From: Verrucomicrobium sp. BvORR106
Lineage (GTDB): Bacteria; Verrucomicrobiota; Verrucomicrobiia; Verrucomicrobiales; Verrucomicrobiaceae
Length of the DNA: 64,000 nt
Assembly (NCBI RefSeq): GCF_000739655.1
Contig: NZ_BATR01000096.1
Coordinates: forward strand, 1 to 64,000
Direction of reading: 5' to 3'
The notes below the pieces were generated by a model. The model was not told where the DNA came from, did not search any database, and saw only the letters and a list, made by a program, of their open reading frames with translations. Below are positions 1 through 64,000 of this stretch, one piece after another; the first letter of the stretch is position 1, and every line of letters starts with the position of its first letter. The position numbers and the translations under genes were made by a program.

Positions 1-1819
1 CAGGGGCGCCACCGGCCTGGGCCATGTGCTGGTATGCTTCGGCGAAGAGCTTCTGCAGTTCGTCCGTCTGGGACTTCATGGCGGCGGTGTCGTTGTCGGC
101 GATGGCCTTCTTCAACGCATCCACTTTGTCCGTGATCGGCTGTTTCTGCTCGGCGGGGACCTTGTCGCCGAGGTCGGCGAGGGATTTTTCCACCTGGTAA
201 ACCATGGCTTCAGCCTGGTTCTTGGTCTCGACTCCTTCCTTGCGGAGGCGGTCTTCCTCAGCGTGGGATTCAGCTTCCTGCTTGGCGCGCTCAATCTCAT
301 CCTTGCTCAGGCCACTGGAGCCCGCGATGGAGATCTTGCTTTCCTTGCCGGTGGTCTTTTCCTTGGCGGAGACGTGAAGAATGCCGTTGGCGTCGATGTC
401 GAAGGTCACTTCGATCTGCGCGGTGCCGCGGGGCATCGGAGGGATGCCGTCGAGCTTGAAGGTGCCCAGCGTCTTGTTGTCGCGGGACATCGGGCGCTCG
501 CCCTGAATGACCACCACTTCCACGCCGGGCTGGTTGTCAGAGGCGGTGGAAAAGGTCTGGGTGTGGCGCTTCGGAATCGTGGTGTTGCGCGGGATCATGG
601 GGGTGGCGATGCCACCTTCCGTCTCGATGGCCAGCGTGAGCGGGGCAACATCGAGCAGGAGAACGTCCTTAACGCTGCCCTGAAGCACACCGCCCTGAAT
701 GGCGGCACCTACGGCGACGACTTCATCCGGGTTCACACCCTTGTGGGGCTCTTTGCCAGCGAGTTTGCGTGCGGTCTCGATCACCTTGGGCATGCGAGTC
801 ATGCCGCCCACGAGCACGAGCTCGTCGATCTTGCTGGCGTCCAACTTGGCGGCGTTGAGGCACTCGCGGACGGGCTTGATGGTGCGCTCGAAGAGGTCGT
901 CGGTGAGCTGCTCCATCTTGGCGCGGCTCAGGGACTTCATGATGTGCTTGGGACCGGTCGCATCTGCCGTGATGAAGGGCAGGTTCAGGTCATAACTCTG
1001 GGAGGAGCTGAGGGCGATCTTGGCCTTCTCCGCCTCTTCCTTGATGCGCTGCAAGGCGTCGGGCTGACCGCTGAGGTCGATGCCGGAGTCTGCCTTGAAG
1101 TCGTTGATGATCCACTGGATGAGCTTGTTGTCCCAGTCGTCACCGCCGAGGTGGGTGTCACCATCAGTGGCGAGCACTTCGAAGACGCCGTCACCGATCT
1201 CCAGCACGGAGATGTCGAACGTGCCACCGCCGAGGTCATACACGGCGATCTTCTCGTCCTTCTTCTTGTCCAGGCCATAGGCCAGGGAGGCGGCGGTAGG
1301 CTCGTTGATGATGCGGCGGACAGTGAGTCCGGCGATCTCACCAGCTGCCTTGGTGGCATTGCGCTGGGAGTCATTGAAATAAGCCGGCACAGTGATGACG
1401 GCTTCGGTGATGGTCTCACCCAGGCGGGCTTCGGCGTCGGCCTTGAGCTTGGCCAGGATCATCGCGGAGATTTCCTGGGGGCTGTAAACTTTCTTTTCGC
1501 CACCCACTTCCACTTCCACGTGGGCGTCGCCGTTGGAGGCTTCAACGATCTTGTAGGGCACCTGTTTGTCGGCGGCGGTGAGCTCCGCGAACTTGCGGCC
1601 CATCAGGCGCTTCACGGAGAAGACCGTGTTGCGAGGGTTGGTCACGGCCTGGCGCTTGGCAGCCTGGCCCACCACACGCTCGCCACCCTTGGTGAAAGCC
1701 ACCACGCTGGGGGTCGTGCGTGCACCTTCGGAGTTCTCCAAGACCTGAGCCTCACCGCCTTCAAGGACGGCCATGCAGGAGTTGGTGGTACCGAGGTCAA
1801 TGCCTAAAATTTTGCTCAT
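1..1819 (-). CDS. dnaK: Chaperone protein DnaK (Hsp70), 3' end outside window
   Basis: ATP-dependent Hsp70 chaperone that binds and releases unfolded cytoplasmic proteins together with DnaJ and GrpE. The translation begins [15 protein letters not shown] (phosphate-1 loop) and contains [14 protein letters not shown], the phosphate-2 motif [13 protein letters not shown] and the adenosine motif [12 protein letters not shown]. The linker [16 protein letters not shown] comes next, then the substrate-binding domain and the helical lid. About 606 codons are visible, and the frame is open at base 1 in the low-complexity AQAGGAP stretch, so only the C-terminal tail is missing. The ATG at 1819 gives the canonical N-terminus. 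No dnaJ, grpE or hrcA gene lies upstream within the window. Confidence 0.98.
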
Positions 1820-1843
1820 GATGTTGGTAAAGTTCCTTTTGTG

Positions 1844-1888
1844 CCCGGAATCGGTCCGGGTGGGAAGTACTAGGGCACGAGTTGTGCC
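1844..1888 (-). promoter_or_regulatory. Two inverted repeats in the dnaK leader
   Basis: Upstream of dnaK there is a hairpin with arms CCCGGA and TCCGGG around 5 bases (1844-1860). A second perfect inverted repeat, GGCAC-N5-GTGCC, lies at 1874-1888. They sit 25 and 55 bases before the start codon. The second recalls half of a CIRCE element (GCACTC...GAGTGC) but does not match its TTAGCACTC-N9-GAGTGCTAA form. They could be an operator or 5'-leader structure. I found no convincing -35/-10 pair next to them. Function is inference. Confidence 0.35.
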
Positions 1889-2235
1889 AGCAGGGGTTAT
1901 TTTGATTTAACGTGTTGGTTATGAGTGTGTTGTGTGGATGGGTTGAGTATTGATGGTCCCGTAATGGGGTCGCTTTGGTGCCAAATTGGCGCAAAGGGGC
2001 GTGACGTTTTGGTCAACTTGGCGCAGTTGTGCGCGGCCGATGGCTCTCACACGGAGATGCCATGATCTGGCTCGGGCTCCAGCGGCGTCGGCGAATATGC
2101 CGGGAAGAGGCTGAATGAACGAGCGGCCACAACTTCCTGTGTTTTCATTCTGGATCAAATGGGAAGCGATGGAGGCGGAAGGACGCCTCGACCCGCCTCC
2201 AACTGGGCAGCCCTCTGCGTGACCCAATCGCCGAC
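1889..2235. other. Intergenic region upstream of dnaK
   Basis: About 350 bases separate the dnaK leader from the terminator of the next gene. Short open frames exist on the minus strand but their composition is not protein-like. The stretch should hold the dnaK promoter, yet I cannot place one with confidence. Confidence 0.5.
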
Positions 2236-2269
2236 AAAAAAGTGCCCCGGTCAGTATGACCGGGGCACT
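2236..2269 (-). terminator. Rho-independent terminator of the large secreted protein gene
   Basis: A perfect 13-bp stem (AGTGCCCCGGTCA / TGACCGGGGCACT) with a 3-base loop spans 2241-2269. Read on the minus strand it is followed by six T. It lies about 40 bases after the stop codon of the gene ending at 2308. Confidence 0.92.
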
Positions 2270-2307
2270 CTCAACTCAATGACGTGGTGCTGACTGCCTC
2301 GTCCTTA

Positions 2308-4752
2308 TTACTCGTACTTAAACGTCGCTGTCGCCGTCGCGTCCTTATCCGCTACGACCCGCACCCAGTACGCTGTGAAGGCAGTGGGGAACTCGTGGAC
2401 GGTCGGTTTTCCGGCTTCAACCGCAAAGGTCTGGTACTTCACCCAGTCACCGCTGCCGGTCACATCCACTTCCACGCTGAGGTTCACGGCCTCCTTGCTG
2501 GTGTGGCTGAGGGTGACCTTCTTCTTGTCATACGCAGTCATGAGGTAGGGCTCGGATGGCTCACTGGCTTTGACGGCGGTGTCCTCCCAGGGGCCGCCTT
2601 CGCCACGGGGTTTGCCGAGCTTCCAAATATCGTCGATGGCACCGGCCCAGAGGGCAGTCTTGCCGTCGTCGCTGCGGATGATGTGCGGGTTGTCCTTGGT
2701 GGCTGCGGCGTCGGTGCTGACACCGGTCATGAGGAACAGGCCGCGGTAGGAGCAGTAATCCTGAATGCGGATGTTGCTCGTCGCCGCAGGGCGTACCTTG
2801 CTGAAGCCGCCAGCGTTGTTGGCTGGGAGTTCAAAAAAGGATCCGTAGGCGGCGAAGAGGTCGCGTTCGGTGGCCACTTCTCGGGCCACGCGGGAGTCGC
2901 CCAGCGGTCCGGTCTTCTCATAGCCAGCATCGCCCTTGGGCAGGCGCCAGCGCTTTCCAGCATCATCAGTGAAGATGACGGAGGCGGCGTCCACGGTGAG
3001 AACTCCGGCAGGAATGGCGGTGTGGGTCTTTGTGTGCTCCAGCAGTTTGGCATCGTTGACCGCCTTCAGCTTCAGTTCGGCATCCAACTCGTAGTAGCCG
3101 AGGTCCTTGCCTTCAGGGGCCTGGGCAGCGAAGGCAAGCGTCCGCTTGTTTTCGCCTTGAGCCCGAATGACCCCGCCGGTGACATTGGTATCACCCAATC
3201 GGGCCAAGCCGGCAAAGATGGCGTCGGCTTCGTTGCTGCGCTTGTCGTTGTTGCGATATTGGAAGTAGGCAGTGGCCTTTTCCAAGGCGGCGCTGGAGGT
3301 GAGGCGGATCCAGGTGCCCTTCAGGGCGGTGAGATCCACCCACTGGTAGCCAGAGGCGGCAAGCTCGAGCTCGCGGACCTTGGTCCAGGTGCCGTTGCCG
3401 GCTTCGTCCACCTCAAGGGTGAGGTGGGTTCCGTCTGCAGCCTTGGCGCTGATGTGCAGCCCCTTCTGGTCATAGCCAGCCAGCAGGAAGGCATCGGAGG
3501 GCTGACCTGCTTTCACGGAGTCGTTCATCCAGACTGCACCGCGACCGATGACGGGGCCGATGTGATCAATCTGAGAAGGTTCGACGAACCAAAGATTGGA
3601 CTGGGACTGCGGAGCGGCGATCTCTCCCTTCGCCTTGCGCTTGTTCAGGAACTCGGCGTTGGCGGTGTCATCGCAGCCGAAGACAACCTTGTCCTTCCAC
3701 AGCGCAAAGTCGCCGATCACCTTCAGGTAGTTGGAGCGGGGGGCGATGCCGGCGGAGTTCTTGCTGGAGAAGGTTTTAGGAAACTTCCACATCGCGCCAT
3801 GCATGGTCATGAGGAGGTTGTCGCCTTCACCGATCTCGCGGATGCGGGGCCACTCCGTGTTCCAGCCGTGGGCACCGTCGTAGCTGTGGCTGGACTTGGG
3901 CAGGCGGTAGGTGTGCCACTTGCCGTCCTCCAAGAGCTGGAGGATCAGAGAGCGGAAGTCCCAGCCGATGCTCCAGATGGGATCCTTGTCCGGGTTTTCG
4001 TTGCCGTAAATGCCGCCGGGACCGGTTACTTCTGTGAACTGGTTGCGACGGATGAGGGTCCACTTGTCCGCTTTGCCATCCCACTCGGCGAGGGCGCCGG
4101 AGGGCACGGTAGGGTCGGTGACGACTCTCTTGTCGCGGTCGCCGTTGTTGGCATAGACCAGGCGGCCCTGGGTGGAGTACAGGCCCTTGCCATGGTAGCC
4201 GGGGAGATCCGCCTTGGGATTGCCTTTCGTGGCCTCATCAGCCCAGAGTTCCTTTACCGCGAGGGTCTTCACATCCACCTCGTAGATGCCTTCCTCCATG
4301 GTGGCGTAGTAGATTTTGCCCGCAGGATCAGTCAGGTGCCGTGCATTGCCCGTATGGCGGCCGAACATGACACTGGGTGGGATGACTCGCACTTTGCGCT
4401 CAGCATCGATGGCATAGGGCCCAATGAAGAGCTGATTTGACTCGCGGTGAATCATCCGGTTGGCCGGGGTGCCGCCCACGCTTTCCGGGCGGACGATCTG
4501 CTGCAACTCGGGGGTGATCTCGTAGAGCTTGTCCGTGGAGCCCTTGGGTTTGTGAGGCGCATAGGTGATCGCCCAGAGACGGTCTGCCCAAGGAACCACG
4601 GCACCGGTGCCGCATTCTCCCTCATTGTTAAACATGGCCAGTCCCGGGTAGATGCCGGAGATCTGGGGCGGTGCTGCGCTGAGGCGTGCCGTGAAAGGCA
4701 GGGTGGCCGTGGCTGCAGCGAGGAAGGCGAAGGAAGGTAAGGTCAGACGCAT
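2308..4752 (-). CDS. Large secreted protein, unknown function (probable beta-propeller)
   Basis: 814 residues. The N-terminus MRLTLPSFAFLAAATATLPF followed by TARLSAA is a Sec signal peptide. The mature part starts with a region that looks like a repeating beta-sheet protein, with spaced segments such as DRLWAITYAP, KLYEITPEL, GKIYYATMEEGIYEVDV and GRLVYANNGDRD. The C-terminal third has paired blocks of the type LLAGYDQKGLHISAKA and LMTAYDKKKVTLSHTS, each followed by a LEVDEAGNGTW or VEVDVTGSGDW segment, so it contains an internal duplication. Secreted proteins of this style are common in Verrucomicrobiota and Planctomycetota, and I cannot name a reaction. It is a single-gene unit with its own terminator. 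Confidence 0.8.
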   Translation of the reverse strand: MRLTLPSFAFLAAATATLPFTARLSAAPPQISGIYPGLAMFNNEGECGTGAVVPWADRLWAITYAPHKPKGSTDKLYEITPELQQIVRPESVGGTPANRMIHRESNQLFIGPYAIDAERKVRVIPPSVMFGRHTGNARHLTDPAGKIYYATMEEGIYEVDVKTLAVKELWADEATKGNPKADLPGYHGKGLYSTQGRLVYANNGDRDKRVVTDPTVPSGALAEWDGKADKWTLIRRNQFTEVTGPGGIYGNENPDKDPIWSIGWDFRSLILQLLEDGKWHTYRLPKSSHSYDGAHGWNTEWPRIREIGEGDNLLMTMHGAMWKFPKTFSSKNSAGIAPRSNYLKVIGDFALWKDKVVFGCDDTANAEFLNKRKAKGEIAAPQSQSNLWFVEPSQIDHIGPVIGRGAVWMNDSVKAGQPSDAFLLAGYDQKGLHISAKAADGTHLTLEVDEAGNGTWTKVRELELAASGYQWVDLTALKGTWIRLTSSAALEKATAYFQYRNNDKRSNEADAIFAGLARLGDTNVTGGVIRAQGENKRTLAFAAQAPEGKDLGYYELDAELKLKAVNDAKLLEHTKTHTAIPAGVLTVDAASVIFTDDAGKRWRLPKGDAGYEKTGPLGDSRVAREVATERDLFAAYGSFFELPANNAGGFSKVRPAATSNIRIQDYCSYRGLFLMTGVSTDAAATKDNPHIIRSDDGKTALWAGAIDDIWKLGKPRGEGGPWEDTAVKASEPSEPYLMTAYDKKKVTLSHTSKEAVNLSVEVDVTGSGDWVKYQTFAVEAGKPTVHEFPTAFTAYWVRVVADKDATATATFKYE

Positions 4753-4872
4753 GGCTGTGACGGGGATAGTCCCGTCACAGCCAGATTGGACAATGAATTA
4801 TTGCGTCTGCCGCAGGGTCGGTTTTTTTGGTCAGTTTCCTGCGGAGTAGAGGGGGTATCTGAACAATGTGAT
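4753..4872. other. Upstream region of the large secreted protein gene
   Basis: This non-coding stretch contains a 7-bp inverted repeat, CCGCAGG...CCTGCGG (about 4811-4847), around a T-rich centre. It should include the promoter of the minus-strand gene that starts at 4752. Nothing else is recognisable. Confidence 0.4.
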
Positions 4873-5022
4873 CTATGGCTTCGTGATAAGCGCGAGAACC
4901 TTGGAGATTTTTATCCCCAGGCGGATCGCGATCATGTCCGGCGCTTTGCCACTCGCGTGGAGCCGGTTCACTTCTTTTTGCAAAGGGGCAACGGTCTTGG
5001 ATGGGGTTTGGTTCGATTTCAT
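4873..5022 (-). CDS. Possible small helix-turn-helix-like protein (49 aa)
   Basis: A short frame encodes a lysine-rich start (MKSNQTPSK) and then HASGKAPDMIAIRLGIKISK, which has the spacing of a helix-turn-helix (turn residue G before a second helix beginning with I/K). A GAAGG sequence lies 9 bases before the ATG at 5022, which is why I prefer this start over upstream GTG and ATG codons at 5055 and 5046. It stands alone between the secreted protein gene and tRNA-Gly. It may be a small DNA-binding protein or a chance frame. Confidence 0.4.
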   Translation of the reverse strand: MKSNQTPSKTVAPLQKEVNRLHASGKAPDMIAIRLGIKISKVLALITKP

Positions 5023-5159
5023 AGATGTCAGCCTTCGTCGTGCCATTTTTTGCACGGCGTCCTTTTCTTTAGAGACAGCGGATTTTGCCTACCGTTCAGC
5101 GGGAGGTGGTGGTGAAAGCGCATTTGCATGGAATTTTTGGGAAAAGGGCGCCTTTTCGC

Positions 5160-5187
5160 TTGCACATTTTCCCATTTTGAGCATACT
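5160..5187 (+). promoter_or_regulatory. Sigma-70-type promoter of tRNA-Gly
   Basis: TTGCAC at 5160-5165 and CATACT at 5182-5187 are separated by 16 bases, about 18 bases before the mature tRNA start. The fit to TTGACA/TATAAT is moderate, but position and spacing are right. Confidence 0.55.
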
Positions 5188-5205
5188 CATCGCCCCGCAC
5201 CACAC

Positions 5206-5280
5206 GCGGGTGTAGCTCAGTGGTAGAGCACTTCCTTGCCAAGGAAGATGTCGCGCGTTCGAATCGCGTCACCCGCTCCA
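5206..5280 (+). tRNA. tRNA-Gly (GCC)
   Basis: Complete cloverleaf: acceptor GCGGGTG pairs with CACCCGC. The D-arm sequence is AGCTCAGTGGTAGAGC. The anticodon stem CTTCC/GGAAG encloses TTGCCAA with anticodon GCC at 5238-5240, and the T-arm contains GTTCGAATC. The discriminator base and CCA end are encoded. A terminator follows directly, so it is transcribed alone. Confidence 0.97.
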
Positions 5281-5289
5281 TTTTTATGG

Positions 5290-5315
5290 AACCCGCCCGA
5301 AAGGCGGGTTTTTTT
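5290..5315 (+). terminator. Terminator of tRNA-Gly
   Basis: An 8-bp stem AACCCGCC/GGCGGGTT with a 5-base loop runs into a T7 tract, ten bases after the tRNA 3' end. Confidence 0.93.
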
Positions 5316-5488
5316 GTGACAATGCGCCGTTCTTGGAGCTCGTGACAGCTCGGCTGGATGTCAGACGCTTGGAGAACCTGGATGGCTCCCATCACTTGAA
5401 CGGCCAGGACTTAATCTGCAACTGCCGCAAGGCAGAGGCTTGCGCAGTGGGGTCAAGCGTTTGTGATCCGTCAGGGGAGGATGGCAAG

Positions 5489-6001
5489 TCAAGATTCCAT
5501 GAGGCTGGGAGAAGGCGAATCATCCTGCTGACGGGATATCCGCTTGCGCATGGAAACGGCCGTCTCAAAGCGGGTTTCGATTTCCCCTACCTTCTCGAAG
5601 CCGCATCTTTCATAGAAGCCGGTCGTGATTTCCCCGCAGACGACCCAAAGCCAGGCCGACCCCGTAGAGGCGGCCACGCGGCTGGCTTCCGCGATCAGGC
5701 GGGTGCCAATCGATGATCGCCATGCGCGAGGTTCCACAAACAACCCATCCAGTTCCGCCTCTCCGTCCTGACGCGATAGAACCACGCAGAAGCCGAGCAT
5801 TTCTCCTCCCCGCTCCGCCACCAGGGTGCAGCCCTTCGTGAGGTGCTCAATCGGCAGAAGGATGGCATCAGGATGAGCCAGCAGAGTCGCCCGATGCTCC
5901 TCATTGGCCAAAGACGCCCGCCTTTGCAAAGCCTCCAACATCCCGCGCTCTGAAACCTTCGCAGCGCGGATGATCAGGTCGGAGAGAAAGGAAGAGGACA
6001 T
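5489..6001 (-). CDS. GNAT-family N-acetyltransferase
   Basis: 170 residues, typical length for a single GNAT domain. Visible features are the beta4 strand LDGLFVEPRAWRSSIGTRL, which carries the V-x-P-x-x-R/W-x-x-x-G-I/T-G acetyl-CoA pyrophosphate loop in degenerate form, and the late motif TTGFYERCGFEKVGEI seen at the end of motif B. It should transfer an acetyl group from acetyl-CoA to an amine in the cytoplasm. The substrate cannot be read from the sequence. It is divergent from the sigma factor gene at 6147. Confidence 0.88.
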   Translation of the reverse strand: MSSSFLSDLIIRAAKVSERGMLEALQRRASLANEEHRATLLAHPDAILLPIEHLTKGCTLVAERGGEMLGFCVVLSRQDGEAELDGLFVEPRAWRSSIGTRLIAEASRVAASTGSAWLWVVCGEITTGFYERCGFEKVGEIETRFETAVSMRKRISRQQDDSPSPSLMES

Positions 6002-6146
6002 CGAATTTACGAACGGTTGCTATCATATGACAGGGGCTTCCTAACATTCAAAGGAACGCCGGGGTGCAGCTGCCTGAGCGGAATGATGTCACCTTTCTGC
6101 TCCAAAACGCCATGGAATCATGGCAGGATGAATTTCGGCGCAGCGC

Positions 6147-6902
6147 ATGACTCAAAACGAGAACCCCCAATCAGCTTCCAAACCTCACGTGCCCGCTGAT
6201 TTTTACACGACGCGGTGGACGCGGGTGAACTTGGCCAAGGCGGACTCTGAAGATGGGCGGCGGGCGCTGGCGGATCTCTGTGACGCGTACTATGAGCCGG
6301 TGGTGGTGTATCTGGTCAGTGTGCTGCGTGATGCGGATGCGGCACGAGAGATGAGCCATGCTTTTTTTGCGGATGTGTTGGAGGGCGGGGCGATAGGCAC
6401 CGCAGATCCAGAGCGAGGGCGTTTCCGATTTTATCTGCTGGGGGCGGTGAAGCACTTTCTCTCGCATCATCGCGAGGCGGCGATCCGGCAGAAGCGCGGA
6501 GGTGGGGTAGCAACGCTCTCTCTGGATGCTGACCTGCCGGATACCCTGCCTTTGGAAGTGCCCGCCAGTGGTCGGTTGTCACCCGATGCGGTCTATGACC
6601 GCCAATGGGCCATCACGGTGTTGGCGCGGGCGATGAGTGCGCTCACCGCAGAATGCGAGGCGGCTGGGAAGGCAGCGTTGTTGGAAGCACTGCGACCCTC
6701 CCTGCTGGGAGAGGCGGAACATGGTGAGTTATCAGCCTCGGCGGGGGCGCTGGGCATGAGTATGGCTGCGGTGAAGGTGGCGGTGCACCGGCTCAGGCAG
6801 CGGTTCCGCCAGTGTGTGAAGGAAGAGATCGCAGGCACCCTTGGAGATGCTGGCGCGGTAGAAGACGAAATGCGATCTTTGTTCCTGGCGCTGGGTGGAT
6901 AA
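6147..6902 (+). CDS. ECF-type RNA polymerase sigma factor
   Basis: 251 residues. The early part FYTTRWTRVNLAKADSEDG is typical of the ECF sigma factors of Verrucomicrobiota and Planctomycetota. Region 2 follows with LCDAYYEPVVVYLVSVLRD, then FADVLEG and RFRFYLLGAVKHFLSHH. Region 4 carries a helix-turn-helix in SAGALGMSMAAVKVAVHRLR. It should direct RNA polymerase to a small regulon. The Ser/Thr kinase gene follows 56 bases downstream on the same strand, so the two probably form a signalling unit in which the kinase tunes the sigma factor. No anti-sigma factor gene is present. Confidence 0.9.
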   Translation: MTQNENPQSASKPHVPADFYTTRWTRVNLAKADSEDGRRALADLCDAYYEPVVVYLVSVLRDADAAREMSHAFFADVLEGGAIGTADPERGRFRFYLLGAVKHFLSHHREAAIRQKRGGGVATLSLDADLPDTLPLEVPASGRLSPDAVYDRQWAITVLARAMSALTAECEAAGKAALLEALRPSLLGEAEHGELSASAGALGMSMAAVKVAVHRLRQRFRQCVKEEIAGTLGDAGAVEDEMRSLFLALGG

Positions 6903-6958
6903 TTCCAAAATGTGTGGAATGCGTGTAACCATTCCCCGGCAAAACGCCACGGTGAAGC

Positions 6959-8797
6959 ATGAGCCCATCCTCTGCACCGGAATCAACCTGTCCACGTTGT
7001 GGTGAAGTCCTGCCGCCCAACGCGTCGGTGAGCGGGCTTTGCCCGCGTTGCCTCATGGCCGCAGCGATGCTGCCTACGCAGACCGATGACGATGTGGTGG
7101 CGGTGCCCCCTCCCGAACCACAGGATTTGGCCCGGCACTTCCCGCAACTTGAGATCATCCAGTGCTTGGGGCGTGGGGGCATGGGGGTGGTGTACATGGC
7201 GCGCCAGAAATCACTAAATCGACTGGTGGCCTTAAAACTCCTGGCTCCAGAGCGCGCGGGGGATCCAGAGTTTGCCGCGCATTTTGAGAAAGAGGCCCGT
7301 GCGCTGGCTACGCTCAACCATCCGAATATCGTGGATGTGTATGACTTTGGTGAAAGCGGTGGATACTACTACCTGCTCATGGAGTACGTGGATGGAGTGA
7401 ATCTGCGCCAGCTGATCCAATCCAAACGGCTCACGCCCAAGGAAGCGCTGACAATCGTGCCACCGGTGTGTGACGCACTGCAGTGCGCGCATGATCACCA
7501 CATCGTGCACTGTGACATCAAGCCGGAGAACCTGTTGGTGGACAAAGCCGGGGTGGTGAAGATCGCGGACTTTGGCGTCGCGAGAATCGTCGAGCCTCAA
7601 ACTGGCCGGATGGCGGAGACCTCGGGAAGCCAGGGGTTGATGGGGACGCCGGACTACGCTGCGCCGGAGCAGGCTTCTGGCAGTGCCGATCACCGGGCAG
7701 ATATCTACAGTCTGGGCGTGGTGCTATACGAGATGCTCACCGGTGAGCGGCCCAAGGGCAAGATCGAGGCTCCATCGCGGCACGTGCAGCTGGACATCCG
7801 CATCGATGAGATCGTGCTGAGAGCATTGGAGAAACAACCTGAACTTCGTTTCCCCACCGTTGGTGACCTGCGGACCTCCATCGAAGCAGTGATCGGCGGG
7901 CCGGCGGGGGCTGCCGAGGAGAGTCGTCGCACGGGATCTCGTGCGGTGGGTAAGAAGAGGTGGAAACTCGTGGTCGGAGCTGTGGTCGTCGGGCTGCTGA
8001 TGGCGGGAGCGGGTGTTTACATTTATGATGTGACGGGCAGGCCGAAGCCCAAGCGGCCAGGTACGGACGTGGTGGACTTTGATTCTGGCAAGCTCACTGA
8101 CTTCTTCTCTGACAACGTGTTGTTTGGCCGGAGCGGCTATGCCAATACACTGCATGGCGTGGCGAAGACACCGGGGATGGTGCTGGCGCAGAACATGAGC
8201 ACCGAGGGGACGCTGGTGTACAAACGCAAGTCTTATGATCTCTCCCAGCTGTCCCTTCTGGAGATTTCATGTTGTTTCCAACGCCAGGACATCGGTGCTG
8301 GGTCCAATGCGTTGATACTCGGGCTGACGTCGACCAGTGAAGGGCATCTGAGTGGCGTTTCAGGGGCGGCGTTTGTGGCCCTGCGGCTCAGGCCCGTAAA
8401 TGACTCCCTGCAACTCCAGTTCATGAGCAAATCTGCGGAAGGGAAGGCGCCCAGGTCATGGATAGGGACAAACCACTTTGAGACCAAGTCGGGCCAGTGG
8501 TATCGATTGCGGGTGATCTTTATTCGGATGGCCCCGGACCGGCTTCGAGTGAGAGGAGAGGTGTATGAGGTGCGTCGGAACGGGGAGAATGGAATCTGCG
8601 TGGGCGTATTCCATGATCGGGATTTCATGGGGCAGGACTTCTATTTTGGAGGAATGATGGAGGGTCCGGTCTGGGCGGCGTTGCGCGCCTGTGGACCAGG
8701 AGGGGTGGCCTTGGTGGATGACTTTGAAATTCTGGCCCGACCTCTGCCGACTTCTCTGGTGGCAAAGGATCCTTCCGGCACGAAGTCACATCCCTGA
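6959..8797 (+). CDS. Membrane Ser/Thr protein kinase with zinc ribbon and extracytoplasmic domain
   Basis: 612 residues. An N-terminal zinc ribbon (CPRCGEVLPP...CPRC, residues about 11-32) precedes the Hanks-type kinase domain at about 60-330. The kinase has the P-loop GRGGMGVVYMAR, VALKLL with the ATP-binding Lys, the catalytic loop HCDIKPEN, DFG and APEQ. The catalytic loop has Cys where most kinases have Arg, so it is a non-RD kinase. One transmembrane helix follows at about 338-358, then about 250 residues outside the membrane with a beta-rich, laminin-G-like look. It follows the ECF sigma gene and overlaps the next candidate start. Confidence 0.93.
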   Translation: MSPSSAPESTCPRCGEVLPPNASVSGLCPRCLMAAAMLPTQTDDDVVAVPPPEPQDLARHFPQLEIIQCLGRGGMGVVYMARQKSLNRLVALKLLAPERAGDPEFAAHFEKEARALATLNHPNIVDVYDFGESGGYYYLLMEYVDGVNLRQLIQSKRLTPKEALTIVPPVCDALQCAHDHHIVHCDIKPENLLVDKAGVVKIADFGVARIVEPQTGRMAETSGSQGLMGTPDYAAPEQASGSADHRADIYSLGVVLYEMLTGERPKGKIEAPSRHVQLDIRIDEIVLRALEKQPELRFPTVGDLRTSIEAVIGGPAGAAEESRRTGSRAVGKKRWKLVVGAVVVGLLMAGAGVYIYDVTGRPKPKRPGTDVVDFDSGKLTDFFSDNVLFGRSGYANTLHGVAKTPGMVLAQNMSTEGTLVYKRKSYDLSQLSLLEISCCFQRQDIGAGSNALILGLTSTSEGHLSGVSGAAFVALRLRPVNDSLQLQFMSKSAEGKAPRSWIGTNHFETKSGQWYRLRVIFIRMAPDRLRVRGEVYEVRRNGENGICVGVFHDRDFMGQDFYFGGMMEGPVWAALRACGPGGVALVDDFEILARPLPTSLVAKDPSGTKSHP

Positions 8798-8841
8798 TGA
8801 GGGTGCTGATTGCCCAGGCTTGTGCAAACATCGTTGACCGC

Positions 8842-9270
8842 ATGAAACACAGCGTAACCGAGTTGCCGTTTAACCGGCATATAGGACTGGAGGCCGGTGG
8901 GGAAGGAGAAGAACTGCTCCGGCTTCCGGAAGGAGAGCGCTATCTCAACCATCTGGGCACCGTGCATGCGAGCGCCTTGCTGGCATTGGCGGAGGCGTCA
9001 AGTGGTGAGCTTTTGCTCAAACATTTTGGATCTGCTGAAGGGGTGGTGCCTGTGGTGCGTCGACTGGAGGCGAAGTTTCGAAAACCGGCGCACGGTGCCG
9101 TGGGAGCGAAGGCATTTATCGATGCGGAAGAGCTGGCACAATTGCAGGTGAATCTGGCGTCGAAGGGACGGGCGGTATTGTCCGTGGCGGTGGAGCTGTA
9201 TGACTCAACCGGCGCGCACGTGATGAGTGCCACGGTGGAGTGGTTTTTGGCCGTGCGGAGCGAGGAATAG
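8842..9270 (+). CDS. PaaI/YiiD-like hotdog-fold thioesterase
   Basis: 142 residues from the ATG at 8842. An in-frame ATG at 8797 overlaps the kinase stop and would add 15 residues that look unlike the family. The core NHLGTVHASALLALAEASSG is the hotdog-fold helix with the His/Glu region of PaaI-like and DUF4442 thioesterases. It is followed by KFRKPAHGAVGAKA and the C-terminal strand SATVEWFLAV. It probably hydrolyses an acyl-CoA or related thioester in the cytoplasm. The substrate is unknown. It could be translationally coupled to the kinase gene. Confidence 0.8.
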   Translation: MKHSVTELPFNRHIGLEAGGEGEELLRLPEGERYLNHLGTVHASALLALAEASSGELLLKHFGSAEGVVPVVRRLEAKFRKPAHGAVGAKAFIDAEELAQLQVNLASKGRAVLSVAVELYDSTGAHVMSATVEWFLAVRSEE

Positions 9271-9442
9271 GATGAGTTATTTTTCCTCCGTCACGGGTGA
9301 CAACGGCGGCGGCGACGGCATGAACCCCTTCAAGCTGTTGCAGGGAGGTTCCGGAGTTTTCAAGATCATGGCTGCCGACAGAGGTGATTTTCGTTGTCCC
9401 TATCGACGAACTCTTCATCTTGTCCCGAGTTCACGGTCTCTC

Positions 9443-10519
9443 ATGAAGCTAACAGCACTTTGGCATCGCATCTTTGGCAATCCCATTGCACCATCTGGTG
9501 AGAAAAAGAGGGTTCGTGAGATTCCATTTTGCCTTCCCAAGAACGAAGTCACGGGGCTGAGAGGGGAGTTTCTGCGGGCGTTCCTCACTCAGAGCAAGCG
9601 GGATGTGTTTATAGAGACTGGGACCTATATGGGCCGGTCGACGGCTCTTGCTGCGGGTTTGTTCAAGGAGGTGCATACGATTGAACTCAGTGCTGAACTG
9701 CACGCGGCTGCGGTGGAGCGTTTTGCCGGGCATGCCCATGTGACTTGTCATGGAGGTGATTCTGCGGCCGTCTTGCCGGCCATCCTTTCTCCCTTAAAAT
9801 CCAGAACGATGTTCTTCTGGCTGGATGGGCACTATTCAGGAGGCGTTACCGCTCAGGGAGATGTGGTCACGCCCATTCTGGGGGAGCTGGAGGCCATCCG
9901 CACTGCAAGGCTCAGCTCGTGGATCATCGCGGTGGACGACCTGCGGATCTTCCGGGGCAGCATCAAGACCTCCGATATCGCGTTCAACGACTATCCTACG
10001 GCCTTGGAGCTGGCCTCCAAGTTGCGCGACATTGACCCTGCGGCGCAAGTGGGCGTGTGGGGGGACACCATGGTGGCGTGTTCCGGCAGTCTCCATTGCG
10101 AGTTCAGCCAAGTGACGGTGCAGTTGCTGCGCAGCCGGTTGTATGATGAGAATGATGTGTCAGCCGCATCGCTGCTGGATCCTGCGATTGAGAGCGAGGA
10201 CCATCTGCGGAAGGTGAATGCAGAAGTGCTGGCTAAATTTGAAGAATTGGCCACGAGCTACCTGAGTTCAGAAAACTTCGGTCTCGGTGGCCACTATCAC
10301 CTCTGGACGGGACTCGCACGGCTCGGGCAAAATCGTGCTGAGCTCGCTGTGGAATCCTTCCGTCGGGCGATGACTCTGGATGTCCGACACTGGCGCGTTG
10401 TGTGTTATCTGGCCGAGGCGCTGCATCTGGCAGGGCAGGCTGAAGAGGCTGCCAAAGAGTTGAGTCGCGTTCAAGTCTCTCACTCTCTTGTTGAGAGAAC
10501 CCGGGCGCGGATTGGCTGA
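9443..10519 (+). CDS. SAM-dependent methyltransferase fused to TPR-like tail
   Basis: 358 residues from the ATG at 9443. The open frame runs back to 9227, but that part is not protein-like and overlaps the thioesterase. SAM motif I is FIETGTYMGRSTALAAG, followed by the acidic strand end HTIELS. FFWLDGHYSGG and IIAVDDLRIF are typical of the small-molecule methyltransferases found beside sugar and glycan genes. Residues from about 270 form one or two TPR-like helical hairpins (GLARLGQNRAELAVESFRRA). It converges on the fucosyltransferase operon with only 12 bases between stop codons, which suggests a role in the same glycan. That role is inference. Confidence 0.78.
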   Translation: MKLTALWHRIFGNPIAPSGEKKRVREIPFCLPKNEVTGLRGEFLRAFLTQSKRDVFIETGTYMGRSTALAAGLFKEVHTIELSAELHAAAVERFAGHAHVTCHGGDSAAVLPAILSPLKSRTMFFWLDGHYSGGVTAQGDVVTPILGELEAIRTARLSSWIIAVDDLRIFRGSIKTSDIAFNDYPTALELASKLRDIDPAAQVGVWGDTMVACSGSLHCEFSQVTVQLLRSRLYDENDVSAASLLDPAIESEDHLRKVNAEVLAKFEELATSYLSSENFGLGGHYHLWTGLARLGQNRAELAVESFRRAMTLDVRHWRVVCYLAEALHLAGQAEEAAKELSRVQVSHSLVERTRARIG

Positions 10520-10531
10520 GGGTTATGGGCA

Positions 10532-11464
10532 TTAACCCCACCCATTCGCATCGCAGGGGCGGGGCATACCCAGCGAGCTGAGTTGTTGCTCCAGCATCGG
10601 GAAGAAAGACAGTTGATCCAGAATGGCGCGCTTCTGACGGCGGACGGCGTCGATCCTCTCTTCATACAGTCCCCTGGCGATCGACTCATTGATTACCTTC
10701 ACGGCGTCCTTTGGTTTGGACAGGTCGATGCGCACAAAGCAGGCGGGATCGATGAACGATTCCAAATTCGGGCACCCGCTGTAGAAGGCGAGCGTTTCTG
10801 AGACGATGGCGTCAGTGATCTTTTCCGTAAAGTAGTTCGACTCGTAACAGTTTTCGCAGGCGATGGTATAGCGGTACGGACGGAGAGCATCACTCTTGTC
10901 CCTCACGACACCGCGGTAGCAAGACGAGGGAGGAACTGACCAGCGACCGAAGAGATCCACTTCAGGGTCGATGTTGTGCAAGTGGTCCCGAACGAATCGT
11001 GCGCGATGCCAGCCACCCTTCAGGTGGTCTTTCCCCGAGATGACAGCAGAAATGATTCGTGTTTTCTCTGGGCGGTCACGGTTGAGGAACTCCCAGTCCC
11101 GCTCATATCCCGAGTACCAACAGATGGGCATGTGATGGCGGTCGATGGTGAACACAAGTGCGGCCGCATTCTCCGGGGGATTGCCCCAAGGGACTGGCCA
11201 GTGCTCCCGGAATGCCCGGGGTTCATGCTGATAGATGAGCGTGCGCTGGGGATCGTAAGGGCGATCGGGATAGTTGTGTACCACGAGCACGTCGTAGGGC
11301 TCATCGTTGACCAACTGTAGATGGTTCCAGCGTCCGCCTGCTCGCGCATAGCGAAGCCACTCTGAGTAAATCTGACTGTCACTGCACCAGGGAGCGATCA
11401 TTTTCACCCGGATCAAGCCGGTTGGGGCGGCTTGAATCGGAATGGTGTCAGGCGGTAAGCTCAT
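10532..11464 (-). CDS. Glycosyltransferase family 10 (alpha-1,3-fucosyltransferase-like)
   Basis: 310 residues. The GDP-fucose-binding signature of GT10 is present as YTIACENCYESNYFTEKITD followed by AIVSETLAFYSG, plus an upstream acidic region and VFTIDRHH. The enzyme should transfer fucose from GDP-fucose to GlcNAc or Glc in a surface glycan. I chose the ATG at 11464, which makes a 4-base ATGA overlap with the stop of the upstream GT11 gene, as at the other junction in this operon. An ATG at 11479 is the alternative. It is the last gene of the six-gene glycan operon. Confidence 0.88.
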   Translation of the reverse strand: MSLPPDTIPIQAAPTGLIRVKMIAPWCSDSQIYSEWLRYARAGGRWNHLQLVNDEPYDVLVVHNYPDRPYDPQRTLIYQHEPRAFREHWPVPWGNPPENAAALVFTIDRHHMPICWYSGYERDWEFLNRDRPEKTRIISAVISGKDHLKGGWHRARFVRDHLHNIDPEVDLFGRWSVPPSSCYRGVVRDKSDALRPYRYTIACENCYESNYFTEKITDAIVSETLAFYSGCPNLESFIDPACFVRIDLSKPKDAVKVINESIARGLYEERIDAVRRQKRAILDQLSFFPMLEQQLSSLGMPRPCDANGWG

Positions 11465-12399
11465 GCCGCATTGAGGCATGAATCTTCATCCTCCAGAGCG
11501 ATCCACGAAGCCGGACAGGGGTGGATGTTCCGGAACTCCGTCGCGCGGAACCAGGCTGCGGGACGGATGACCATCTTGGCGGGCGAGTCAGAAGCCAGCC
11601 ACGCCGCCCACCAGGCAAAGGAGCTGTTGGCAATGACAAAGTGTCGGCACAGAGACATGAGGTAGAGGTGCGTGGTCCCCGAGGGTCCACCCAGAGTCTC
11701 TGGCACGAAACGTAGTTGGGCGTCCAGTCCTGGCAGATGCTCCTGACACCAGGCCATATCGTCAGAGAACACATAGACTGGTCCTGCGGCCCCGTCGGCA
11801 CGCAGTTTCGCAAGGCCTTTCGCATAGTACGCGATTGAGGGCACTCCGTGGAACGCATGTGTGGGGCCGATGTGAATGTAGTCGCCCCGGCGGATGTGGA
11901 GCGCGATGCCGCCGGTGGATTGAATTTCGGTGGCGAGCTTTTGCGCGGCCTCATCATGTGCCAGGGCAGCGAGGCCTCGGGAGAACTGCTCCTGGAGCTG
12001 TCCGCCGCAGGGGCCGAAGTAACGCTCATCTTGGAAATAACCTTCCATATAGGTCCGTCGGGGAAGTGAGGCAAAGGCCGGGTCAAAGACTGGCGGCGCG
12101 GCCTCCAGGTGATAGTGAACTGGAAAACGCTCCTCCTTGAACTTCTGCCACCAGGATCGTGCCTGCGGCTCCACTTGCTGCCGGTAGCGCAGTATCTCAT
12201 GCTGTTCCGCCCGGGGAGTGGTGACGCCCACCAAGTGGAGCCAGTAGTCGCGAGGCATGAAATTGGTCCGCGGGGTGCGATCTTCCAGAAAGGAATGATC
12301 AAGCTTCAGTGGAACCCCTCTCAACGTAGCGAGGTGAAGGCCGGCGGCATATTGAAACATCTGGTTGCCCAGACCTCCCATGAGACGGACGATGATCAT
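11461..12399 (-). CDS. Glycosyltransferase family 11 (alpha-1,2-fucosyltransferase)
   Basis: 312 residues, normal for the family. It starts MIIVRLMGGLGNQMFQYAAG, the N-terminal GT11 signature. It also has the GDP-binding motif ALHIRRGDYI, YVFSDDMAWC and the C-terminal NSSFAWWAAWL. It should add fucose in alpha-1,2 linkage, normally to galactose. The ATG overlaps the previous gene's stop by 4 bases. With the neighbouring GT10 gene this gives a pair able in principle to make a difucosylated structure. Confidence 0.95.
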   Translation of the reverse strand: MIIVRLMGGLGNQMFQYAAGLHLATLRGVPLKLDHSFLEDRTPRTNFMPRDYWLHLVGVTTPRAEQHEILRYRQQVEPQARSWWQKFKEERFPVHYHLEAAPPVFDPAFASLPRRTYMEGYFQDERYFGPCGGQLQEQFSRGLAALAHDEAAQKLATEIQSTGGIALHIRRGDYIHIGPTHAFHGVPSIAYYAKGLAKLRADGAAGPVYVFSDDMAWCQEHLPGLDAQLRFVPETLGGPSGTTHLYLMSLCRHFVIANSSFAWWAAWLASDSPAKMVIRPAAWFRATEFRNIHPCPASWIALEDEDSCLNAA

Positions 12400-13118
12400 G
12401 ACTGGCAGGGGAAATCAGCGGGCTTGGGTAGAGGAATCTTCGGAGAGATGTCGCAGTAGCGATGGATCCGGGAATGATGGAACATGGGATTCTGCCCTGT
12501 TCCGTAGAACACCGTGGCAGGGCGTCGCAATGCGGCAGCCAGGGTGGCACCCCCTGACGTCAGGCAGTAGAAGCGCTTGCACGACGCGATGATATCGCAG
12601 TAGTGCCACAACGATTGGGTGGTGAGTTCTGGGGCGTGGCCAGAGAAAGGGACGCAGGTGCTTCCTGGGCGAAGCTGGGTGACATGCCTCAGATCCCGCC
12701 GCAGGTGATGCGTCACCTGCTCCTGCGAGGTGTCGCCCACATAAGACACGAAATTGGGATCGTAGATGAAGGTGGAGATCAATTCCGGCAGCAGCTGGGG
12801 GCGGTAGTACACCTCGGGTTCATGATGGCGCAGGCCATCGTCCAGACCGCGTTCCAGCATGATCCTGTCCAGGAGGTTGGTGCCGGGCTCCACCCGGTCA
12901 AATTCCGGATAGTCAGCATCTTCGTCCGTGAAGCCATCCACATAAGGATTCAACTCCCACACCAGCTTCTTATAGTGGGGGGATCGGTACTCAGACAGGT
13001 TTGAGATGTAAACTCTTTCCGCGGCGCCGGTCTGTTTCGCAACACGAGGCAGGTGGCTGTAGAAGAGGTGGTCTCCCAGGCCACCGTATCGGATCTTGAT
13101 GATAAATGGGGCGGGCAT
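12396..13118 (-). CDS. GT9/ADP-heptosyltransferase-like glycosyltransferase
   Basis: 240 residues. The N-terminus FIIKIRYGGLGDHLFYSHLP matches the glycine-rich start of family 9 enzymes (K-x-x-G-x-G-D). The second half has SLWHYCDIIASCKRFYCLTS and the loop GGATLAAALRRPATVFYG, corresponding to the donor-binding segment that ends with the G-x-x-H/A...P pattern. It is shorter than classic heptosyltransferases (about 340), so it may be a reduced GT-B enzyme. It has a 4-base gap to the preceding gene and a 4-base overlap with the following gene, so it is co-transcribed. Confidence 0.72.
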   Translation of the reverse strand: MPAPFIIKIRYGGLGDHLFYSHLPRVAKQTGAAERVYISNLSEYRSPHYKKLVWELNPYVDGFTDEDADYPEFDRVEPGTNLLDRIMLERGLDDGLRHHEPEVYYRPQLLPELISTFIYDPNFVSYVGDTSQEQVTHHLRRDLRHVTQLRPGSTCVPFSGHAPELTTQSLWHYCDIIASCKRFYCLTSGGATLAAALRRPATVFYGTGQNPMFHHSRIHRYCDISPKIPLPKPADFPCQS

Positions 13119-13122
13119 GATC

Positions 13123-13848
13123 TTAGCCGTAGGAAGTGACGGTGTCAGGAAGAGGCAGGATTCGTTCCCGGGGGTAGCCGTCGCGCTGTTGCAAGGTGGC
13201 CGTGCAGGCTGCGGAGGGGGAGAAAAGGGCGTCCAGATGTCGGGCGCAGAGAGGAAGCAGTGTCACCAGAGGGCCGGTGGCTTGACCCAGAGGGCTGGAG
13301 TCGTCTGGTGCCACCGTCACGTGCAAGCGCATGCCGGTCTGCTTGAGCTGGCGAGCCCAGCGGCTGATGAGCTGCCATCCTGTAGGACACTGAATCACAT
13401 GCAGAATACGGGTGCTGGAGTTCTGTAACACCTGTACCAGAATGGCGAGCCTGTCCTCCTCTGGCAGGTCTGCCGTGAGGGTGCCAAAGGGAATGACTGC
13501 AGGAGGTGCTGAGTCCTTTGACGTGAATCCCTGGCTGACGCATTCTTCTGCTCCACTTGTCGTCACAATGGCACAGCGGACTCCTTCATCTGCTGCATGG
13601 GCGAGATGGGGCTGCAGGAGTGCCGCGGTATCTGCCAGAGTGGGGACGATGAAGACCTGGGTGGCGCGGGCGGCTTGTAGCTGGGGGAGCACCTTGCAAT
13701 GGTACACGCCACCCGCATTGGAGACGGGGTGGTAGTCATGCCACATGAGCTGGCGGTCGTCGGGATCGGGAAACAACTGCGGCTCCACGGCCGAGAGTGC
13801 AATCATGTCCTCGATAACCCAGAGTGGTGCGGGGAGCGGCTTTGGCAT
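13123..13848 (-). CDS. Uncharacterised Rossmann-like protein of the glycan operon
   Basis: 241 residues, no signal peptide. Alternating strands and helices are visible (ATQVFIVPTLADTAALL, VRCAIVTTSG, TRILHVIQCPTGWQLISRW, MRLHVTVAPDD), consistent with one Rossmann-like lobe of a GT-B glycosyltransferase. The C-terminal donor-binding lobe is missing or very short. I do not recognise a defined family. Gaps of 4-5 bases to both neighbours show it belongs to the operon and is translated with it. It could be an accessory or a truncated enzyme. Confidence 0.6.
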   Translation of the reverse strand: MPKPLPAPLWVIEDMIALSAVEPQLFPDPDDRQLMWHDYHPVSNAGGVYHCKVLPQLQAARATQVFIVPTLADTAALLQPHLAHAADEGVRCAIVTTSGAEECVSQGFTSKDSAPPAVIPFGTLTADLPEEDRLAILVQVLQNSSTRILHVIQCPTGWQLISRWARQLKQTGMRLHVTVAPDDSSPLGQATGPLVTLLPLCARHLDALFSPSAACTATLQQRDGYPRERILPLPDTVTSYG

Positions 13849-13853
13849 GAGAT

Positions 13854-15317
13854 CTATCTGGGGGTGTAGGCTCCGGCGAAATGGGGGCTGCGGGCCAGGG
13901 CCGTGGGGCGGATGATCGCACGGTGCGCCAGTTGCTGCATGACCATGGAGTCTGGACGGCGACGGTAAAAGAGCGCCGTCTCCGCGGCAGTCACGTGGTG
14001 GAGACCAGCGGCAAGGGTCTCGCAGTTCCAGTGCCAGTCTTCAAAGCCAAAGCCAGCGCGCCCCGTATCTGTGGCCGTGTAGGGCAGGCACTGGTACACG
14101 GCTCTAGGAGCGAAGGATGTGACGATCCAACGGTTGGCCGTGAGGGGTGAGATCTCATTCAGATCACCGCAAGTGGTATCGAACACCGTTGCCATGCCTT
14201 TGAGAATGCCGAAACTCACGATGCGCTCCGGGTGGACGATGACGGGCCATTCGAACTGGCGGCACCGGTCGTATGCCAGAGCGAGCCAGCGGGGGGAGTA
14301 AAGGTCGTCTCCATCCAGGATGGCGATGTAGTCGCCAGTGGCCTGATCGATGGCGTGATTTCGCGAGGATCCCACATCGCCATGACGCATTTCGAGGCAC
14401 CGGCCTTGCCGGGAGACAAGCGGGTGTTGGGAAACAATCTCGGCAGTCAGGGGATCGGCATTGTCCAGAGCGTACAGCAGTTCCACCTGCAGGTCGTGCT
14501 CGGCGGCAGACCGGCACATCAGTTCCAGGCCATTGAGCGTGCGGTGGGCATACGCTCCCTCGTTGTGAAAGGTGATGACCACGGAGATGCTGCCTTTGAC
14601 CGGGTGACCTTGCCACTGGCTGGCCAGATACGAAGCAAGGCTGCCTCCAGCGAGACGGTTGATGCCGGGCTGGAAAGTCAGATGCTGCCCTGAACCTTCA
14701 TCTTCGTGAACATGCCTGCAAATTCGGTCCGGGTGGATCCGACGCTTGGGCGTGGGCAAGATGTACTGTCGCCACGCGGGGTGATTCTGCAGGCGGGGGC
14801 CGCGAGCGTATAAGACGAGATTCTGGGCCAGAGCGTCTGGTACGGAGGACACCTGACACAGCTCGTCACGAAACCGATCCACCAGAGTATAGCCAGCCCT
14901 GGCAAAGTGGACTGCCCACTGATCAGGCCAGAGCGCGGCCGTGGTCTCCGCTTCGCGGTGCGGGACGAATGGGGGAGGTTCTGCTGCGAAAAGGATGCAG
15001 TCGGTCAGCAGGGAAATCCGCTGTAGAATCGTCTGACACTCTGAAAGCGGTCGATGATGGGCGTCGCCAATCCAAAGCACGATATCGGCGGCAGGCAGCC
15101 GCGATTCGATATCGGAACTTGCCTCTAAGATCTCGTCAATGGATGTCTGAGCAGTGTCAATGCCCGTGGACTGCGTGGAGTGAACCGAAGTCAACTCGAT
15201 GACTGAGGTCGCTCCTCCAGCGAGGAAAAGCACCCAAGGGAAGGTGCCAGGAGCTGATCCTTCAAGTGTTTTGTCGAGGGTTGGCCCTGGGATGGGAGCA
15301 CTAGGATTTATCACCAC
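13854..15317 (-). CDS. GT2 glycosyltransferase with degenerate N-terminal methyltransferase half-domain
   Basis: 487 residues. Residues about 70-175 resemble the second half of a SAM methyltransferase domain found in surface-glycan proteins (DIVLWIGDAHH, then ILFAAEPPP, PDQWAVHFARAGYTLVDRFR, QNLVLYARG). No glycine-rich SAM motif I precedes it. Residues about 240-460 are a GT-A family 2 domain: ISVVITFHNEGAYAHRTL, the GSSRNHAIDQATGDYIAILD segment ending in the DGDD metal site, and FGFEDWHWNCETLAAG near the acceptor site. The start is GTG at 15317 with GGAGG 7 bases upstream, overlapping the preceding gene by 17 bases. Confidence 0.85.
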   Translation of the reverse strand: MVINPSAPIPGPTLDKTLEGSAPGTFPWVLFLAGGATSVIELTSVHSTQSTGIDTAQTSIDEILEASSDIESRLPAADIVLWIGDAHHRPLSECQTILQRISLLTDCILFAAEPPPFVPHREAETTAALWPDQWAVHFARAGYTLVDRFRDELCQVSSVPDALAQNLVLYARGPRLQNHPAWRQYILPTPKRRIHPDRICRHVHEDEGSGQHLTFQPGINRLAGGSLASYLASQWQGHPVKGSISVVITFHNEGAYAHRTLNGLELMCRSAAEHDLQVELLYALDNADPLTAEIVSQHPLVSRQGRCLEMRHGDVGSSRNHAIDQATGDYIAILDGDDLYSPRWLALAYDRCRQFEWPVIVHPERIVSFGILKGMATVFDTTCGDLNEISPLTANRWIVTSFAPRAVYQCLPYTATDTGRAGFGFEDWHWNCETLAAGLHHVTAAETALFYRRRPDSMVMQQLAHRAIIRPTALARSPHFAGAYTPR

Positions 15318-15705
15318 CGGGAGCCCTCCACTTGTGAAAAGCCCGTTTCATCCAGCCACGTTGCTGCCACTCTTTCGCGGAGAGCACCACTTTGTGAAGG
15401 CGCTTGATCTCACTTTCCTGCTTGGCGAGCCGTTTCTGTAGCGCGGCGAACTGCGTCTTGTTCTCCGTAAGAAGCACTGCCTGCTGTTGAATGGCCAGCC
15501 CCCGGCGATTGAGCTCCTGGCTCAAGTATTCGCATCGCGCCTGGAGTGTGGCGAGTTCAGAGGGAAGAGGTTGGGCAACCTGGAGGACGGCCACGGCGGG
15601 GGCTTGGGGCGGAGGTGCCCCTTCGTTTGACGAGGCTCCTCCGACTGTCGTGGGATCGGATGCGACTGGTGTGAGCGGTAACATGGCAAGAAGAGCCGCA
15701 TCCAC
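15301..15705 (-). CDS. Coiled-coil protein, first gene of the glycan operon
   Basis: At least 134 residues. After a proline/alanine-rich start there is a clear coiled coil from about residue 50 to 110 (ELATLQARCEYLSQELNRRG, KRLAKQESEIKRLHKVV), then a basic tail WMKRAFHKWRAPG. Such coiled coils with a basic C-terminus often sit in front of glycosyltransferases and may act in assembly or membrane contact. That is inference. The start is uncertain: GTG at 15705 is the only conventional start, but the frame stays open to 15849 with protein-like sequence, so a rarer start further up is possible. Confidence 0.62.
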   Translation of the reverse strand: MDAALLAMLPLTPVASDPTTVGGASSNEGAPPPQAPAVAVLQVAQPLPSELATLQARCEYLSQELNRRGLAIQQQAVLLTENKTQFAALQKRLAKQESEIKRLHKVVLSAKEWQQRGWMKRAFHKWRAPGGDKS

Positions 15706-15849
15706 CGCACCATTTTGCCCGGGGGAGGCAAAGTCAGGCTGGGCGGCGGGTGACGCGACCGGAGAATAGGGAGTTTTTTGCCATAAATTGTATTCGGGAG
15801 ATTGCGAGTTGCAACTGTCTGCACACAGGGGGTGGGATGCGTTGCACAG

Positions 15850-16138
15850 TCAGAACTTGGGAAACTGGGGGCAGTCTGACCGGAGGAAATTACCATCATG
15901 GTTGTCAGGTATGACGGTCACCAGATGATCATCTCGCACGTGCTCAGATGAAGGACGTGGCGGAATGCCAGGGCTTCAAAGCCTGAACGGCCTCTAGATG
16001 AGCCCGTGTATCAACCCGCAATTCAGGTGAAGCTTCCCAAGCGAAGTTGGAACTTCCCAGATGGATTCTCGAGGACGTACACCCGAAACACGAGGTAAAT
16101 TAACCGTGACTGGTTAAATGGGAGGAGCCAATTTTGAT
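15850..16138. other. Intergenic region between glycan operon and tRNA-Asn
   Basis: No protein-like frame and no clear repeat. It presumably holds the promoter of the glycan operon, but I cannot place one. Confidence 0.4.
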
Positions 16139-16213
16139 TGGCTCCTGAGGTAGGGTTCGAACCTACGACCTAGTGGTTAACAGCCACCCGCTCTACCGCT
16201 GAGCTACTCAGGA
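16139..16213 (-). tRNA. tRNA-Asn (GTT)
   Basis: On the minus strand the acceptor TCCTGAG pairs with CTCAGGA. The D-arm is AGCTCAGCGGTAGAGC. The anticodon loop CTGTTAA carries GTT (16181-16179) and the T-arm has GGTTCGAACC. The CCA end is encoded. Upstream on the minus strand a TTGCAA hexamer followed by a TAAGAT or AGATAA hexamer could be its promoter. Confidence 0.97.
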
Positions 16214-16403
16214 ATTCCGTGAGGGCCGTTATCTTACCCAGCCTAGAATCTTTGCAACTGAATTTGCGAACTTCTGGTCTCTTTTTTCAGTTTTTTTAGG
16301 GCTTGTCGTGCTGTTCCCAGTTGTCGGATCATGGAGGCCGACTTTTCGCCGCATGAATCTCATCATGAAGCCCTCGTCTCACTTCGAAATACCATGCACC
16401 TCC

Positions 16404-17759
16404 ATGATCCGTTCGGGGTTCGGTGGCGGTAGGGCGTTGCGGGTGGCGCTCCTGATCGTCAGCTTGGGGCTGCTCTTGCCTCAAGCTGCATCCGCACTGG
16501 GATTGCTGGTGCTGAAGGGGGCCAACACCAGTCCCGAATTTGCCAAGGTGGTACCGTTCTCCCGCTGTGAGGAATTTGCGGTGAACTACAAGGTCCAGGT
16601 GACGGGCAGCGGGGAGAAGGTGTACCTGATCAGCGAGGTGTTTGGCATGGTGGAGTACGATCCCGTGCTGCTGGCTGTGGACCTTGTGGACCTGCAGGAC
16701 TATGCGCCGCTGCTGGAGGTGGTGGAGCGGACACGGGTGCTGGAGACCCGGTACCCGGCGGTACGAAATGAGTCGCAACGTTTCCTGAAGCCCATCATGG
16801 AGGTGCTGTTGCTTCGTGACCAGGGCATGGTCCAATTTGAAGGGCGCTGGATGACGCGCGCCTCCTACGATCGGATCAAAGAAGAGCAGCGGCAGAAGCA
16901 AAAGGACACCCGCGCCATGACGGAGGCGCTGGAACGCACCCGCAAGTTGGAGATTCAGCGTCAGGAGGAAGAGGCCAAGGCCATGATGCAGACTGCGGCG
17001 AACCGCGTGAAAGCGGAAGAGCAGACCAGGGTGGAGGAGGAAGATCGACGCCGGGCTGCCCAGAAGAAGATGGAGGAAGAGCAGGAGAAGGAAGCCCAGC
17101 TTCTGGCGGAAAAACGGGCTCAGGAGGAGAAAGAGCAGTCGCGACTTCGGGTGAACTGGAATCGCATAGGTGGTGGCCCGACGGCGGCGCTCCTGAAGGC
17201 GGAGTGGGAGACCCTCCAGGGCTGGTATCGGGCGGGGCGGGAGACATTCCCGGGCATGGAACTACCGGGTGCCGCTGAGGCTCTGCTGGTCCAACAACAT
17301 TTTGCCAAGGGGAGCACGGAATTGCCTGCAGTGCTGGGGAGCACCCAACCTGCCACCTGGATGGAGTCGGCAGACGGGCACCGACTGATGATCCGTGTGG
17401 TGCGAACAACCGAGGCGGGCGACACACCCCGGTCTGGTCTCCTCATGGCATTTCAGGTGCCTACGGATGCGAAAGGCGGTCCCGTGGCTGGGGAAGAACT
17501 GCGAGGTCTGACAGCCGTGGTAGGAGACGTGAGTCGCGAACTGCAACGGGCCCTCCCGCGTGCCATGACGGTTGCGCTCACCTCACTGCCACAGGCGGGA
17601 GCGCTTTCCCAGCGGGTACCTTTGACAGTGGGCGAGGCTTCCGGCTACCTCACTGTGAGTCGTCCCCTTTTGGGGGAGGATGGGAGCTATCATCTGATCT
17701 TGCTGGTGGCATTGGGGCTGACGGAAGACCGGGCAGCCGCACCATTGAAGGCTCGTTGA
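16404..17759 (+). CDS. Exported coiled-coil protein of unknown function
   Basis: 451 residues from the ATG at 16404, chosen because it gives a normal signal peptide (basic start, then ALRVALLIVSLGLLLPQAA and cleavage near SA-LG). The frame extends to 16308 with other possible starts. After the signal there is a beta-rich block with FEGRWMTRASYDRIKEEQ at its end. A long charged coiled coil rich in Glu, Arg, Lys and Gln follows (mature residues about 155-260), then a globular C-terminal domain of about 190 residues. Similar EGRWM motifs occur in verrucomicrobial proteins that contain a putative envelope-related domain. The function is unknown. The next gene follows on the same strand. Confidence 0.75.
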   Translation: MIRSGFGGGRALRVALLIVSLGLLLPQAASALGLLVLKGANTSPEFAKVVPFSRCEEFAVNYKVQVTGSGEKVYLISEVFGMVEYDPVLLAVDLVDLQDYAPLLEVVERTRVLETRYPAVRNESQRFLKPIMEVLLLRDQGMVQFEGRWMTRASYDRIKEEQRQKQKDTRAMTEALERTRKLEIQRQEEEAKAMMQTAANRVKAEEQTRVEEEDRRRAAQKKMEEEQEKEAQLLAEKRAQEEKEQSRLRVNWNRIGGGPTAALLKAEWETLQGWYRAGRETFPGMELPGAAEALLVQQHFAKGSTELPAVLGSTQPATWMESADGHRLMIRVVRTTEAGDTPRSGLLMAFQVPTDAKGGPVAGEELRGLTAVVGDVSRELQRALPRAMTVALTSLPQAGALSQRVPLTVGEASGYLTVSRPLLGEDGSYHLILLVALGLTEDRAAAPLKAR

Positions 17760-17825
17760 GATGAGTGGGTTGAGTTGATGAAGTTTTATCTCTTGTGATA
17801 CCTTAGAGTCGGGCCTGAAAGATCC

Positions 17826-18422
17826 ATGGAATCCTCATTGCCACCGCCTTCCCCGCATCCCGCACCGCCCCCTGTGCCTTCTCCCGCTGTGCCGATGCCT
17901 GTCGCTCCACCGTTGCCGCCAAGGTCTGTGACCCCAGGGGTGTCAGGTGTTTCCGGAGTATCGGTCCGCTTGGCCCAGTCTGGGGCTGGGCACGGGCAAG
18001 TGCCGCTTCCGTCCCGCCGGAAAGGGTGGGGAAGTCGGTCGCTGGTCATGGTGGCTGGTGTCGTACTGGTGCTCGCAGCAGGTCTGGCCTGGGACGCCGC
18101 CCGGTCAGGACCGGTCTGGCATACCTTGAGGAAGGTGGCGGGTCTCGTGGAGGCTCCTCATCCTTCGGGACGTTGGTATGAGTTCGGCCATCGATTGGGG
18201 CGCACTCACGCGGGGGTAAGTGAGGCGTTTGAGACTCCGCCCGTGGCCACTGCGGCGGATCTGGCCTATGCGCTGAAGTCCTTGGGGGTGGAGAACCCGC
18301 ATCGGGAGGTTTTTGAGATGTGTCTGCGGGGCTACGAGGACGGGGTGGCGGGGCGGGAGCGACGCTATAAGGCTGATGGCAAAGGCGCGGATGGTTTCCC
18401 GGCAGCGTTGGAGAATCTGTGA
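17826..18422 (+). CDS. Proline-rich single-pass membrane protein, unknown function
   Basis: 198 residues. The first 60 are Pro/Ala/Val-rich (PPPSPHPAPPPVPSPAVP), then a basic patch PSRRKGWG, one transmembrane helix (LVMVAGVVLVLAAGLAW) and about 110 residues that would lie outside the membrane by the positive-inside rule. The outer part has HPSGRWYEFGHRLGRTHAG and MCLRGYEDGVAGRERRY. I do not recognise a family. It follows the coiled-coil protein by 66 bases and probably shares its transcript. Confidence 0.65.
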   Translation: MESSLPPPSPHPAPPPVPSPAVPMPVAPPLPPRSVTPGVSGVSGVSVRLAQSGAGHGQVPLPSRRKGWGSRSLVMVAGVVLVLAAGLAWDAARSGPVWHTLRKVAGLVEAPHPSGRWYEFGHRLGRTHAGVSEAFETPPVATAADLAYALKSLGVENPHREVFEMCLRGYEDGVAGRERRYKADGKGADGFPAALENL

Positions 18423-18524
18423 AGCAGGCGGGAGGGGGCGAACTCCTGGAGGGACGACTCCGGGCGGCTGCAACCATTGCGGGCTTTACTTTTTCACCAT
18501 TTGGCCGCAAGGTTTCGACCCGCT

Positions 18525-19316
18525 ATGAGCCGACAAGACAACCTTGAGACCTTCTTCCGTGACGGAAAGACCGTCATTCTGCCGATCGACCACGGAGTGG
18601 CGATCCCTGTCCCCGGTCTGGAGAATCCGTTCCAACTGATCGAGGATGTGAATCCCTATGTGGATGGGTATGTCTTGAATCTCGGCCTGGCCCTGCGCAC
18701 GGGCGACATGCTGACAGGCAAGGGCATCTGCCTGCGCACCGATGTGTACAACGTGCGGACCACGGGCAAGGGCGCTGGCAGCATTAACATCTACGGCCTC
18801 GGCGAGGCGGAGATGGTGGGAGCCACGGGCGTGATGAACATGCTCTTCCCCTTCAGCGAGAATGAAGAGCTGATTACCCAGAATTGTGCCGATCTCATCA
18901 GCGAAAGCCTGGACGTGGACATCCCCGTCATTCTCGAGACGCTGCCGTACGGCCTGGGCCAGAAGGACAAGTACACTGTGGAAAACATCGGCTTCGCCGT
19001 GCGTCTGGCCGCCGAGATGGGGGCTGATGTGGTGAAGACTGCGTACCCCACGAACGGTACGGTGGAAGACTTCAAGCGCATCGTGGAGTCCTGCTACGCT
19101 CCGGTCATCGTGCTGGGCGGCGCGGCGGATGGCAATGATCTGGACCTGCTCTCCATGGTGCATGATGCCATGAAGGCCGGTGCCGCTGGCATCGCGATCG
19201 GTCGCAACGTGTGGCAACACCGCAGCCCCGCCGCCATCGCCCGTAGCCTCGCTGCCATCGTGCATGAGGGGGCCAAGGTGGATCAGGCGCTCACGCTTCT
19301 GAAGGAGCCCGTTTGA
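18525..19316 (+). CDS. DeoC/LacD-family class I aldolase (FbaB-like)
   Basis: 263 residues, a complete TIM barrel. Strand 1 has VILPIDHGVAIPVPG, the DHG pattern of class I aldolases of the FbaB/LacD/AroA' group. VVKTAYPTNG holds the probable Schiff-base lysine. APVIVLGGAADGNDLD and AGAAGIAIGRNVWQH form the phosphate-binding loops. It should cleave or form a carbon-carbon bond of a phosphorylated sugar in the cytoplasm. The exact substrate is open (fructose-1,6-bisphosphate, tagatose-1,6-bisphosphate or a deoxy-sugar). The start at 18525 removes 16 unrelated codons. A terminator lies about 130 bases downstream. Confidence 0.88.
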   Translation: MSRQDNLETFFRDGKTVILPIDHGVAIPVPGLENPFQLIEDVNPYVDGYVLNLGLALRTGDMLTGKGICLRTDVYNVRTTGKGAGSINIYGLGEAEMVGATGVMNMLFPFSENEELITQNCADLISESLDVDIPVILETLPYGLGQKDKYTVENIGFAVRLAAEMGADVVKTAYPTNGTVEDFKRIVESCYAPVIVLGGAADGNDLDLLSMVHDAMKAGAAGIAIGRNVWQHRSPAAIARSLAAIVHEGAKVDQALTLLKEPV

Positions 19317-19443
19317 AGGGACTGGAGCTGGCGGCGTTGAGGTGAGTGCATCTGACCGGGTGGATCGCCTCCACCCCGGCCTTAAGGGCCGAAACTCCGT
19401 CGAGTGACCCCGATTGCGAGAGCGAGCAAAAGATCTGCGAAGA

Positions 19444-19469
19444 AGACGGGCCGAAGCCCGTCTTTTTTT
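19444..19469 (+). terminator. Terminator after the aldolase gene
   Basis: An 8-bp stem AGACGGGC/GCCCGTCT with a CGAA tetraloop is followed by a run of T. Confidence 0.92.
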
Positions 19470-19491
19470 GTGTCAAAAATGCACCTCCTGC

Positions 19492-19519
19492 TTGACTCTG
19501 AAGGCGGGATGGCTAAGTA
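19492..19519 (+). promoter_or_regulatory. Promoter of tRNA-Ser
   Basis: TTGACT at 19492-19497 and TAAGTA at 19514-19519 are 16 bases apart, about 38 bases before the mature tRNA. The -35 is strong and the -10 weak. Confidence 0.5.
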
Positions 19520-19557
19520 TCTCTTCCCAGGTTTCAACGCCTGAGCTGAGCATTATT

Positions 19558-19649
<92 letters not shown>

Positions 19650-19797
19650 GCTTTTCCTTTCGCAGGAGTTCCGTTCAACGATTGAGGGCGGGTGTGCGCA
19701 GGGGTTCGAGGAAGGTGAGTTCGAAAGGCTTGATGTTCTGCCTGTGTGATCAAAAGTGATCCGGCCACGCCTGTTCTCTTTACCGCTGAACCCTACA

Positions 19798-20240
19798 ATG
19801 GCGCTTCGCTTCTTGCTTGTGATCCACCTTCTTCTGTTGGCGTCTTGCAGAGACATGGATGCCGATGTTGAGGTCGAGGGATTCCCGTCGAGCGATGTGG
19901 AAATGAATCGTGCCTATGAGATCTCGCGTCGAGAGGTCGGCGAGTTTCTCAAGGCACTGGAGGATCCCTTTCCCGACTCGCGATAGCTGGTAAAAATGCG
20001 GGTGCAGGCGGATGGTCAGGTGGAGTACATGTGGATCGAATACCTTACCTATCGGAACGGTACTTTTTTCGGGGAGCTCGTGAACAAGCAGTGAGAATTA
20101 CCTCGATCCAAAAAGGGGCAAAATTGCACGTGGCCTTGGCCGAAATCTCAGATTGGGCCGTCGTAGATCGGGCTGAGGCCATAGTTGCGGGTGGCTACAC
20201 CATTCAGGTGATGGCCGAAAAAGAAGGCTTGCGCCCGTAG
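19798..20240 (+). pseudogene. Disrupted lipoprotein gene with DUF2314-like domain
   Basis: The reading frame begins MALRFLLVIHLLLLASC, a lipoprotein signal with an LLAS-C lipobox. It runs to an in-frame TAG at 19984. After that stop the same frame continues as coding-like sequence (VEYMWIEYLTYRNGTFFGEL) to a TGA near 20092. The domain then resumes in the next frame as VRITSIQKGAKLHVALAEIS and GGYTIQVM, ending at 20240. Together these blocks have the order of DUF2314 (E-x-M-W, F-G-x-L-x-N, K-G, I-S-D-W, G-G-Y-T-I). One nonsense change and about one base lost near 20086 explain it. The family has no firm function. Confidence 0.75.
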
Positions 20241-20245
20241 CGAGG

Positions 20246-20539
20246 TCATTCACGCGGCGACGGAAGTGCTGCCTTTGTTCTTCTGCGTACGATCAGCGTC
20301 GCTATCAGCCATGAACCGAGCAAGGTTTGAAGCGGCCACATCAACAACGCCCAATGTCCCAGCGGGGTGAGATCGAAGAATAGCGGCAATAGAAAAGTGG
20401 GGAACAGAATCACGTAACCCAACACGATGTACCAGAGCTGTTCAATCCCCAGGAATGCGTACAGGAAGGTCATGCTACCATAAATGGCAAAGCAGGCTCC
20501 CCATGTAAGTGCGAAACGGAGACGGTTCTTTCCCTTCAT
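20246..20539 (-). CDS. Small integral membrane protein (97 aa)
   Basis: Three hydrophobic segments are visible (LTWGACFAIYGSMTFLYAFL, WYIVLGYVILFPTFLLPLFF, WALLMWPLQTLLGSWLIATL), with a basic N-terminus MKGKNRLR and tail RRRTK. It would be an inner-membrane protein. I do not recognise a family. Its stop nearly meets the end of the disrupted lipoprotein gene on the other strand. Confidence 0.6.
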   Translation of the reverse strand: MKGKNRLRFALTWGACFAIYGSMTFLYAFLGIEQLWYIVLGYVILFPTFLLPLFFDLTPLGHWALLMWPLQTLLGSWLIATLIVRRRTKAALPSPRE

Positions 20540-20637
20540 ATCGTCAGCGGGTTGATCGAATGCAGTGCGGGACTGTCAGATCCCCGAGGTGGCCAAAGGA
20601 GAGGGTGTCATTGAGATCGCAGAAAGTAGGCGCTTGT

Positions 20638-21120
20638 TCATCTCGAGTTCTCACCCTCGAGGTTGGGGGGAATTTTCCCCTTCAACAACTGCTCAGCATA
20701 TTGAGCCAGGGTGCCAGCGAGGCGGGCGACTTCCTGCTCGCCGAGGAGGTCAATCGCCACGGCTTCTACCTCAAGGATGGCATAGTGTGCTTGCATGAGC
20801 GCTTCTCTCCCGGTTGCCGTGACTTCGCTGCGGAGGATGCGGCCATGATTGGGATCGGATGATCTTGTGACAAAGCCCTCTCGTTCCATGTTGACGAGGA
20901 TGCCTTGCATGCTCTGGGGGGTGACGAATGCGGCTCGGGCCAGAGCGGCATTGGACAGGCCGGGTTCCTGCTCCAGTGCGGAGAGTACCGCGCACTGGGG
21001 GGCGGTGAGGTTGAGGGGGCGCAGTGCTTCGTCCAGCCGCGTGCGCAAGGCATGCTGGGCTAGCTTGAGCGCTCCTCCAAAGCGACGAGCGAGCGGAATT
21101 TCAAAGTTTGGTCTCGACAT
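20638..21120 (-). CDS. MarR-family transcriptional regulator
   Basis: 160 residues with a MarR-type winged helix: LNLTAPQCAVLSALEQEPGL, then recognition helix FVTPQSMQGILVNMEREGFV and the wing RSSDPNHGRILRSEVTATGR, followed by a dimerisation helix. Such proteins are mostly repressors released by small phenolic or oxidising ligands. Two copies of a palindrome overlap and follow its start codon, so autoregulation is likely. It is divergent from a PhyH-like dioxygenase gene. A possible transporter remnant lies beyond that gene. Confidence 0.93.
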   Translation of the reverse strand: MSRPNFEIPLARRFGGALKLAQHALRTRLDEALRPLNLTAPQCAVLSALEQEPGLSNAALARAAFVTPQSMQGILVNMEREGFVTRSSDPNHGRILRSEVTATGREALMQAHYAILEVEAVAIDLLGEQEVARLAGTLAQYAEQLLKGKIPPNLEGENSR

Positions 21121-21155
21121 ATCAGGGTCCTGATAATAGTGTCAGGTCCCTGATA
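21120..21155. promoter_or_regulatory. Tandem MarR operator
   Basis: Site 1 is TATCAGG-GT-CCTGATA (21120-21135), with perfect 7-base arms, overlapping the marR start codon. Site 2 is TGTCAGG-TC-CCTGATA (21140-21155), with one arm mismatch. Their centres are 20 bp apart, two helical turns, so two dimers could bind the same face and control both divergent genes. Confidence 0.72.
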
Positions 21156-21197
21156 CTACTGCGTTGTCGCAATAGTCCAACCCCCAAATGGTCCAAC

Positions 21198-21974
21198 ATG
21201 TCTGGCACCCCCTCTCGACAGGATTCTTCGTGTCCATTGAGTGATGAGATACTCAAACGCTTCATCCACGATGGGTTCGTGAAAATTGAGGACGCTTTTC
21301 CGAGGCACCTGGCGGAAGATGCGTGTGAGATTCTCTGGCAGGACTTGCGAAAGCAGGGGGGCTGCGATCCTGATGATCGGACTACTTGGATTCACCCGGT
21401 GATCCGGTTGGGCATGTACAGTCAGCCTCCCTTCATCGATGCTGCCAACACGCCGGTTCTCCATGCAGCCTTTGATCAATTGGTCGGGGAGGGGGCATGG
21501 GAGCCCTGTCGAAGCATGGGTACTTTCCCAGTCAGGTTTCCTTCGGCCGATAGTCCTGGGGACGTCGGCTGGCATGTGGACGTGAGCTTCGACTACCACC
21601 TGCCGAACTTCCTGGATTGGCGGGTGAACATTCACTCCCGGGGAAGAGCTTTGCTGATGCTGTTCCTGTTCTCTGACGTCGGGGAGAATGATGCGCCCAC
21701 TCGTATTCGTGTCGGCTCGCACCTGGATGTCGCAAGGGTGCTGGCACCTGCGGGTGAGGCGGGATTGACGTTGGGCGAGTTGATTCCACATTTTGCCAAG
21801 AGTGAGCGGTGTCCCGAGATCTTGGCGACGGGGCCTGCGGGTACGGTGTATCTTTGCCATCCATTCCTGGTGCACTCCGCGCAGATGCATTCTGGCAGCA
21901 AACCGCGATTCATGGCACAACCACCGCTGCTCCCGCACCATGAACGACCGATTGGTTTGGGGGGGACCCGGTGA
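21198..21974 (+). CDS. Phytanoyl-CoA dioxygenase (PhyH)-like Fe(II)/2-oxoglutarate oxygenase
   Basis: 258 residues from the ATG at 21198. An earlier open frame from 21108 covers the MarR operator and is unlikely to be translated. The jelly-roll metal site is visible: GWHVDVSFDYH supplies His and Asp, and CHPFLVHSAQMH supplies the distal His. KPRFMAQP carries the Arg expected to bind 2-oxoglutarate. IRVGSHLDVARVL is the usual connecting segment. The start SDEILKRFIHDGFVKIEDAF is typical of the family. It should hydroxylate a small molecule. The substrate is unknown. The gene is divergent from marR behind the double operator. Confidence 0.85.
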   Translation: MSGTPSRQDSSCPLSDEILKRFIHDGFVKIEDAFPRHLAEDACEILWQDLRKQGGCDPDDRTTWIHPVIRLGMYSQPPFIDAANTPVLHAAFDQLVGEGAWEPCRSMGTFPVRFPSADSPGDVGWHVDVSFDYHLPNFLDWRVNIHSRGRALLMLFLFSDVGENDAPTRIRVGSHLDVARVLAPAGEAGLTLGELIPHFAKSERCPEILATGPAGTVYLCHPFLVHSAQMHSGSKPRFMAQPPLLPHHERPIGLGGTR

Positions 21975-22184
21975 CTCCCATCGAGCAAGCGGTGAGGTTG
22001 GCGCTTGGGTGAGGAGGGCACCTGCAATGCCATAAATGGTCGGGGCTCCCTCAATGGAGCAGTTGGTGATAGTAGGGAGGGACATTCCTATCCCGTTCGG
22101 TTGGGCCTGAGCTGAAGCGGTGGCTGGGAGGAGGTCCTGAACCCAGCTGGCGAAAACGACGTCAAGCACCACTACTCCACGGCG
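21965..22184 (-). pseudogene. Possible remnant of an MFS (EmrB-type) transporter gene
   Basis: In the 447-base gap between the dioxygenase and the XylR-like gene, one minus-strand frame reads FASWVQDLLPATASAQAQ and then NGIGMSLPTITNCSIEGAP, TIYGIAGALLTQ. The G-I-G-x-S-L-P-T-x-T-N...G-A-P...G-I-A-G-A-L-L-T pattern resembles the eleventh/twelfth-helix region of DHA2 drug exporters. It is preceded by a stop and fades into non-coding sequence. Such exporters are common partners of MarR regulators. The likeness is weak and may be chance. Confidence 0.25.
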
Positions 22185-22421
22185 CTATCGTGTGGCGAAT
22201 GAGTGCTGGGACGCTTGAGGCGGTCGGGGACTGGGAAGTCCCCCTGCCTCCTTGTACTGATCGTGGCGCGAACGCAGGTCCGGTGTCTGACGTGTTTTTC
22301 CGACTTCTCGCTTCCGGAAGTTCGAGGAGATATTTTTTGCGGCGGCATGTTCAATGGGAGGTGCCGGTGGGGGCGTCAGTTCGCAGGGCCGACGGGTGAT
22401 TTTCATGCCCTCCCGCGGCCC

Positions 22422-23585
22422 TTATGCATGTGCGCGCCTGAAGGCTCCGGGGGTTTGACTATAAGCTTGCTTGAAGGCGGCCTGTAGATAGTGGCTGTGC
22501 GCGAAGCCGGTCTGCCGGGCAATGATGTCAATCGTGAGGTCGGTCTCGCAAAGGAGGCGTTCTACCTCGCGAAAACGGATGCGCGTGATCTCTTCCTTGG
22601 GGCTGCGGTTGAGTGCGGCTTTCATGCGGCGGTCGAGCGTGCTGCGCGAGGCGTTTAGTTTGCGACAAAGATCATCCACATTGATGCCGGTCATTGCGTT
22701 CTCACGGATCAAGCGCGCGGCATGGGCAACGAGCGCATCGTTGATGACCAAGTCATCAGACGAGCCGCGCACGACGATCCCTTTTGGGGGCGAGAGAATC
22801 TCGTGAAGAGGGGCCGCCTTGCCGCGCATCATATTGTCCAGCACCGCCGCGCCATTGTACCCAACGGCCTGGCCGTCGAATCGGACGCTGGTCAGGGGCG
22901 GAGTGGCGAAGGTGCAGAGAGTTTCCTCGTTCTCCGCACCCACGACAGCGACTTCCTCGGGCACGGCGACGCCTGCCCTCTGACAAGCAGCAAGAAGGTG
23001 AACACCGAGCTGATCGTTGGCTGCGAAGATGCCAACGGGTTTTGGCAATTGCGCCAACCAGGAGATGAGGCGGGCCTGGTTCTTCTCCCAGTCAGAGACA
23101 TTGTCAGAAACGACCTCTGGAAGCTCTGCGCAGGTGCAACCGTAGGCCTCGACGGTGCTGACAAAATTTCGCACCCGTTCGATGAAGAAGACCTCGGTCG
23201 GCAAGCTGTAGGCTGCAAATCGCCGGTAACCACGCTCGTAGAAGTGCTCGGCGACAGTGCGTCCGATATGAGCGTTGTCGATGCCGACAAAGGGTCTCTT
23301 TCCGGCGAGGGCCTTGGAGCGCAATTCCACGGCTGGCAGGCCGGTGGCATCGATCAGATCAGCTGTCTCGCGGGTAAAACTTCGCGTAAGGATGCCGTCG
23401 CCATCCCAATGCCGCAGCCAGGCCGGTGGTGCCGAGTCAGGCGCGCGGAGTTCGAGGAAGGTAGACCAAGGGCCATGCTCCGCCACGAACCGACGGACTC
23501 CCGCGAGCATATCGCGCGAAAAGGTGCGAGTCGTCTCGATGAGGAGTGCGACGCGAGGAGCGCGGCGGCGTTTGCGGAGGCTCAT
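22422..23585 (-). CDS. XylR-type regulator (LacI-like sensor plus AraC DNA-binding domain)
   Basis: 387 residues. Residues about 10-275 form a periplasmic-binding-protein-like sensor (RVALLIETTRTFSRDMLAGV, VGIDNAHIGRTVAEHFYERG, GIFAANDQLGVHLLAACQRA, VAVVGAENEETLC). This is the layout of the E. coli xylose activator XylR. Residues about 280-387 form an AraC domain with two helix-turn-helices (VDDLCRKLNASRSTLDRRMK; IDIIARQTGFAHSHYLQAAF). It should bind a sugar and activate transcription. The ATG at 23585 is chosen because upstream sequence runs into the promoter. It is divergent from the oxidoreductase operon, which it probably controls. Confidence 0.92.
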   Translation of the reverse strand: MSLRKRRRAPRVALLIETTRTFSRDMLAGVRRFVAEHGPWSTFLELRAPDSAPPAWLRHWDGDGILTRSFTRETADLIDATGLPAVELRSKALAGKRPFVGIDNAHIGRTVAEHFYERGYRRFAAYSLPTEVFFIERVRNFVSTVEAYGCTCAELPEVVSDNVSDWEKNQARLISWLAQLPKPVGIFAANDQLGVHLLAACQRAGVAVPEEVAVVGAENEETLCTFATPPLTSVRFDGQAVGYNGAAVLDNMMRGKAAPLHEILSPPKGIVVRGSSDDLVINDALVAHAARLIRENAMTGINVDDLCRKLNASRSTLDRRMKAALNRSPKEEITRIRFREVERLLCETDLTIDIIARQTGFAHSHYLQAAFKQAYSQTPGAFRRAHA

Positions 23586-23606
23586 GTCCGAAAAAATAGG
23601 TGACGA

Positions 23607-23621
23607 AAAACCTGAGGTTTT
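23607..23621. promoter_or_regulatory. Perfect 15-bp palindrome between XylR-like gene and oxidoreductase operon
   Basis: AAAACCT-G-AGGTTTT lies in the 87-base gap between the two divergent starts, 22 bases before the regulator start. It is a good candidate operator for the XylR-like protein. The assignment is by position only. Confidence 0.55.
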
Positions 23622-23672
23622 GTGCACCATAGTTGTATTGGCGCCTGCTGGCAAGCGGATAGGGTTGCCGCC

Positions 23673-24356
23673 GTGGATCGCCGCCACTTCATCGCTCACT
23701 CCAGTCTCGCTGTCGCGGGAACTGTCCTCCTGCGTGCCGCATCGGCATCGGATCCATCTCCAACTCAATCCAAAGAATCCACATCATCCATGAGCAAGCC
23801 CAAAGTCCTGGTTATCGTCGGCGACGCCACCGAAACGGTGGACACCCTGTACCCTTACTACCGCCTCATCGAAGCGGGTTTCCAGCCCGTCGTCGCTGCG
23901 CCGGAGAAGCGCAAATACCAGATGGTGATGCATGAGGTGAAGCCTGGCTGGACGATTACCAAGGAATGGGAGGGCTACACGATCGATGCCGAGATCACTT
24001 TCAAGGACATCAAGCCTGAAGAGTACGCGGGTATCTTCTTCAGCGGTGGTCGTGCGCCGGAATACATTCGTGAGGATGAGGACCTGCTCCGCGTCACTCG
24101 CTGGTTCTGGGAGAACGAAAAACCCATGGCGAGCGTGTGCCATGGAGTGGAGATCCCCGCTCGTGCTGGCATCGTCAAAGGGCTGCGTATGGCGACGGTG
24201 GCGAAGTGCAAGTTTGACCTCGAAGTTTGCGGCGGCATCTACGTCAACGAACCGTGCGTCATTGACCGCCACATGGTCAGCGGTCGCACCTTTCATGACA
24301 ACGGCCACTACGTGGGTCCTTGGATCAAGATGTTGGAAGCGGCACGCGGCAACTAA
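23673..24356 (+). CDS. DJ-1/PfpI-family protein with twin-arginine-like signal
   Basis: 227 residues from a GTG start at 23673, giving an N-terminus with DRRHFIAHSSLAVAGTVLL, a twin-arginine-like export signal. The domain begins KVLVIVGDATETVDTLYPYY, continues with YAGIFFSGGRAPEYIRED and has the nucleophile elbow PMASVCHGVEIPARAG, whose Cys is the conserved DJ-1/PfpI cysteine. Family members act as deglycases, hydratases or chaperones. Here it is the first gene of the sugar-oxidation operon and may handle a reactive keto product. That role is inference. An internal ATG (MSKPKVLVI) would give a cytoplasmic version without the signal. Confidence 0.88.
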   Translation: MDRRHFIAHSSLAVAGTVLLRAASASDPSPTQSKESTSSMSKPKVLVIVGDATETVDTLYPYYRLIEAGFQPVVAAPEKRKYQMVMHEVKPGWTITKEWEGYTIDAEITFKDIKPEEYAGIFFSGGRAPEYIREDEDLLRVTRWFWENEKPMASVCHGVEIPARAGIVKGLRMATVAKCKFDLEVCGGIYVNEPCVIDRHMVSGRTFHDNGHYVGPWIKMLEAARGN

Positions 24357-24372
24357 CCAGATTCTCCCCCCA

Positions 24373-26184
24373 ATGCCTGTCATCACCCATGACAAACTTC
24401 AGGAGAACTACGATGTGATCATCGTGGGCTCTGGGGCCGGCGGCGGCCAGACGGCCTATACGCTCACCATGGAAGGCGTGAAGGTGCTCGTGCTGGAGGC
24501 GGGGCGTTCGTTTGATCCGGCGACGGAAGTCGCCATGTTTCAATTGCCCAGTCAGGCGCCTTTGAGGGGCGTGCCCACGCCTGACAAGCAATACGGTTTT
24601 CACGATTGCTCGATCAATAGCGGTTGGGAGATTCCGGGGGAGCCTTACACAAATGCCCACCCGGAGCCGGCGAATCAGTTCCGCTGGTGGCGGCAGCGCA
24701 TGATGGGAGGGCGCACGAATCACTGGGGGCGTATCACCCTGCGCAACGGACCTTATGACTTCAAGCCGCGGACGCGATTCGGCGCGGGCTTTGACTGGCC
24801 GATCAGCTACAAAGATGTCGCACCTTACTATGACAAGGTGGAGATGCTGATCGGTGTCTTTGGTACAAACGAAGGTTTGGAGAACTCACCCGATTCATCG
24901 CCAGGTGTGTTGCAGCCAGCACCGAAGTTGCGCGTCGGCGAACTGTATGCCCAAAAGCACGGGAAGAAGTTGAATGCGCGCGTCACCTCCATTCATCGTG
25001 CGGTACTCACACAGGTGCAGGACGCGGAGGCCATTCCGGCGAAGCTGCATCCGCACAATGCCACAGCCCAGCGCATTCTGGCGGAGCACATGCGTTTGCG
25101 GGCTCCGTGCTTCTGGGCGACGGACTGCCATCGCGGATGTTCGATCCGCGCGAACTACGATTCGCAAACCGTGCACCTGCGACCTGCCCTTGCGACGGGG
25201 AATCTCGATATTTTGCCCAACGCGATGGCGCGTGAGGTCACGATCAACAAGCAGGGTCGGGCCACAGGCATCGCCTTCATCGACAAGACCAGTGGTCGCG
25301 AAGGCCATGCCAAGGGGCGAGTCGTCGTGCTGGCGGCGAGTTCGCAGGAGTCGGTGCGCCTGTTGTTGAACTCAAAGTCGAATGCCTTTCCTCAAGGGCT
25401 TGCCAACTCCAGCGGTAAAGTTGGCAAATACATCACGGACTCTGTTTCTACGAGCCTCAGTGCGCATATCCCGGCCTTTGAAGGAATGCCAATTCACAAT
25501 GAAGACGGCGCAGGCGGTCCTCATGCGTATGTGCCGTGGACGCTGCATGACCAGAATCGAGAAGGTGGGCTGGGCTTCCCCGGTGGCTATCACCTGGAAT
25601 TCACCACCGGGCGACAGATGCCATCACTAACCACGCTGAATGGTATCGACACCTTCGAAGGCAACGGCGGCGTGCTCTTTGGCAAGAAACTCAAGGAAGA
25701 CGCACGGCGCTACTACGGCTCCCGCGTCGGATTCGGAGCACAGGGCACGATGTTGCCCAATGATGGTTCGTTCTGTGAACTTGATCCGACGGTGCGGGAT
25801 CAATGGGGTATTCCGGTGCTGCGCTTCCATTGGAAGTGGAGCGACTTTGAACTCAATCAAGCGCGCCATCAGCAAAAGCACATCGGTGAGCTGCTCGAGG
25901 CGATGGGGGGCAAGGTTTCGCCCAAGACGGATGCCGATGTGCTGAAGTCCCTGAAGCCCGGTGGTACGGTCATTCATGAAGTCGGAGGCGCCATCATGGG
26001 GGATGACCCCGCAAAGTCTGTGACCAATCTATGGAGTCAGACATGGGATGTGAAGAATGTCTTCCTTGCCGATGGCGCACCCTTCGCCAGCACTGCTGAC
26101 AAGAATCCCACGCTGACCATTATGGCCCTCGCCTGGCGCATGGCTGATCACCTCATGGATGAACTCAAGAAAGGAAATATCTGA
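24373..26184 (+). CDS. GMC-family FAD oxidoreductase (glucoside/sugar dehydrogenase large subunit)
   Basis: 603 residues from ATG 24373. The FAD-binding fold starts VIIVGSGAGGGQTAYTLTM and ends VLVLEAG. WWRQRMMGGRTNHWGR is the second flavin contact. The active-site His lies in HEVGGAIMG and the Asn in DKNPTLTIMALAWR. A cysteine cluster CFWATDCHRGC (C-x5-C-x3-C) resembles the iron-sulfur hinge of FAD glucose dehydrogenases. It has no signal of its own, and the family's large subunit is exported with the Tat-bearing small subunit encoded next. It should oxidise a sugar or glycoside, possibly at C3. The cytochrome partner is not in the window. Confidence 0.93.
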   Translation: MPVITHDKLQENYDVIIVGSGAGGGQTAYTLTMEGVKVLVLEAGRSFDPATEVAMFQLPSQAPLRGVPTPDKQYGFHDCSINSGWEIPGEPYTNAHPEPANQFRWWRQRMMGGRTNHWGRITLRNGPYDFKPRTRFGAGFDWPISYKDVAPYYDKVEMLIGVFGTNEGLENSPDSSPGVLQPAPKLRVGELYAQKHGKKLNARVTSIHRAVLTQVQDAEAIPAKLHPHNATAQRILAEHMRLRAPCFWATDCHRGCSIRANYDSQTVHLRPALATGNLDILPNAMAREVTINKQGRATGIAFIDKTSGREGHAKGRVVVLAASSQESVRLLLNSKSNAFPQGLANSSGKVGKYITDSVSTSLSAHIPAFEGMPIHNEDGAGGPHAYVPWTLHDQNREGGLGFPGGYHLEFTTGRQMPSLTTLNGIDTFEGNGGVLFGKKLKEDARRYYGSRVGFGAQGTMLPNDGSFCELDPTVRDQWGIPVLRFHWKWSDFELNQARHQQKHIGELLEAMGGKVSPKTDADVLKSLKPGGTVIHEVGGAIMGDDPAKSVTNLWSQTWDVKNVFLADGAPFASTADKNPTLTIMALAWRMADHLMDELKKGNI

Positions 26185-26185
26185 C

Positions 26186-26827
26186 ATGGGCTCCTCAGAC
26201 GACCTCCCGCGCATGGACCGCCGCGTTGCCATTCAGTGGATGCTCAGCGCTGCAGCAACGTTTGCCGCGCGTGATCACCTCGCCATTGCCGCCGACGCTC
26301 CAGTCCGGGCAAAAGGCTACGGCCCTGACCCAGTGATGGCGAAGATCTACAAGCCTGGCGACTTGTGGCCGCTCACACTCACCGAGCCACAGCGGCGCAC
26401 CGCGGGTGCCTTATGCGATGTGATCATCCCTGCTGACGATGCCTCGTCGAGCGCTTCCTCCGTCGGAGTGCCCGACTTCATCGATGAATGGATCAGTTCG
26501 CCGTATCCCGCTCAAGCCGGTGATCGCCGCGTCATCCTCGAAGGTTTGGAGTGGTTTGACGAAGAAGCCAGACGTCGTTTCTCCAAACCCTTCGCTGATC
26601 TCACTCACGATCAGCAAACCGCGATTTGTGCGGACGTAGCCAGCGCAAAAGTGAAGCCCGAACACAGGAAGCCCGCTTCATTCTTCAAGCGCTACCGCGA
26701 TCTCACCGCGGGCGGCTACTACACGACGCCCGAGGGCATGCAGGGCATTGGCTACGTGGGCAACAGGCCAACTGCCACCTTTGAAGGTCCGCCCATTGAA
26801 GCGCTGAAGCATGTCGGACTTGCTTGA
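26186..26827 (+). CDS. Gluconate 2-dehydrogenase subunit 3-like protein (Tat-exported)
   Basis: 213 residues. The start at 26186 follows the GMC stop by one base, showing tight coupling. MDRRVAIQWMLSAAATFAA is a twin-arginine signal peptide. The mature part has LTLTEPQRRTAGALCDVIIP, the hallmark of the gluconate 2-dehydrogenase small subunit family, then GVPDFIDEWISSPY and a C-terminal block ending GYVGNRPTATFEGPP. The subunit is needed for export and assembly of the FAD subunit. Confidence 0.93.
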   Translation: MGSSDDLPRMDRRVAIQWMLSAAATFAARDHLAIAADAPVRAKGYGPDPVMAKIYKPGDLWPLTLTEPQRRTAGALCDVIIPADDASSSASSVGVPDFIDEWISSPYPAQAGDRRVILEGLEWFDEEARRRFSKPFADLTHDQQTAICADVASAKVKPEHRKPASFFKRYRDLTAGGYYTTPEGMQGIGYVGNRPTATFEGPPIEALKHVGLA

Positions 26828-26849
26828 ATCAGCCCCCACTCAATACACC

Positions 26850-27782
26850 ATGCCCACTCGCCGCCAATTCCTTCAACAAACTGCCGCCACCGCTGGACTT
26901 GCGTTGGTAAACATCCCCCTGCCGGCGGGGGCGGCAGAATCCAATCTCAGCCTTGGCTTCAGCCTCTATGGGATGAAGACTCTGCCGCTCGCGGAAGCGC
27001 TCAGGGTGTGTGCCGAGATCGGCTATCATAACGTTGAGCTCCCACTCAACGCGGGATTCCCAACCGAACCGAGCCGGCTGTCTGCGGCGGATCGCGCCTC
27101 TCTTCGCGAGTCACTTGGCAGACATCAACTCACCGTCTCCGGTCTGATGAACAACCTGAGCCTCGTGGTGGACGATGCCGCGCACGAGAAAAACTTGGAG
27201 CATATCAAAACCGCGGCCGAGTTCGCATACGAACTCGCGCACGGTGCGCCGCCGATTCTGGAATCCGTGCTGGGTGGTAAACCCGCCGATTGGGAGGCGC
27301 TTAAGGAAAGAATGGCGGATCGGGTGCGGGATTGGGCAAAAATCGCCGCTGAAAACAAACTCACCATCTGTCTCAAGGCACACGTCAACAGCGCGGTGAA
27401 TTCACCGGAACGACTGCTCTGGCTGCACGCGCAAGCCGCAAGTCCATTCGTGAAACTCTGTTACGACTACAGCCACTTTGAACTCCAGGGAATGGAGATG
27501 GAAGCCACGCTCAAGCCGCTCATCTTCGAGACGCGCTTCATCCACGTCAAAGACTCCGCGGGCGATGCGAAGAACGTCCAGTTCCTCCTGCCGGGCGAGG
27601 GCCGCACCAATTACGCTCGGTTCACGACATTGTTGACGCAGTCCGGTTGGAGCGGCCCTGTAGTCGTCGAAGTGAGTGCCATGGTCTTCAACAAGCCAGG
27701 CTACGATCCGGTGGCGGCGGCGAAGCGGAGCTTCGCCATGCTGGCGCAGAAGCTGGGCTTCAACTCCGAACTGCGCCGCTAG
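26850..27782 (+). CDS. Sugar phosphate isomerase/epimerase-like TIM-barrel protein (Tat-exported)
   Basis: 310 residues from ATG 26850. TRRQFLQQTAATAGLALV is a twin-arginine signal, and the mature protein would be outside the cytoplasm. The AP-endonuclease-2/xylose-isomerase-type barrel is seen in LSLGFSLYGMKTLPLAEALR, then CAEIGYHNVELPL, ICLKAHVNSAVNSPERLLW, VKLCYDYSHFEL, TRFIHVKDSAG and GPVVVEVSAMVF, which supply metal-binding Glu, Asp and His residues. In 3-keto-sugar pathways such proteins epimerise or cleave 3-keto-glycosides. It is the last gene of the operon, 22 bases after subunit 3. Confidence 0.87.
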   Translation: MPTRRQFLQQTAATAGLALVNIPLPAGAAESNLSLGFSLYGMKTLPLAEALRVCAEIGYHNVELPLNAGFPTEPSRLSAADRASLRESLGRHQLTVSGLMNNLSLVVDDAAHEKNLEHIKTAAEFAYELAHGAPPILESVLGGKPADWEALKERMADRVRDWAKIAAENKLTICLKAHVNSAVNSPERLLWLHAQAASPFVKLCYDYSHFELQGMEMEATLKPLIFETRFIHVKDSAGDAKNVQFLLPGEGRTNYARFTTLLTQSGWSGPVVVEVSAMVFNKPGYDPVAAAKRSFAMLAQKLGFNSELRR

Positions 27783-27899
27783 GCAACTGTCGTTTGGCCG
27801 GGTGCGGTGGGGCTGGTGGCGGTGGATTGGTGTTGGGGAACGAACCCGGCTGACAAATGCGCGATAGTGTCCAGCGCGGGATGGATGCGCTTTGAAGAT

Positions 27900-27931
27900 A
27901 ACGATAAATGAATATCGAAAAACGATAAATG
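27900..27931. promoter_or_regulatory. Direct-repeat operator upstream of DUF2975-XRE pair
   Basis: AACGATAAATG occurs at 27900-27910 and again at 27921-27931, exactly 21 bp apart. TATCG at 27913-27917 forms inverted repeats with the CGATA on either side. It ends 18 bases before the DUF2975 start codon, so it likely serves the XRE protein encoded in the same unit. Confidence 0.55.
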
Positions 27932-27949
27932 TCGGGATAGGGTCGGAGC

Positions 27950-28432
27950 ATGAAGAAAAGCTCCACGGTCTTTCTCCAGGTGGTCATTGTGCTGGTCGGC
28001 ATGGTTGCTCTTGGCTTGATGCTTTGGGAGCCTCACCTTGAAGGCAGGAATGCGCATGCCACGGTTTATCAGGTCTACTTCAACGATCCGTTCTTGGCGT
28101 ATGTGTATCTGGCTTCGATCGCTTTCTTCACTGCGCTTTACCAGGCTTTCAGGCTCCTGGGTTATGTGGGACGCAATGAGGTGTTCTCGCTTCGGTCGGT
28201 GAATGCCCTGAGGACCATCAAGTACTGCGCGATGTCGCTGGTTGGTTTCATTCTGGGGGCAGAGGCCTACATCTTCCTATTTCAGCGAGGCAAGGATGAC
28301 ATTGCGGGCGGGGTGATGATGGGCCTCTTTCTGATGTTCGTCTCCTCCGTCATTGCAGCTGCGGCGGCCGTGTTTGAGAGGACTTTGCAAAGTGCCGTGG
28401 AACTGAAGGCCGAGAACGATTTGACGGTTTAG
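27950..28432 (+). CDS. DUF2975-family membrane protein
   Basis: 160 residues with four transmembrane helices: VFLQVVIVLVGMVALGLML, FLAYVYLASIAFFTALYQAF, AMSLVGFILGAEAYIFLF and GVMMGLFLMFVSSVIAAAAA. A conserved NEVFSLRSVNALRTIKYCA lies between the second and third. This is the pattern of DUF2975 proteins, which are regularly encoded beside a small YozG-like XRE regulator, as here. The role is unknown. Confidence 0.85.
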   Translation: MKKSSTVFLQVVIVLVGMVALGLMLWEPHLEGRNAHATVYQVYFNDPFLAYVYLASIAFFTALYQAFRLLGYVGRNEVFSLRSVNALRTIKYCAMSLVGFILGAEAYIFLFQRGKDDIAGGVMMGLFLMFVSSVIAAAAAVFERTLQSAVELKAENDLTV

Positions 28433-28451
28433 GAGTCAAGATTCAAAAAAT

Positions 28452-28476
28452 CAAACTTCAAACTTCAAACTTCAAA
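28452..28476. repeat. Heptamer tandem repeat between DUF2975 and XRE genes
   Basis: CAAACTT occurs three times in tandem with a partial fourth copy. Similar text appears at about 39668-39690 in another intergenic region. Confidence 0.6.
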
Positions 28477-28516
28477 GTCCGGTATCGGCATTTCGAATTC
28501 CTCAATCCTTTCTCGC

Positions 28517-28717
28517 ATGGCAATCATCATCAACATCGACGTCATGCTGGCGAAACGGAAGATGAGCGTCACCGAGCTCGCCGAGAGAGTCGGCATCACG
28601 ATGGCCAACATCTCCGTCCTGAAGAATGGGAAGGCAAAAGCGATTCGACTGTCCACCTTGGAGGCGATTTGCAAGGCGCTTGATTGTCAGCCGGGAGACA
28701 TTCTGGAGTACAAGTGA
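28517..28717 (+). CDS. Small XRE-family regulator (YozG-like)
   Basis: 66 residues, all helix-turn-helix: INIDVMLAKRKMSVTELAER, then recognition helix GITMANISVLKNGKAKAIR and LSTLEAICKALDCQPGDIL. Very short XRE proteins of this type accompany DUF2975 membrane proteins. It probably binds its own upstream region, where a 21-bp-spaced direct repeat lies. Confidence 0.92.
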   Translation: MAIIINIDVMLAKRKMSVTELAERVGITMANISVLKNGKAKAIRLSTLEAICKALDCQPGDILEYK

Positions 28718-28730
28718 CCTTGCGCTATAT

Positions 28731-28764
28731 GAAAAGGCGGTTTGTGCACGAGGCACAAACCGCC
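28731..28764 (-). terminator. Terminator of the DUF1080-esterase gene
   Basis: A perfect 12-bp stem (GGCGGTTTGTGC / GCACAAACCGCC) with a 5-base loop lies between two convergent genes. Read on the minus strand it is followed by TTTTC, so it mainly ends the gene at 28834 and may also stop the XRE transcript. Confidence 0.82.
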
Positions 28765-28833
28765 GCTCCTTGGTGGTCATTCCCTCCTGCCCCAAGTCGG
28801 GCGTCTGAGGTCTGGCCTTCTGCAATCTTGAGC

Positions 28834-30513
28834 TTATTTCTCCGCCTTCAGTCGTTCGAGGAGATAATCTTGAGCGGTGGCGTGTTTCACGTCGGGGGCG
28901 CCGGGATAGACCAGTTCACAGGGGACGTTGGTGGCGCGGCAGTGTTCTTGGAGCTTCACGCCGAAGTTCGCAGAGTGCGCGGGGTCCTTCTGGTTCTGTC
29001 CCATGGCGGGGGCCTCTGAGTAGGACATGTAGATGGGCGGATCATCGGAGGTGACGAGGGCATAGGGCGAGTACTCGGCGATCCAGGGGAGGATGGTTTC
29101 GCGCTTCGCGTGGAACTCGGCGAAGGAGGTGGTCTTTTTCACCGGGTCGCCCGTGATGCCAAAAGCGTGTGCGCCGTAGCTGCTATTGGGCATCCACTCC
29201 TTCATCTGCTGGGGATCGAGGGAGGTCTGGGCACCGAGCACGGCTGCGCACCAGAGGCGGGTGGACTCGTGGGCAATGGGGTCGGCGTTTTTCGGATCAG
29301 CCAGATCAGGGTGGAAAGCGAGCCAGAGGGAGGTGCAGGCTCCGGCCGAGCCGCCGCAGGCGCCGATGCGCGTTTTGTCGATGTTCCACTCCGCGGCTTT
29401 GCTCCGCACCAGTTGGAGGGCGCGCGCTGCATCGTGGAGGGGGCCTTTGACAGGGGGGACGACTCCGTCCTTGGTGGCCTCCCCCACGAAGCGATACTCC
29501 ACGGAAACGACGGAGATGCCAGCCTTGAGCATCTCTGGTAGCATCTTGGTGACGCCGCTCAAGCGGCCGCCGCCGGTCCACCCACCGCCGTGGACGAAGA
29601 ACAAGAGCGGGGTCGGCTTGGTGGACTCCGCCTTCCAGAAGTGCAGGACCTGCTTCGGGTGCGGGCCATAGGCCACATCGTATTCCGTGGGGTTTGGGAT
29701 TAGAGGATTCTCCGCCGCAAACTTCTTGGCCTCGGCTTCTTTGATTTCGCGAATGAAGACGTTGCGCCAGCGGATCTCGCCTCCGTGCGTTTGCAGCATG
29801 ACGGGGCCCTTGGTTGGGAAGGGCTGGGTCTTGTCCCAGTAGTTTTCCATGCGTGCGCCGTCGACTACAAGGCGGGTGTTGTACGTCACCCAAACACGGT
29901 CACCGATGTGCTTGATGCGAAAGGTGTTCCACTGGCCGAAGGATTTGTCTTTAAGCTCAATGGGATCACGCCCGAGAGTCTTCGGCGAGTTGTTGAAGAG
30001 GCCGCCTGAGCCCAGATGGGGGCGGCGGTCCGGCTTGGTGGGATCGAAGACCTGGTTCGAATCCCAGATCTGCACCTGCGGCACGCCGCGCAGGTAGATG
30101 CCGCTGTCGGCCTTGGCCACCGTCTTGTATTCGAGCATCAATTCGTAGTCGCCGAACTCTTCATCGGTCGTCGCGTAGGGGCCGGTGCCGTTGTTGACGA
30201 GGTCGCCGTTCTCAACGCGCCAATGGTTCGCGAAGTCATCCCGCATCTGCTTGAGGGCCGCCTCCTTCTTTTCACCGGTGAGCTTGGCGACGGAGTGCGG
30301 ATTCAGGCCGTGCCAGCCGCTCAGATCCTTGGTGTTGAAAAGAGTGCGGAAGCCTTCCGGCGGCGTCGATGCCACGGGAGAGGTCGCAGGTACAGGTGCT
30401 GGCTTGGCAGGGCTAGCAGGTGAGGGGGCTTTTTCCTGCGCTACGGCGGGAAAGCTGGCGACACTGCTGGCGGCCAGGACGAGAGAACAAACGAGAAGGG
30501 CGGGGCGGGGCAT
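28834..30513 (-). CDS. Secreted fusion of DUF1080 (3-keto-glycoside hydrolase-type) and BD-FAE-like esterase
   Basis: 559 residues from ATG 30513. Signal peptide MPRPALLVCSLVLAASSVAS is followed by an Ala/Pro linker. Residues about 50-285 are a DUF1080 concanavalin-like domain (FRTLFNTKDLSGWHGLN, DYELMLEYKTVAKADSGIYL, GSGGLFNN, GPVMLQTHGGEIRWRNVFIR). Residues about 300-559 are an alpha/beta hydrolase with oxyanion motif FFVHGGGWTGG and nucleophile elbow GACGGSAGACTS. The catalytic His is probably in VKHATAQDYLL. It should remove an ester and bind or cleave the same saccharide outside the cytoplasm. The frame extends to 30801 without protein-like sequence. Confidence 0.9.
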   Translation of the reverse strand: MPRPALLVCSLVLAASSVASFPAVAQEKAPSPASPAKPAPVPATSPVASTPPEGFRTLFNTKDLSGWHGLNPHSVAKLTGEKKEAALKQMRDDFANHWRVENGDLVNNGTGPYATTDEEFGDYELMLEYKTVAKADSGIYLRGVPQVQIWDSNQVFDPTKPDRRPHLGSGGLFNNSPKTLGRDPIELKDKSFGQWNTFRIKHIGDRVWVTYNTRLVVDGARMENYWDKTQPFPTKGPVMLQTHGGEIRWRNVFIREIKEAEAKKFAAENPLIPNPTEYDVAYGPHPKQVLHFWKAESTKPTPLLFFVHGGGWTGGGRLSGVTKMLPEMLKAGISVVSVEYRFVGEATKDGVVPPVKGPLHDAARALQLVRSKAAEWNIDKTRIGACGGSAGACTSLWLAFHPDLADPKNADPIAHESTRLWCAAVLGAQTSLDPQQMKEWMPNSSYGAHAFGITGDPVKKTTSFAEFHAKRETILPWIAEYSPYALVTSDDPPIYMSYSEAPAMGQNQKDPAHSANFGVKLQEHCRATNVPCELVYPGAPDVKHATAQDYLLERLKAEK

Positions 30514-30910
30514 GGGAGTAGGCTTGAGCGTGGGAGGGCATACGTGGGTGGGTGGGGAATCATTCGGAGAATTTGGGGATTGGGCGTATGGGAAGCTAGA
30601 AGTGTGGGCAGGAGAGGGTTCGTGGAGGTGAACCTGTGCAGTATCCGCAAAGAGCCTCTGAAGGATGTGGCCAGTCGGACCGCCGAAACTCCTGCGGAGT
30701 AAATGCTCCTCCCTCTTCAACCCCACGTAGACTCGCTGGAAGCTCGTCAACGTGGGGCTTGTGGCCGCATCCTCTTTGAGGAACGATTTTGACTGACGCA
30801 AGGTGGGCCATCAGCCTATGCGCAGGGGTTGCCGGCGGTGGTTGTCAAACGCCGGGGCTATAGACGTGGGCTTGCGACTGACGAGCTAAAGCTCTGGATT
30901 ACTTTTTGGC
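30514..30910. other. Intergenic region between esterase fusion and Ada/AlkA genes
   Basis: About 400 bases without a credible gene. It contains an 8-bp inverted repeat, CCCCACGT (30721-30728) and ACGTGGGG (30750-30757), around a 21-base loop. It also must hold the promoter of the 30513 gene. Confidence 0.45.
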
Positions 30911-32386
30911 TCAGAGTGATTTCCAGACGTGCAGAACGGCGTAGCTCCGCCAGGGGCGCCAGCGGTGGGACATTTCCTCTGCGCGTTTGGCGGTCACTCC
31001 GCCGAGCTTGTTCCGCACGGCGATGTCTTCCTTGGGGAAGGCGTCGGGCCAGCGCAGGGCGCGCATAGCTATGTAATGGGCGGTCCATGGGCCGATGCCT
31101 GGAAGGGTGACCAAATTGGCAATCGCGCTGTCGGGTGGGGTGCCGGCGTCGAGTTTGAGGGTGCCGTCCTGATACGCTCTGGCGAGACCGAGGATGCAAT
31201 TGGCGCGGGCGGCGACGATGCCCAATCGGGCCACTTCGTCCAGGGTGGCGCGGGCCACTTGTCCGGCCTGAGGTGAGAGTCGGGTGAGTTCGGGGAACGG
31301 GGTTTCAATCTTCTCTCCAAAGGCGGCAGCGAAGCGGCAGGAGATGGTGGTGGCGGCCTTCACGGTGACCTGTTGACCCAGGATGGCGCGGACCGCGAGT
31401 TCGAATCCGTCAAAGGCTCCGGGCACACGCAGGCCGGGGTGGGACTCCAGACTGGGGCGCAGGAGGGGATCCTGGGAGAGGTGCGAGGAAATCAAGTCAG
31501 GACGCGCCGCCAGATCGAAGAGGTTGCGCAGCCGGTCCAGCAAAGCAGGCAGCACGGGGGCGAGGCAGTGGGTGAACTCCACGAGCAGGGCGTGTTTCTG
31601 CGGTGCCTGCGTCACCCGCACCCAGCCAGTATGACTGCCAAGGCGGACCGTGCGGGTGTAGCTCTCCCCAGTGACGTGCTCAACATCCTTGATCATGCGA
31701 CCGCGCAAGAAGTCCAGGATGGCCAGCCAGTCATAGGGCGGGCGGTAGCTGAGCTGGAGGGTGGAGGTGTCTGAGGCTGGAGCCGCTGTGTCCCCATTGG
31801 TGGTGGCTTCCTTCCGCAACCGCGTGGGAGGCATGCGGTACTGGGCGCTGAAGGCGTCATTGAACCGTCGCAGGCTGGAGAAACCGCTGGCAAAGGCGAT
31901 CTCGATCACCGGCAGCCGGGTTTCTGTGAGCAACTGCTTGGCCAGGAGCAGCCGGCGGGTCTGGAGGAGCTCGATGGGGGAGACGCCCAGTTCCTTCTGC
32001 ACAATGCGGCGGAGCTGGCGTGAACTTACCCCGAACTCGCTCGCGATTTCCTCGATCCCGGTGCCATCCTCCAGCAAACCCTCATTCATGCGGTGGGTGA
32101 TCAGGTGGGCGATGCGCTGGGCATTGTCCACCGGGGCATGGCCGGGGGCGAGCTCGGGCCGGCAGCGCAGGCAAGGGCGGAATTGCGCCTTCTCTGCCGC
32201 CTCGGCACTGGCGAAGAATCGGCAATTCTTTAGCATGGGCACTTTGGCAGGACAGATGGGGCGGCAGTACACGCCCGTGGAGGTCACCCCTACGAAGAAC
32301 ACTCCGTCAAATCGCGGATCGTGCGAGGTGAGGGCCTGGTATGCCGCCTGGTCATCAATGAGTGAGCTTCCTTCTGGATCGTTCAT
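30911..32386 (-). CDS. Ada-type regulator fused to AlkA DNA-3-methyladenine glycosylase
   Basis: 491 residues. The N-terminal Ada methyl-phosphotriester domain has TGVYCRPICPAKVP, where Cys41 is the expected methyl acceptor, and FRPCLRCRPE, which completes the zinc site. An AraC helix-turn-helix pair follows (IEEIASEFGVSSRQLRRIVQ; IEIAFASGFSSLRRFNDAF). Then comes an AlkA glycosylase with LGQQVTVKAATTISCRFAA, the helix-hairpin-helix VTLPGIGPWTAHYIAMRAL and catalytic Asp near FPKEDIAVR. It senses alkylated DNA, activates repair genes and excises alkylated bases. I use ATG 32386. ATG 32449 lies inside a 13-bp inverted repeat that looks like the operator. Confidence 0.92.
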   Translation of the reverse strand: MNDPEGSSLIDDQAAYQALTSHDPRFDGVFFVGVTSTGVYCRPICPAKVPMLKNCRFFASAEAAEKAQFRPCLRCRPELAPGHAPVDNAQRIAHLITHRMNEGLLEDGTGIEEIASEFGVSSRQLRRIVQKELGVSPIELLQTRRLLLAKQLLTETRLPVIEIAFASGFSSLRRFNDAFSAQYRMPPTRLRKEATTNGDTAAPASDTSTLQLSYRPPYDWLAILDFLRGRMIKDVEHVTGESYTRTVRLGSHTGWVRVTQAPQKHALLVEFTHCLAPVLPALLDRLRNLFDLAARPDLISSHLSQDPLLRPSLESHPGLRVPGAFDGFELAVRAILGQQVTVKAATTISCRFAAAFGEKIETPFPELTRLSPQAGQVARATLDEVARLGIVAARANCILGLARAYQDGTLKLDAGTPPDSAIANLVTLPGIGPWTAHYIAMRALRWPDAFPKEDIAVRNKLGGVTAKRAEEMSHRWRPWRSYAVLHVWKSL

Positions 32387-32425
32387 GGCTGGGAGCAAGG
32401 TAGCTGCACCGGGGTTCCAAAACTC

Positions 32426-32473
32426 GCCGTTTTCGGACGTCGATGTCATTTTACTTTCATGTCCGAAAACGGC
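32426..32473. promoter_or_regulatory. Perfect 13-bp inverted repeat, probable alkylation-response operator
   Basis: GCCGTTTTCGGAC (32426-32438) and GTCCGAAAACGGC (32461-32473) are exact reverse complements with a 22-base spacer. The site sits between the divergent Ada/AlkA and ogt genes and could be bound by two Ada subunits to switch both. Confidence 0.7.
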
Positions 32474-32529
32474 CAGCGATAATCCACCTCCCGTGGCATG
32501 CTGGTGCCGTAGATCATCTGAGGAAGACC

Positions 32530-33033
32530 ATGAAGCACGTTTACAAGACCATGAAATCACCCGTGGGAGAACTCACGCTGGTGGCTAGCGATCACGGGTT
32601 GGCGGCGATTCTTTGGGAAGACGACGATCCCAAGCGAGTGCCGTTGGGCGAAACCGAGCATGATGACCAGCACCCAGTCTTGCTGGAGGTGGAGCGCCAG
32701 TTGAATGACTATTTCGCGGGCCGTCGGAAGCAGTTTGAGATCAAGCTTGCGGCCGTGGGTACAGCATTTCAGAAAGATGTGTGGCGGGCGCTGTCGACCA
32801 TTCCCTTTGGGGAGACCCGCAGTTATGGGCAGATTGCCCAGCAGATCGGCCGGCCCAAGGCGGTGCGTGCGGTTGGGGCGGCCAACGGGCGCAACCCTAT
32901 CTCCATCGTGGTGCCCTGCCATCGGGTGATTGGCAGCAACGGCAAGCTCACGGGATTCGCTGGCGGCTTAGAGGCGAAGAGTGTGCTGCTGAAGCTGGAA
33001 GTTGGGAATGATGAGTTGGGACTGACAAGCTAG
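32530..33033 (+). CDS. ogt: Methylated-DNA-[protein]-cysteine S-methyltransferase
   Basis: 167 residues. The methyl-acceptor motif is VVPCHRVIG, with FQKDVWRALSTIPFGETRSY and the DNA-reading helix KAVRAVGAANGRNP before it. The protein repairs O6-methylguanine by a single suicidal methyl transfer. An AGGAAG sequence lies just upstream of the ATG at 32530. It is divergent from Ada/AlkA and probably induced with it. The stop codon lies 9 bases from the end of the convergent LysR gene. Confidence 0.96.
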   Translation: MKHVYKTMKSPVGELTLVASDHGLAAILWEDDDPKRVPLGETEHDDQHPVLLEVERQLNDYFAGRRKQFEIKLAAVGTAFQKDVWRALSTIPFGETRSYGQIAQQIGRPKAVRAVGAANGRNPISIVVPCHRVIGSNGKLTGFAGGLEAKSVLLKLEVGNDELGLTS

Positions 33034-33042
33034 CTCGCCCGG

Positions 33043-33927
33043 TTACTTCCTGCCATTCACCGATGTCTCACGACGCAAGAGGTCGAGAAAGCGCTTCAAT
33101 ACAGGATTGGAGTCGCCTTTGCGCCAGGCGGCGCCGACGGTCCAGGCGGCTTCTTTATCCCGCAGAGGATGAAAGCGGATGCCTGCGAATTCACTGGTGG
33201 CCGTGGACTGGGGAACAACGGCAAGGCCAAGGCCGGCGCGGACCAGGGCGAGAGCGGTGGTGATCTCCGACACCTCCTGGATAATGCGAGGGTGGAAGCC
33301 GTGCTTGGCACAGAGCAGAAGCATGTGGTGATGAAAGCCAGGCGCGCGCTTCTCGGAGATGGCCACGAAGCGCTCGTTGCGGCAATCTGCCAAGGTGGCG
33401 TTTTCCCGGAGCGGGGAGTTCGAGGAGGAAACAAGGGACAGCCGGTCTTTGATGACGGGCATGGACTGGAGGTGGGACGGAGCTGGCTGTCGCACAAACC
33501 CGAGGTCAATCCGTCCGTTGGACAGGCCTTCAATCTGCTCGGCCGATGAGAGGTCACGCAGGCTCACTTCCACCTCCGGACATTGTTCCCGAAACTTCAC
33601 CATGAGGCGGGGCACCAGCTCGAATGTGTGGAAGCCGAAGGCAACGTGCAGACTGCCGGTCTCACCCAGGGCGGACTGCCGGCCCTGGGTGAGGAGTCGC
33701 TCAAAGGCCGCGAGCACCGGACGGGCTTCTTGAAGGAATCGGCGTCCCGTTGCGCTGAGCTGGGTGCCGTGGCTGTCCCGCTCAAAGAGGGGCGAGCCCA
33801 GGTCCTCCTCCATTCGCAGAATCTGCTTGGTCAGCGCAGGCTGGCTCAGGTTCAGCAACTTGGCAGCACGTCCAAAGTGGAGCTGCTCAGCCAGGGTGAC
33901 GAAAGAACGCAGTTCGCGGATGTCCAT
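33043..33927 (-). CDS. LysR-family transcriptional regulator
   Basis: 294 residues, full family length. The N-terminal winged helix is MDIRELRSFVTLAEQLHFGR then AAKLLNLSQPALTKQILRME. The effector domain starts around LHVAFGFHTFELVPRLMVKF and includes ALVRAGLGLAVVPQS. The HFGRAA...LNLSQPAL pattern places it among regulators of aromatic-acid type pathways, but the effector is unknown. A 15-bp LysR-type box overlaps its start codon, and the HAD phosphatase gene is divergent from it. Confidence 0.93.
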   Translation of the reverse strand: MDIRELRSFVTLAEQLHFGRAAKLLNLSQPALTKQILRMEEDLGSPLFERDSHGTQLSATGRRFLQEARPVLAAFERLLTQGRQSALGETGSLHVAFGFHTFELVPRLMVKFREQCPEVEVSLRDLSSAEQIEGLSNGRIDLGFVRQPAPSHLQSMPVIKDRLSLVSSSNSPLRENATLADCRNERFVAISEKRAPGFHHHMLLLCAKHGFHPRIIQEVSEITTALALVRAGLGLAVVPQSTATSEFAGIRFHPLRDKEAAWTVGAAWRKGDSNPVLKRFLDLLRRETSVNGRK

Positions 33928-33940
33928 AACGCAAGGTTAT
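33926..33940. promoter_or_regulatory. LysR-type box at lysR/HAD divergent promoter
   Basis: ATAAC-GCAAG-GTTAT is a perfect 5+5+5 inverted repeat with the T-N11-A core. It overlaps the LysR gene's start codon, fitting autorepression, and sits 57 bases before the HAD gene start. Confidence 0.6.
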
Positions 33941-33996
33941 CACCATCATGAATTTATGCCATTGGAAGAATCGGGCACATTGGGGAACCTTTGATC

Positions 33997-34710
33997 ATGA
34001 ACGCAACCCTTGAACTGGAACCCGAAGTGAAATGTGGTGGAAAGTCAAAAGTGAGACTGCAGCCGGGCTCCTGCCTGCTGGACGGTATGAAGGCCATCTT
34101 GTTCGACATGGATGGTGTCTTGATTGACTCTGAGCCGGTGCATGCCGCCTGCATTTCTGCACTGGCAGAAGAAATGGGTGGTCGGGCGCTGGAAGAGAGA
34201 GAGGTGCTGAGTTTCAAGGGGGTGCCCGAACGCCAGGTGGCGGCAGGTTTGATGCGGTTGTTTCCTGATGCAGGTCGCGAGGCGCCGGCTGTGATGAAGC
34301 GGGCGTTCGACCTGTATGTGGAGCGTTTCTCCCTGGTTAAACTCATCCCCGGGGCGCGCGAGTTTGTGCTGGTGGCCAGCGAGTCCGGTCTGCGTCTGGC
34401 GGTAGCGACCTCGGCGGCGCCCAGCATGCAGCAGATGGCGTTTGATGCGTTTGGTCTAAACGGGCTCTTTGAAACGGTGGTGACCGGCGATGACGTGAAA
34501 CGTGGCAAACCGGACCCGGAGCCGTACTTGCTCGCGGCGGAGCGCTTGGGCGTGATCCCGGCCGAGTGCTTGGTGATTGAAGATTCCATCAATGGGGTGA
34601 AGTCCGGCAAGGCGGCGGGCTGCCGGGTGGTGGGGCTCACCACGAGCTTCCCGAAAGAGACCTTGCTTGCTGCGGGTGCAGATGTGGTGGTGGATGCCTA
34701 TGGGGTTTAG
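33997..34710 (+). CDS. HAD-superfamily phosphatase (beta-phosphoglucomutase-like, subfamily IA)
   Basis: 237 residues. Motif I is AILFDMDGVLIDSEP, motif II is LAVATSAAP, and motif III/IV is RGKPDPEPYLLAAERL with VIEDSINGVKSGKAAG. It should dephosphorylate a sugar phosphate or act as a phosphosugar mutase. Family members usually begin near MKAILFDMDG (34087). The 30 extra residues from 33997 look unusual, so the start is open. It is divergent from the LysR gene. Confidence 0.9.
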   Translation: MNATLELEPEVKCGGKSKVRLQPGSCLLDGMKAILFDMDGVLIDSEPVHAACISALAEEMGGRALEEREVLSFKGVPERQVAAGLMRLFPDAGREAPAVMKRAFDLYVERFSLVKLIPGAREFVLVASESGLRLAVATSAAPSMQQMAFDAFGLNGLFETVVTGDDVKRGKPDPEPYLLAAERLGVIPAECLVIEDSINGVKSGKAAGCRVVGLTTSFPKETLLAAGADVVVDAYGV

Positions 34711-34775
34711 GCGCGCTTCGCGCTGCGCTGGTTGAGGCGCTGCGCTGGGTTGATGGGCCGCAAGGGAGGGCTCAG

Positions 34776-34802
34776 GTCTGATGTCTGGAGTCTGGCAGTC
34801 TG
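34776..34802. repeat. GTCTG repeat with 7-8 bp period
   Basis: GTCTG occurs four times at 34776, 34783, 34790 and 34798. The same motif with 7-bp spacing appears at 28803 and 28810. It lies between the HAD gene and the XRE module. Confidence 0.55.
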
Positions 34803-34828
34803 GTGTCTCTTGATCTTTTTATGTAAAA

Positions 34829-34853
34829 CATACTTTACATCATGTAAAGTATG
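34829..34853. promoter_or_regulatory. 25-bp perfect palindrome upstream of membrane protein/XRE pair
   Basis: CATACTTTACAT-C-ATGTAAAGTATG, with a further ATGTAAA half-site at 34821. It ends 32 bases before the start codon of the membrane protein gene and is the likely binding site of the XRE regulator encoded downstream. Confidence 0.75.
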
Positions 34854-34885
34854 CGCGTAGCTTGAGGCGTCACCACGACTCCCCT

Positions 34886-35305
34886 ATGCTTCCGCGCATT
34901 TTGTTGCCTCGATGGTTCAAGTGGCTGGGCGTGCTGCTCTATGTGGGCACGTTCATCTATGTGGCGGTGACGCTGCCACCGATGGATGATCTCACCTCCG
35001 GAGTGGGGCTGTTGGTGCAGTGTCTTTGCATGGCGGGCCTGCTCTTCATCACCTGCGCTCGGGAGAAGGTGGAGGATGAGTGGATCGCGCGGCTGCGCCT
35101 GACCTCATTGCAATGGGCGGTGGTGGTGCTGATCGTGGTGCGCATGTCAGTCAAGACCTATGCCTGGGCGCGGCAGGATCCCTCGGTGGACGTGGGCTAC
35201 CAGACGAACTTTATGTTGCTGGTGTATGCGCTGGTCTTCCACTCGCAGCTTTACGGCTGGCGGCTGTATGCCTGGTGGAAGGGAAGGGAGGGCGCGGATG
35301 AATGA
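34886..35305 (+). CDS. Four-helix membrane protein paired with XRE regulator
   Basis: 139 residues. Hydrophobic segments are WLGVLLYVGTFIYVAVTL, LLVQCLCMAGLLFITC, LQWAVVVLIVVRMSVKTYAW and FMLLVYALVFHSQLYGWRLY. A conserved-looking REKVEDEWIARLRLTSLQW lies between the second and third and would face the cytoplasm. Proteins with this charged loop are found with XRE regulators in other phyla, but no function is established. Its stop overlaps the start of the XRE gene by 4 bases. Confidence 0.78.
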   Translation: MLPRILLPRWFKWLGVLLYVGTFIYVAVTLPPMDDLTSGVGLLVQCLCMAGLLFITCAREKVEDEWIARLRLTSLQWAVVVLIVVRMSVKTYAWARQDPSVDVGYQTNFMLLVYALVFHSQLYGWRLYAWWKGREGADE

Positions 35306-35502
35306 AGAACCAGCTTAAGGTGGAGCGTGCTCGCCACAATCTGACGCAGCAGGATCTGGCCGATGCCGTGGAGGTGTCCCGACAGACCATCCATGCCATT
35401 GAGACGGGCAAGTTTGTGCCGTCCACGGTGCTGGCATTGAAGCTGGCTCGGCGGTTTGCGATCCGGGTGGAGGAATTGTTCGCCTTGGAAGAGGGGGACT
35501 GA
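35302..35502 (+). CDS. Small XRE-family transcriptional regulator
   Basis: 66 residues: KVERARHNLTQQDLADAVEV, recognition helix SRQTIHAIETGKFVPSTVLA, then LARRFAIRVEELFALEEGD. This is the short stand-alone XRE type. It overlaps the membrane protein gene (ATGA), so it is translated with it. It probably binds the 25-bp palindrome upstream of the pair. Confidence 0.94.
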   Translation: MKNQLKVERARHNLTQQDLADAVEVSRQTIHAIETGKFVPSTVLALKLARRFAIRVEELFALEEGD

Positions 35503-35646
35503 GTCAGTCAATCCGACAGGACGGGGTACCATTTTTTTCAGATCAAACCAGAACATCATCGCCTGTTTCCTGTCTCATCCCGGGCATTCTGCCCACCATG
35601 ATGCAGCGGGAACAGACCGGCCCAACCGTCACGTTCACCGTTCATC

Positions 35647-37080
35647 ATGAATATGAAGATTCACCGCACTCTTTTGATTATGTTTGCCTGGCTTACCAGT
35701 CTTATGACTTCCATTGCCCAACTTGCGGATCGAGCTGCCCACGATGAAGCGTGTGAACGGATCAAAGAGCGCTACAACGCCGGAGACTATGCTGCCTTGT
35801 ACAAGATGCTTTCGGCGGAGTTTCAGGAGCAGTTGAGCCTGGAAGCGACGGAGAAGTTCTTTGGCACTTCTCTGCGCGAGCCGTATGGCGAGTTCACGGC
35901 GATTACCTTTGCCTTCGCCGACAAGGAGACTCGTGTCTATGAAGTGCAGGGGGCGAAAGGCGTCTGCACGTTGCGACTGGTGGTGGACGGGCAGGGGAAG
36001 ATCGGGGGAATGATCTTTCGCCCAGGCAAGCCGAAGGCTCCTGCCGGGCAGGCCCTGCGCGCTGAGCCGAAGCATGACAATCCCCTAAAAACAGCGACGG
36101 ACAAGAAGGTGCACGAGGCGGTGCTGGAGTTTTATCTCAAGAGCAAGGTGCCCTGCCTGACGGTGGGAGTGCTGGAAGACTGGGGGACCCAGATTTACAA
36201 CTATGGGGAGACGTCTCCCGGCAGTGGCAAATTGCCCAGCGGTGAGACGATCTACGAGATCGGATCCATTACGAAGACCTTCACCGCGCTGCTGCTGGCT
36301 CAGGCGGTGGTGGAAAAGAAGGTGGCGCTGGACGCGGACATCCGCCCTCTGCTGGGACCGGGAGAATGGAGCCATCTGGCGAAAAAGAACCAGCCGATCC
36401 GGCTGGTGCAACTGGCCAACCACACCTCCGGCCTGCCGAGACTGGCGGATGACATCGACAAGCAGCAGGGCTACAATCCTCAGCAACCCTATGCGAATCA
36501 TGACTGGAAGATGATTGCGGCATTTCTGGAGCGGGTTTCCTTGAACTCCGAACCGGGGGTGCATGAGGAGTATTCCAATCTGGGCGCGGCGGTGCTGGGG
36601 CGCACGATGCAGAACGTGTGGGGAAAGTCCTATGCCACATTGGTGGAAGAGCGCATCTGCCGGCCGCTCAAGCTGGCAGATACCATGGTGGGAACCCGCG
36701 ATCCGGCGAGAATGGTGCCGGGATATGATGAAAAGGGGACTGAGACGCCAGCGTGGACTCTAGGAGACTGGGCTCCTGCCGGTGGTGTGCGTTCGACCAT
36801 GAAGGACATGTTGGTGTACCTGGAAGCTCACCTGCATCCGCGCGACGAGGCGGTGCGACTGGCTCTCACCAAAACCACGGGACAGGGGCGTGAAGCGGCC
36901 GCGCTGGGCTGGCAACTCACCCGCCTAAAGAATGGGGATGAGCTCACCTGGCACAATGGCGGGACGTTTGGGTTCAGCAGCTTCTGCGGGTTTGTTCGCA
37001 ACCGGGATTTTGGAGTGGTGGTGCTGAGCAATTCTGGAGAGTCGGTGGATGGCTTGGCGGCCAAGGTATTGAGGAAGTGA
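35647..37080 (+). CDS. Secreted beta-lactamase-fold serine hydrolase with N-terminal DUF3887-like domain
   Basis: 477 residues. Signal peptide TLLIMFAWLTSLMTSIAQ. Residues about 30-120 form a small NTF2-like domain (RYNAGDYAALYKMLSAEFQE), of the DUF3887 kind. The class C beta-lactamase/DD-peptidase fold follows: nucleophile motif SITK, the tyrosine motif YSN (EEYSNLGAAVLGR) and the third motif HNG (TWHNGGTFGFSSFCGFV). It may be an esterase or peptidase acting in the envelope. True beta-lactamase activity is not implied. ATG at 35653 is an alternative start. Confidence 0.9.
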   Translation: MNMKIHRTLLIMFAWLTSLMTSIAQLADRAAHDEACERIKERYNAGDYAALYKMLSAEFQEQLSLEATEKFFGTSLREPYGEFTAITFAFADKETRVYEVQGAKGVCTLRLVVDGQGKIGGMIFRPGKPKAPAGQALRAEPKHDNPLKTATDKKVHEAVLEFYLKSKVPCLTVGVLEDWGTQIYNYGETSPGSGKLPSGETIYEIGSITKTFTALLLAQAVVEKKVALDADIRPLLGPGEWSHLAKKNQPIRLVQLANHTSGLPRLADDIDKQQGYNPQQPYANHDWKMIAAFLERVSLNSEPGVHEEYSNLGAAVLGRTMQNVWGKSYATLVEERICRPLKLADTMVGTRDPARMVPGYDEKGTETPAWTLGDWAPAGGVRSTMKDMLVYLEAHLHPRDEAVRLALTKTTGQGREAAALGWQLTRLKNGDELTWHNGGTFGFSSFCGFVRNRDFGVVVLSNSGESVDGLAAKVLRK

Positions 37081-37090
37081 GGGTTTAGCT

Positions 37091-37109
37091 TGCGTGTTGG
37101 CTCATGAAC
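37091..37109 (+). repeat. 19-bp intergenic repeat, copy 1
   Basis: TGCGTGTTGGCTCATGAAC follows the hydrolase stop codon by 10 bases. An identical copy follows the antiporter stop codon at 39628, and similarity extends a few bases (GCGG) beyond. Confidence 0.7.
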
Positions 37110-37181
37110 TGAGCGGGATGGAGGCTTGGTGAGTGGGATTTGATGGAGAAGCGGTCAACATCTGGATGCGAAGCATCTTTA

Positions 37182-37215
37182 GGACTGCGGCGAGAGTCGC
37201 CGCTTTTGGGAGTCC
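37182..37215 (+). repeat. REP-like hairpin element A
   Basis: GGACT encloses a 7-bp hairpin GCGGCGA-GAG-TCGCCGC, followed by TTTTGGG and the closing AGTCC. Element B, a homologue in reverse orientation, lies about 110 bases downstream. Confidence 0.65.
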
Positions 37216-37290
37216 TGTGTCGGTGGAAATGCCGGATGAACGGAGCGGAGGATGTGGGCTTCGGTGGGGAACGAAGGGTTCAAGTAAATC

Positions 37291-37329
37291 ACAAGACCCA
37301 GCCAAAGCGGTGATTCTCACCGCAGTCCC
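37291..37329 (-). repeat. REP-like hairpin element B (inverted)
   Basis: On the minus strand GGGACT precedes the hairpin GCGGTGA-GAA-TCACCGC, then TTTGGCTGGGTC. Compared with element A, one stem pair has changed from C-G to T-A on both sides, so the pairing is kept. Directly beside it at 37333-37349 lies another inverted repeat, ATCCCG...CGGGAT. Confidence 0.65.
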
Positions 37330-37349
37330 AAAATCCCGCTGCGCGGGAT

Positions 37350-37543
37350 CAGCTGTTGGGGGGTGTTGAGGTGGATTGGGCGTTGTGGGAGCTTGCGGTG
37401 TTGGAGGGGGGGGCTGCTGAGTCGCCGGATCAGGCAACCCACAGGATTTTTTTCTCCAAAGAACCCGATCAAAATCGGTGCTGGACTCGTTTCCGTGGGC
37501 AACTGTTACGTTGCCATCGGGATCTCCGCCTTCTATCCTCCGC
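37350..37543. other. Leader region of the antiporter gene
   Basis: No gene is evident. A G-rich stretch at about 37375-37425 and a perfect 6-bp hairpin GGCAAC...GTTGCC at 37498-37515 lie upstream of the antiporter start. No known riboswitch fold was recognised. Confidence 0.4.
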
Positions 37544-39610
37544 ATGCATCACGTCTCTTTCCTTCAAGACCTCGCTGTTGTGATGATTGTCGCGGCGGTG
37601 GTCACGATTATTTTTCGTCAGCTCAAGCAGCCGGTGGTGCTGGGATACATTCTGGCTGGCCTGATTATCGGGCCGCATACTCCGCCGTTCCCGCTGATCT
37701 CAGATCAGCATACCATCGAGACGTTATCCGAGCTGGGGGTGATCTTCCTGATGTTCGCGCTTGGGCTGGAATTCAGTCTCAGGAAACTGACCCAGGTCGG
37801 AGTCACGGCGCTGGTGGCGGCGGCGTTTGAGATCCTGTTTATGGTATGGGTCGGCTATCAGCTGGGGCTGGCCTTCGGGTGGAACACCATGGACAGCGTG
37901 TTCCTCGGAGCCATACTCTCCATTTCCTCGACCACGATCATCATCAAGGCGCTCGAGGAGATTGGGAAGACCAGGGAGCGGTTTGCCCAGCTCATCTTCG
38001 GCATCCTGATCGTGGAAGACATCCTGGCGATCCTCATGATCGCGATGCTGTCAGCCTTTGCCACGACGGGTGAGTTGGGAATCGGTGAGGTGGCGGCTAC
38101 GGTGGGGCGCTTGAGCGCCTTCCTGGGAGTGTTGCTGGTGGCTGGCCTCATCCTTGTGCCGCGACTTCTGAACTATGTGGCCAAGTTCAAGAGCAATGAG
38201 ATGCTGCTGGTGACCGTGACGGGCTTGTGCTTTGGCGTCTCGCTCCTGGCGGTGAAGCTGGGTTACAGTGTGGCGCTTGGAGCGTTCCTCATCGGTGCCA
38301 TCATCGCGGAGGCCCGGCAGATCGCGCAGATCGAGGACCTGATGCATCCGGTGCGGGATCTCTTCAGTGCGGTATTCTTTGTGTCCATCGGGCTGCTCAT
38401 TGACCCTGCCCTGCTGGCCCAGTACTGGCTGCCCATTCTGGTCATCACGCTGGCGGTGATCGTGGGGAAGGTTCTGACGTGTTTCTTCGGCACCTTCATT
38501 GCGGGCAATGACCTGAAGTCATCCATGAGGGTGGGCATGGGGCTGGCGCAAATCGGGGAGTTCTCCTTCATTATCGCCGCGCTGGGGTTGTCGCTGAAGG
38601 TCACGAGCGGTTTCCTGTACCCCATCGCGGTGGCGGTGTCAGCGTTGACCACCCTGTCCACGCCCTACCTCATCCGCAGTTCCGACTCTGCGGTGGGGTT
38701 GCTGGTCAGGTGGATGCCGCCGGGGCTTATGGCCTCGCTGAATGCCTATACGGAATGGGTGGGCGGACTTTCCGCGAACCGTGGAAGGAAGTCCGCCGGG
38801 GTGTTCCTGCGCAAGTGGGGGTGGCAGATTGCGTTGAACCTCCTCTTGATCGCGGCGGTGTTCATTGCGGCGGTTTACTTCAAAGACCATGGCCGGGACT
38901 GGGCCTGGGTGCCGGAGATTCCTGGGGGGCAGAATGGGTGGAAGGGAGCCATCTGGCTCGCGGCCATGGTGGTAAGTCTGCCCATGATCATTGCGGCGGT
39001 GCGGAAGTGGCAGGCCTTTGGCATGCTGGTGAGTGAGATGAGTGTGAGCCGCGCCGCGGGCGGTGAACGTACCCCGGCCATCCGCGCGGTCATTTCCCAG
39101 ACGCTCTTCGTGGCCGGCTGTGCCGGGCTGGTGCTGTACCTGCTCGTGCTGAGCTCCGCGCTCCTGCCTTCCACGAACCTGCTGGTAGTGCTGGCGGTGG
39201 TGCTGGCCGGTACGGCAGTGCTGCTGCGCCGGGCTTTCATCAGGGTGCACTCCAAGGCCCAGATCGCACTGCAGCAGACGCTGAGCGAGCCTCCTGATCA
39301 ACGGGAGGTCGGAGTCTCAGGGCACGGGCACGGGCAGGTGGTGGAGGCTCCAGTGCTGCCTCCGCTGTTGCGCGAGGCTCAACTGGTGATGGTTCAGGTC
39401 ATTGAAGGCTCGCCCGTTGCTGGCAAACTGATTGCGGAGATTCAGCTGCGCACTTTGACCGGCGCAAGCATTGTGGGGATTGAGCGGGTAGCTGAAGGGG
39501 CCAATGTGATCAACCCGGGGGTGAGCGAAGAGCTGAAGGCCGGTGACACCGTGTTGTTGCTCGGAACTGAGGGGCAAATCGTAGAAGCCAGGAGGGTGTT
39601 TGGGGGGTAG
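37544..39610 (+). CDS. Monovalent cation:proton antiporter, KefB/CPA2 type, with RCK C-terminal domain
   Basis: 688 residues from ATG 37544. About 12 transmembrane helices, including the CPA2 hallmarks VVLGYILAGLIIGPHTPPF, ELGVIFLMFALGLEFSLRKL, SSTTIIIKALEE and ILIVEDILAILMI. GMGLAQIGEFSFIIAALGLS marks the later core. After extra membrane helices near residues 435-580, residues about 605-688 form a TrkA-C/RCK-C domain (SPVAGKLIAEIQLRTLTGAS, ELKAGDTVLLLGTEGQI). It should exchange K+ or Na+ for H+ across the inner membrane. The NAD-binding RCK-N domain of classic KefB is absent. Confidence 0.92.
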   Translation: MHHVSFLQDLAVVMIVAAVVTIIFRQLKQPVVLGYILAGLIIGPHTPPFPLISDQHTIETLSELGVIFLMFALGLEFSLRKLTQVGVTALVAAAFEILFMVWVGYQLGLAFGWNTMDSVFLGAILSISSTTIIIKALEEIGKTRERFAQLIFGILIVEDILAILMIAMLSAFATTGELGIGEVAATVGRLSAFLGVLLVAGLILVPRLLNYVAKFKSNEMLLVTVTGLCFGVSLLAVKLGYSVALGAFLIGAIIAEARQIAQIEDLMHPVRDLFSAVFFVSIGLLIDPALLAQYWLPILVITLAVIVGKVLTCFFGTFIAGNDLKSSMRVGMGLAQIGEFSFIIAALGLSLKVTSGFLYPIAVAVSALTTLSTPYLIRSSDSAVGLLVRWMPPGLMASLNAYTEWVGGLSANRGRKSAGVFLRKWGWQIALNLLLIAAVFIAAVYFKDHGRDWAWVPEIPGGQNGWKGAIWLAAMVVSLPMIIAAVRKWQAFGMLVSEMSVSRAAGGERTPAIRAVISQTLFVAGCAGLVLYLLVLSSALLPSTNLLVVLAVVLAGTAVLLRRAFIRVHSKAQIALQQTLSEPPDQREVGVSGHGHGQVVEAPVLPPLLREAQLVMVQVIEGSPVAGKLIAEIQLRTLTGASIVGIERVAEGANVINPGVSEELKAGDTVLLLGTEGQIVEARRVFGG

Positions 39611-39627
39611 GTTCTTGGTTCTTTCTC

Positions 39628-39646
39628 TGCGTGTTGGCTCATGAAC
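39628..39646 (+). repeat. 19-bp intergenic repeat, copy 2
   Basis: Identical to 37091-37109. It is followed by CCGTGCGG here and by TGAGCGG at the first copy. Confidence 0.7.
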
Positions 39647-39694
39647 CGTGCGGCTGAACCCATTCGCGCCCTGAAAACTTCAAACTGAAAACTC

Positions 39695-40828
39695 TCACCC
39701 GTACTTCACCCACGCGCCGCCGCCGCCGCAATGAGGGCCGCCGAGGCGGGTCTGGTTTTTGGCCGGAAGTTCGGGCAGGATCCAGACAGTCTGGCTGCGC
39801 TTGCGACGGAGGGTCTTGAGACCCAGGGAGGTCAAAATGCCCAGGACAATGAGACCGCCGAGCGACCATGCTGCGGCGGGCCAGGATCGGCCCCAGATGT
39901 CCCGGGCCTGATCCAGCAACGGTAGGGCCTCTGGAGGGGAGGGGGGAGAAACTTCGGGCATGGGATCCTGCTGGGCAGCCTGCAGCACGGGAGGAGGCTC
40001 CGGTTGGGCTGCTGCCCGGAAAGCACCCGGGTAGGCGCGTTCCATCCAGATGAGCCGGATGGAGAGCTGGGTGGCAAAGCGCTGCAACTGCTCCTCTGGC
40101 TCAGTGGCCTGAAGTGAGTCCGCAACGCAGGCGCGCAACAAGGTCTGCAGGTAGCTGGCTGGTACCACGGCAGTGACCTTGTGACTCATGAAGAGGCGTG
40201 ACCGGAGGGGCTGGCCCAAAGCGTAAACCACCAGGCACTGGTGACCTTCCAGGAGACGACCTCCGGCGATCCGTGCGAGGTCCATGCCAGCGGGAAGTTT
40301 CTGGTTCTCGTCCAGCAGCAGCATGTTGGCAGTCATGGCCGACTCCTCGGCGTGGTAGCTCAGCAGTCGGCGGAGCGTTTCCCCCTGGGTCTCTGGCAGG
40401 ACGGGATTGGGATCAAAGAGGTGATCGTCAGAGTCGGAGGACTCGCATTTGGCGAGGAAATCCGGCCCCACTTCGATGAGACGACGGGGGGCGGCGAGCA
40501 GTGGCGGAGGGCTGGGGGCTGGCTTGGGTTTGGTCTTGTTGCCCTTGGGGATGAAAAAGAAGAATCCGTCGAAGGCGCTCTTGGGGGCGGCAGGGGCGGT
40601 GGAAGCGGTGCTGTTGCCCATGCTGTCCATGCCTTCCATCTCGCGGATGAAATTCATGTCGTTGGGCAGGAGGGCGTTCTCCATCGGAGCGCCGTCCTCA
40701 GCAGGCAGGGCGCTGATCCCGTCCGCCGCGGTCCACTTGGGCAGAGGCAGCGTGTCCTCCTCTGCGGCACCGTGCAGGGACACGGTGGCGAAGAGAGTGA
40801 GGTGCAGGATGGCGAGCCGGGAGCGCAC
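39695..40828 (-). CDS. Exported membrane-anchored TPM-related protein
   Basis: 377 residues from a GTG start. Signal peptide RLAILHLTLFATVSLHGAA. There is a Pro-rich linker, then a domain with LVVYALGQPLRSRLFMSHKV and QRFATQLSIRLIWMERAYPG. Near the C-terminus are a transmembrane helix (AAAWSLGGLIVLGILTSLG), a basic RRKRS stretch and a glycine-rich tail GGPHCGGGGAW. The tail and layout recall TPM-domain membrane proteins. It is co-transcribed with the zinc-ribbon TPM gene 38 bases upstream. Confidence 0.65.
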   Translation of the reverse strand: MRSRLAILHLTLFATVSLHGAAEEDTLPLPKWTAADGISALPAEDGAPMENALLPNDMNFIREMEGMDSMGNSTASTAPAAPKSAFDGFFFFIPKGNKTKPKPAPSPPPLLAAPRRLIEVGPDFLAKCESSDSDDHLFDPNPVLPETQGETLRRLLSYHAEESAMTANMLLLDENQKLPAGMDLARIAGGRLLEGHQCLVVYALGQPLRSRLFMSHKVTAVVPASYLQTLLRACVADSLQATEPEEQLQRFATQLSIRLIWMERAYPGAFRAAAQPEPPPVLQAAQQDPMPEVSPPSPPEALPLLDQARDIWGRSWPAAAWSLGGLIVLGILTSLGLKTLRRKRSQTVWILPELPAKNQTRLGGPHCGGGGAWVKYG

Positions 40829-40866
40829 GAGTGGGAGGTAAGGGGATGCGGTTTCGGTGGAGTCTT

Positions 40867-41580
40867 CTAAATGTAAGGGAGGTCGTCACTGTCCCGTTCG
40901 CGATCTCGATCTCGCTCCCGGTGCCGCCATTCGAAATCGGCTTCCCGGACCGGGGGCGCGCTGTCGGCGGGGCGGAGTGAGCGAAGGCCGGAGCGGCCCA
41001 TAAACTCCTGGGTGGAGCCCGGAGCTTCGAGATTGCTGGAAGCTTGGGTGGGTTTCCCGGCGTGGCGCAGCAGTTTGGCCACCTTGCTCAGAGCAGAGGT
41101 CACCGCGCTGACCAACTCCCCGTGCCAGAGGGGAGTGCGGATGGTCTGAAGCACCTTTTGCAGCTTCTTGGTGGTCAGGAGGGGTTCGAGGGCGTAGCCG
41201 ACGTTGATGCCGGCACACTTCCCCACCGGATCCACAATGAGGAGAACAGCGAACTCATTGAGCTTTTTAAGCTCCTCATTGTTGAAGGCGGCGTGATTCA
41301 GGAGCCAAAAGCTGAGCTCGCCTGGGGAAAAGGAGGGGGGCAACACCCCGAAGTAGACCGCGAAGAAGACTTGAGGAAAATCGGCCTCCAAATCTTCGAG
41401 GTATTCATCGATCGCCTGGGCATCCCGGAGCCGGAGGCAGTTCGCGGCATCAGTGAGCCGGTCCAGCTGGACGAGTTTGTGGCCGAAGGTGCCAATGACG
41501 GCCGCCAGCGAGAACGCACAACCGCCGCACTCGGCCTGGGCCGGTTCGACGGGGGAGCCGCAACGAGGGCACGTCATCAT
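40867..41580 (-). CDS. Zinc-ribbon plus TPM-like domain protein
   Basis: 237 residues. A zinc ribbon CPRCGSPVEPAQAECGGC opens the protein (residues 4-21). A TPM-like alpha/beta domain follows, with FPQVFFAVYFGVLPP, KLNEFAVLLIVDPVGKCAG and NVGYALEPLLTTKKLQ matching the usual layout of TPM phosphatase-like domains. The C-terminus is a charged tail with RHRERDRDRERDSDDLPYI. There is no signal peptide, so it should be cytoplasmic. With the next gene it makes a two-gene TPM unit. Function in this phylum is unknown. Confidence 0.7.
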   Translation of the reverse strand: MMTCPRCGSPVEPAQAECGGCAFSLAAVIGTFGHKLVQLDRLTDAANCLRLRDAQAIDEYLEDLEADFPQVFFAVYFGVLPPSFSPGELSFWLLNHAAFNNEELKKLNEFAVLLIVDPVGKCAGINVGYALEPLLTTKKLQKVLQTIRTPLWHGELVSAVTSALSKVAKLLRHAGKPTQASSNLEAPGSTQEFMGRSGLRSLRPADSAPPVREADFEWRHRERDRDRERDSDDLPYI

Positions 41581-41692
41581 CTTAACTATGAAAAATAATG
41601 TAACAGTGTTAAATTATCAATCTCCATCCGCAGAGGTTGAGGTAGAGACTGTTACAATATCGTCTGTCAGGCCACCTTTTGCGGCTCTTGCA

Positions 41693-41720
41693 TTGACAAT
41701 TCTCTTCAAAAACAGATAAT
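41693..41720 (+). promoter_or_regulatory. Strong sigma-70-type promoter of the 41771 gene
   Basis: TTGACA (6/6) at 41693-41698 and GATAAT (5/6) at 41715-41720 are 16 bases apart. The start codon is 50 bases downstream. An 8-bp inverted repeat TGTAACAG/CTGTTACA (41599-41606, 41649-41656) lies upstream. Confidence 0.8.
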
Positions 41721-41770
41721 TTGCCGGAATTAGGAAAGGAATCTGCTTCCCTTCGTTCTCTCTCTTGACT

Positions 41771-43153
41771 ATGAAAACAGCCTCCATTGCGCTTATTTTG
41801 GCGACCGCTGGCCTCGTTGGCGACGCTGCGGCCGCTTCTTGGCCGCGCCTCCCTTCCGCGGGCTCCCAGCCGATTGATCTTGCCAACACTGCCATCCCCG
41901 GCACCGTGGTTAGCAGCAGCCAGGGGATTGGCCAAGCTTCCTCCCTACTGGCTGCGGATCCTGTTGCAGGTTCCAGCGTTCCCGTAGGAGCGAGCGAGGT
42001 GGTGATCCGCCTTTCGAAGCAATACACGATCAATACCGCACGCTTCCTGAGTGATGGCGTAGAGGGCAAGGTCACGGTGTCCGGCAGTGCCGACGGCAAT
42101 CAGTGGACCGGCCTTGGCCAGATGGAAATCAAAGCCAGCGACCGCCTTGTCCCGGTGAGCTTTGCCGGAGCGCAGGTGAAGTTTGTGAAGCTTTCCATTC
42201 AGGCTTCCCAGAACGGTGTGATCCGCAGCTTGGCGCTGTACGGTTCCGCGAAGACCAGCGACTTCCATTTGAAGTTCTCGGAGAGCTCCAACGCTTCGGG
42301 GTTGAACCTCGCTGACGGCGTGGGTGGTGCTCGCGTTATCTACGCCTACCCGACCCCGACGAACGCAGGTGAGAAGGAAGCTTCGACGAACGTCTTCCAT
42401 TTCCCCGCCTCAGGTGAAAAGTACCGCACGGTCATCTATGATCTGAGCGCTCCTCGCAAGCTGAAGCAGTTCACGGCTATCTACACGGCTACTCCGGTGC
42501 GCCTTGAGGTGTTCGCCTTCAATCAATTGGCTGAGAAGAAAGATTGGCGTGGCAAGCTCGCGTTTGACGCAGCCCTGCTTGACTCCTCCACTCCGGTGGC
42601 CGTGGGTCAGGATGCGCGTGGCTTGGGCAACATCAAGCTGACGCCCAGCAAGACGGTACAGGCCCGCTATATCGCCCTTCGCTTTGAGCTCGGGGCTGGC
42701 GGCAATGCCTCCGTGGGGGGCACCGTGTCCGACTTCCTGCAGTTCGCCATGCTTCCTGTGGATGGCGTGGTCAGCTTGCTGAATCCTACTGAAGCTTCCC
42801 AACACGTCGCTGCTGATGGTAACGGCGGATTCACCGTGACTGGCATCGGCCTCAACGCCGCTGGCGAAGGCAACTATGAGTCTTCCGGCAACGAGCAGGG
42901 TGACGAAGAGAACAAGGAAGACGAGAACAGCGAAGACAAGCCTGACATTGAAGATCAGAAGGCTCTCTGGAGCCAGTTCGCTGGCAATTACGGTGCCTTC
43001 AACATGATGACGGGGCCGCGCGGTGCTACCGGCGGTGCAGCTGGCAGCGTGGAAGGCAACGGCGGTGGCGATGGTGGCAACAGTGGCGGCGGTGGTGATG
43101 GTCCCACGATCAACATCAATCCGACGAATCCGCCTTCCGACACGGCCCTCTAA
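41771..43153 (+). CDS. Secreted protein with discoidin-like (F5/8 type C) domain and Gly-rich tail
   Basis: 460 residues from ATG 41771. Signal peptide MKTASIALILATAGLVGDAA. Residues about 50-160 look like an F5/8 type C fold (VVIRLSKQYTINTARFLSDG, VTVSGSADGNQWTGLGQMEI, QVKFVKLSIQASQNGVIRSL), a carbohydrate- or surface-binding module. A second beta-rich domain follows at about 170-350. An acidic stretch (DEENKEDENSEDKPDIEDQK) and a Gly/Asn-rich tail complete it. With its strong promoter and own terminator it may be an abundant surface or matrix protein. That is inference. Confidence 0.78.
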   Translation: MKTASIALILATAGLVGDAAAASWPRLPSAGSQPIDLANTAIPGTVVSSSQGIGQASSLLAADPVAGSSVPVGASEVVIRLSKQYTINTARFLSDGVEGKVTVSGSADGNQWTGLGQMEIKASDRLVPVSFAGAQVKFVKLSIQASQNGVIRSLALYGSAKTSDFHLKFSESSNASGLNLADGVGGARVIYAYPTPTNAGEKEASTNVFHFPASGEKYRTVIYDLSAPRKLKQFTAIYTATPVRLEVFAFNQLAEKKDWRGKLAFDAALLDSSTPVAVGQDARGLGNIKLTPSKTVQARYIALRFELGAGGNASVGGTVSDFLQFAMLPVDGVVSLLNPTEASQHVAADGNGGFTVTGIGLNAAGEGNYESSGNEQGDEENKEDENSEDKPDIEDQKALWSQFAGNYGAFNMMTGPRGATGGAAGSVEGNGGGDGGNSGGGGDGPTININPTNPPSDTAL

Positions 43154-43185
43154 AGATGGGCGCCAGAAGCGAGTGACCTGATTTT

Positions 43186-43217
43186 AAAACCGCAGTCAGC
43201 AGTGACTGCGGTTTTTT
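43186..43217 (+). terminator. Terminator of the discoidin-like protein gene
   Basis: A 13-bp stem AAAACCGCAGTCA/TGACTGCGGTTTT with a GCAG loop runs into T residues. Confidence 0.94.
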
Positions 43218-43555
43218 GTTTCTTAGTGCAGAAGAGTGGAGGCGCTTGGACGTTTGCCCTGCCTGTTTTCCGCGGGTGAATCAGCATGGAATGCTGAAGA
43301 ACCATCCTTGGACGGGACTTCATTTCTGATGCCCTCGTTCGCCCTGCTCACATCCGGGGGCAATTCTGACTGATATCTTTACTGGATTCTCCGTATCCCT
43401 TTCGCAACATTACCAGCCCGCGGCTTTCTAAACTGCGCGGGGACTGGTGGCGTGGTCGCGAGTCTTCTCATATTTACCTGCCTTCAGTTCTGCGCACTAT
43501 TACCATTCGTTCATCTGCTTCGGTGCGTTCATCATCCGGTTTCCCTTTCATCCTC
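43218..43555. other. Intergenic region upstream of FGE-like gene
   Basis: About 340 bases without a credible gene. It should hold the promoter of the gene at 43556. No clear repeat or RNA structure was seen. Confidence 0.4.
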
Positions 43556-45331
43556 ATGTCAGTGTTTTCCCATTCTCTACCGCCTGTATTGCGACACCTG
43601 GCACTGGGAGGGGTGGCTGTAATGGCCGTAAGCGGGTGGGGTGGGGCACCAGTATGGGCCCAAGGCCAGCCAGCAGTTGATGCTGCTCCCGCTGCGGCTG
43701 CCCCGGCTGGGAAGTTCCTTCCTGGATCTCTTGATGAACCGGTTCAAGTTCTGCTGAAGAACAGCTTGGGTATGAGCTTCTCCACCGTACCCGGTACGCC
43801 GGTGCTTTTCGCGCGGTGGGAGACGCGGGTGTCGGATTTCGAGGCGTTTTTGAAAGCCACAGGGCGGGTGTGGAATCATCCGCCGTCATTTACCCAGACC
43901 GGCGATCATCCGGTGGTCAATGTGACCCTTCAGGAAGCGCTGGCGTTTTGCAACTGGCTCACGGAAAAGGAGCGTGCCGAGGGTACCCTGGATGCGAATC
44001 AATCCTACCGTTTGCCGACAACGTACGAGTGGACCACTGCCGTGGGACTGGCTGTAGGGCGGGTGACGGATCTAGCCGTTTCCCAGCGGGTGATGGACAA
44101 GGAAGCGCATCCGTGGGGGCCGGACTGGCCGCCGCCCGCGGATGCTGGGAACTACAACTCCCGGGAGATCAACGGTTCTGACGATGGCTATACCCATACC
44201 GCCCCGGTGGGGAGCTTCCGCCCGTCCAAGGAAGGGCTCTATGATCTCGGCGGGAACGTGTGGGAGTGGACTTGGGTGAACGAACTCACTGCTCAAAGCA
44301 ACGGCGTGCTTCGTGGTGGTTCGTGGATGTACTTCCGGCCGGAGACGCTGCTTTCTGCCTATGAATACAAGGTCTCTGGGGAGCTCCGGGCCCCCAGTGT
44401 GGGTTTCCGCTGCGTGATGGAGGACAAGCGACGGAGCTCGGTCTTCCTGACGGAGACGGACAAGGCGAACAAGGCGGCTGCCCAGGCCCGCCGGGAGCAG
44501 TTGACAGCCACGCCTTCCGTCTCGGCGGAGGATGTGAAGCGTCGCATGGCGGAAATGGCAGGACGTAACCCAGATGGCACGGTGGCCGTGCGGCAACTGC
44601 CGGATGTGAAGTCCTTGAAAGCAGCTTCGGCAGGCAAGCCTTATACGAACACGCTGGCGATGAACCTGCTGCCCCTGGATGTGGCAGGCACCAGCCGGAA
44701 ATTGCTGAGTGAGACGGAAGTGCGGGTGCAGGACTACGAGCTGGCTCTGGCGCAACAAGGCAAGAGCTGGACAAACAAGCCTCCCTTCGCGGTGCGGGAA
44801 AATCACCCGATCGTGAATGTGACCTGGACTGAGGCGGTGGATTTTTGCAAGTGGCTCACGGAGCATGACCGTACTGCGGGGCTGATCCCGGCCAATGCAA
44901 CCTATCGCCTGCCGACGGATGCCGAATGGAGCGAAGCGGTGGGTCTGAAAGATGAGAAGGGTTCCACGCCAGCGGAGAAGCATCTGGCTGACAAGGTGCA
45001 CTATCCATGGGGAGACTCCGCCACGCCGCCCCCTTACAGCGTGAATCTGGACACTTCCCGCATGCACGGCTATCAGGACAGCCACTCCTACACCTCCCCC
45101 GTGGCGAGCTTCACTGGGGATGCCGGCAGGTTCAAGGACCTGGCTGGGAATGTCCTGGAGTGGTGCCAGGATGAGTGGCCGGGCGCGACAGGGGAGCGCA
45201 CGCTGCGCGGTAGTTCGTGGCTGACTTCGGAGCCGGAGGCGCTCCTTTCCTCGTACCGCAGCCACTTGCCGGCAGACTCGGTCAGGCCGCATGTGGGCTT
45301 CCGCGTGCTGCTGGATCTGGGATCTCCCTAA
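43556..45331 (+). CDS. Exported protein with two tandem FGE/SUMF1-like domains
   Basis: 591 residues from ATG 43556. A signal peptide ending VWA-QG is followed by two formylglycine-generating-enzyme-like domains at about 75-290 and 370-590. Each has the family landmarks: WETRVSDFEAFLKATGR, HPVVNVTLQEALAFCNWLTE, YRLPTTYEW, GLYDLGGNVWEWTW, RGGSWMYFRPETLLSAY and VGFRC in the first, with matching blocks in the second. Neither has the cysteine pair that binds copper in true FGE, where the first domain has MYFRPETL and the second LTSEPEAL. It is therefore probably a binding or structural relative. Confidence 0.88.
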   Translation: MSVFSHSLPPVLRHLALGGVAVMAVSGWGGAPVWAQGQPAVDAAPAAAAPAGKFLPGSLDEPVQVLLKNSLGMSFSTVPGTPVLFARWETRVSDFEAFLKATGRVWNHPPSFTQTGDHPVVNVTLQEALAFCNWLTEKERAEGTLDANQSYRLPTTYEWTTAVGLAVGRVTDLAVSQRVMDKEAHPWGPDWPPPADAGNYNSREINGSDDGYTHTAPVGSFRPSKEGLYDLGGNVWEWTWVNELTAQSNGVLRGGSWMYFRPETLLSAYEYKVSGELRAPSVGFRCVMEDKRRSSVFLTETDKANKAAAQARREQLTATPSVSAEDVKRRMAEMAGRNPDGTVAVRQLPDVKSLKAASAGKPYTNTLAMNLLPLDVAGTSRKLLSETEVRVQDYELALAQQGKSWTNKPPFAVRENHPIVNVTWTEAVDFCKWLTEHDRTAGLIPANATYRLPTDAEWSEAVGLKDEKGSTPAEKHLADKVHYPWGDSATPPPYSVNLDTSRMHGYQDSHSYTSPVASFTGDAGRFKDLAGNVLEWCQDEWPGATGERTLRGSSWLTSEPEALLSSYRSHLPADSVRPHVGFRVLLDLGSP

Positions 45332-45459
45332 AGAAAAAGACCGGTCTGCCTGACAGACTGCCAGAGACGGGAGTGCCCGCTGGCGGAACGAGAGGTGGAC
45401 AGGGAAAGACACGTTGAAAGCCATCGCCCCTAAAGCCAGGAAAACTGAAGTCGCCAGAG

Positions 45460-47424
45460 ATGTCCGGAGGAACTACACCGCAGCCCCCTACACCCGCACC
45501 CTCTGATCCTCCGGAGGGCGGTGCTTCCGTGTCGCCTTCATCCGGACCTGGAAAGGAAAAGTCGGTGGTGGACGGTCAGCCTGCTCGCGGGGTCAGTTCT
45601 GGCGGAGCCACGGGCGCCAACAAGGTCGCAGCTTCTTCGTCTGGTTTGGGAATGGCGTCGACCGTCTCCTCGGCAGTGATTATGCCGGGTAGATTGCCTT
45701 CCCAGCGCGGAGGGGGGCGCCGATTCTGGCGGCGTTGGTGGAAATGGCTGACGGCGCTGGTGTTCGTGTTGGGAGCCATTGTGGCGGCGGCATTGGTGGG
45801 ACGTCCGCTCTATCATGCGTGGGAGCGCCGCGAGGCTTTGGCCATGGTGGCGCAGGCGCGGCATCATCTGGATGCTGAGCGCTGGGAAGAGGCCTCGAAA
45901 CTCCTGGGGGAGGCTTATCAAAAATCTCCGGACCAGGAGGAGGTGCTGCGTGCGCTCATGGAGCTGATACGCCGGACCAGCCCTAGTGCGGAGCGGCAGC
46001 TGTTCTTCTTGCGCCAGCTCAGTGCCGGTGGTCACTCCACTACGGAGGATCAAGTGCGGATGGCTGAGAGCCATCTGGCCTTGCGTCAGCCGGATGAAGC
46101 CAGGCAGCTGCTGGAGAAGATGTCTCCGGCTGACAAGGAAGGGCGTTATGGGCTGGAACTGAGGTCTCTGCTGGCTCGCGCGGACGGCAGGCAGGCGGAG
46201 GCCCTGGCACTGCTGCGCAGTTCGTGGGAGAAGGCACCAGAGGACCCAGAGTGCCGGTTGCGTCTGGCGACGCTGGACTTGAGAAACCCTTTCAAGGAGG
46301 TGCAAGAACGGGCGGAGGACCAGGTGTGGGCCGTGGCGCGGGGGAAGGATCGTGCCGCATTGCTGGCGATGGAGCTGTTGTCAGGGCAGGCAGGAGTCGC
46401 CATCCCACTTACTCCTGCGGAGGCGGATGAGCTGTGGAAGCTGGTGCGGGATCACCCCTTCGCTTCTCCCCGGCGTGAGCTGGCGGTGCTGGGGGCGTAT
46501 GTGAAGGCGCGACCTGAGAAGCGGGATGTGATGATCGAGGAGGAGGCCACGCGGCTGGAAGGCCGCCCGCTGGAGGACCGAATGGACTTCCTGCGCTGGC
46601 TGGCAACGAGCGGGGACCACGAGCGCTTTCTCAAGCTGGTGCCACGGGACAAAGCGCTTCTGATGCGGGAGTTGTTTCCTCTTTATGTGGAGGCCCTGGC
46701 GGGCTCCGGCCGCTGGCAGGACTTGAAGGATACGATGAACCGGTCCGCCATCATGCCGCTGAATGCGGCGGAGAAGGCGTTGCTGCAGGCCCGCCTGGCT
46801 CGCGGGCTGGGGGAGCCGGTGGAGACTGTGAAAGGTTATTTCCGGGAGGCCTGCCGTCATGCCGGTGCCATGCGGGACTATCGCGGCCTCTTGCGGGCCG
46901 CCGCATTCTCGGAGGACGCTGGGTTTGCCGACGTGGCGCTGGAGGCTTACCGGTCGGCGGCCGCATCGTCAAAGGACCCGGCGGTGATGGAGCGCCTCCT
47001 GCAACTGCAACAGCAGCGGGGGCAGGGCGCCGAGGCCATCCTGGCGACGGTGGAGGATCTCCTCAAAGCTCAGCCGAACTCCCGTGACCAGCAGGCGGCG
47101 CGCTTCTATCTCAAACTGCTGCTGGGGCGTGAGATGGAGGTCTGCGGTTTTGAATCCAGGCAAAGTGAGGCCGAGGGATTGCTTACCCCCAATGCTGCTG
47201 CGTTTGTGGGGGCGTTTTCAGCTTATCGCGAGCTGGACTTGTCGAAGGTTCGTTCCCTGACGGCAAAAGTTGACGCAGAAGCTCTGCCCACCGGTCAGCG
47301 TGCCGTGCTGGCTGGCCTGCTGGCGGATTGCGGAGAGGCCGCCCGGGCCTTTGCGATTGCGGAGAAGATTTCGCCGGTGCTATTGATGCAGGAGGAGGCA
47401 GCGTTTTTGCGGAAGGCGCTGTAG
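45460..47424 (+). CDS. Single-pass membrane protein with large TPR-like domain
   Basis: 654 residues. The first 90 are Pro/Ser/Gly-rich and disordered, then a basic cluster GGGRRFWRRWWKW and one transmembrane helix (LTALVFVLGAIVAAALVG, about 98-115). The rest is helical with TPR-like spacing: ALAMVAQARHHLDAERWEEA, LLGEAYQKSPDQEEVLRALM, AESHLALRQPDEARQLLEKM, LALLRSSWEKAPEDPECRLR. It should project outside the membrane and bind other proteins. It follows the tandem FGE-like gene by 128 bases on the same strand. Confidence 0.75.
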   Translation: MSGGTTPQPPTPAPSDPPEGGASVSPSSGPGKEKSVVDGQPARGVSSGGATGANKVAASSSGLGMASTVSSAVIMPGRLPSQRGGGRRFWRRWWKWLTALVFVLGAIVAAALVGRPLYHAWERREALAMVAQARHHLDAERWEEASKLLGEAYQKSPDQEEVLRALMELIRRTSPSAERQLFFLRQLSAGGHSTTEDQVRMAESHLALRQPDEARQLLEKMSPADKEGRYGLELRSLLARADGRQAEALALLRSSWEKAPEDPECRLRLATLDLRNPFKEVQERAEDQVWAVARGKDRAALLAMELLSGQAGVAIPLTPAEADELWKLVRDHPFASPRRELAVLGAYVKARPEKRDVMIEEEATRLEGRPLEDRMDFLRWLATSGDHERFLKLVPRDKALLMRELFPLYVEALAGSGRWQDLKDTMNRSAIMPLNAAEKALLQARLARGLGEPVETVKGYFREACRHAGAMRDYRGLLRAAAFSEDAGFADVALEAYRSAAASSKDPAVMERLLQLQQQRGQGAEAILATVEDLLKAQPNSRDQQAARFYLKLLLGREMEVCGFESRQSEAEGLLTPNAAAFVGAFSAYRELDLSKVRSLTAKVDAEALPTGQRAVLAGLLADCGEAARAFAIAEKISPVLLMQEEAAFLRKAL

Positions 47425-47443
47425 GAGGCGGCTTCCTCTCCCT

Positions 47444-48514
47444 TCATCGCGCCACCACCGGAGATTGCCCCCTGGCAAGCAGAGTGATTTTCCCGGAATA
47501 GGGCCGGAGCAGACAGATTTGGTCTTTCCCCAACTGGAAGATCACCAGGTCATCGCTGACCTGGGTGGCGTGGCGCACATGCCACATGGCGAAGGGAGTC
47601 TCCAGGGCGAAATGGAAGGGGCGGGAGCCCCACTTCCTGATTCCTTCATTGGCGTACGACCCCACCTGGTAGCTGTCTTCGGCACCCGCTGATGGTGCCA
47701 TCCTGCTTGCGGGGCCGCGATTGGGGGAGGGGCCGGGGGAGGGCATGTCGTGAGCCACCTCGGGCTCCACGCCGGCATCGGAGGAGAAATTGGCCAGCAG
47801 TGTCTGCAAGTGCCATTCCTCCACTTGTTTGCGGTTTGAGCCGGTCAAAAGCATGAGATCGAAACTGCGCGGGGTGGTGGGCAGGGCGTAGAGGTGTCGA
47901 CCCTGTTCAGCGGGGAGTGCTGGCAGGGATTTCACCATGACGGGCGGGGTCCCTGTGAGATCGGTCTGCAGCACTTGATTTCCTTCTGGAGAGAGGAAAT
48001 ACAGACGGAGGTCCTTGGGGGTATCCGAGGTGTTTGGGGCTGCGATCTCGAGCTGGGTTAGCATGCTCGTGCTGCTGGAGCTCAAGTAGAGGACGGCCAG
48101 CGGCGGGTAACTGATGGTGTTGACCAGAAGCACCCCCAACAGGGTGGACCGAACAGGATGGGAGCGTTTGCGCAGGCCCAGCCAGATGAAGGGGGATTCC
48201 ACCACCAAGGTGAGCATGAAGGCCAGAAAGACGCCCTGCCACAGCCAGGTGTGAAGGTTCGTGATGTTTACGTCTGCTGTCCCGGGGAAATGGTGTGGGA
48301 AAATCCACGCCCCCAGCCAGGCGGAGGCATAGTTGGCCAGGAGTTCGTATCCGACTGCAGTGAGTCGCCGAATCTTGAAGCATGCCGCCAGCAAGAGGCC
48401 CTCGAAGAGGGCGATCACCGCGTTGCCGATGAACAGATGAAGCAAGGTCATCCACATCAGTGGTGTGCCCATGTTGGCGAAAACGATGTCGGGAAGATGC
48501 AGGTGGGCGAGCAT
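47444..48514 (-). CDS. Multi-pass membrane protein, unknown function
   Basis: 356 residues. At least four hydrophobic segments lie in the first 150: MWMTLLHLFIGNAVIALFEG, AVGYELLANYASAWLGAWIF, LWQGVFLAFMLTLVVESPFI and LLGVLLVNTISYPPLAVLYL. About 200 residues outside the membrane follow, beta-rich (DLRLYFLSPEGNQVLQTDLT, RHLYALPTTPRSFDLMLL). I do not recognise a family. It is convergent with the TPR gene, 19 bases between stops. Confidence 0.7.
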   Translation of the reverse strand: MLAHLHLPDIVFANMGTPLMWMTLLHLFIGNAVIALFEGLLLAACFKIRRLTAVGYELLANYASAWLGAWIFPHHFPGTADVNITNLHTWLWQGVFLAFMLTLVVESPFIWLGLRKRSHPVRSTLLGVLLVNTISYPPLAVLYLSSSSTSMLTQLEIAAPNTSDTPKDLRLYFLSPEGNQVLQTDLTGTPPVMVKSLPALPAEQGRHLYALPTTPRSFDLMLLTGSNRKQVEEWHLQTLLANFSSDAGVEPEVAHDMPSPGPSPNRGPASRMAPSAGAEDSYQVGSYANEGIRKWGSRPFHFALETPFAMWHVRHATQVSDDLVIFQLGKDQICLLRPYSGKITLLARGQSPVVAR

Positions 48515-48694
48515 CTGGCTGGGGTTTTTAAGGGCTTTCAGGAGGCTTGGAAAGCTTCAAAGTGCGTTGAGCCTTCCACCCCGTGTCGCCGGGATGCTTG
48601 GGCGAGCACCTGCCAGCTTACTGGCTGAGTCCCCGTCCGGCCGGGAAGAGATCCAAGGGGAGGTTGGGTGGCCCCCCAATGCGCATGAGGCGGT

Positions 48695-49243
48695 TCAGGG
48701 GGCGCGGTACCAGACGTTCCCCACGCCAGAGAGTTCTCTCATTTCGGTGTAGTCCTCGTTGAACACGCATTCGCCCTGGGAGTTGGGGCTCCAGATCAGA
48801 AAGACTTTGTTTTTACCCGCCACGTTGAAAGTGATCTCATGGTTCTTGCCTTTGAACTTGCCGTCTTCGGTGAAGATTCGGGCCTCAGCCTTTCTATTCC
48901 CCGGTTGCCATTCCGTGCCTATGAGAAAGAGACGGAGCTGGACGTCGGTGGTGGGGAGGAGAGTATGTTTGTCCCCCTTGGACTGGAGCTCTGCTGTTTC
49001 CACGCGGAGTTGCTCAAGCAAGGACTCGAGACGGACCAGTTCCGCTGTTTTCTTTTGCATTCGGGCTTGGGTCACAGCCCCCTCCAACCAGCGCATGAAG
49101 TTCTGGTTTTCCCGAACCAGAGCTTGGCCCCTAGATTTGCGGAAGCCCTCAATGGCGGAGGTCGTTGGATCAGCCCCTTTGAGGGGTGACGCAGTGAGCC
49201 CGACTGCCGTCAGGGCAGCGAGAAGTTTGAGGAAGGATCGCAT
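48695..49243 (-). CDS. Small secreted protein with helical N-terminal half
   Basis: 182 residues. Signal peptide LLAALTAVGLTASPLKGA. A coiled-coil-like helix follows (QNFMRWLEGAVTQARMQKKT, AELVRLESLLEQLRVETAEL), then a beta-rich part with GTEWQPGNRKAEARIFTEDG and FLIWSPNSQGECVFNEDYTE. The W...F-x-x-D-G...W layout recalls small calycin-type domains seen repeatedly in secreted verrucomicrobial proteins. No function can be given. Confidence 0.7.
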   Translation of the reverse strand: MRSFLKLLAALTAVGLTASPLKGADPTTSAIEGFRKSRGQALVRENQNFMRWLEGAVTQARMQKKTAELVRLESLLEQLRVETAELQSKGDKHTLLPTTDVQLRLFLIGTEWQPGNRKAEARIFTEDGKFKGKNHEITFNVAGKNKVFLIWSPNSQGECVFNEDYTEMRELSGVGNVWYRAP

Positions 49244-49352
49244 GGACGGATTTTAGCTGACGTTCTCTGAGTGCATAGTCACAATTTTGAGCGTGAGTCC
49301 GCTCAAATAGCAGCGCTGGTGAGGGCTCTTTGCCGTGGCGGCGGGAATTTCT

Positions 49353-50435
49353 TCAACACCAGTGGGCGCCCTGGGTGTTCACGTAGACGCTGTAGAGGGA
49401 TTGGCTTGCAGTGATGAAGAGGCGGTTCCGTTTTGGTCCTCCAAAGCAGATGTTGCTGCCGGTCTCTGGCAGGCGGATGAGGCCGATGAGCTGGCCTTCG
49501 GGGTTGAAGATGTGGACCCCGTTGTAGCCTTCGCCTGCCCAGCCGGCGCTGGCCCAAATGTTACCATCCACGTCGCAGCGCACGCCGTCAGAGCCTCCGT
49601 TTTTGAGCCGGTACTGCTCTTCCTTGTTCCACGAACCACGGGTGTACTTGGGGCCGCCTTCATAGAGTTGCCAGTCGGTATTGGCATTGGCAACGAGCAC
49701 GCTCGATTTCCCCAGCTTGGTGCCATCCCCCTGCACTTCGTAAGTGACGATGTTCTTGGCGGAGCCGGTGTCCACGACATACAGCTTTTTGTAGTCGGGG
49801 CTAAAGCAGAGCCCGTTCGGGCGTTCGGCCTCGTCGGTTACTTTTTCCACCTTTCCGCCGGGATCAATCCGGTATACGGCGGTCTTGAGCTGGAGCTCAC
49901 CCTTGTTGCCTTCATAGTCACCCATGCTGCCGTAGCCGGGATCGGTGAACCAGACGCCACCGTCAGGGTGGACGACGACGTCGTTGGGGGCGTTGAAGGG
50001 CTTGCCGTCGAAGGTGTCTGCCAGGACGGTGATTTTGCCATCCAGTTCGTAGCGGGCGACTCGACGGGTGCCGTGCTCCGCGCTGACTTGACGGCCGTGG
50101 GTGTCGAAGGTGTTGCCGTTGCTGTTGTTGGAACTGCGCAACGTGCTGACGTGGCCGTCCTCAGGCAGATAGCGCATCTGGGCGTTGTTGGGGATGTCAC
50201 TCCAGACGAGATAGTTGCCCGTGCCATTCCAGGCCGGGCCCTCTGCCCAGAGGCAGCCGGTGTAGAGCCGTTTGATGGGAGTGTTACCGATGAGGTACTT
50301 GTTAAAGCTGGGATCGAGTGCCACGAGATCGGGGTCCGGGTAACCAGCGGGCTCGGCATGAGGGCCAAAATCACGAGCCATGGCAGGGGTGGCGGCAGCG
50401 AGGACAGAAAGGGAGAGGAAGGTGCGGCGGTTCAT
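49353..50435 (-). CDS. SMP-30/gluconolactonase family protein, Tat-exported
   Basis: 360 residues. MNRRTFLSLSVLAAATPAMA is a twin-arginine signal. The six-bladed propeller of the lactonase family shows in CLWAEGPAWNGTGNYLVWSD, the metal-ligand region NAPNDVVVHPDGGVWFTDPG, RPNGLCFSPDYKKLYVVDT and SDGVRCDVDGNIWASAGW. It should open a sugar lactone, giving the free aldonic acid, outside the cytoplasm. It is divergent from the FAH-family gene at 50603, and with the enolase-superfamily gene at 52265 suggests a sugar-acid route. Confidence 0.92.
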   Translation of the reverse strand: MNRRTFLSLSVLAAATPAMARDFGPHAEPAGYPDPDLVALDPSFNKYLIGNTPIKRLYTGCLWAEGPAWNGTGNYLVWSDIPNNAQMRYLPEDGHVSTLRSSNNSNGNTFDTHGRQVSAEHGTRRVARYELDGKITVLADTFDGKPFNAPNDVVVHPDGGVWFTDPGYGSMGDYEGNKGELQLKTAVYRIDPGGKVEKVTDEAERPNGLCFSPDYKKLYVVDTGSAKNIVTYEVQGDGTKLGKSSVLVANANTDWQLYEGGPKYTRGSWNKEEQYRLKNGGSDGVRCDVDGNIWASAGWAGEGYNGVHIFNPEGQLIGLIRLPETGSNICFGGPKRNRLFITASQSLYSVYVNTQGAHWC

Positions 50436-50602
50436 GGAGAGAGGAGGGAAAGTGTGAGTGGGATTGGGGGGTGCCTTAGGAAACCGAGTGAGGGAAGGGG
50501 TGTCGAGACAAAATAAAACGGCGGGTAGGCGCTGAGGTCTTGCTCTGAGGTCGGCAGACAGGTAGTGATGGGTCGAGTTTTTCGCACTTTTCTGCCGAAG
50601 TT

Positions 50603-51439
50603 ATGATCCTCTATCGCACTGCTCAAGGTCCTGTTGTTGAACGTGATGGTCGGTACCTCGCGGTGCCGGTGGCAGATTGGGATGAACTGGTGAATCGGGA
50701 GAGCCTCTCGCAGTGGTTGCGTGGGTTGGAGCTGGGGCCAGAGGGAGAGGTTGGCGCCCCTGCGGTGGGGGACTTGCTGGCACCCTTGGGCACGCAGGAG
50801 GTGTGGGCTTCTGGGGTGACTTACTACCGGAGCCGGACGGCGCGGATGGAGGAGAGCAAGGAGGCCGGTGGAGCAGATTTTTACCAGCGGGTCTATGAAG
50901 CAGACCGGCCGGAGTTGTTCTTCAAGGCCACGCCGTCCCGTGTGGTGGGCCCGGGTGGCGTGATGCACCGTCGCCTGGACTCAAAGTGGATCGTCCCCGA
51001 GCCAGAACTGACCTTGGTGATCAACCGGCGCGGAGAAATTGTGGGCTATACCTGTGGCAATGACCTGAGCTGTCGTGACATTGAGGGTGAAAACCCACTG
51101 TACTTGCCGCAGGCGAAAGTGTTTGCCCGTTGTGCGGCATTGGGGCCTGGGGTGCTGGTGGCGGAGGGGCCGATGACGCCCGCGACGAGCATCCAGTGTG
51201 AGATCTGGCGCGCGGGTGCGTCAGACCCGGTGTTCCGTGGGGAGACAACGCTGGCGCAGATGAAACGCACTCCGGAAGAACTGGTGGGATGGCTGTTCAA
51301 GGAGGAGAGCTTTCCTGCAGGCTGCTACCTCATGACTGGGACCGGTGTCGTGCCTCCGGATGACTTTTGCCTTCAGCCCGGGGATGAGGTGAAGATCACG
51401 ATCGAGGGCATTGGCACACTGGTGAATGGAATGGATTGA
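50603..51439 (+). CDS. FAH-family hydrolase, probable 2-keto-3-deoxy sugar acid dehydratase
   Basis: 278 residues. The fumarylacetoacetate-hydrolase fold is shown by [38 protein letters not shown], the metal-site segment [10 protein letters not shown] and the signature [19 protein letters not shown]. In the family these residues match sugar-acid enzymes such as 2-keto-3-deoxy-D-arabinonate dehydratase more than fumarylacetoacetase itself. The reaction would give an alpha-ketoglutaric semialdehyde-type product in the cytoplasm. This is family-level inference. It lies upstream of the DUF2007 protein and enolase-type genes on the same strand. Confidence 0.82.
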
Positions 51440-51466
51440 GGAAAAACGGAATTCACCTTTCGGCTG

Positions 51467-52111
51467 ATGTTGATCCGCCTGTGCCATACCTACAACCCTC
51501 CCTGGGCCCACATGGCAAAGGCTCTGCTGGGCGCGCATGGGGTGGAGGTAAAGGTGGTGCATGAGCAGGCCATGCACCTGTATGCACCTGGCTCGGTGAT
51601 GCCGTGCACTCTGCTGGTGGAGGAGGAAGACTGGGCGGATGCGGTGGAGATTCTTAGGGCGGAGCCGGTGGAGGTGGATGCTGCACCGGTGCCGCCGCCC
51701 GTGCCCGTGAGCGCGCTCGGGAAGGCAGATGACACTGTTGCGGCGGATGCGCCTGGCCCCGTGGAGGTGAAAGCAGAGGCAGAGGTGGAGTCCCGTGAGC
51801 ATTATTTCCCAGATCCCATGGCGCTTCTGATGAGTCGGGCGCTGGTGGGCGGTGCCCTGGGAGTGACCGCGATCCTTTTTTCCCTGCTGAGAACGGAAGT
51901 CCACGTGAGGGCGTTGAATTCGCTGGGGCACGTGGCCGTGGCCGAGGATGCTGCCGCTGCCATCAATCTGTTTTTAGGACACGTGATCAGCACGCCGCTG
52001 GTGCTGGTTTGCGTGCCCGTGCTGATCTGGATTCGCTCGCAGCATGCTGCGTCATTCCGGCTGGGGAAACTGAGGAAAGCAGCCGCGGAGTTGCGGGACG
52101 AGGAGGGGTGA
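51467..52111 (+). CDS. DUF2007-type protein with two membrane helices
   Basis: 214 residues. Residues 1-66 match the DUF2007 signal-transducing-type domain, about 65 residues (CHTYNPPWAHMAKALLGAHG, PCTLLVEEEDWADAVEIL). A Pro/Ala/Glu-rich linker follows, then two hydrophobic segments (ALVGGALGVTAILFSLL; LVLVCVPVLIWIRS). The domain is thought to bind small molecules or proteins, but its function is not known. It sits 27 bases after the FAH-family gene. Confidence 0.75.
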   Translation: MLIRLCHTYNPPWAHMAKALLGAHGVEVKVVHEQAMHLYAPGSVMPCTLLVEEEDWADAVEILRAEPVEVDAAPVPPPVPVSALGKADDTVAADAPGPVEVKAEAEVESREHYFPDPMALLMSRALVGGALGVTAILFSLLRTEVHVRALNSLGHVAVAEDAAAAINLFLGHVISTPLVLVCVPVLIWIRSQHAASFRLGKLRKAAAELRDEEG

Positions 52112-52264
52112 CGGCGTTCGCCTGACGGGGCGTGTCGATCAACAGGGATTTGGTGCGATTGTGCCGGGCTGTGAGCAAAATGTCCCCAGCGTTTGGAAAC
52201 GAGCCAGGGACTTTCGACATTCGCTGCTTGAATCCGGGGTTGCCCCGGAGAGACTTGTTTCACC

Positions 52265-53662
52265 ATGCCCATGCTGCCTACCGACGTCCGTATTGTTTCC
52301 GCCCAGGTCTATTTTTTGCCAGTCACGCTGCGAGTGCCGCTGAAGTTTGGACCTGAGACGACAACGAGCGTGGTGTGTCTGCGCACCGCAGTGACGGTGC
52401 GGGACGAGGCGGGAAAGACGGCTCAAGGCTGGGGGGAGACGCCCCTGAGCGTGTCTTGGACGTGGCCTTCCACAGCAACGACGGTTGCGGATCGCGGGCG
52501 GCGCATGAAGGAGTTTTCCCTGATCCTCGGGGAAAAGCTGGCGGCGTTCGAGCAGTGGGGGCACCCACTGGAGATCGGGTATGATTTTCAGAAGCTTGCC
52601 CTGATGCCAGCCGTGGCCGAGCACAACACCAAAGAGGGGGGGGAGCCGATGCCCTACTTGGCGGCCCTGGTGTGCCTGAGCGCGTTCGACATTGCCCTGC
52701 ATGATGCCTATGGAAAGCTGCACGAGCGGGACATCTATGACTGCTATGGGCCGGAGCACGTCTCAAGAGATCTGTCGGAATTCCTAGAGCCTGCGGAGAA
52801 AAGCGGGGTGTCGTTCAAGGGGCGCTTCGTGCAAGATTTCTTGGTGCGTCCGGCTCCAACCAAGCTGGCTGTGTGGCATCTCGTGGGTGGGCTGGATCCC
52901 CTGGAGACGGCAGATCTAACGGGCAGCGAGCCCAATGACGGCCACCCGGTGACGCTGCTGGACTGGATTGCTCAAGACGGGTTGACCTGCCTGAAGGTGA
53001 AGCTGCGCGGTACGGATGCCCGCTGGGACTATGAGCGCCTCCTGCGTGTCGGCCGTTTGGGCCTCGCCAATGGCATGCGCTGGATGAGCGCAGATTTCAA
53101 CTGCACGGTGGCTGAGCCGGACTACGTGAACGAGATTCTGGACCGCCTGCTTCGCGATGAACCGGAGATTTATGCTCGTACTCTGTATGTTGAGCAGCCC
53201 TTCGCCTACGAACTGGAGCATGACATGCTCGACGTTCGCAGCGTTTCAGCGCGCAAGCCGCTGTTTCTGGACGAAAGCGCTCATGACTGGGAGTTTGTGA
53301 AACTGGGTCGGTCCCTGGGTTGGAGCGGAGTGGCGCTGAAGACGTGCAAGACCCAGACGGGGGCGCTGCTGAGCCTGTGCTGGGCTAAGGCTCACGGCAT
53401 GCCGCTGATGGTGCAGGATCTCACCAACCCAATGCTGGCCATCCTGCCGCACGTGCGGCTGGCGGCCCATGCAGGGACCATTCAAGGCGTGGAGTGCAAC
53501 GCCATGCAGTTCTACCCTGATGCGAGCCTGCCTGAGGCGGCGGTGCACCCTGGAATCTATGCGCGTCGCGGTGGCGTCCTGGATCTCAGCACGTTGGGTG
53601 GGCCGGGAATGGGGTATGGATTGGAGAAGATGGTGAGAGAGCTTCCAGAGAGCAGCTCATAG
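52265..53662 (+). CDS. Enolase-superfamily protein (mandelate racemase/sugar-acid dehydratase type)
   Basis: 465 residues. A capping domain is followed by a modified TIM barrel with the superfamily's ligands. CLKVKLRG carries the K-x-K, then WMSADFNCT (Asp), TLYVEQPF (Glu) and LFLDESAHD (Asp/Glu). ALKTCKTQTG carries the Lys on the opposite face. It abstracts a proton next to a carboxylate and should dehydrate or epimerise an acid sugar. The substrate cannot be read. ATG at 52271 is an alternative start. A strong hairpin follows the gene. Confidence 0.87.
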   Translation: MPMLPTDVRIVSAQVYFLPVTLRVPLKFGPETTTSVVCLRTAVTVRDEAGKTAQGWGETPLSVSWTWPSTATTVADRGRRMKEFSLILGEKLAAFEQWGHPLEIGYDFQKLALMPAVAEHNTKEGGEPMPYLAALVCLSAFDIALHDAYGKLHERDIYDCYGPEHVSRDLSEFLEPAEKSGVSFKGRFVQDFLVRPAPTKLAVWHLVGGLDPLETADLTGSEPNDGHPVTLLDWIAQDGLTCLKVKLRGTDARWDYERLLRVGRLGLANGMRWMSADFNCTVAEPDYVNEILDRLLRDEPEIYARTLYVEQPFAYELEHDMLDVRSVSARKPLFLDESAHDWEFVKLGRSLGWSGVALKTCKTQTGALLSLCWAKAHGMPLMVQDLTNPMLAILPHVRLAAHAGTIQGVECNAMQFYPDASLPEAAVHPGIYARRGGVLDLSTLGGPGMGYGLEKMVRELPESSS

Positions 53663-53674
53663 GGGGTAAGTGAT

Positions 53675-53705
53675 GGCACAGGGCCTCGGAATCGAGGCCT
53701 GTGCC
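53675..53705 (+). terminator. Hairpin after the enolase-superfamily gene
   Basis: GGCACAG-G-GCCTCG pairs with CGAGGC-CTGTGCC around a GAAT loop, a 13-bp stem with one bulged G. There is no T-run, so it may end transcription poorly or stabilise the 3' end. Confidence 0.6.
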
Positions 53706-53752
53706 TGGTGATTGCTTGGAGGCCCGGACGGTCAAAACGGGGGCCACAAAGT

Positions 53753-54049
53753 GGGCGGCAGGAAAACTGCCGCCCCAGACGTATGATTAGGTGGGGGGCA
53801 GAGCGCTTTCGTTGCCCACTTGGCGGCCCCAAGAAGGGGCAAAGCCCTCTATGCAGCCTTTTCGCGTCCATACGTCGAATCCTGAGGGTGTCACAGGCAC
53901 CAAATCCCGAATATTCGTGCAAAAAGCTGGCGAATTTCTAATAATATTCTTTCGGAATCGTTCAAAACCCGAAGAGGCGATGCGCCCAGCGCTGATGGCC
54001 CTTTGGTTTGATTTTCTCCGACCACCGCATTGACACACTGATAACCCAA
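53753..54049. other. Hairpin and upstream region of DUF1549/DUF1553 gene
   Basis: A second perfect hairpin, GGGCGGCAG-GAAAA-CTGCCGCCC, occupies 53753-53775. The remaining 270 bases are AT-richer towards the gene, with a CGAATATTCG palindrome near 53907 and an AATAATATTC segment near 53940 that could be part of a promoter. No gene is evident. Confidence 0.45.
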
Positions 54050-56290
54050 ATGAAAACCAATACTCTGCTTCTCGGACTCGGCGTTGCTGCCCTGTTCGGA
54101 ACGATGACGGTCTCGGCTGCTACGACCACCCGCGTGTGGACCGACAGTCAGGGCCGTAAAGTCGAAGCCACCTTCGTCAAGCTGGACGGAGACACGGTTT
54201 ACATCCAGCTGGCCAATGGCACGGTTTTCCCCCTGCCTCTGAACAAGTTGGCTGCGGAAGACCAGCAGATTGCCAAGACGCTGCCTCCGGCAGAAAATGC
54301 GAACGCCATGATGGCGGTGCCGACCAACGCTTCCGCAGCTCAAGCGGCAGCGAAGATCGACCAGCTGGTGGAGATGGGCCTGCAGAAGGGCAACATCAAG
54401 ATGGCTGAAGCTCACAAGAAGCAGGCCGTTGACGACATGAAGGCTGGCAAGCAGGCCAAGCCCTTCCAGCCAGTGGGCCCGAACCCGCTGATGACGGACG
54501 AGCAGTTCGTGCGCCGCGTGTACCTAGACGTGGCAGGCCGCATCCCGAACTACGATGAGGCGATGGTTTTCCTGAAGGATGGCGCCGCCGACAAGCGTGC
54601 CAAACTGATCGACAAGCTTCTGGATAGCGAAGGCTTCTCGAGCAACATGTACAACTACCTCGCCGAGATGCTCCGCATCAAGGACCGTCTGGACGGGGCC
54701 GACTTCGTGCGTGGCACGCCCTACATCCAGTGGATGAAGGATGAGATCAAGAAGAACGAAGGCTGGGACCAGATCGTCTACAAGATGATCACCGCTGACG
54801 GCAAGGCTTGGGACAACGGTGCTACCGGCTACCTCCTCCGTGACTCCGGCATGCTGCTGGACAACCTGGCCAACACCTTGACGGTGTTCCTGGGCACGGA
54901 CGTGTCCTGCGCCCAGTGTCATGACCACCCCTTCTCGGACTGGACCCAGCGCCAGTTCTACGAAATGGCCGCCTTCTTCGGTGCCACAAGCACGCAGATG
55001 GGCAACAAGGACTTCCCGAACGGCAACCCCACCCGCAAACTGATCGAGGACGCCTCCCAGATCATGGAGAGCAATGGTGTGGACCCTCAGCGATATCGCA
55101 ACCTGCTCGGCAACGTGCTCGGTGCGAACCGCTACTTGGTGAATGACGTGAGCGAAAACCGCCTCAAGCTTCCCCATGACTACAAGTACAAAGACGGCAA
55201 CCCTGGTGATGCCGTGGCTCCGAAACTCATCATGTGGAATGAGAAGGACAAGAAGAACCCGGCCTACGATGTGGTGTCCGCTGGTGTCAAGAAGAGCAAG
55301 AAGGAAGAAGGCGGCGTGAAGAATGCGGAAAACCTGCGCGACAACTTCGCGAAGTGGATGACGCACCCCTCCAACCCGCGCTTCGCGATGACGATCGCCA
55401 ACCGCCTCTGGGCTCACACCTTCGGCATGGGCCTCACCCCGACCGTTCGTAACCTCGACCACCCAGAAGAGTCCTACAATCCGGAACTCCTCCAGCACCT
55501 CTCCAACGAAATGGTGCGCGTGAAGTTCAACATGAAGGAGTACCTGCGCATCCTCTACAACACCAAGACCTATCAGCGCGAGGCGACGACCGCCGAGCTG
55601 GCGATGGGTGAGCCCTACTACTTCCAGGGCCCGGTGCTGCGCCGCATGAGCGCCGAGCAGGCTTGGGATTCCTACATGACCCTGGTGATGGGCAACCCCG
55701 ACACCGTCAAGAACAACGAGGCTGATCTGTACATGCGCTCCATCGACATGGACCTGACCAACCCGAAACTCACCGCCACTGACGTGCTCCGCAAGGTGAA
55801 CGCCGTGCAGGAGATCGGCAAGAAGCAGAACGCCATGATGATGGCCGGTGGCGGCCTGGAGATGGCTGGCAAGGACGACGAGATGATGGAAGGCAAAGTG
55901 ATGAAGTACGGCAACATGAAGTTGATGCGTGCCTCTGAGCTGGAACAGCCCGCCCCTGGCGGTCACTTCCTCCGCGAGTTCGGCCAGTCTGAGCGCATCC
56001 TCATCGACGGCGGCTCCAAGGAAGGCAGCGTGCCCCAGGTGCTGATGATGATGAATGGGAAAGCCCAGGAAATGCTCACCAACAAGGATTCCCTCATCTT
56101 CCGCAACATGGAGAAGGTAAGCTCCCCCGCCGACAAGGTGGAAGCCATGTTCCTGAGCATCCTCAACCGCCGCCCCACGCTGCGTGAAAAGGACATCGCG
56201 AAGAAGCAGCTCGGCTCCAACGGCGACGCAGGTTATGCCAACATGATCTGGGCGCTCGTGAACACTCGCGAGTTCAGCTTCATCCAGTAG
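54050..56290 (+). CDS. Secreted DUF1549/DUF1553 protein with N-terminal SHD1-like domain
   Basis: 746 residues from ATG 54050. Signal peptide MKTNTLLLGLGVAALFGTMT. Residues about 27-80 resemble an SHD1 domain (RVWTDSQGRKVEATFVKLDG, VFPLPLNKLAAEDQQI). DUF1549 follows with the landmark FVRRVYLDVAGRIPNYDEA and a CxxCH motif in CAQCHDHPF, which may bind haem c. DUF1553 then begins near DNFAKWMTHPSNPRFAMTIA and continues through RMSAEQAWDSYM. It pairs with the DUF1501 gene downstream, as in most Verrucomicrobiota and Planctomycetota. These pairs are linked to sulfated glycan use in some genomes, but the reaction is unknown. Confidence 0.93.
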   Translation: MKTNTLLLGLGVAALFGTMTVSAATTTRVWTDSQGRKVEATFVKLDGDTVYIQLANGTVFPLPLNKLAAEDQQIAKTLPPAENANAMMAVPTNASAAQAAAKIDQLVEMGLQKGNIKMAEAHKKQAVDDMKAGKQAKPFQPVGPNPLMTDEQFVRRVYLDVAGRIPNYDEAMVFLKDGAADKRAKLIDKLLDSEGFSSNMYNYLAEMLRIKDRLDGADFVRGTPYIQWMKDEIKKNEGWDQIVYKMITADGKAWDNGATGYLLRDSGMLLDNLANTLTVFLGTDVSCAQCHDHPFSDWTQRQFYEMAAFFGATSTQMGNKDFPNGNPTRKLIEDASQIMESNGVDPQRYRNLLGNVLGANRYLVNDVSENRLKLPHDYKYKDGNPGDAVAPKLIMWNEKDKKNPAYDVVSAGVKKSKKEEGGVKNAENLRDNFAKWMTHPSNPRFAMTIANRLWAHTFGMGLTPTVRNLDHPEESYNPELLQHLSNEMVRVKFNMKEYLRILYNTKTYQREATTAELAMGEPYYFQGPVLRRMSAEQAWDSYMTLVMGNPDTVKNNEADLYMRSIDMDLTNPKLTATDVLRKVNAVQEIGKKQNAMMMAGGGLEMAGKDDEMMEGKVMKYGNMKLMRASELEQPAPGGHFLREFGQSERILIDGGSKEGSVPQVLMMMNGKAQEMLTNKDSLIFRNMEKVSSPADKVEAMFLSILNRRPTLREKDIAKKQLGSNGDAGYANMIWALVNTREFSFIQ

Positions 56291-56419
56291 TCCCGACCCC
56301 TTCAAGATGACGGAGGGGCGGCTGCCCGCCAGGCGCCCCTCCCGAATTTGCTCTGCTCCTCTTTCGTTTTTCTCTCACCTCCCGACTAGCTCCTCAATCC
56401 TAAGAAAGGTTTTTTCCCC

Positions 56420-57697
56420 ATGAAGAATGCGTACCTCAAGCTCGATCCGGCTTCCCGCCGTGAGTTCATGCTCCGCACGGCCAAGGCTGCGCTGGGCGTC
56501 AGCGTCCTCTCCGGACTGGACAACGAGGCTTTCGGCGCTGCCGAAGCTTCACCCACTGGCAAGGGCGGCAAAGCCAAAGCCGTGATCTACCTCTACATGG
56601 GTGGCGGCATGAGCCATATCGACACGTTTGACCCGAAGACGGGTGAGACGAAGGGCTTCAAAGACCCGATCAGCACGAATGCCTCCGGTATTCAGCTGGG
56701 TGGTTACATGACCAAGATGGCCAAGCAGGCCGACAAGATCTCCATCGTGCGCTCCATGTCCTCCAAGACGGGTGTGCATGAGGCTGGTACCTACATCATG
56801 CACACGGGTTATGATCCCCGTGGCACGATCGTTCACCCGACGCTTGGCTCCTGGGCTCAGCACTTCAAGGGCCGCTCTCACGCCACGCTGCCTTCCAGCG
56901 TGACGATCGGTGCAGGCACCGCCAATGCAGGCTTCTTCCCCCCGGCGCTGGCTCCCGTGCCGATCAGCAGCCCGGAATCCGGTCTGCAGAACGCCAAGTC
57001 CAGCGTGACGGATGACATGTTCAAAAAGCGTGTGTCCCTCATGAACGAGTTCGACAGCGCTTTCCGCGACAAGTTCCGCAGCCCTGAAGTTCGTGCGTAC
57101 ACCGAGTTCTACGACGAAACGATGAACCTGCTTACGAGCAAGGACCTCGAAGCGTTCGACCTCACCAAGGAAGACGCCGCCACCCGTCAGCTTTACGGAA
57201 ACGGCTTCGGTCAGGGTTGCCTTCTGGCCCGCCGCCTCGTGCAGAGCGGTGTGCGTTTCGTGGAAGTGCGTTCCGGCGGTTGGGACATGCACAACTACAT
57301 CGACGAAGCCATGGAGCGCACCGGCAGCGGCATGGACAACGCCTTCGCGGCGCTGCTCACGGACCTTAAGCGCACCGGTTTGCTTGACTCCACGCTCGTG
57401 GTGCTGGGCTCCGAGTTCGGCCGTACGCCGAACATCAACGAGAACAGCGGTCGTGACCACTATCCCAAGGTGTACTCCACCGTCTTTGCTGGCGGCGGCG
57501 TGAAGGGCGGCTACGTCTATGGTTCCTCCGACAAGGACGGCAAGGAAGTGGCCGACAAGCAGGTGACGGTGCAAGACTTCATCGCCACCATCGGCGCGGC
57601 CATGGGCCTGCCGGTGAGCGAGGTGGTGATGTCCCCCTCCGGCCGCCCCTTCACCGTGGGCGACAAGGGCAAGGTCGTCGGCGACATCTTCGCCTGA
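56420..57697 (+). CDS. DUF1501 protein (Tat-exported, sulfatase-like fold)
   Basis: 425 residues. Twin-arginine signal near SRREFMLRTAKAALGVSVLS. The alkaline-phosphatase-like fold is seen in AVIYLYMGGGMSHIDTFDPK, MHTGYDPRGTIVHPTLGSW, VRFVEVRSGGWDMHN and VVLGSEFGRTPNINENSGRD HYPK. The partner DUF1549/DUF1553 gene ends 129 bases before it, and a terminator follows, so the two form one operon. The mature protein acts outside the cytoplasm. Substrate unknown. Confidence 0.94.
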   Translation: MKNAYLKLDPASRREFMLRTAKAALGVSVLSGLDNEAFGAAEASPTGKGGKAKAVIYLYMGGGMSHIDTFDPKTGETKGFKDPISTNASGIQLGGYMTKMAKQADKISIVRSMSSKTGVHEAGTYIMHTGYDPRGTIVHPTLGSWAQHFKGRSHATLPSSVTIGAGTANAGFFPPALAPVPISSPESGLQNAKSSVTDDMFKKRVSLMNEFDSAFRDKFRSPEVRAYTEFYDETMNLLTSKDLEAFDLTKEDAATRQLYGNGFGQGCLLARRLVQSGVRFVEVRSGGWDMHNYIDEAMERTGSGMDNAFAALLTDLKRTGLLDSTLVVLGSEFGRTPNINENSGRDHYPKVYSTVFAGGGVKGGYVYGSSDKDGKEVADKQVTVQDFIATIGAAMGLPVSEVVMSPSGRPFTVGDKGKVVGDIFA

Positions 57698-57723
57698 TGC
57701 CTGGCATCTCTTTGTCTCTGATT

Positions 57724-57750
57724 CAGTCAGTTAGTTAGTCAGTCATAGTT
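57724..57750. repeat. Short AGTC/AGTT tandem repeat after DUF1501 gene
   Basis: CAGTCAGTTAGTTAGTCAGT and its continuation form a degenerate 4-bp repeat just before the terminator hairpin. Confidence 0.5.
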
Positions 57751-57766
57751 AATTGGGGTTCAGTAC

Positions 57767-57797
57767 GACACCCGGTCGCAAGACCGGGTGTCTTTTT
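57767..57797 (+). terminator. Terminator of the DUF1549/1553-DUF1501 operon
   Basis: A perfect 11-bp stem GACACCCGGTC/GACCGGGTGTC with a GCAA loop is followed by five T. Confidence 0.95.
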
Positions 57798-57983
57798 GTT
57801 TGGAGCGGGGCCGCGATGCTTTGCGGAAGGGCCGAGCAAGGAGGCCAGATTTCCGCGTCCGCCCGGGGTTTCAGGAAAGTTGGGGGATGGCCGCAGGGGG
57901 GGCGTGTCGCCCGCCAGTGCCGGGCATTGAAACTTTGATCCGTGAATCTTGAATCCCCATTGCGGACGCTTGAGCTTGATGCC

Positions 57984-58631
57984 ATGGACGTTGTCATGAA
58001 GAAAAAAGCACCGGCCAAGCCTGCAAAGCAAAAGCTCGTCTATCAATTCAGGGTGTCGCTGGATGAATCCAAACCGGCAATCTGGAGAAGAATTCAGTTG
58101 TCGGAAGCCTCCACGTTTTGGGAGCTTCACGTGGCCATCCAGGATTCCATGGGGTGGATGGACTGCCACTTGCACGAGTTTGAACTGGAACAGGCCAAGG
58201 GAGGTCGCTTGCGGATTGGGGTGCCCTCGGAAGAGGTCGAAGACGATGTCCAGCCAGGGTGGAAAGTGAGCGTGGCGGATCATTTGAGCCGCCCTGGAGA
58301 TACGGTGAGCTACCTGTATGACTTCGGCGACGACTGGAGGCATACGATCCTGCTGGAAGGCATCCTGCTGGAAGAGGCAAAGGTCGAGTACCCCGTGTGC
58401 CTCGACGGAAAACGGGCATGTCCGCCAGAAGACTGTGGGGGTGTGTTTGGCTATGAGAATTTGCTGGAAGCTCTGGCGGATGAAGACCACCCTGACCATG
58501 AAGAATTGACAGAGTGGATGGCGGAGAACGTGGAGAGCGCCAAAGCTTTCGATCCGGAAGCCTTCAATCCTGCCAAGATCAAGTTCGGCAATCCTGCCAA
58601 GCGATTGAAACTGGCGACTGGCGGAAAGTAG
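57984..58631 (+). CDS. Plasmid pRiA4b ORF-3-like protein
   Basis: 215 residues from ATG 57984. GTG at 57942 and ATG at 57996 are alternatives. The domain is clear: VYQFRVSLDESKPAIWRRIQ, STFWELHVAIQDSMGWMDCH, LHEFELEQAKGG, VSYLYDFGDDWRHTILLEGI and CLDGKRACPPEDCGG. The family is widespread and often chromosomal. Its name comes from a plasmid gene and its function is unknown. No transposase or inverted repeats flank it here. Confidence 0.9.
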   Translation: MDVVMKKKAPAKPAKQKLVYQFRVSLDESKPAIWRRIQLSEASTFWELHVAIQDSMGWMDCHLHEFELEQAKGGRLRIGVPSEEVEDDVQPGWKVSVADHLSRPGDTVSYLYDFGDDWRHTILLEGILLEEAKVEYPVCLDGKRACPPEDCGGVFGYENLLEALADEDHPDHEELTEWMAENVESAKAFDPEAFNPAKIKFGNPAKRLKLATGGK

Positions 58632-58802
58632 AAATTCCCGGTTTTTTTGAGAGCGGTCGTCCGCCCGCTCTCTGCATCACACCCCATGGGACAAAGTTGT
58701 TGCCTCGTCCTCATGGGGTCTGGGTTGGAAGGTGGAATGGGACGCTTGTCCAGCTGATGCCCGTCCCTTTGAAAGGCATTCTTGATCCAGCCGGCCGTTT
58801 GC

Positions 58803-61800
58803 TTAGCGCCGTCTGCGACGCATCAGCAGAGCCATCGAGGTGATGGCGAGGAGGATGAGGCGGGAAGGCTCAGGGACGACCACGATGCTGATGATGCCCT
58901 GCGTATAGAGTTCGCTGGTGTCCCATTTGAGCATGTCGTTGAGTGTGGGCAGGATGAAGTTGTCGAAGGCGGAGATCGTGTGATCGGGGTAGTTGACCAG
59001 GGTCCAGTCAATGAGCTGCCAGGAGTCGCCGAGCTGCCAGGTCGAGGATGTTCCTGTGACGTCTCGAACCTCCAGTGTGCCGCTCAAAATGACCTCGTAC
59101 ACGCTGACCAGTACGAGTCGATCATTGTTGGACGTGGAGTTCAGGCCAGCGGTGCGATCAAAGATGTCGAACTGGATCGTGCCGTTCAACGAAATGAATC
59201 CGCTGATGGACTGCCCATCCCCACCAGCTTGGAGCGCCAGGGTAGAAGCGACACCGCCGGAGGTTGCATTGGCATTGTGGGTGGTGCCGATGATGAGTCG
59301 TGCCCCGGTCTCAACCGTGATGTTGACAGGAGCGAAATGCGGTTCAGCAGGACTGGGGGCAAGTCCAACGAATCCGGTGCCCCCCAGAGCGGCACCACTT
59401 TTGACGAGCACGGATCCGCTGCCTGTTGCGGAGCCAACGGTATTAGTGGCAAGCAGGGTCCCGGTCTCGACGGTGGTATTGCCGATGTAGGTGTTGGCGG
59501 CAGCGAGGGTGGTGGTTCCGGAGCCTGTCTTGGTAAGGCCATGGCTGCCTGAGATAGCTGTGTCCACGATGATGTTGCCAGTGCCTCCTATCCCAGTATC
59601 GGCGGCGAGCTGTATGCTCGTGACATGTGCTGTCGCGGTGGCGCTGCCACCGTTGAAGGTGACGCCAGGGGCTTCAGTGTAGCCGCTGCCGTGGTCTGTG
59701 ATGATGAATCCGTTAAGGATGAAATTTCCATCCACGGCGGTGGCGGTGGCTCCGGTGCCGCCGGTGATCGTGACGGTGGGTAGCGAAGTATAGCCGGTGC
59801 CCGGATTCACCACGTTAATGCCGGTGACGGTGAAGTTACTGGCGTTTCCGGTGCCAGTAGGGTTCGTGCCTGCAACCAGTACAGTGCCGCCGGTGAAGGA
59901 GATGCTGGGGGTGTCTGTAAAGCCGCTGCCGGGATTGGTGATGGTGATGCTGATGACGCGTCCAGCACCATCGAGGTTGGCGACGGCGGTGGCTCCGCCA
60001 TTGAGAGTGACGGTCGGAGCGACGCTGTAGGTGGTGGTGCCAGCGGTGATGGTGTACGAAGCGGTGGTGACGCCGAGAATGGGCACGACTACGGCTCCTG
60101 TGCCACCGCCGTCAGTGACCGTAGCGGCGCGGTTCGTGAGGCTGAATCCCGTGCCGCCACTGGTGAGGGCAAAGCTTTTGTTGCTAAGTCCCAAGCTCGC
60201 CGCGGCGGTGGCAGTGGTTCCACCAGCTGAAGGTGGCGTGATTGACACGGTGGTGCTGGCAGACCAGCCAGTGGTGGTGACGTTGGACAGACTGAGTGCG
60301 GCCACGCCGCTGCCGATGTGGACGGCGGTGGTACTATTGTTCACCAGCGCGCCGTTGTTGTTGACTCCGGAACCAGAAATCGTGAGTACCTCTTGGATGA
60401 CGGACTGGCCATTGAGGTCCAGGGTGGCACCCGACTGGATGGTCGTACCTGCGTGGTCGCGGCCCAGTGAGGCGCCGCCACCGCCAAGGGCATGTGCATT
60501 GCCCAGCGTGAGCGTCCCACGATTGATGGAGGTCTGCCCGGTATAAGTATTGGCTTGGGTGAGAAGGAGAAGGCCGGTGCCGTCTTTGATCAACGAGAGG
60601 TTGTTGTTGGTCCCATTGTCAGAGGTGCCGGTCGCGGAGCCGGTGCCACCCAGAAAGCCGCTGTAGGTCTGGGAATCCTCGTTGTTGATCTGAAGAATGC
60701 TGGTCGTGGAGGTGCTGCCGCCTATGACAGCGTTGCGTGTGCCTGTGCCCAGGGTGCTCAGGCCCGCGATGGTCTGGGAGAAGCCGTTGAGTTGGAGGGC
60801 GCCCGAATTGGCTCCTGATCCGAGGACGACGCTGGTCCCGGTGGGCAGGCGGTCGTTGCCGGCATCGGTCCTGAGAATTCCGTTTTCGATGCGGGTGATG
60901 CCGCTGTAGGTGTTGCTCCGAGAGCTGACCGCGAGGACTCCGTTTCCGGTCTTCACGAGGGACCCTGTACCACTGATGTTCCCAGTGATCCGCAGGGTGG
61001 AGAGACTGCCGATGGCGGTGCCATTGTCCACCTGGATGCGGGAGGTGGTCTGAAGCACGATTTCGTTGGAAAGCGTTGAGGTTGGGTCTTTGCCGTAGTT
61101 GGTGGTGGACTGGTCGCTCAGGCGGATGGCACCATTGTTTCCAAAACCGTCACCGTTGATGATAATGCGTCCGCCTGCGATGTTGGGGAATGAGTCGGCA
61201 CCGTCGTCGTCGATATTATAGGTGCCTCCAGCCTGTACGGTGATAGACGATACGCTGTCAAACTGCGGGCTGTTCATTCTCAACGTGCCGTTCTTGATAA
61301 CGATATCTCCGGTAAACGGGCTCTCAGAGCTGCCAACAGTGAGCATGCCGGGGCCGGTTAATGTCAGGGTGCCGGTGCCTGCGAGGCCGCTGCCTTCCAT
61401 GGATTGATTGACCGCCAGGTGGAGGGTGCCGCCTGCTGAACCGATAGTGATGACACGGTTGGCGGCGTTGAGTGTCCCAAGCGAGCCTGCGGAGAGAGTG
61501 AGCGTGCCTCCGTTTAGGAAGACATCGGCGGTGGCGGCACCCAAGTTGCCAGTGGCTGACACGGAGACGTTGCCGCCGTTGATGTAAGTGGCACCCGTGT
61601 AGGTGTTGGTGCCGGTCAGGATTAGAGTGCCGTTGCCGGATTTTGTCAGGCTGGCCACATTGGCCGCCAGGAGTGTGGAGTGAATAGTGAGTGTGCCAGT
61701 GGTGCTGTGCTGATGCACAAAGAGCTCGCCCCCCATCGCGGACAGCGTTCCTCGATTGGAGGTGGTGCCGATGCTGGAATTTCCGGCGCTGGATGTCATG

Positions 61801-63740
61801 AGCAGGCCGCCACTCTCAAGGACGAGAGCTCCGGGGGAAGATGCGTTGAACGTCAAGGCGGACGCGCCAGTGATACGCAAGGTATGGGCGGTTGTTCCGC
61901 CGCTTGCAAGGGTGGCGCTGGAACTGATGCTTGCATGCGGGCCGGCACCAAAGTCTGAAGTGTAATAACCTGAACCAAGCCGGGTGATGCTGCCGTTTTC
62001 ATCTACGAGGGCCCAATCGCTGCCCTGAAAGGTGGCGTAGCCACCAAGAATGCCATATTCGTTGTTCAGGCTGGCGGAAGTGATGTTTGCCCGCCCGCTG
62101 CCGCTGCCAACAGTGACGAAATCAATCGTGCTGCCAGCGCTGCGGGAAATTTCGCCGATGTTCAGCGTCGTTTCCTGGTTCAGGCCGGAAGTTACCGTGA
62201 GCCGCGCACCGCCACCGGAGAGCCGTGCGGCGCTGCCTAAAACTAGTCCGCCGACGGTCTGGGTAGTGGCAGCATCATTGCTGCCCAGAATGCTGAAGGA
62301 GCCACCGCTTAGGGTCAGGGTGGTGGTAGCGCTTATTTTGTCAGAGTTTGTTGTGGTGTAGTCGAGGGCGAGAGTGCCACCGTTGACAGTGGTGGAGCCA
62401 GCGAAGGTATTGCTGCCGCTGAGGACTACGGTCCCGGCACCATTCACGGTGAGGGTGTCACCGCTTCCTGTGCCATCCGTGGCACGAACAATGTTGCCAA
62501 TGATGGCAACGGTGCCACCTGCGGCGGAGGAAACGACAAGCCCCTTCGCAACTCCAGCGTTGGTCCCGAGTATGATGTTTCCACTGTAGGTGACGGTGCC
62601 AGTGGTGTTGAGCCCGCCTATGACGGCGTTGCCTGTATTGCCTGATTGGAGGCGGATGTTGCGCCCCATGGTGACGCCTGCACCGTCGATGAGGAAAGCG
62701 GCATTGCCGCTGCCAGAGGTTCCCCCTACAAGAACGTCACTGGAAGCGTTTCCCAATGCACTGGCGGTGCCGCTGAGCGCGGTGGCACTGATCACCAAGC
62801 GGCCGGTGGAGACGCTGGTGGTGCCGGTGTAGGTGTTGTTGGATCCGGCCACGACGAAGGTGGTGTTGGCTCCTCCGACTGCCAAGGTGCCAACGCCACT
62901 CATGACGCCGGAATACTGGTAGTAGCCAGCCAGAGTGGAGGTGATGCCGGAGCCGTTTTTGATGTTGCCTTCTCCAGAAATGGCTCCCATGGTTTCCCCG
63001 TTGGTGCCGAAGTCAAACGTGGCACCTGCCAGTACATTGAGTACGGCGGAACCGGAGAAAAGGTCCCCGCCGCTGGAGCCGTTGAAGCGCACGGTGCCGG
63101 TGCCACCAATGTTTATGGTGACATTGTTCAGGGCGCCGACGTTGCCAAGGTTCAGGAAAGTGGTGGAACTGTTGTTGATCAGGTTGAGGACGACCCCAGT
63201 ACCGGTGCCAGTGGACGCGTAGGTGATGTTGTCTGCCAAGGTGAGAGTGCCGGCACCGTTGTTGACATAAGTCACCTTCGTGCCGTTGGTATAGGTCTGA
63301 GCTCCCGAAAAGAGCAGCGTGCCGGTACTGTTGCGTGTTACAAGTCCGTTGGTTCGCCAGATGACGGGAGCGGAAATGGTGGCATTGCCTCCACCCGAGA
63401 CGTTGATGGAAGGGAGGGCCGGAGTGGTGTCTGCGACGAATTCCAGAGCGTCTGTAATGGGAGATGCGTTGAGAGTGACAGTGCCGGAGGAGTTTAAGAA
63501 GTTGAGCTGATTCAGAGCGAAGCTACCCAGATCATTCGTGGTTGTGAAGTTGGAGGATCCCAGGAATGTCAACGTAGTGGATGAACTGCTCGTGGGGCTG
63601 ATGCCGCTGCCCCAGCGATAGCCCTGGCTCCATGTGCCGGTGGTATTGCTCCATGTGATGCTTTCGGCCTTGGCACTGCAAGGTTGCAGCAGCTGCAGAA
63701 CCAAAGCAATCAAGCAGACCCAAGTCAGCGCATGTGACAT
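58803..63740 (-). CDS. Autotransporter-repeat surface protein with PEP-CTERM anchor
   Basis: 1645 residues from ATG 63740. Signal peptide LTWVCLIALVLQLLQPCSA. The body is built of autotransporter-associated beta-strand repeats (TLTLADNITYAS, GTLILTGTNTYTGATYINGG, GLLLLTQANTYTGQTSINRG, TTTLAAANTYIGNTTVETG). Near residues 1220-1385 it has about four copies of another repeat with G-S-G-Y/F-T-x-x-P-x-V/I-T/S-F/I-x-G-G. The C-terminus VVPEPSRLILLAITSMALLM followed by RRRRR is a PEP-CTERM signal for exosortase sorting. It should be a long beta-helical surface or matrix protein. The frame extends to 63902 without protein-like sequence. Exosortase is not in the window. Confidence 0.9.
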   Translation of the reverse strand: MSHALTWVCLIALVLQLLQPCSAKAESITWSNTTGTWSQGYRWGSGISPTSSSSTTLTFLGSSNFTTTNDLGSFALNQLNFLNSSGTVTLNASPITDALEFVADTTPALPSINVSGGGNATISAPVIWRTNGLVTRNSTGTLLFSGAQTYTNGTKVTYVNNGAGTLTLADNITYASTGTGTGVVLNLINNSSTTFLNLGNVGALNNVTINIGGTGTVRFNGSSGGDLFSGSAVLNVLAGATFDFGTNGETMGAISGEGNIKNGSGITSTLAGYYQYSGVMSGVGTLAVGGANTTFVVAGSNNTYTGTTSVSTGRLVISATALSGTASALGNASSDVLVGGTSGSGNAAFLIDGAGVTMGRNIRLQSGNTGNAVIGGLNTTGTVTYSGNIILGTNAGVAKGLVVSSAAGGTVAIIGNIVRATDGTGSGDTLTVNGAGTVVLSGSNTFAGSTTVNGGTLALDYTTTNSDKISATTTLTLSGGSFSILGSNDAATTQTVGGLVLGSAARLSGGGARLTVTSGLNQETTLNIGEISRSAGSTIDFVTVGSGSGRANITSASLNNEYGILGGYATFQGSDWALVDENGSITRLGSGYYTSDFGAGPHASISSSATLASGGTTAHTLRITGASALTFNASSPGALVLESGGLLMTSSAGNSSIGTTSNRGTLSAMGGELFVHQHSTTGTLTIHSTLLAANVASLTKSGNGTLILTGTNTYTGATYINGGNVSVSATGNLGAATADVFLNGGTLTLSAGSLGTLNAANRVITIGSAGGTLHLAVNQSMEGSGLAGTGTLTLTGPGMLTVGSSESPFTGDIVIKNGTLRMNSPQFDSVSSITVQAGGTYNIDDDGADSFPNIAGGRIIINGDGFGNNGAIRLSDQSTTNYGKDPTSTLSNEIVLQTTSRIQVDNGTAIGSLSTLRITGNISGTGSLVKTGNGVLAVSSRSNTYSGITRIENGILRTDAGNDRLPTGTSVVLGSGANSGALQLNGFSQTIAGLSTLGTGTRNAVIGGSTSTTSILQINNEDSQTYSGFLGGTGSATGTSDNGTNNNLSLIKDGTGLLLLTQANTYTGQTSINRGTLTLGNAHALGGGGASLGRDHAGTTIQSGATLDLNGQSVIQEVLTISGSGVNNNGALVNNSTTAVHIGSGVAALSLSNVTTTGWSASTTVSITPPSAGGTTATAAASLGLSNKSFALTSGGTGFSLTNRAATVTDGGGTGAVVVPILGVTTASYTITAGTTTYSVAPTVTLNGGATAVANLDGAGRVISITITNPGSGFTDTPSISFTGGTVLVAGTNPTGTGNASNFTVTGINVVNPGTGYTSLPTVTITGGTGATATAVDGNFILNGFIITDHGSGYTEAPGVTFNGGSATATAHVTSIQLAADTGIGGTGNIIVDTAISGSHGLTKTGSGTTTLAAANTYIGNTTVETGTLLATNTVGSATGSGSVLVKSGAALGGTGFVGLAPSPAEPHFAPVNITVETGARLIIGTTHNANATSGGVASTLALQAGGDGQSISGFISLNGTIQFDIFDRTAGLNSTSNNDRLVLVSVYEVILSGTLEVRDVTGTSSTWQLGDSWQLIDWTLVNYPDHTISAFDNFILPTLNDMLKWDTSELYTQGIISIVVVPEPSRLILLAITSMALLMRRRRR

Positions 63741-64000
63741 TGTAGTCACACACGAAGTGGCAGGCGTGAATGAAAGGCTGAGTGTGAAACGACGATCTGA
63801 TGGGGTGGTGCCTCTGAATTGCGGCCGGCAGGTAGGGGGAACAAGCATTGCCCTTCCGCAAATAGGGAGCGCTCGGGCGCACGCATCCGACGAAAATGTC
63901 ACCGCCCTGTTAAGGAATGGAGGAAAACAAAATGTGTGAAAACTCGAGGAAGCAAGTGAGGTCGAGCTTGTAGCGCTATTTTGGTGCGTGAATGTGGTTA
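63741..64000. other. Upstream region of the PEP-CTERM protein gene
   Basis: No gene is recognisable up to the window edge. The promoter of the minus-strand gene should lie here, but no clear -35/-10 pair was found. Confidence 0.4.

Follow-up and report, generated by a model that had tools for sequence, protein, structure and literature searches.

Comparison of DJ-1/PfpI loci showed that the centre of the gene module found in Verrucomicrobium sp. BvORR106 is the DJ-1/PfpI protein, not the GMC oxidoreductase pair, and that the oxidising module has been repeatedly exchanged around DJ-1, a TIM barrel and a XylR-type regulator. We tentatively propose, at well below even confidence, that this DJ-1 could be a true pathway hydratase or isomerase of a keto-sugar or ketoglycal. 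It would then be the constant centre of a module with which Verrucomicrobiota and Planctomycetota oxidise sugars, commonly under XylR control, and in which the dehydrogenase is interchangeable (GMC plus subunit 3, pentahaem cytochrome plus propeller, or Gfo/Idh) and the TIM lyase here carries a lysine in place of a metal ligand.

In the window (the whole 64,000-nucleotide stretch of DNA that was analysed), a regulator gene is divergent from genes for a DJ-1/PfpI protein, a GMC oxidoreductase, a subunit 3 protein and a TIM barrel. Pfam analysis bore out both the genes and the families given in the initial annotation:

22422..23585, minus strand: XylR-type regulator (LacI-like sensor plus AraC DNA-binding domain), divergent (Pfam; 4fe4 match)
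23600..23645, plus strand: 46-bp intergenic element, probable XylR operator/promoter, conserved in divergent intergenic regions
23673..24356, plus strand: DJ-1/PfpI protein (PF01965, 3e-27); Tat-like N-terminus if read from the GTG start, core beginning at ATG 23790
24373..26184, plus strand: GMC-family FAD oxidoreductase (GMC_oxred_N/C), without a signal of its own
26186..26827, plus strand: gluconate 2-dehydrogenase subunit 3 family protein (PF13618, Gluconate_2-dh3, 7.7e-27), Tat-like N-terminus
26850..27782 (alternative start 26811), plus strand: PF01261 TIM barrel, Tat-type, K176-x-H178 ("TIMK"; AP_endonuc_2, 1.4e-25)
27950..28432, plus strand: DUF2975 membrane protein (PF11188), probably outside the module
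28834..30801, minus strand: fusion of DUF1080 (PF06439, 3keto-disac_hyd) and a BD-FAE esterase (Pfam), with a weak, possible link to the module

Tat-like motifs are present on DJ-1, subunit 3 and the TIM barrel, as had been noted, although the DJ-1 motif needs the GTG start at 23673; the reported absence of a cytochrome subunit likewise held for the operon genes and the neighbours scanned. No Gfo/Idh reductase was found among the 14 proteins of 18.5-34.7 kb of the window, and no second TIM barrel, the sole PF01261 match in the 64 kb lying at 27003-27746. Among orthologous loci, the gene order of the window is retained in other genera and in another family, and all 58 TIM1 neighbours of DJ-1 in the wider survey lie on the DJ-1 strand, so the co-occurrence of the operon genes exceeds chance. 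The DUF2975 gene was rejected as a module member; of the best 20 orthologous loci, just the one in the congener G001 has it again.

The survey comprised 113 distinct DJ-1 loci from Verrucomicrobiota and Planctomycetota among the matches listed, while the 80 named loci are those, among at least 80, that best match the window clade. A TIM barrel is encoded near DJ-1 in 68 of the 113 listed loci, 67 times on the DJ-1 strand. A pentahaem-type cytochrome occurs at 49 (46 with a propeller partner), a Gfo/Idh oxidoreductase at 14 and GMC with subunit 3 at seven; at 25 listed loci, some on short contigs, both a TIM barrel and the redox genes looked for are missing. Absences in the gene maps are lower bounds because the codon-usage caller missed genes, including most of those in L223 and L225 and the XylR gene beside the G180 DJ-1, which phmmer saw in L077. 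On the DJ-1 tree, which is not settled (bootstrap correlation 0.927), the redox labels require 15 changes for cytochrome, nine for Gfo and four for GMC, and well-supported branches force eight, seven and three changes, respectively. The expected co-conservation of DJ-1 and the TIM barrel with the oxidoreductase was found only in part: DJ-1, the TIM barrel and XylR form a recurrent set, but only 3 of the 50 GMC places in the class sample lie at most 10 kb from DJ-1, and where a DJ-1 locus has a recognised redox module, it is mostly one other than GMC. Besides the window, five of the best 20 orthologous loci have GMC that close to DJ-1. TIMK is near DJ-1 in 5 of 21 class-wide places, and its genome co-occurrence with GMC in the class sample is not clear (five genomes, p 0.08). 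These genome-search counts are lower bounds, since only part of the first-look candidates was scored (per genome, up to three for GMC, six for the barrel, eight for DJ-1 and, in the class run, 16 for the element). Among the papers listed in literature searches, none described a comparable DJ-1 operon.

The regulator features Peripla_BP_3 and HTH_18/AraC domains (Pfam), and its best PDB match, which is full-length, is Escherichia coli XylR (4fe4, 3e-42). Its start is a judgement: ATG 23585 was chosen, giving 387 aa, whereas the gene caller predicted a 425-aa protein in the window and a 387-aa one in G001. A XylR gene of the window clade is near DJ-1 in 24 of the 113 listed distinct loci (22 divergent, two on the same strand) and in all seven GMC-type loci. 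The 46-bp element is present in 19 of the 20 divergent XylR-DJ-1 intergenic regions cut out, where the window region (23561-23700) was cut by hand, as it was for the model test below, because the gene caller had placed the XylR start inside it. GMC-type and cytochrome-type loci have the element in common, and a model trained on the former detects it in 9 of 10 of the latter. This conservation makes the element a probable XylR operator/promoter, as predicted from sequence. With an element model built from 17 of the 19 sites (near-copies L132 and L199 omitted), the host genome has a single strong site (E 2.4e-13; next E 0.16) and no convincing regulon members elsewhere. Additional element sites in genome G410 have as neighbours DUF1552/PSD operons, a further XylR and a stretch with ThuA and DUF1080.

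DJ-1/PfpI proteins are a family whose physiological substrate is contested. The window protein belongs to this superfamily by its PF01965 domain and Cys-His-Glu site, and it shares fold family and site with plant DJ-1D and archaeal PfpI. It differs from them in being operonic with XylR, a TIM barrel and a sugar-oxidising module, and in belonging to a clade that is sometimes Tat-type. C117-H118 and E15 are retained in all 113 listed distinct relatives, and 28 aligned relatives are 52-88% identical to the window DJ-1. Translation from ATG 23790 yields a cytosolic protein, with the RR motif included only from GTG 23673. G001, G014 and G004 have corresponding extensions, whereas in L048 and L051 a stop lies just upstream of DJ-1. 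A crude rule assigned an RR motif plus hydrophobic N-terminus to at most 19 of the 113 listed distinct DJ-1s, an upper figure because some assignments by this rule are false (those of L138, L174, L186 and L217 seem spurious), while a signal is impossible in at least 46, all 46 owing to a real stop. The proposed Tat export of DJ-1 thus fits the window, given the GTG start, but is not general, and DJ-1 and the exported enzymes may work in different compartments.

Both the constancy of DJ-1 while the oxidising module changes and the many signal-less proteins would suit a cytosolic guard, a glyoxalase or deglycase that removes reactive carbonyls leaked by whichever sugar oxidase is present. DJ-1 proteins act as hydratases on alpha-oxoaldehydes, according to the available part of PMC11301059, which agrees with such damage control. 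However, DJ-1 is co-stranded with the module genes and is the first of them in GMC-type loci, its sequence is well conserved and its active site kept throughout, and the RR-type signal in several lineages would put it with the oxidase. Damage control appears rather unlikely, though far from negligible, and we give an even chance to DJ-1 being a step of the pathway instead.

The GMC protein matches the large subunit of fructose dehydrogenase (3e-39) and has the motifs IHEVGG and DKNPTLT, which we take to contain the catalytic His and Asn of GMC enzymes. Together with subunit 3, it reproduces part of a LacABC-type 3-dehydrogenase, in which LacA and LacC are presumably the GMC and subunit 3 proteins and LacB the cytochrome c subunit. 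A 2024 paper reportedly describes a broad-specificity 3-keto route. As in the window, a DUF1080 gene is near the LacABC lactose 3-dehydrogenase of Caulobacter (PMC9007349, available part). The window operon differs in its lack of a cytochrome gene, its patchy DUF1080 link and its DJ-1 gene. Of the GMC proteins in the plasmid collection, the one closest to the window protein, from Pseudoalteromonas donghaensis (L223, 46% identity), is likewise accompanied by subunit 3, in the order Gfo/Idh-TIM-MFS-DUF1080-GMC-subunit 3-TIM; unlike the window, this cluster has Gfo/Idh, MFS, DUF1080 and two TIM genes, and no DJ-1 is annotated in the 19.7 kb shown. A Novosphingobium relative is accompanied by Gfo/Idh and TIM. 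Seven non-cytochrome GMC loci on plasmids were viewed, and two of them, from Hymenobacter and Sphingobium, have no annotated DUF1080, TIM or Gfo/Idh. In a quick tree with long branches meeting and without a characterised C3 reference, the window GMC groups with GMCs of which several are in DUF1080/TIM/Gfo clusters, apart from the two cytochrome-linked rows that we chose as outgroup.

Given the company kept by its nearest plasmid relative, the GMC/subunit-3 pair is still best read, as initially suggested, as oxidising a sugar or glycoside to the 3-keto form. Oxidation of a sugar ring by the locus is likely, and attack at C3 is moderately favoured, the regiochemistry being read from context. Pyranose oxidases, which oxidise C2, are also among the GMC matches and ketose 3-epimerases among the fold neighbours of the TIM barrel. 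The module might thus make an alpha-oxoaldehyde of the 2-keto-aldose type, for example glucosone, for DJ-1 to convert to an aldonic acid, with the TIM barrel interchanging the 2-keto and 3-keto forms. This would be the best fit to the DJ-1 reaction type known from the available part of PMC11301059, but the matches to pyranose oxidases are both weak and incomplete and the closest GMC relative sits in a DUF1080/TIM/Gfo cluster, which leaves a C2 route improbable.

The residues K176, H178, D206, H232 and E274 are invariant in all 14 barrels aligned. According to the available part of PMC10628242, AtOGE has His132 as β5 ligand and His134 as base, and CGE has Glu at the β5 ligand position and His143 as base. 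In all 14 barrels this eliminase metal site is incomplete, with Lys176 at the β5 ligand position instead of Glu or His, whereas catalytic His178 is retained, two residues after that position as in AtOGE. A structure search with the AlphaFold2 model (mean pLDDT 89.5) retrieved AtHYD (8ro4, Z 26.7, rmsd 3.1, 268 aligned) and YcjR (6wn6, Z 26.1, 2.4, 246) alongside many epimerases and isomerases at Z 26-29.5, including the ketose 3-epimerases; these scores are too close for the fold search to tell eliminase, hydratase and epimerase apart. DgpB-DgpC (CGE-type, Z 20.8-20.9) and DfgA-B are among the best 50 matches listed for TIM1, and neither CGE-type entries nor DfgA-B are among the best 50 listed for the window barrel.

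Two known pathways resemble the window in following oxidation with TIM- or isomerase-type proteins. The Agrobacterium tumefaciens 3-keto-glycoside pathway (GlycDH, AtOGE, AtHYD and a Gfo reductase; PMC10628242, available part) also pairs an oxidoreductase with TIM proteins acting on a keto-glycoside, but it has two TIM proteins and Gfo, whereas the window has one TIM, no Gfo found, Lys at the β5 ligand position and additional DJ-1 and XylR genes. In the levoglucosan oxidation-elimination-hydration-reduction pathway of Bacillus smithii (LgdA-LgdB1-LgdB2-LgdC), two proteins annotated as sugar phosphate isomerases act on the keto product, and the LgdB1 reaction is the same with or without Mn2+; unlike the window, LgdA is NAD-linked rather than GMC, a reductase is present and the available part of the paper mentions no DJ-1 (PMC7676230).

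The XylR-type regulator would sense a sugar and control, via the 46-bp element, an operon whose products oxidise a sugar or glycoside outside the cytoplasm. Judging from family, tree and context, the GMC flavoprotein, exported by Tat-type subunit 3, would oxidise a ring hydroxyl, most likely at C3, and pass electrons to a cytochrome encoded elsewhere. The Tat-type TIM barrel, which quite probably acts on the keto product, could then take the acidic proton beside the keto-sugar carbonyl with His178 as base; as the invariant Lys176 stands where 3-keto-glycoside eliminases have a metal ligand, the lysine may assist or replace the metal. DJ-1/PfpI, its Cys-His-Glu site intact, might finally hydrate or rearrange the electrophilic carbonyl product (ketoglycal or 2-oxoaldose). 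This overall explanation, exported sugar oxidation whose keto product the TIM barrel and DJ-1 then convert, seems to us about evenly poised.

A DJ-1 clade with recurring partners and a shared regulatory element offers a pathway setting in which to test a puzzling family, and its DJ-1 substrate can therefore be sought by following one sugar. The exchange of oxidising enzymes under the same element suggests that the cytochrome/propeller pairs of Verrucomicrobiota do the job of a GMC sugar dehydrogenase, which, if so, would give a set of uncharacterised proteins a function. With its K-x-H motif, the barrel provides a test case for keto-sugar elimination or epimerisation without the usual metal ligand.

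The DUF1080-esterase gene may be weakly linked to the module, judging by gene neighbourhoods. The initial annotation had combined it with GMC/subunit 3 and the TIM barrel into a single oxidative glycoside-cleaving locus; it lies outside the conserved core, but PF06439 is near three of eight GMC-type DJ-1 loci (window, G001 and G014) and none of 15 other GMC loci. The fusion recurs only in G001 among the best 20 orthologous loci and is on the opposite strand there and in the window, where it has no element of its own. A linkage confined to the genus, indicated by a one-sequence search, was ruled out by a five-sequence profile, which detected a single-domain DUF1080 gene after the operon of G014 on the same strand. 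Five of the eight GMC-type DJ-1 loci have no DUF1080 within the stretch examined, an insensitive one-sequence profile found it at 1 of the 113 listed DJ-1 loci, and another DUF1080 protein is reported as an endo-xanthanase in the available part of PMC10881899. We consider the single-locus scheme rather doubtful, slightly more so than damage control by DJ-1. The host genome has 35 PF06439 matches and about 30 DUF1080 genes, so by our estimate the probability of chance nearness is a few per cent, and DUF1080 adjoins DJ-1-TIM-Gfo in L124 as well as GMC in the Pseudoalteromonas cluster.

The families that the initial annotation had assigned to the regulator and the four genes of the operon (22422-27782) were borne out by Pfam, and, as it also stated, no cytochrome subunit is present in the operon. 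The genes are arranged as follows:

Within 22422-27782, strand -: XylR-type regulator, divergent from the DJ-1/PfpI operon (Pfam and PDB match)
Within 22422-27782, opposite XylR: DJ-1/PfpI, first operon gene (Pfam and PDB match)
Opposite XylR: GMC oxidoreductase, second operon gene (Pfam and PDB match)
Opposite XylR: PF13618 subunit-3 protein, third operon gene (Pfam)
ATG 26850 (alternative start 26811), opposite XylR: PF01261 TIM barrel, fourth operon gene (Pfam; weak PDB match)
27950-28432, downstream of the operon: DUF2975
28834-30801, opposite strand to the operon: DUF1080-BD-FAE fusion

With the barrel starting at ATG 26850, the intergenic gaps are 16, 1 and 22 bp in gene order, while a start at 26811 would overlap the subunit-3 gene. 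Farther from the operon lie a DeoC-type aldolase, MarR and LysR regulators, a HAD hydrolase and DNA-repair genes (Ada/AlkA, methyltransferase).

Across a sample of 384 genomes of the class, DJ-1 occurs at at least 47 places in 44 genomes (E 1e-60 or better), GMC at at least 50 places (E 1e-150 or better; three within 10 kb of DJ-1) and the window-type barrel, TIMK, at at least 21 (E 1e-40 or better; five within 10 kb of DJ-1). Another three barrels (L244, L246, L249) each have a more distantly related DJ-1 protein close by. Uncorrected for kinship, DJ-1 is present in 16/21 barrel genomes (p 8e-13) and 19/44 GMC genomes (p 5e-9), and five genomes are common to barrel and GMC (p 0.08). Neighbourhoods were drawn for 126 loci, comprising 40 of the 47 class places, six from relatives or the window and the best 80 named loci; DJ-1 was called in all except L201, and merging identical first 150 residues left 113 distinct loci. 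Counting genes up to five positions and 6 kb away from DJ-1, a different and commoner barrel, TIM1, was found in 58 of these (always on the DJ-1 strand), TIMK in 10 (nine on that strand) and XylR in 24 (22 on the opposite strand). A pentahaem-type cytochrome accompanies DJ-1 in 49, with a propeller partner in 46 and alone in three, Gfo/Idh in 14 and GMC with subunit 3 in seven; 25/113 feature no sought redox or PSD-type gene and no TIM in this interval. The cytochrome carries five CxxCH motifs in 18/19 copies listed and four in L130. For its partner, the matches to TIGR02604 and DUF7133 are weak and fall short of the curated cut-offs; the name beta-propeller is taken from these families. At L109 (9597-13135) and similar loci, the cytochrome (~690 aa) lies beside an apparently secreted propeller-like protein (~495 aa). 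At L122 (G074:C16), DJ-1 is directly upstream of two rhamnogalacturonan lyase genes (RGL11_C), which hints at a pectin-derived substrate.

The XylR-DJ-1 intergenic region contains a 46-bp element, GTGACGAAAAACCTGAGGTTTTGTGCACCATAGTTGTATTGGCGCC (23600-23645), which is separated by 14 bp from the start taken for XylR (23585). It is present in 19/20 divergent XylR-DJ-1 intergenic regions that could be cut out, with scores from a model built on those sites themselves. As a fair test, a model trained on seven GMC-type loci finds it in 9/10 cytochrome-type loci, some of which are close kin, and for each match 0/300 shuffles were as good. The element was not found in the L108 intergenic region, with the GMC-trained model either. 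A single strong site occurs in the host genome, and at least 14 of the 384 class genomes match at E 0.01, 12 of them just upstream of DJ-1, including three (G422, G180, G395) that contributed no training sequence. Matches in G322 and G181 are weak and away from DJ-1. The three in G322 (C1: 587490, 1411031, 3083662) score equally and are probably a repeat, since an ORF beside the first resembles a transposase by eye. Genome G410 (C48, C51, C130; L280-L282) carries further copies, which precede DUF1552/PSD (planctomycete cytochrome) operons and another XylR gene belonging to this clade and also occur at the end of a contig, close to ThuA and DUF1080 genes; together they may mark a wider regulon.

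On the DJ-1 tree, the redox labels require 15 changes for cytochrome, nine for Gfo and four for GMC, of which well-supported branches force eight, seven and three; lost or overlooked genes and the ends of contigs inflate such counts, most of all for loci labelled none. Because the label changes occur alongside a shared regulator and element, we read them as a single pathway having had its oxidising enzyme replaced.

DJ-1 Cys-His and Glu are each conserved in 113/113 distinct sequences. TIMK retains K176, H178, D206, H209, H232, K234 and E274 in 14/14 aligned sequences and in 11/11 distinct neighbourhood copies (numbering +13). According to PMC10628242, AtOGE binds metal through His132 (beta5), Asp163, His189 and, weakly, Glu233, with His134 as base, while CGE has Glu as beta5 ligand and His143 as base. 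Comparison of the invariant TIMK residues with these sites therefore indicates that the window barrel keeps the base, Asp, His and Glu but has Lys at the beta5 ligand. TIMs adjoining Pseudoalteromonas and Novosphingobium GMCs have Glu there. TIM1 keeps E-N-H, and its columns aligned to D206 and E274 are Ala198 and Phe273 in 58/58, with invariant His275 close by. By sequence alignment, which is distant across these families, TIMK and TIM1 both appear to deviate from the standard site, each differently. AlphaFold2 models were confident (window barrel 89.5, TIM1 91.8), and structure matches to them did not separate functions.

The reading that uses all four genes is that an exported dehydrogenase would oxidise the substrate, the barrel would abstract a proton adjacent to the new carbonyl and DJ-1 would act on the resulting electrophilic product. 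Published work describes a comparable elimination by LgdB1, showing that such a reaction need not depend on whether Mn2+ is added (PMC7676230), and DJ-1 homologues as alpha-oxoaldehyde hydratases (PMC11301059). Alternatively, DJ-1 may clear reactive carbonyls leaking from the sugar oxidase, for which the main argument is that DJ-1 export varies among relatives. Single parts of the locus are of known kinds. By its likely function the locus is akin to 3-keto-sugar oxidation clusters. It is not counted as a member, because defining features of that kind were looked for and not found: the beta5 metal ligand in the barrel, a second TIM in the window, and a Gfo/Idh reductase among 14 proteins of 18.5-34.7 kb. 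The literature searched held no match for the combination of DJ-1 core, exchangeable redox modules, common element and K-x-H barrel.

Subunit 3 is present in 31/57 relatives. XylR and DJ-1 adjoin the GMC/subunit-3 pair in five of the best-scoring 20 non-host loci (L033, L043, L045, L048, L051); DJ-1 was not found in the stretch examined at the other 15, nor at the next 20 (L053-L072). In annotated loci without DJ-1, the pair adjoins DUF1501/PSD/DUF1552 proteins, sometimes with Abhydrolase_10, or sulfatases. Seven plasmid-collection loci without a cytochrome next to GMC were viewed (H1, H5, H6, H12, H14, H15, H36): annotated TIM is near four, DUF1080 near two and Gfo/Idh near two, with all three absent from the nearby annotation in two. 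The closest of these GMCs (Pseudoalteromonas, 46%) has all three nearby. A 26-row GMC tree interleaves DJ-1-operon GMCs with those from other settings, and a well-supported branch separates two cytochrome-linked GMCs, set as outgroup by choice. These two feature QHIIG and DHIMG in place of the HE.G motif common to window-clade and non-cytochrome GMCs; the motif pattern gave no match in L285 and L053. The Tat motifs, and the catalytic functions given to His and Asn in GMC, follow general consensus. The host encodes a second, diverged pair (G000:C93:66947-69956; 57% and 40% identity) with an extra ORF between both genes and no DJ-1 nearby. At L254 (G410:C59), a GMC/subunit-3 pair is directly preceded by a ThuA-family gene.

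The proposed tie between DUF1080 and the locus was examined with a five-sequence profile, which detected DUF1080-like genes at three of eight GMC-type DJ-1 loci (the window, congener G001 and relative G014) and at none of the remaining five within the stretch available; as the window and G001 are close kin, the three represent only two lineages. The G014 gene matches PF06439 at 1.5e-34 and lies on the operon strand. The same profile detected DUF1080-like genes at 0/15 other GMC loci. The 8.7 Mb host genome carries a heavy load of keto-sugar-type genes, with 35 matches to PF06439 (DUF1080), 30 to PF01261 and 18 to ThuA, of which 33, 30 and 16, respectively, are above cut-off.
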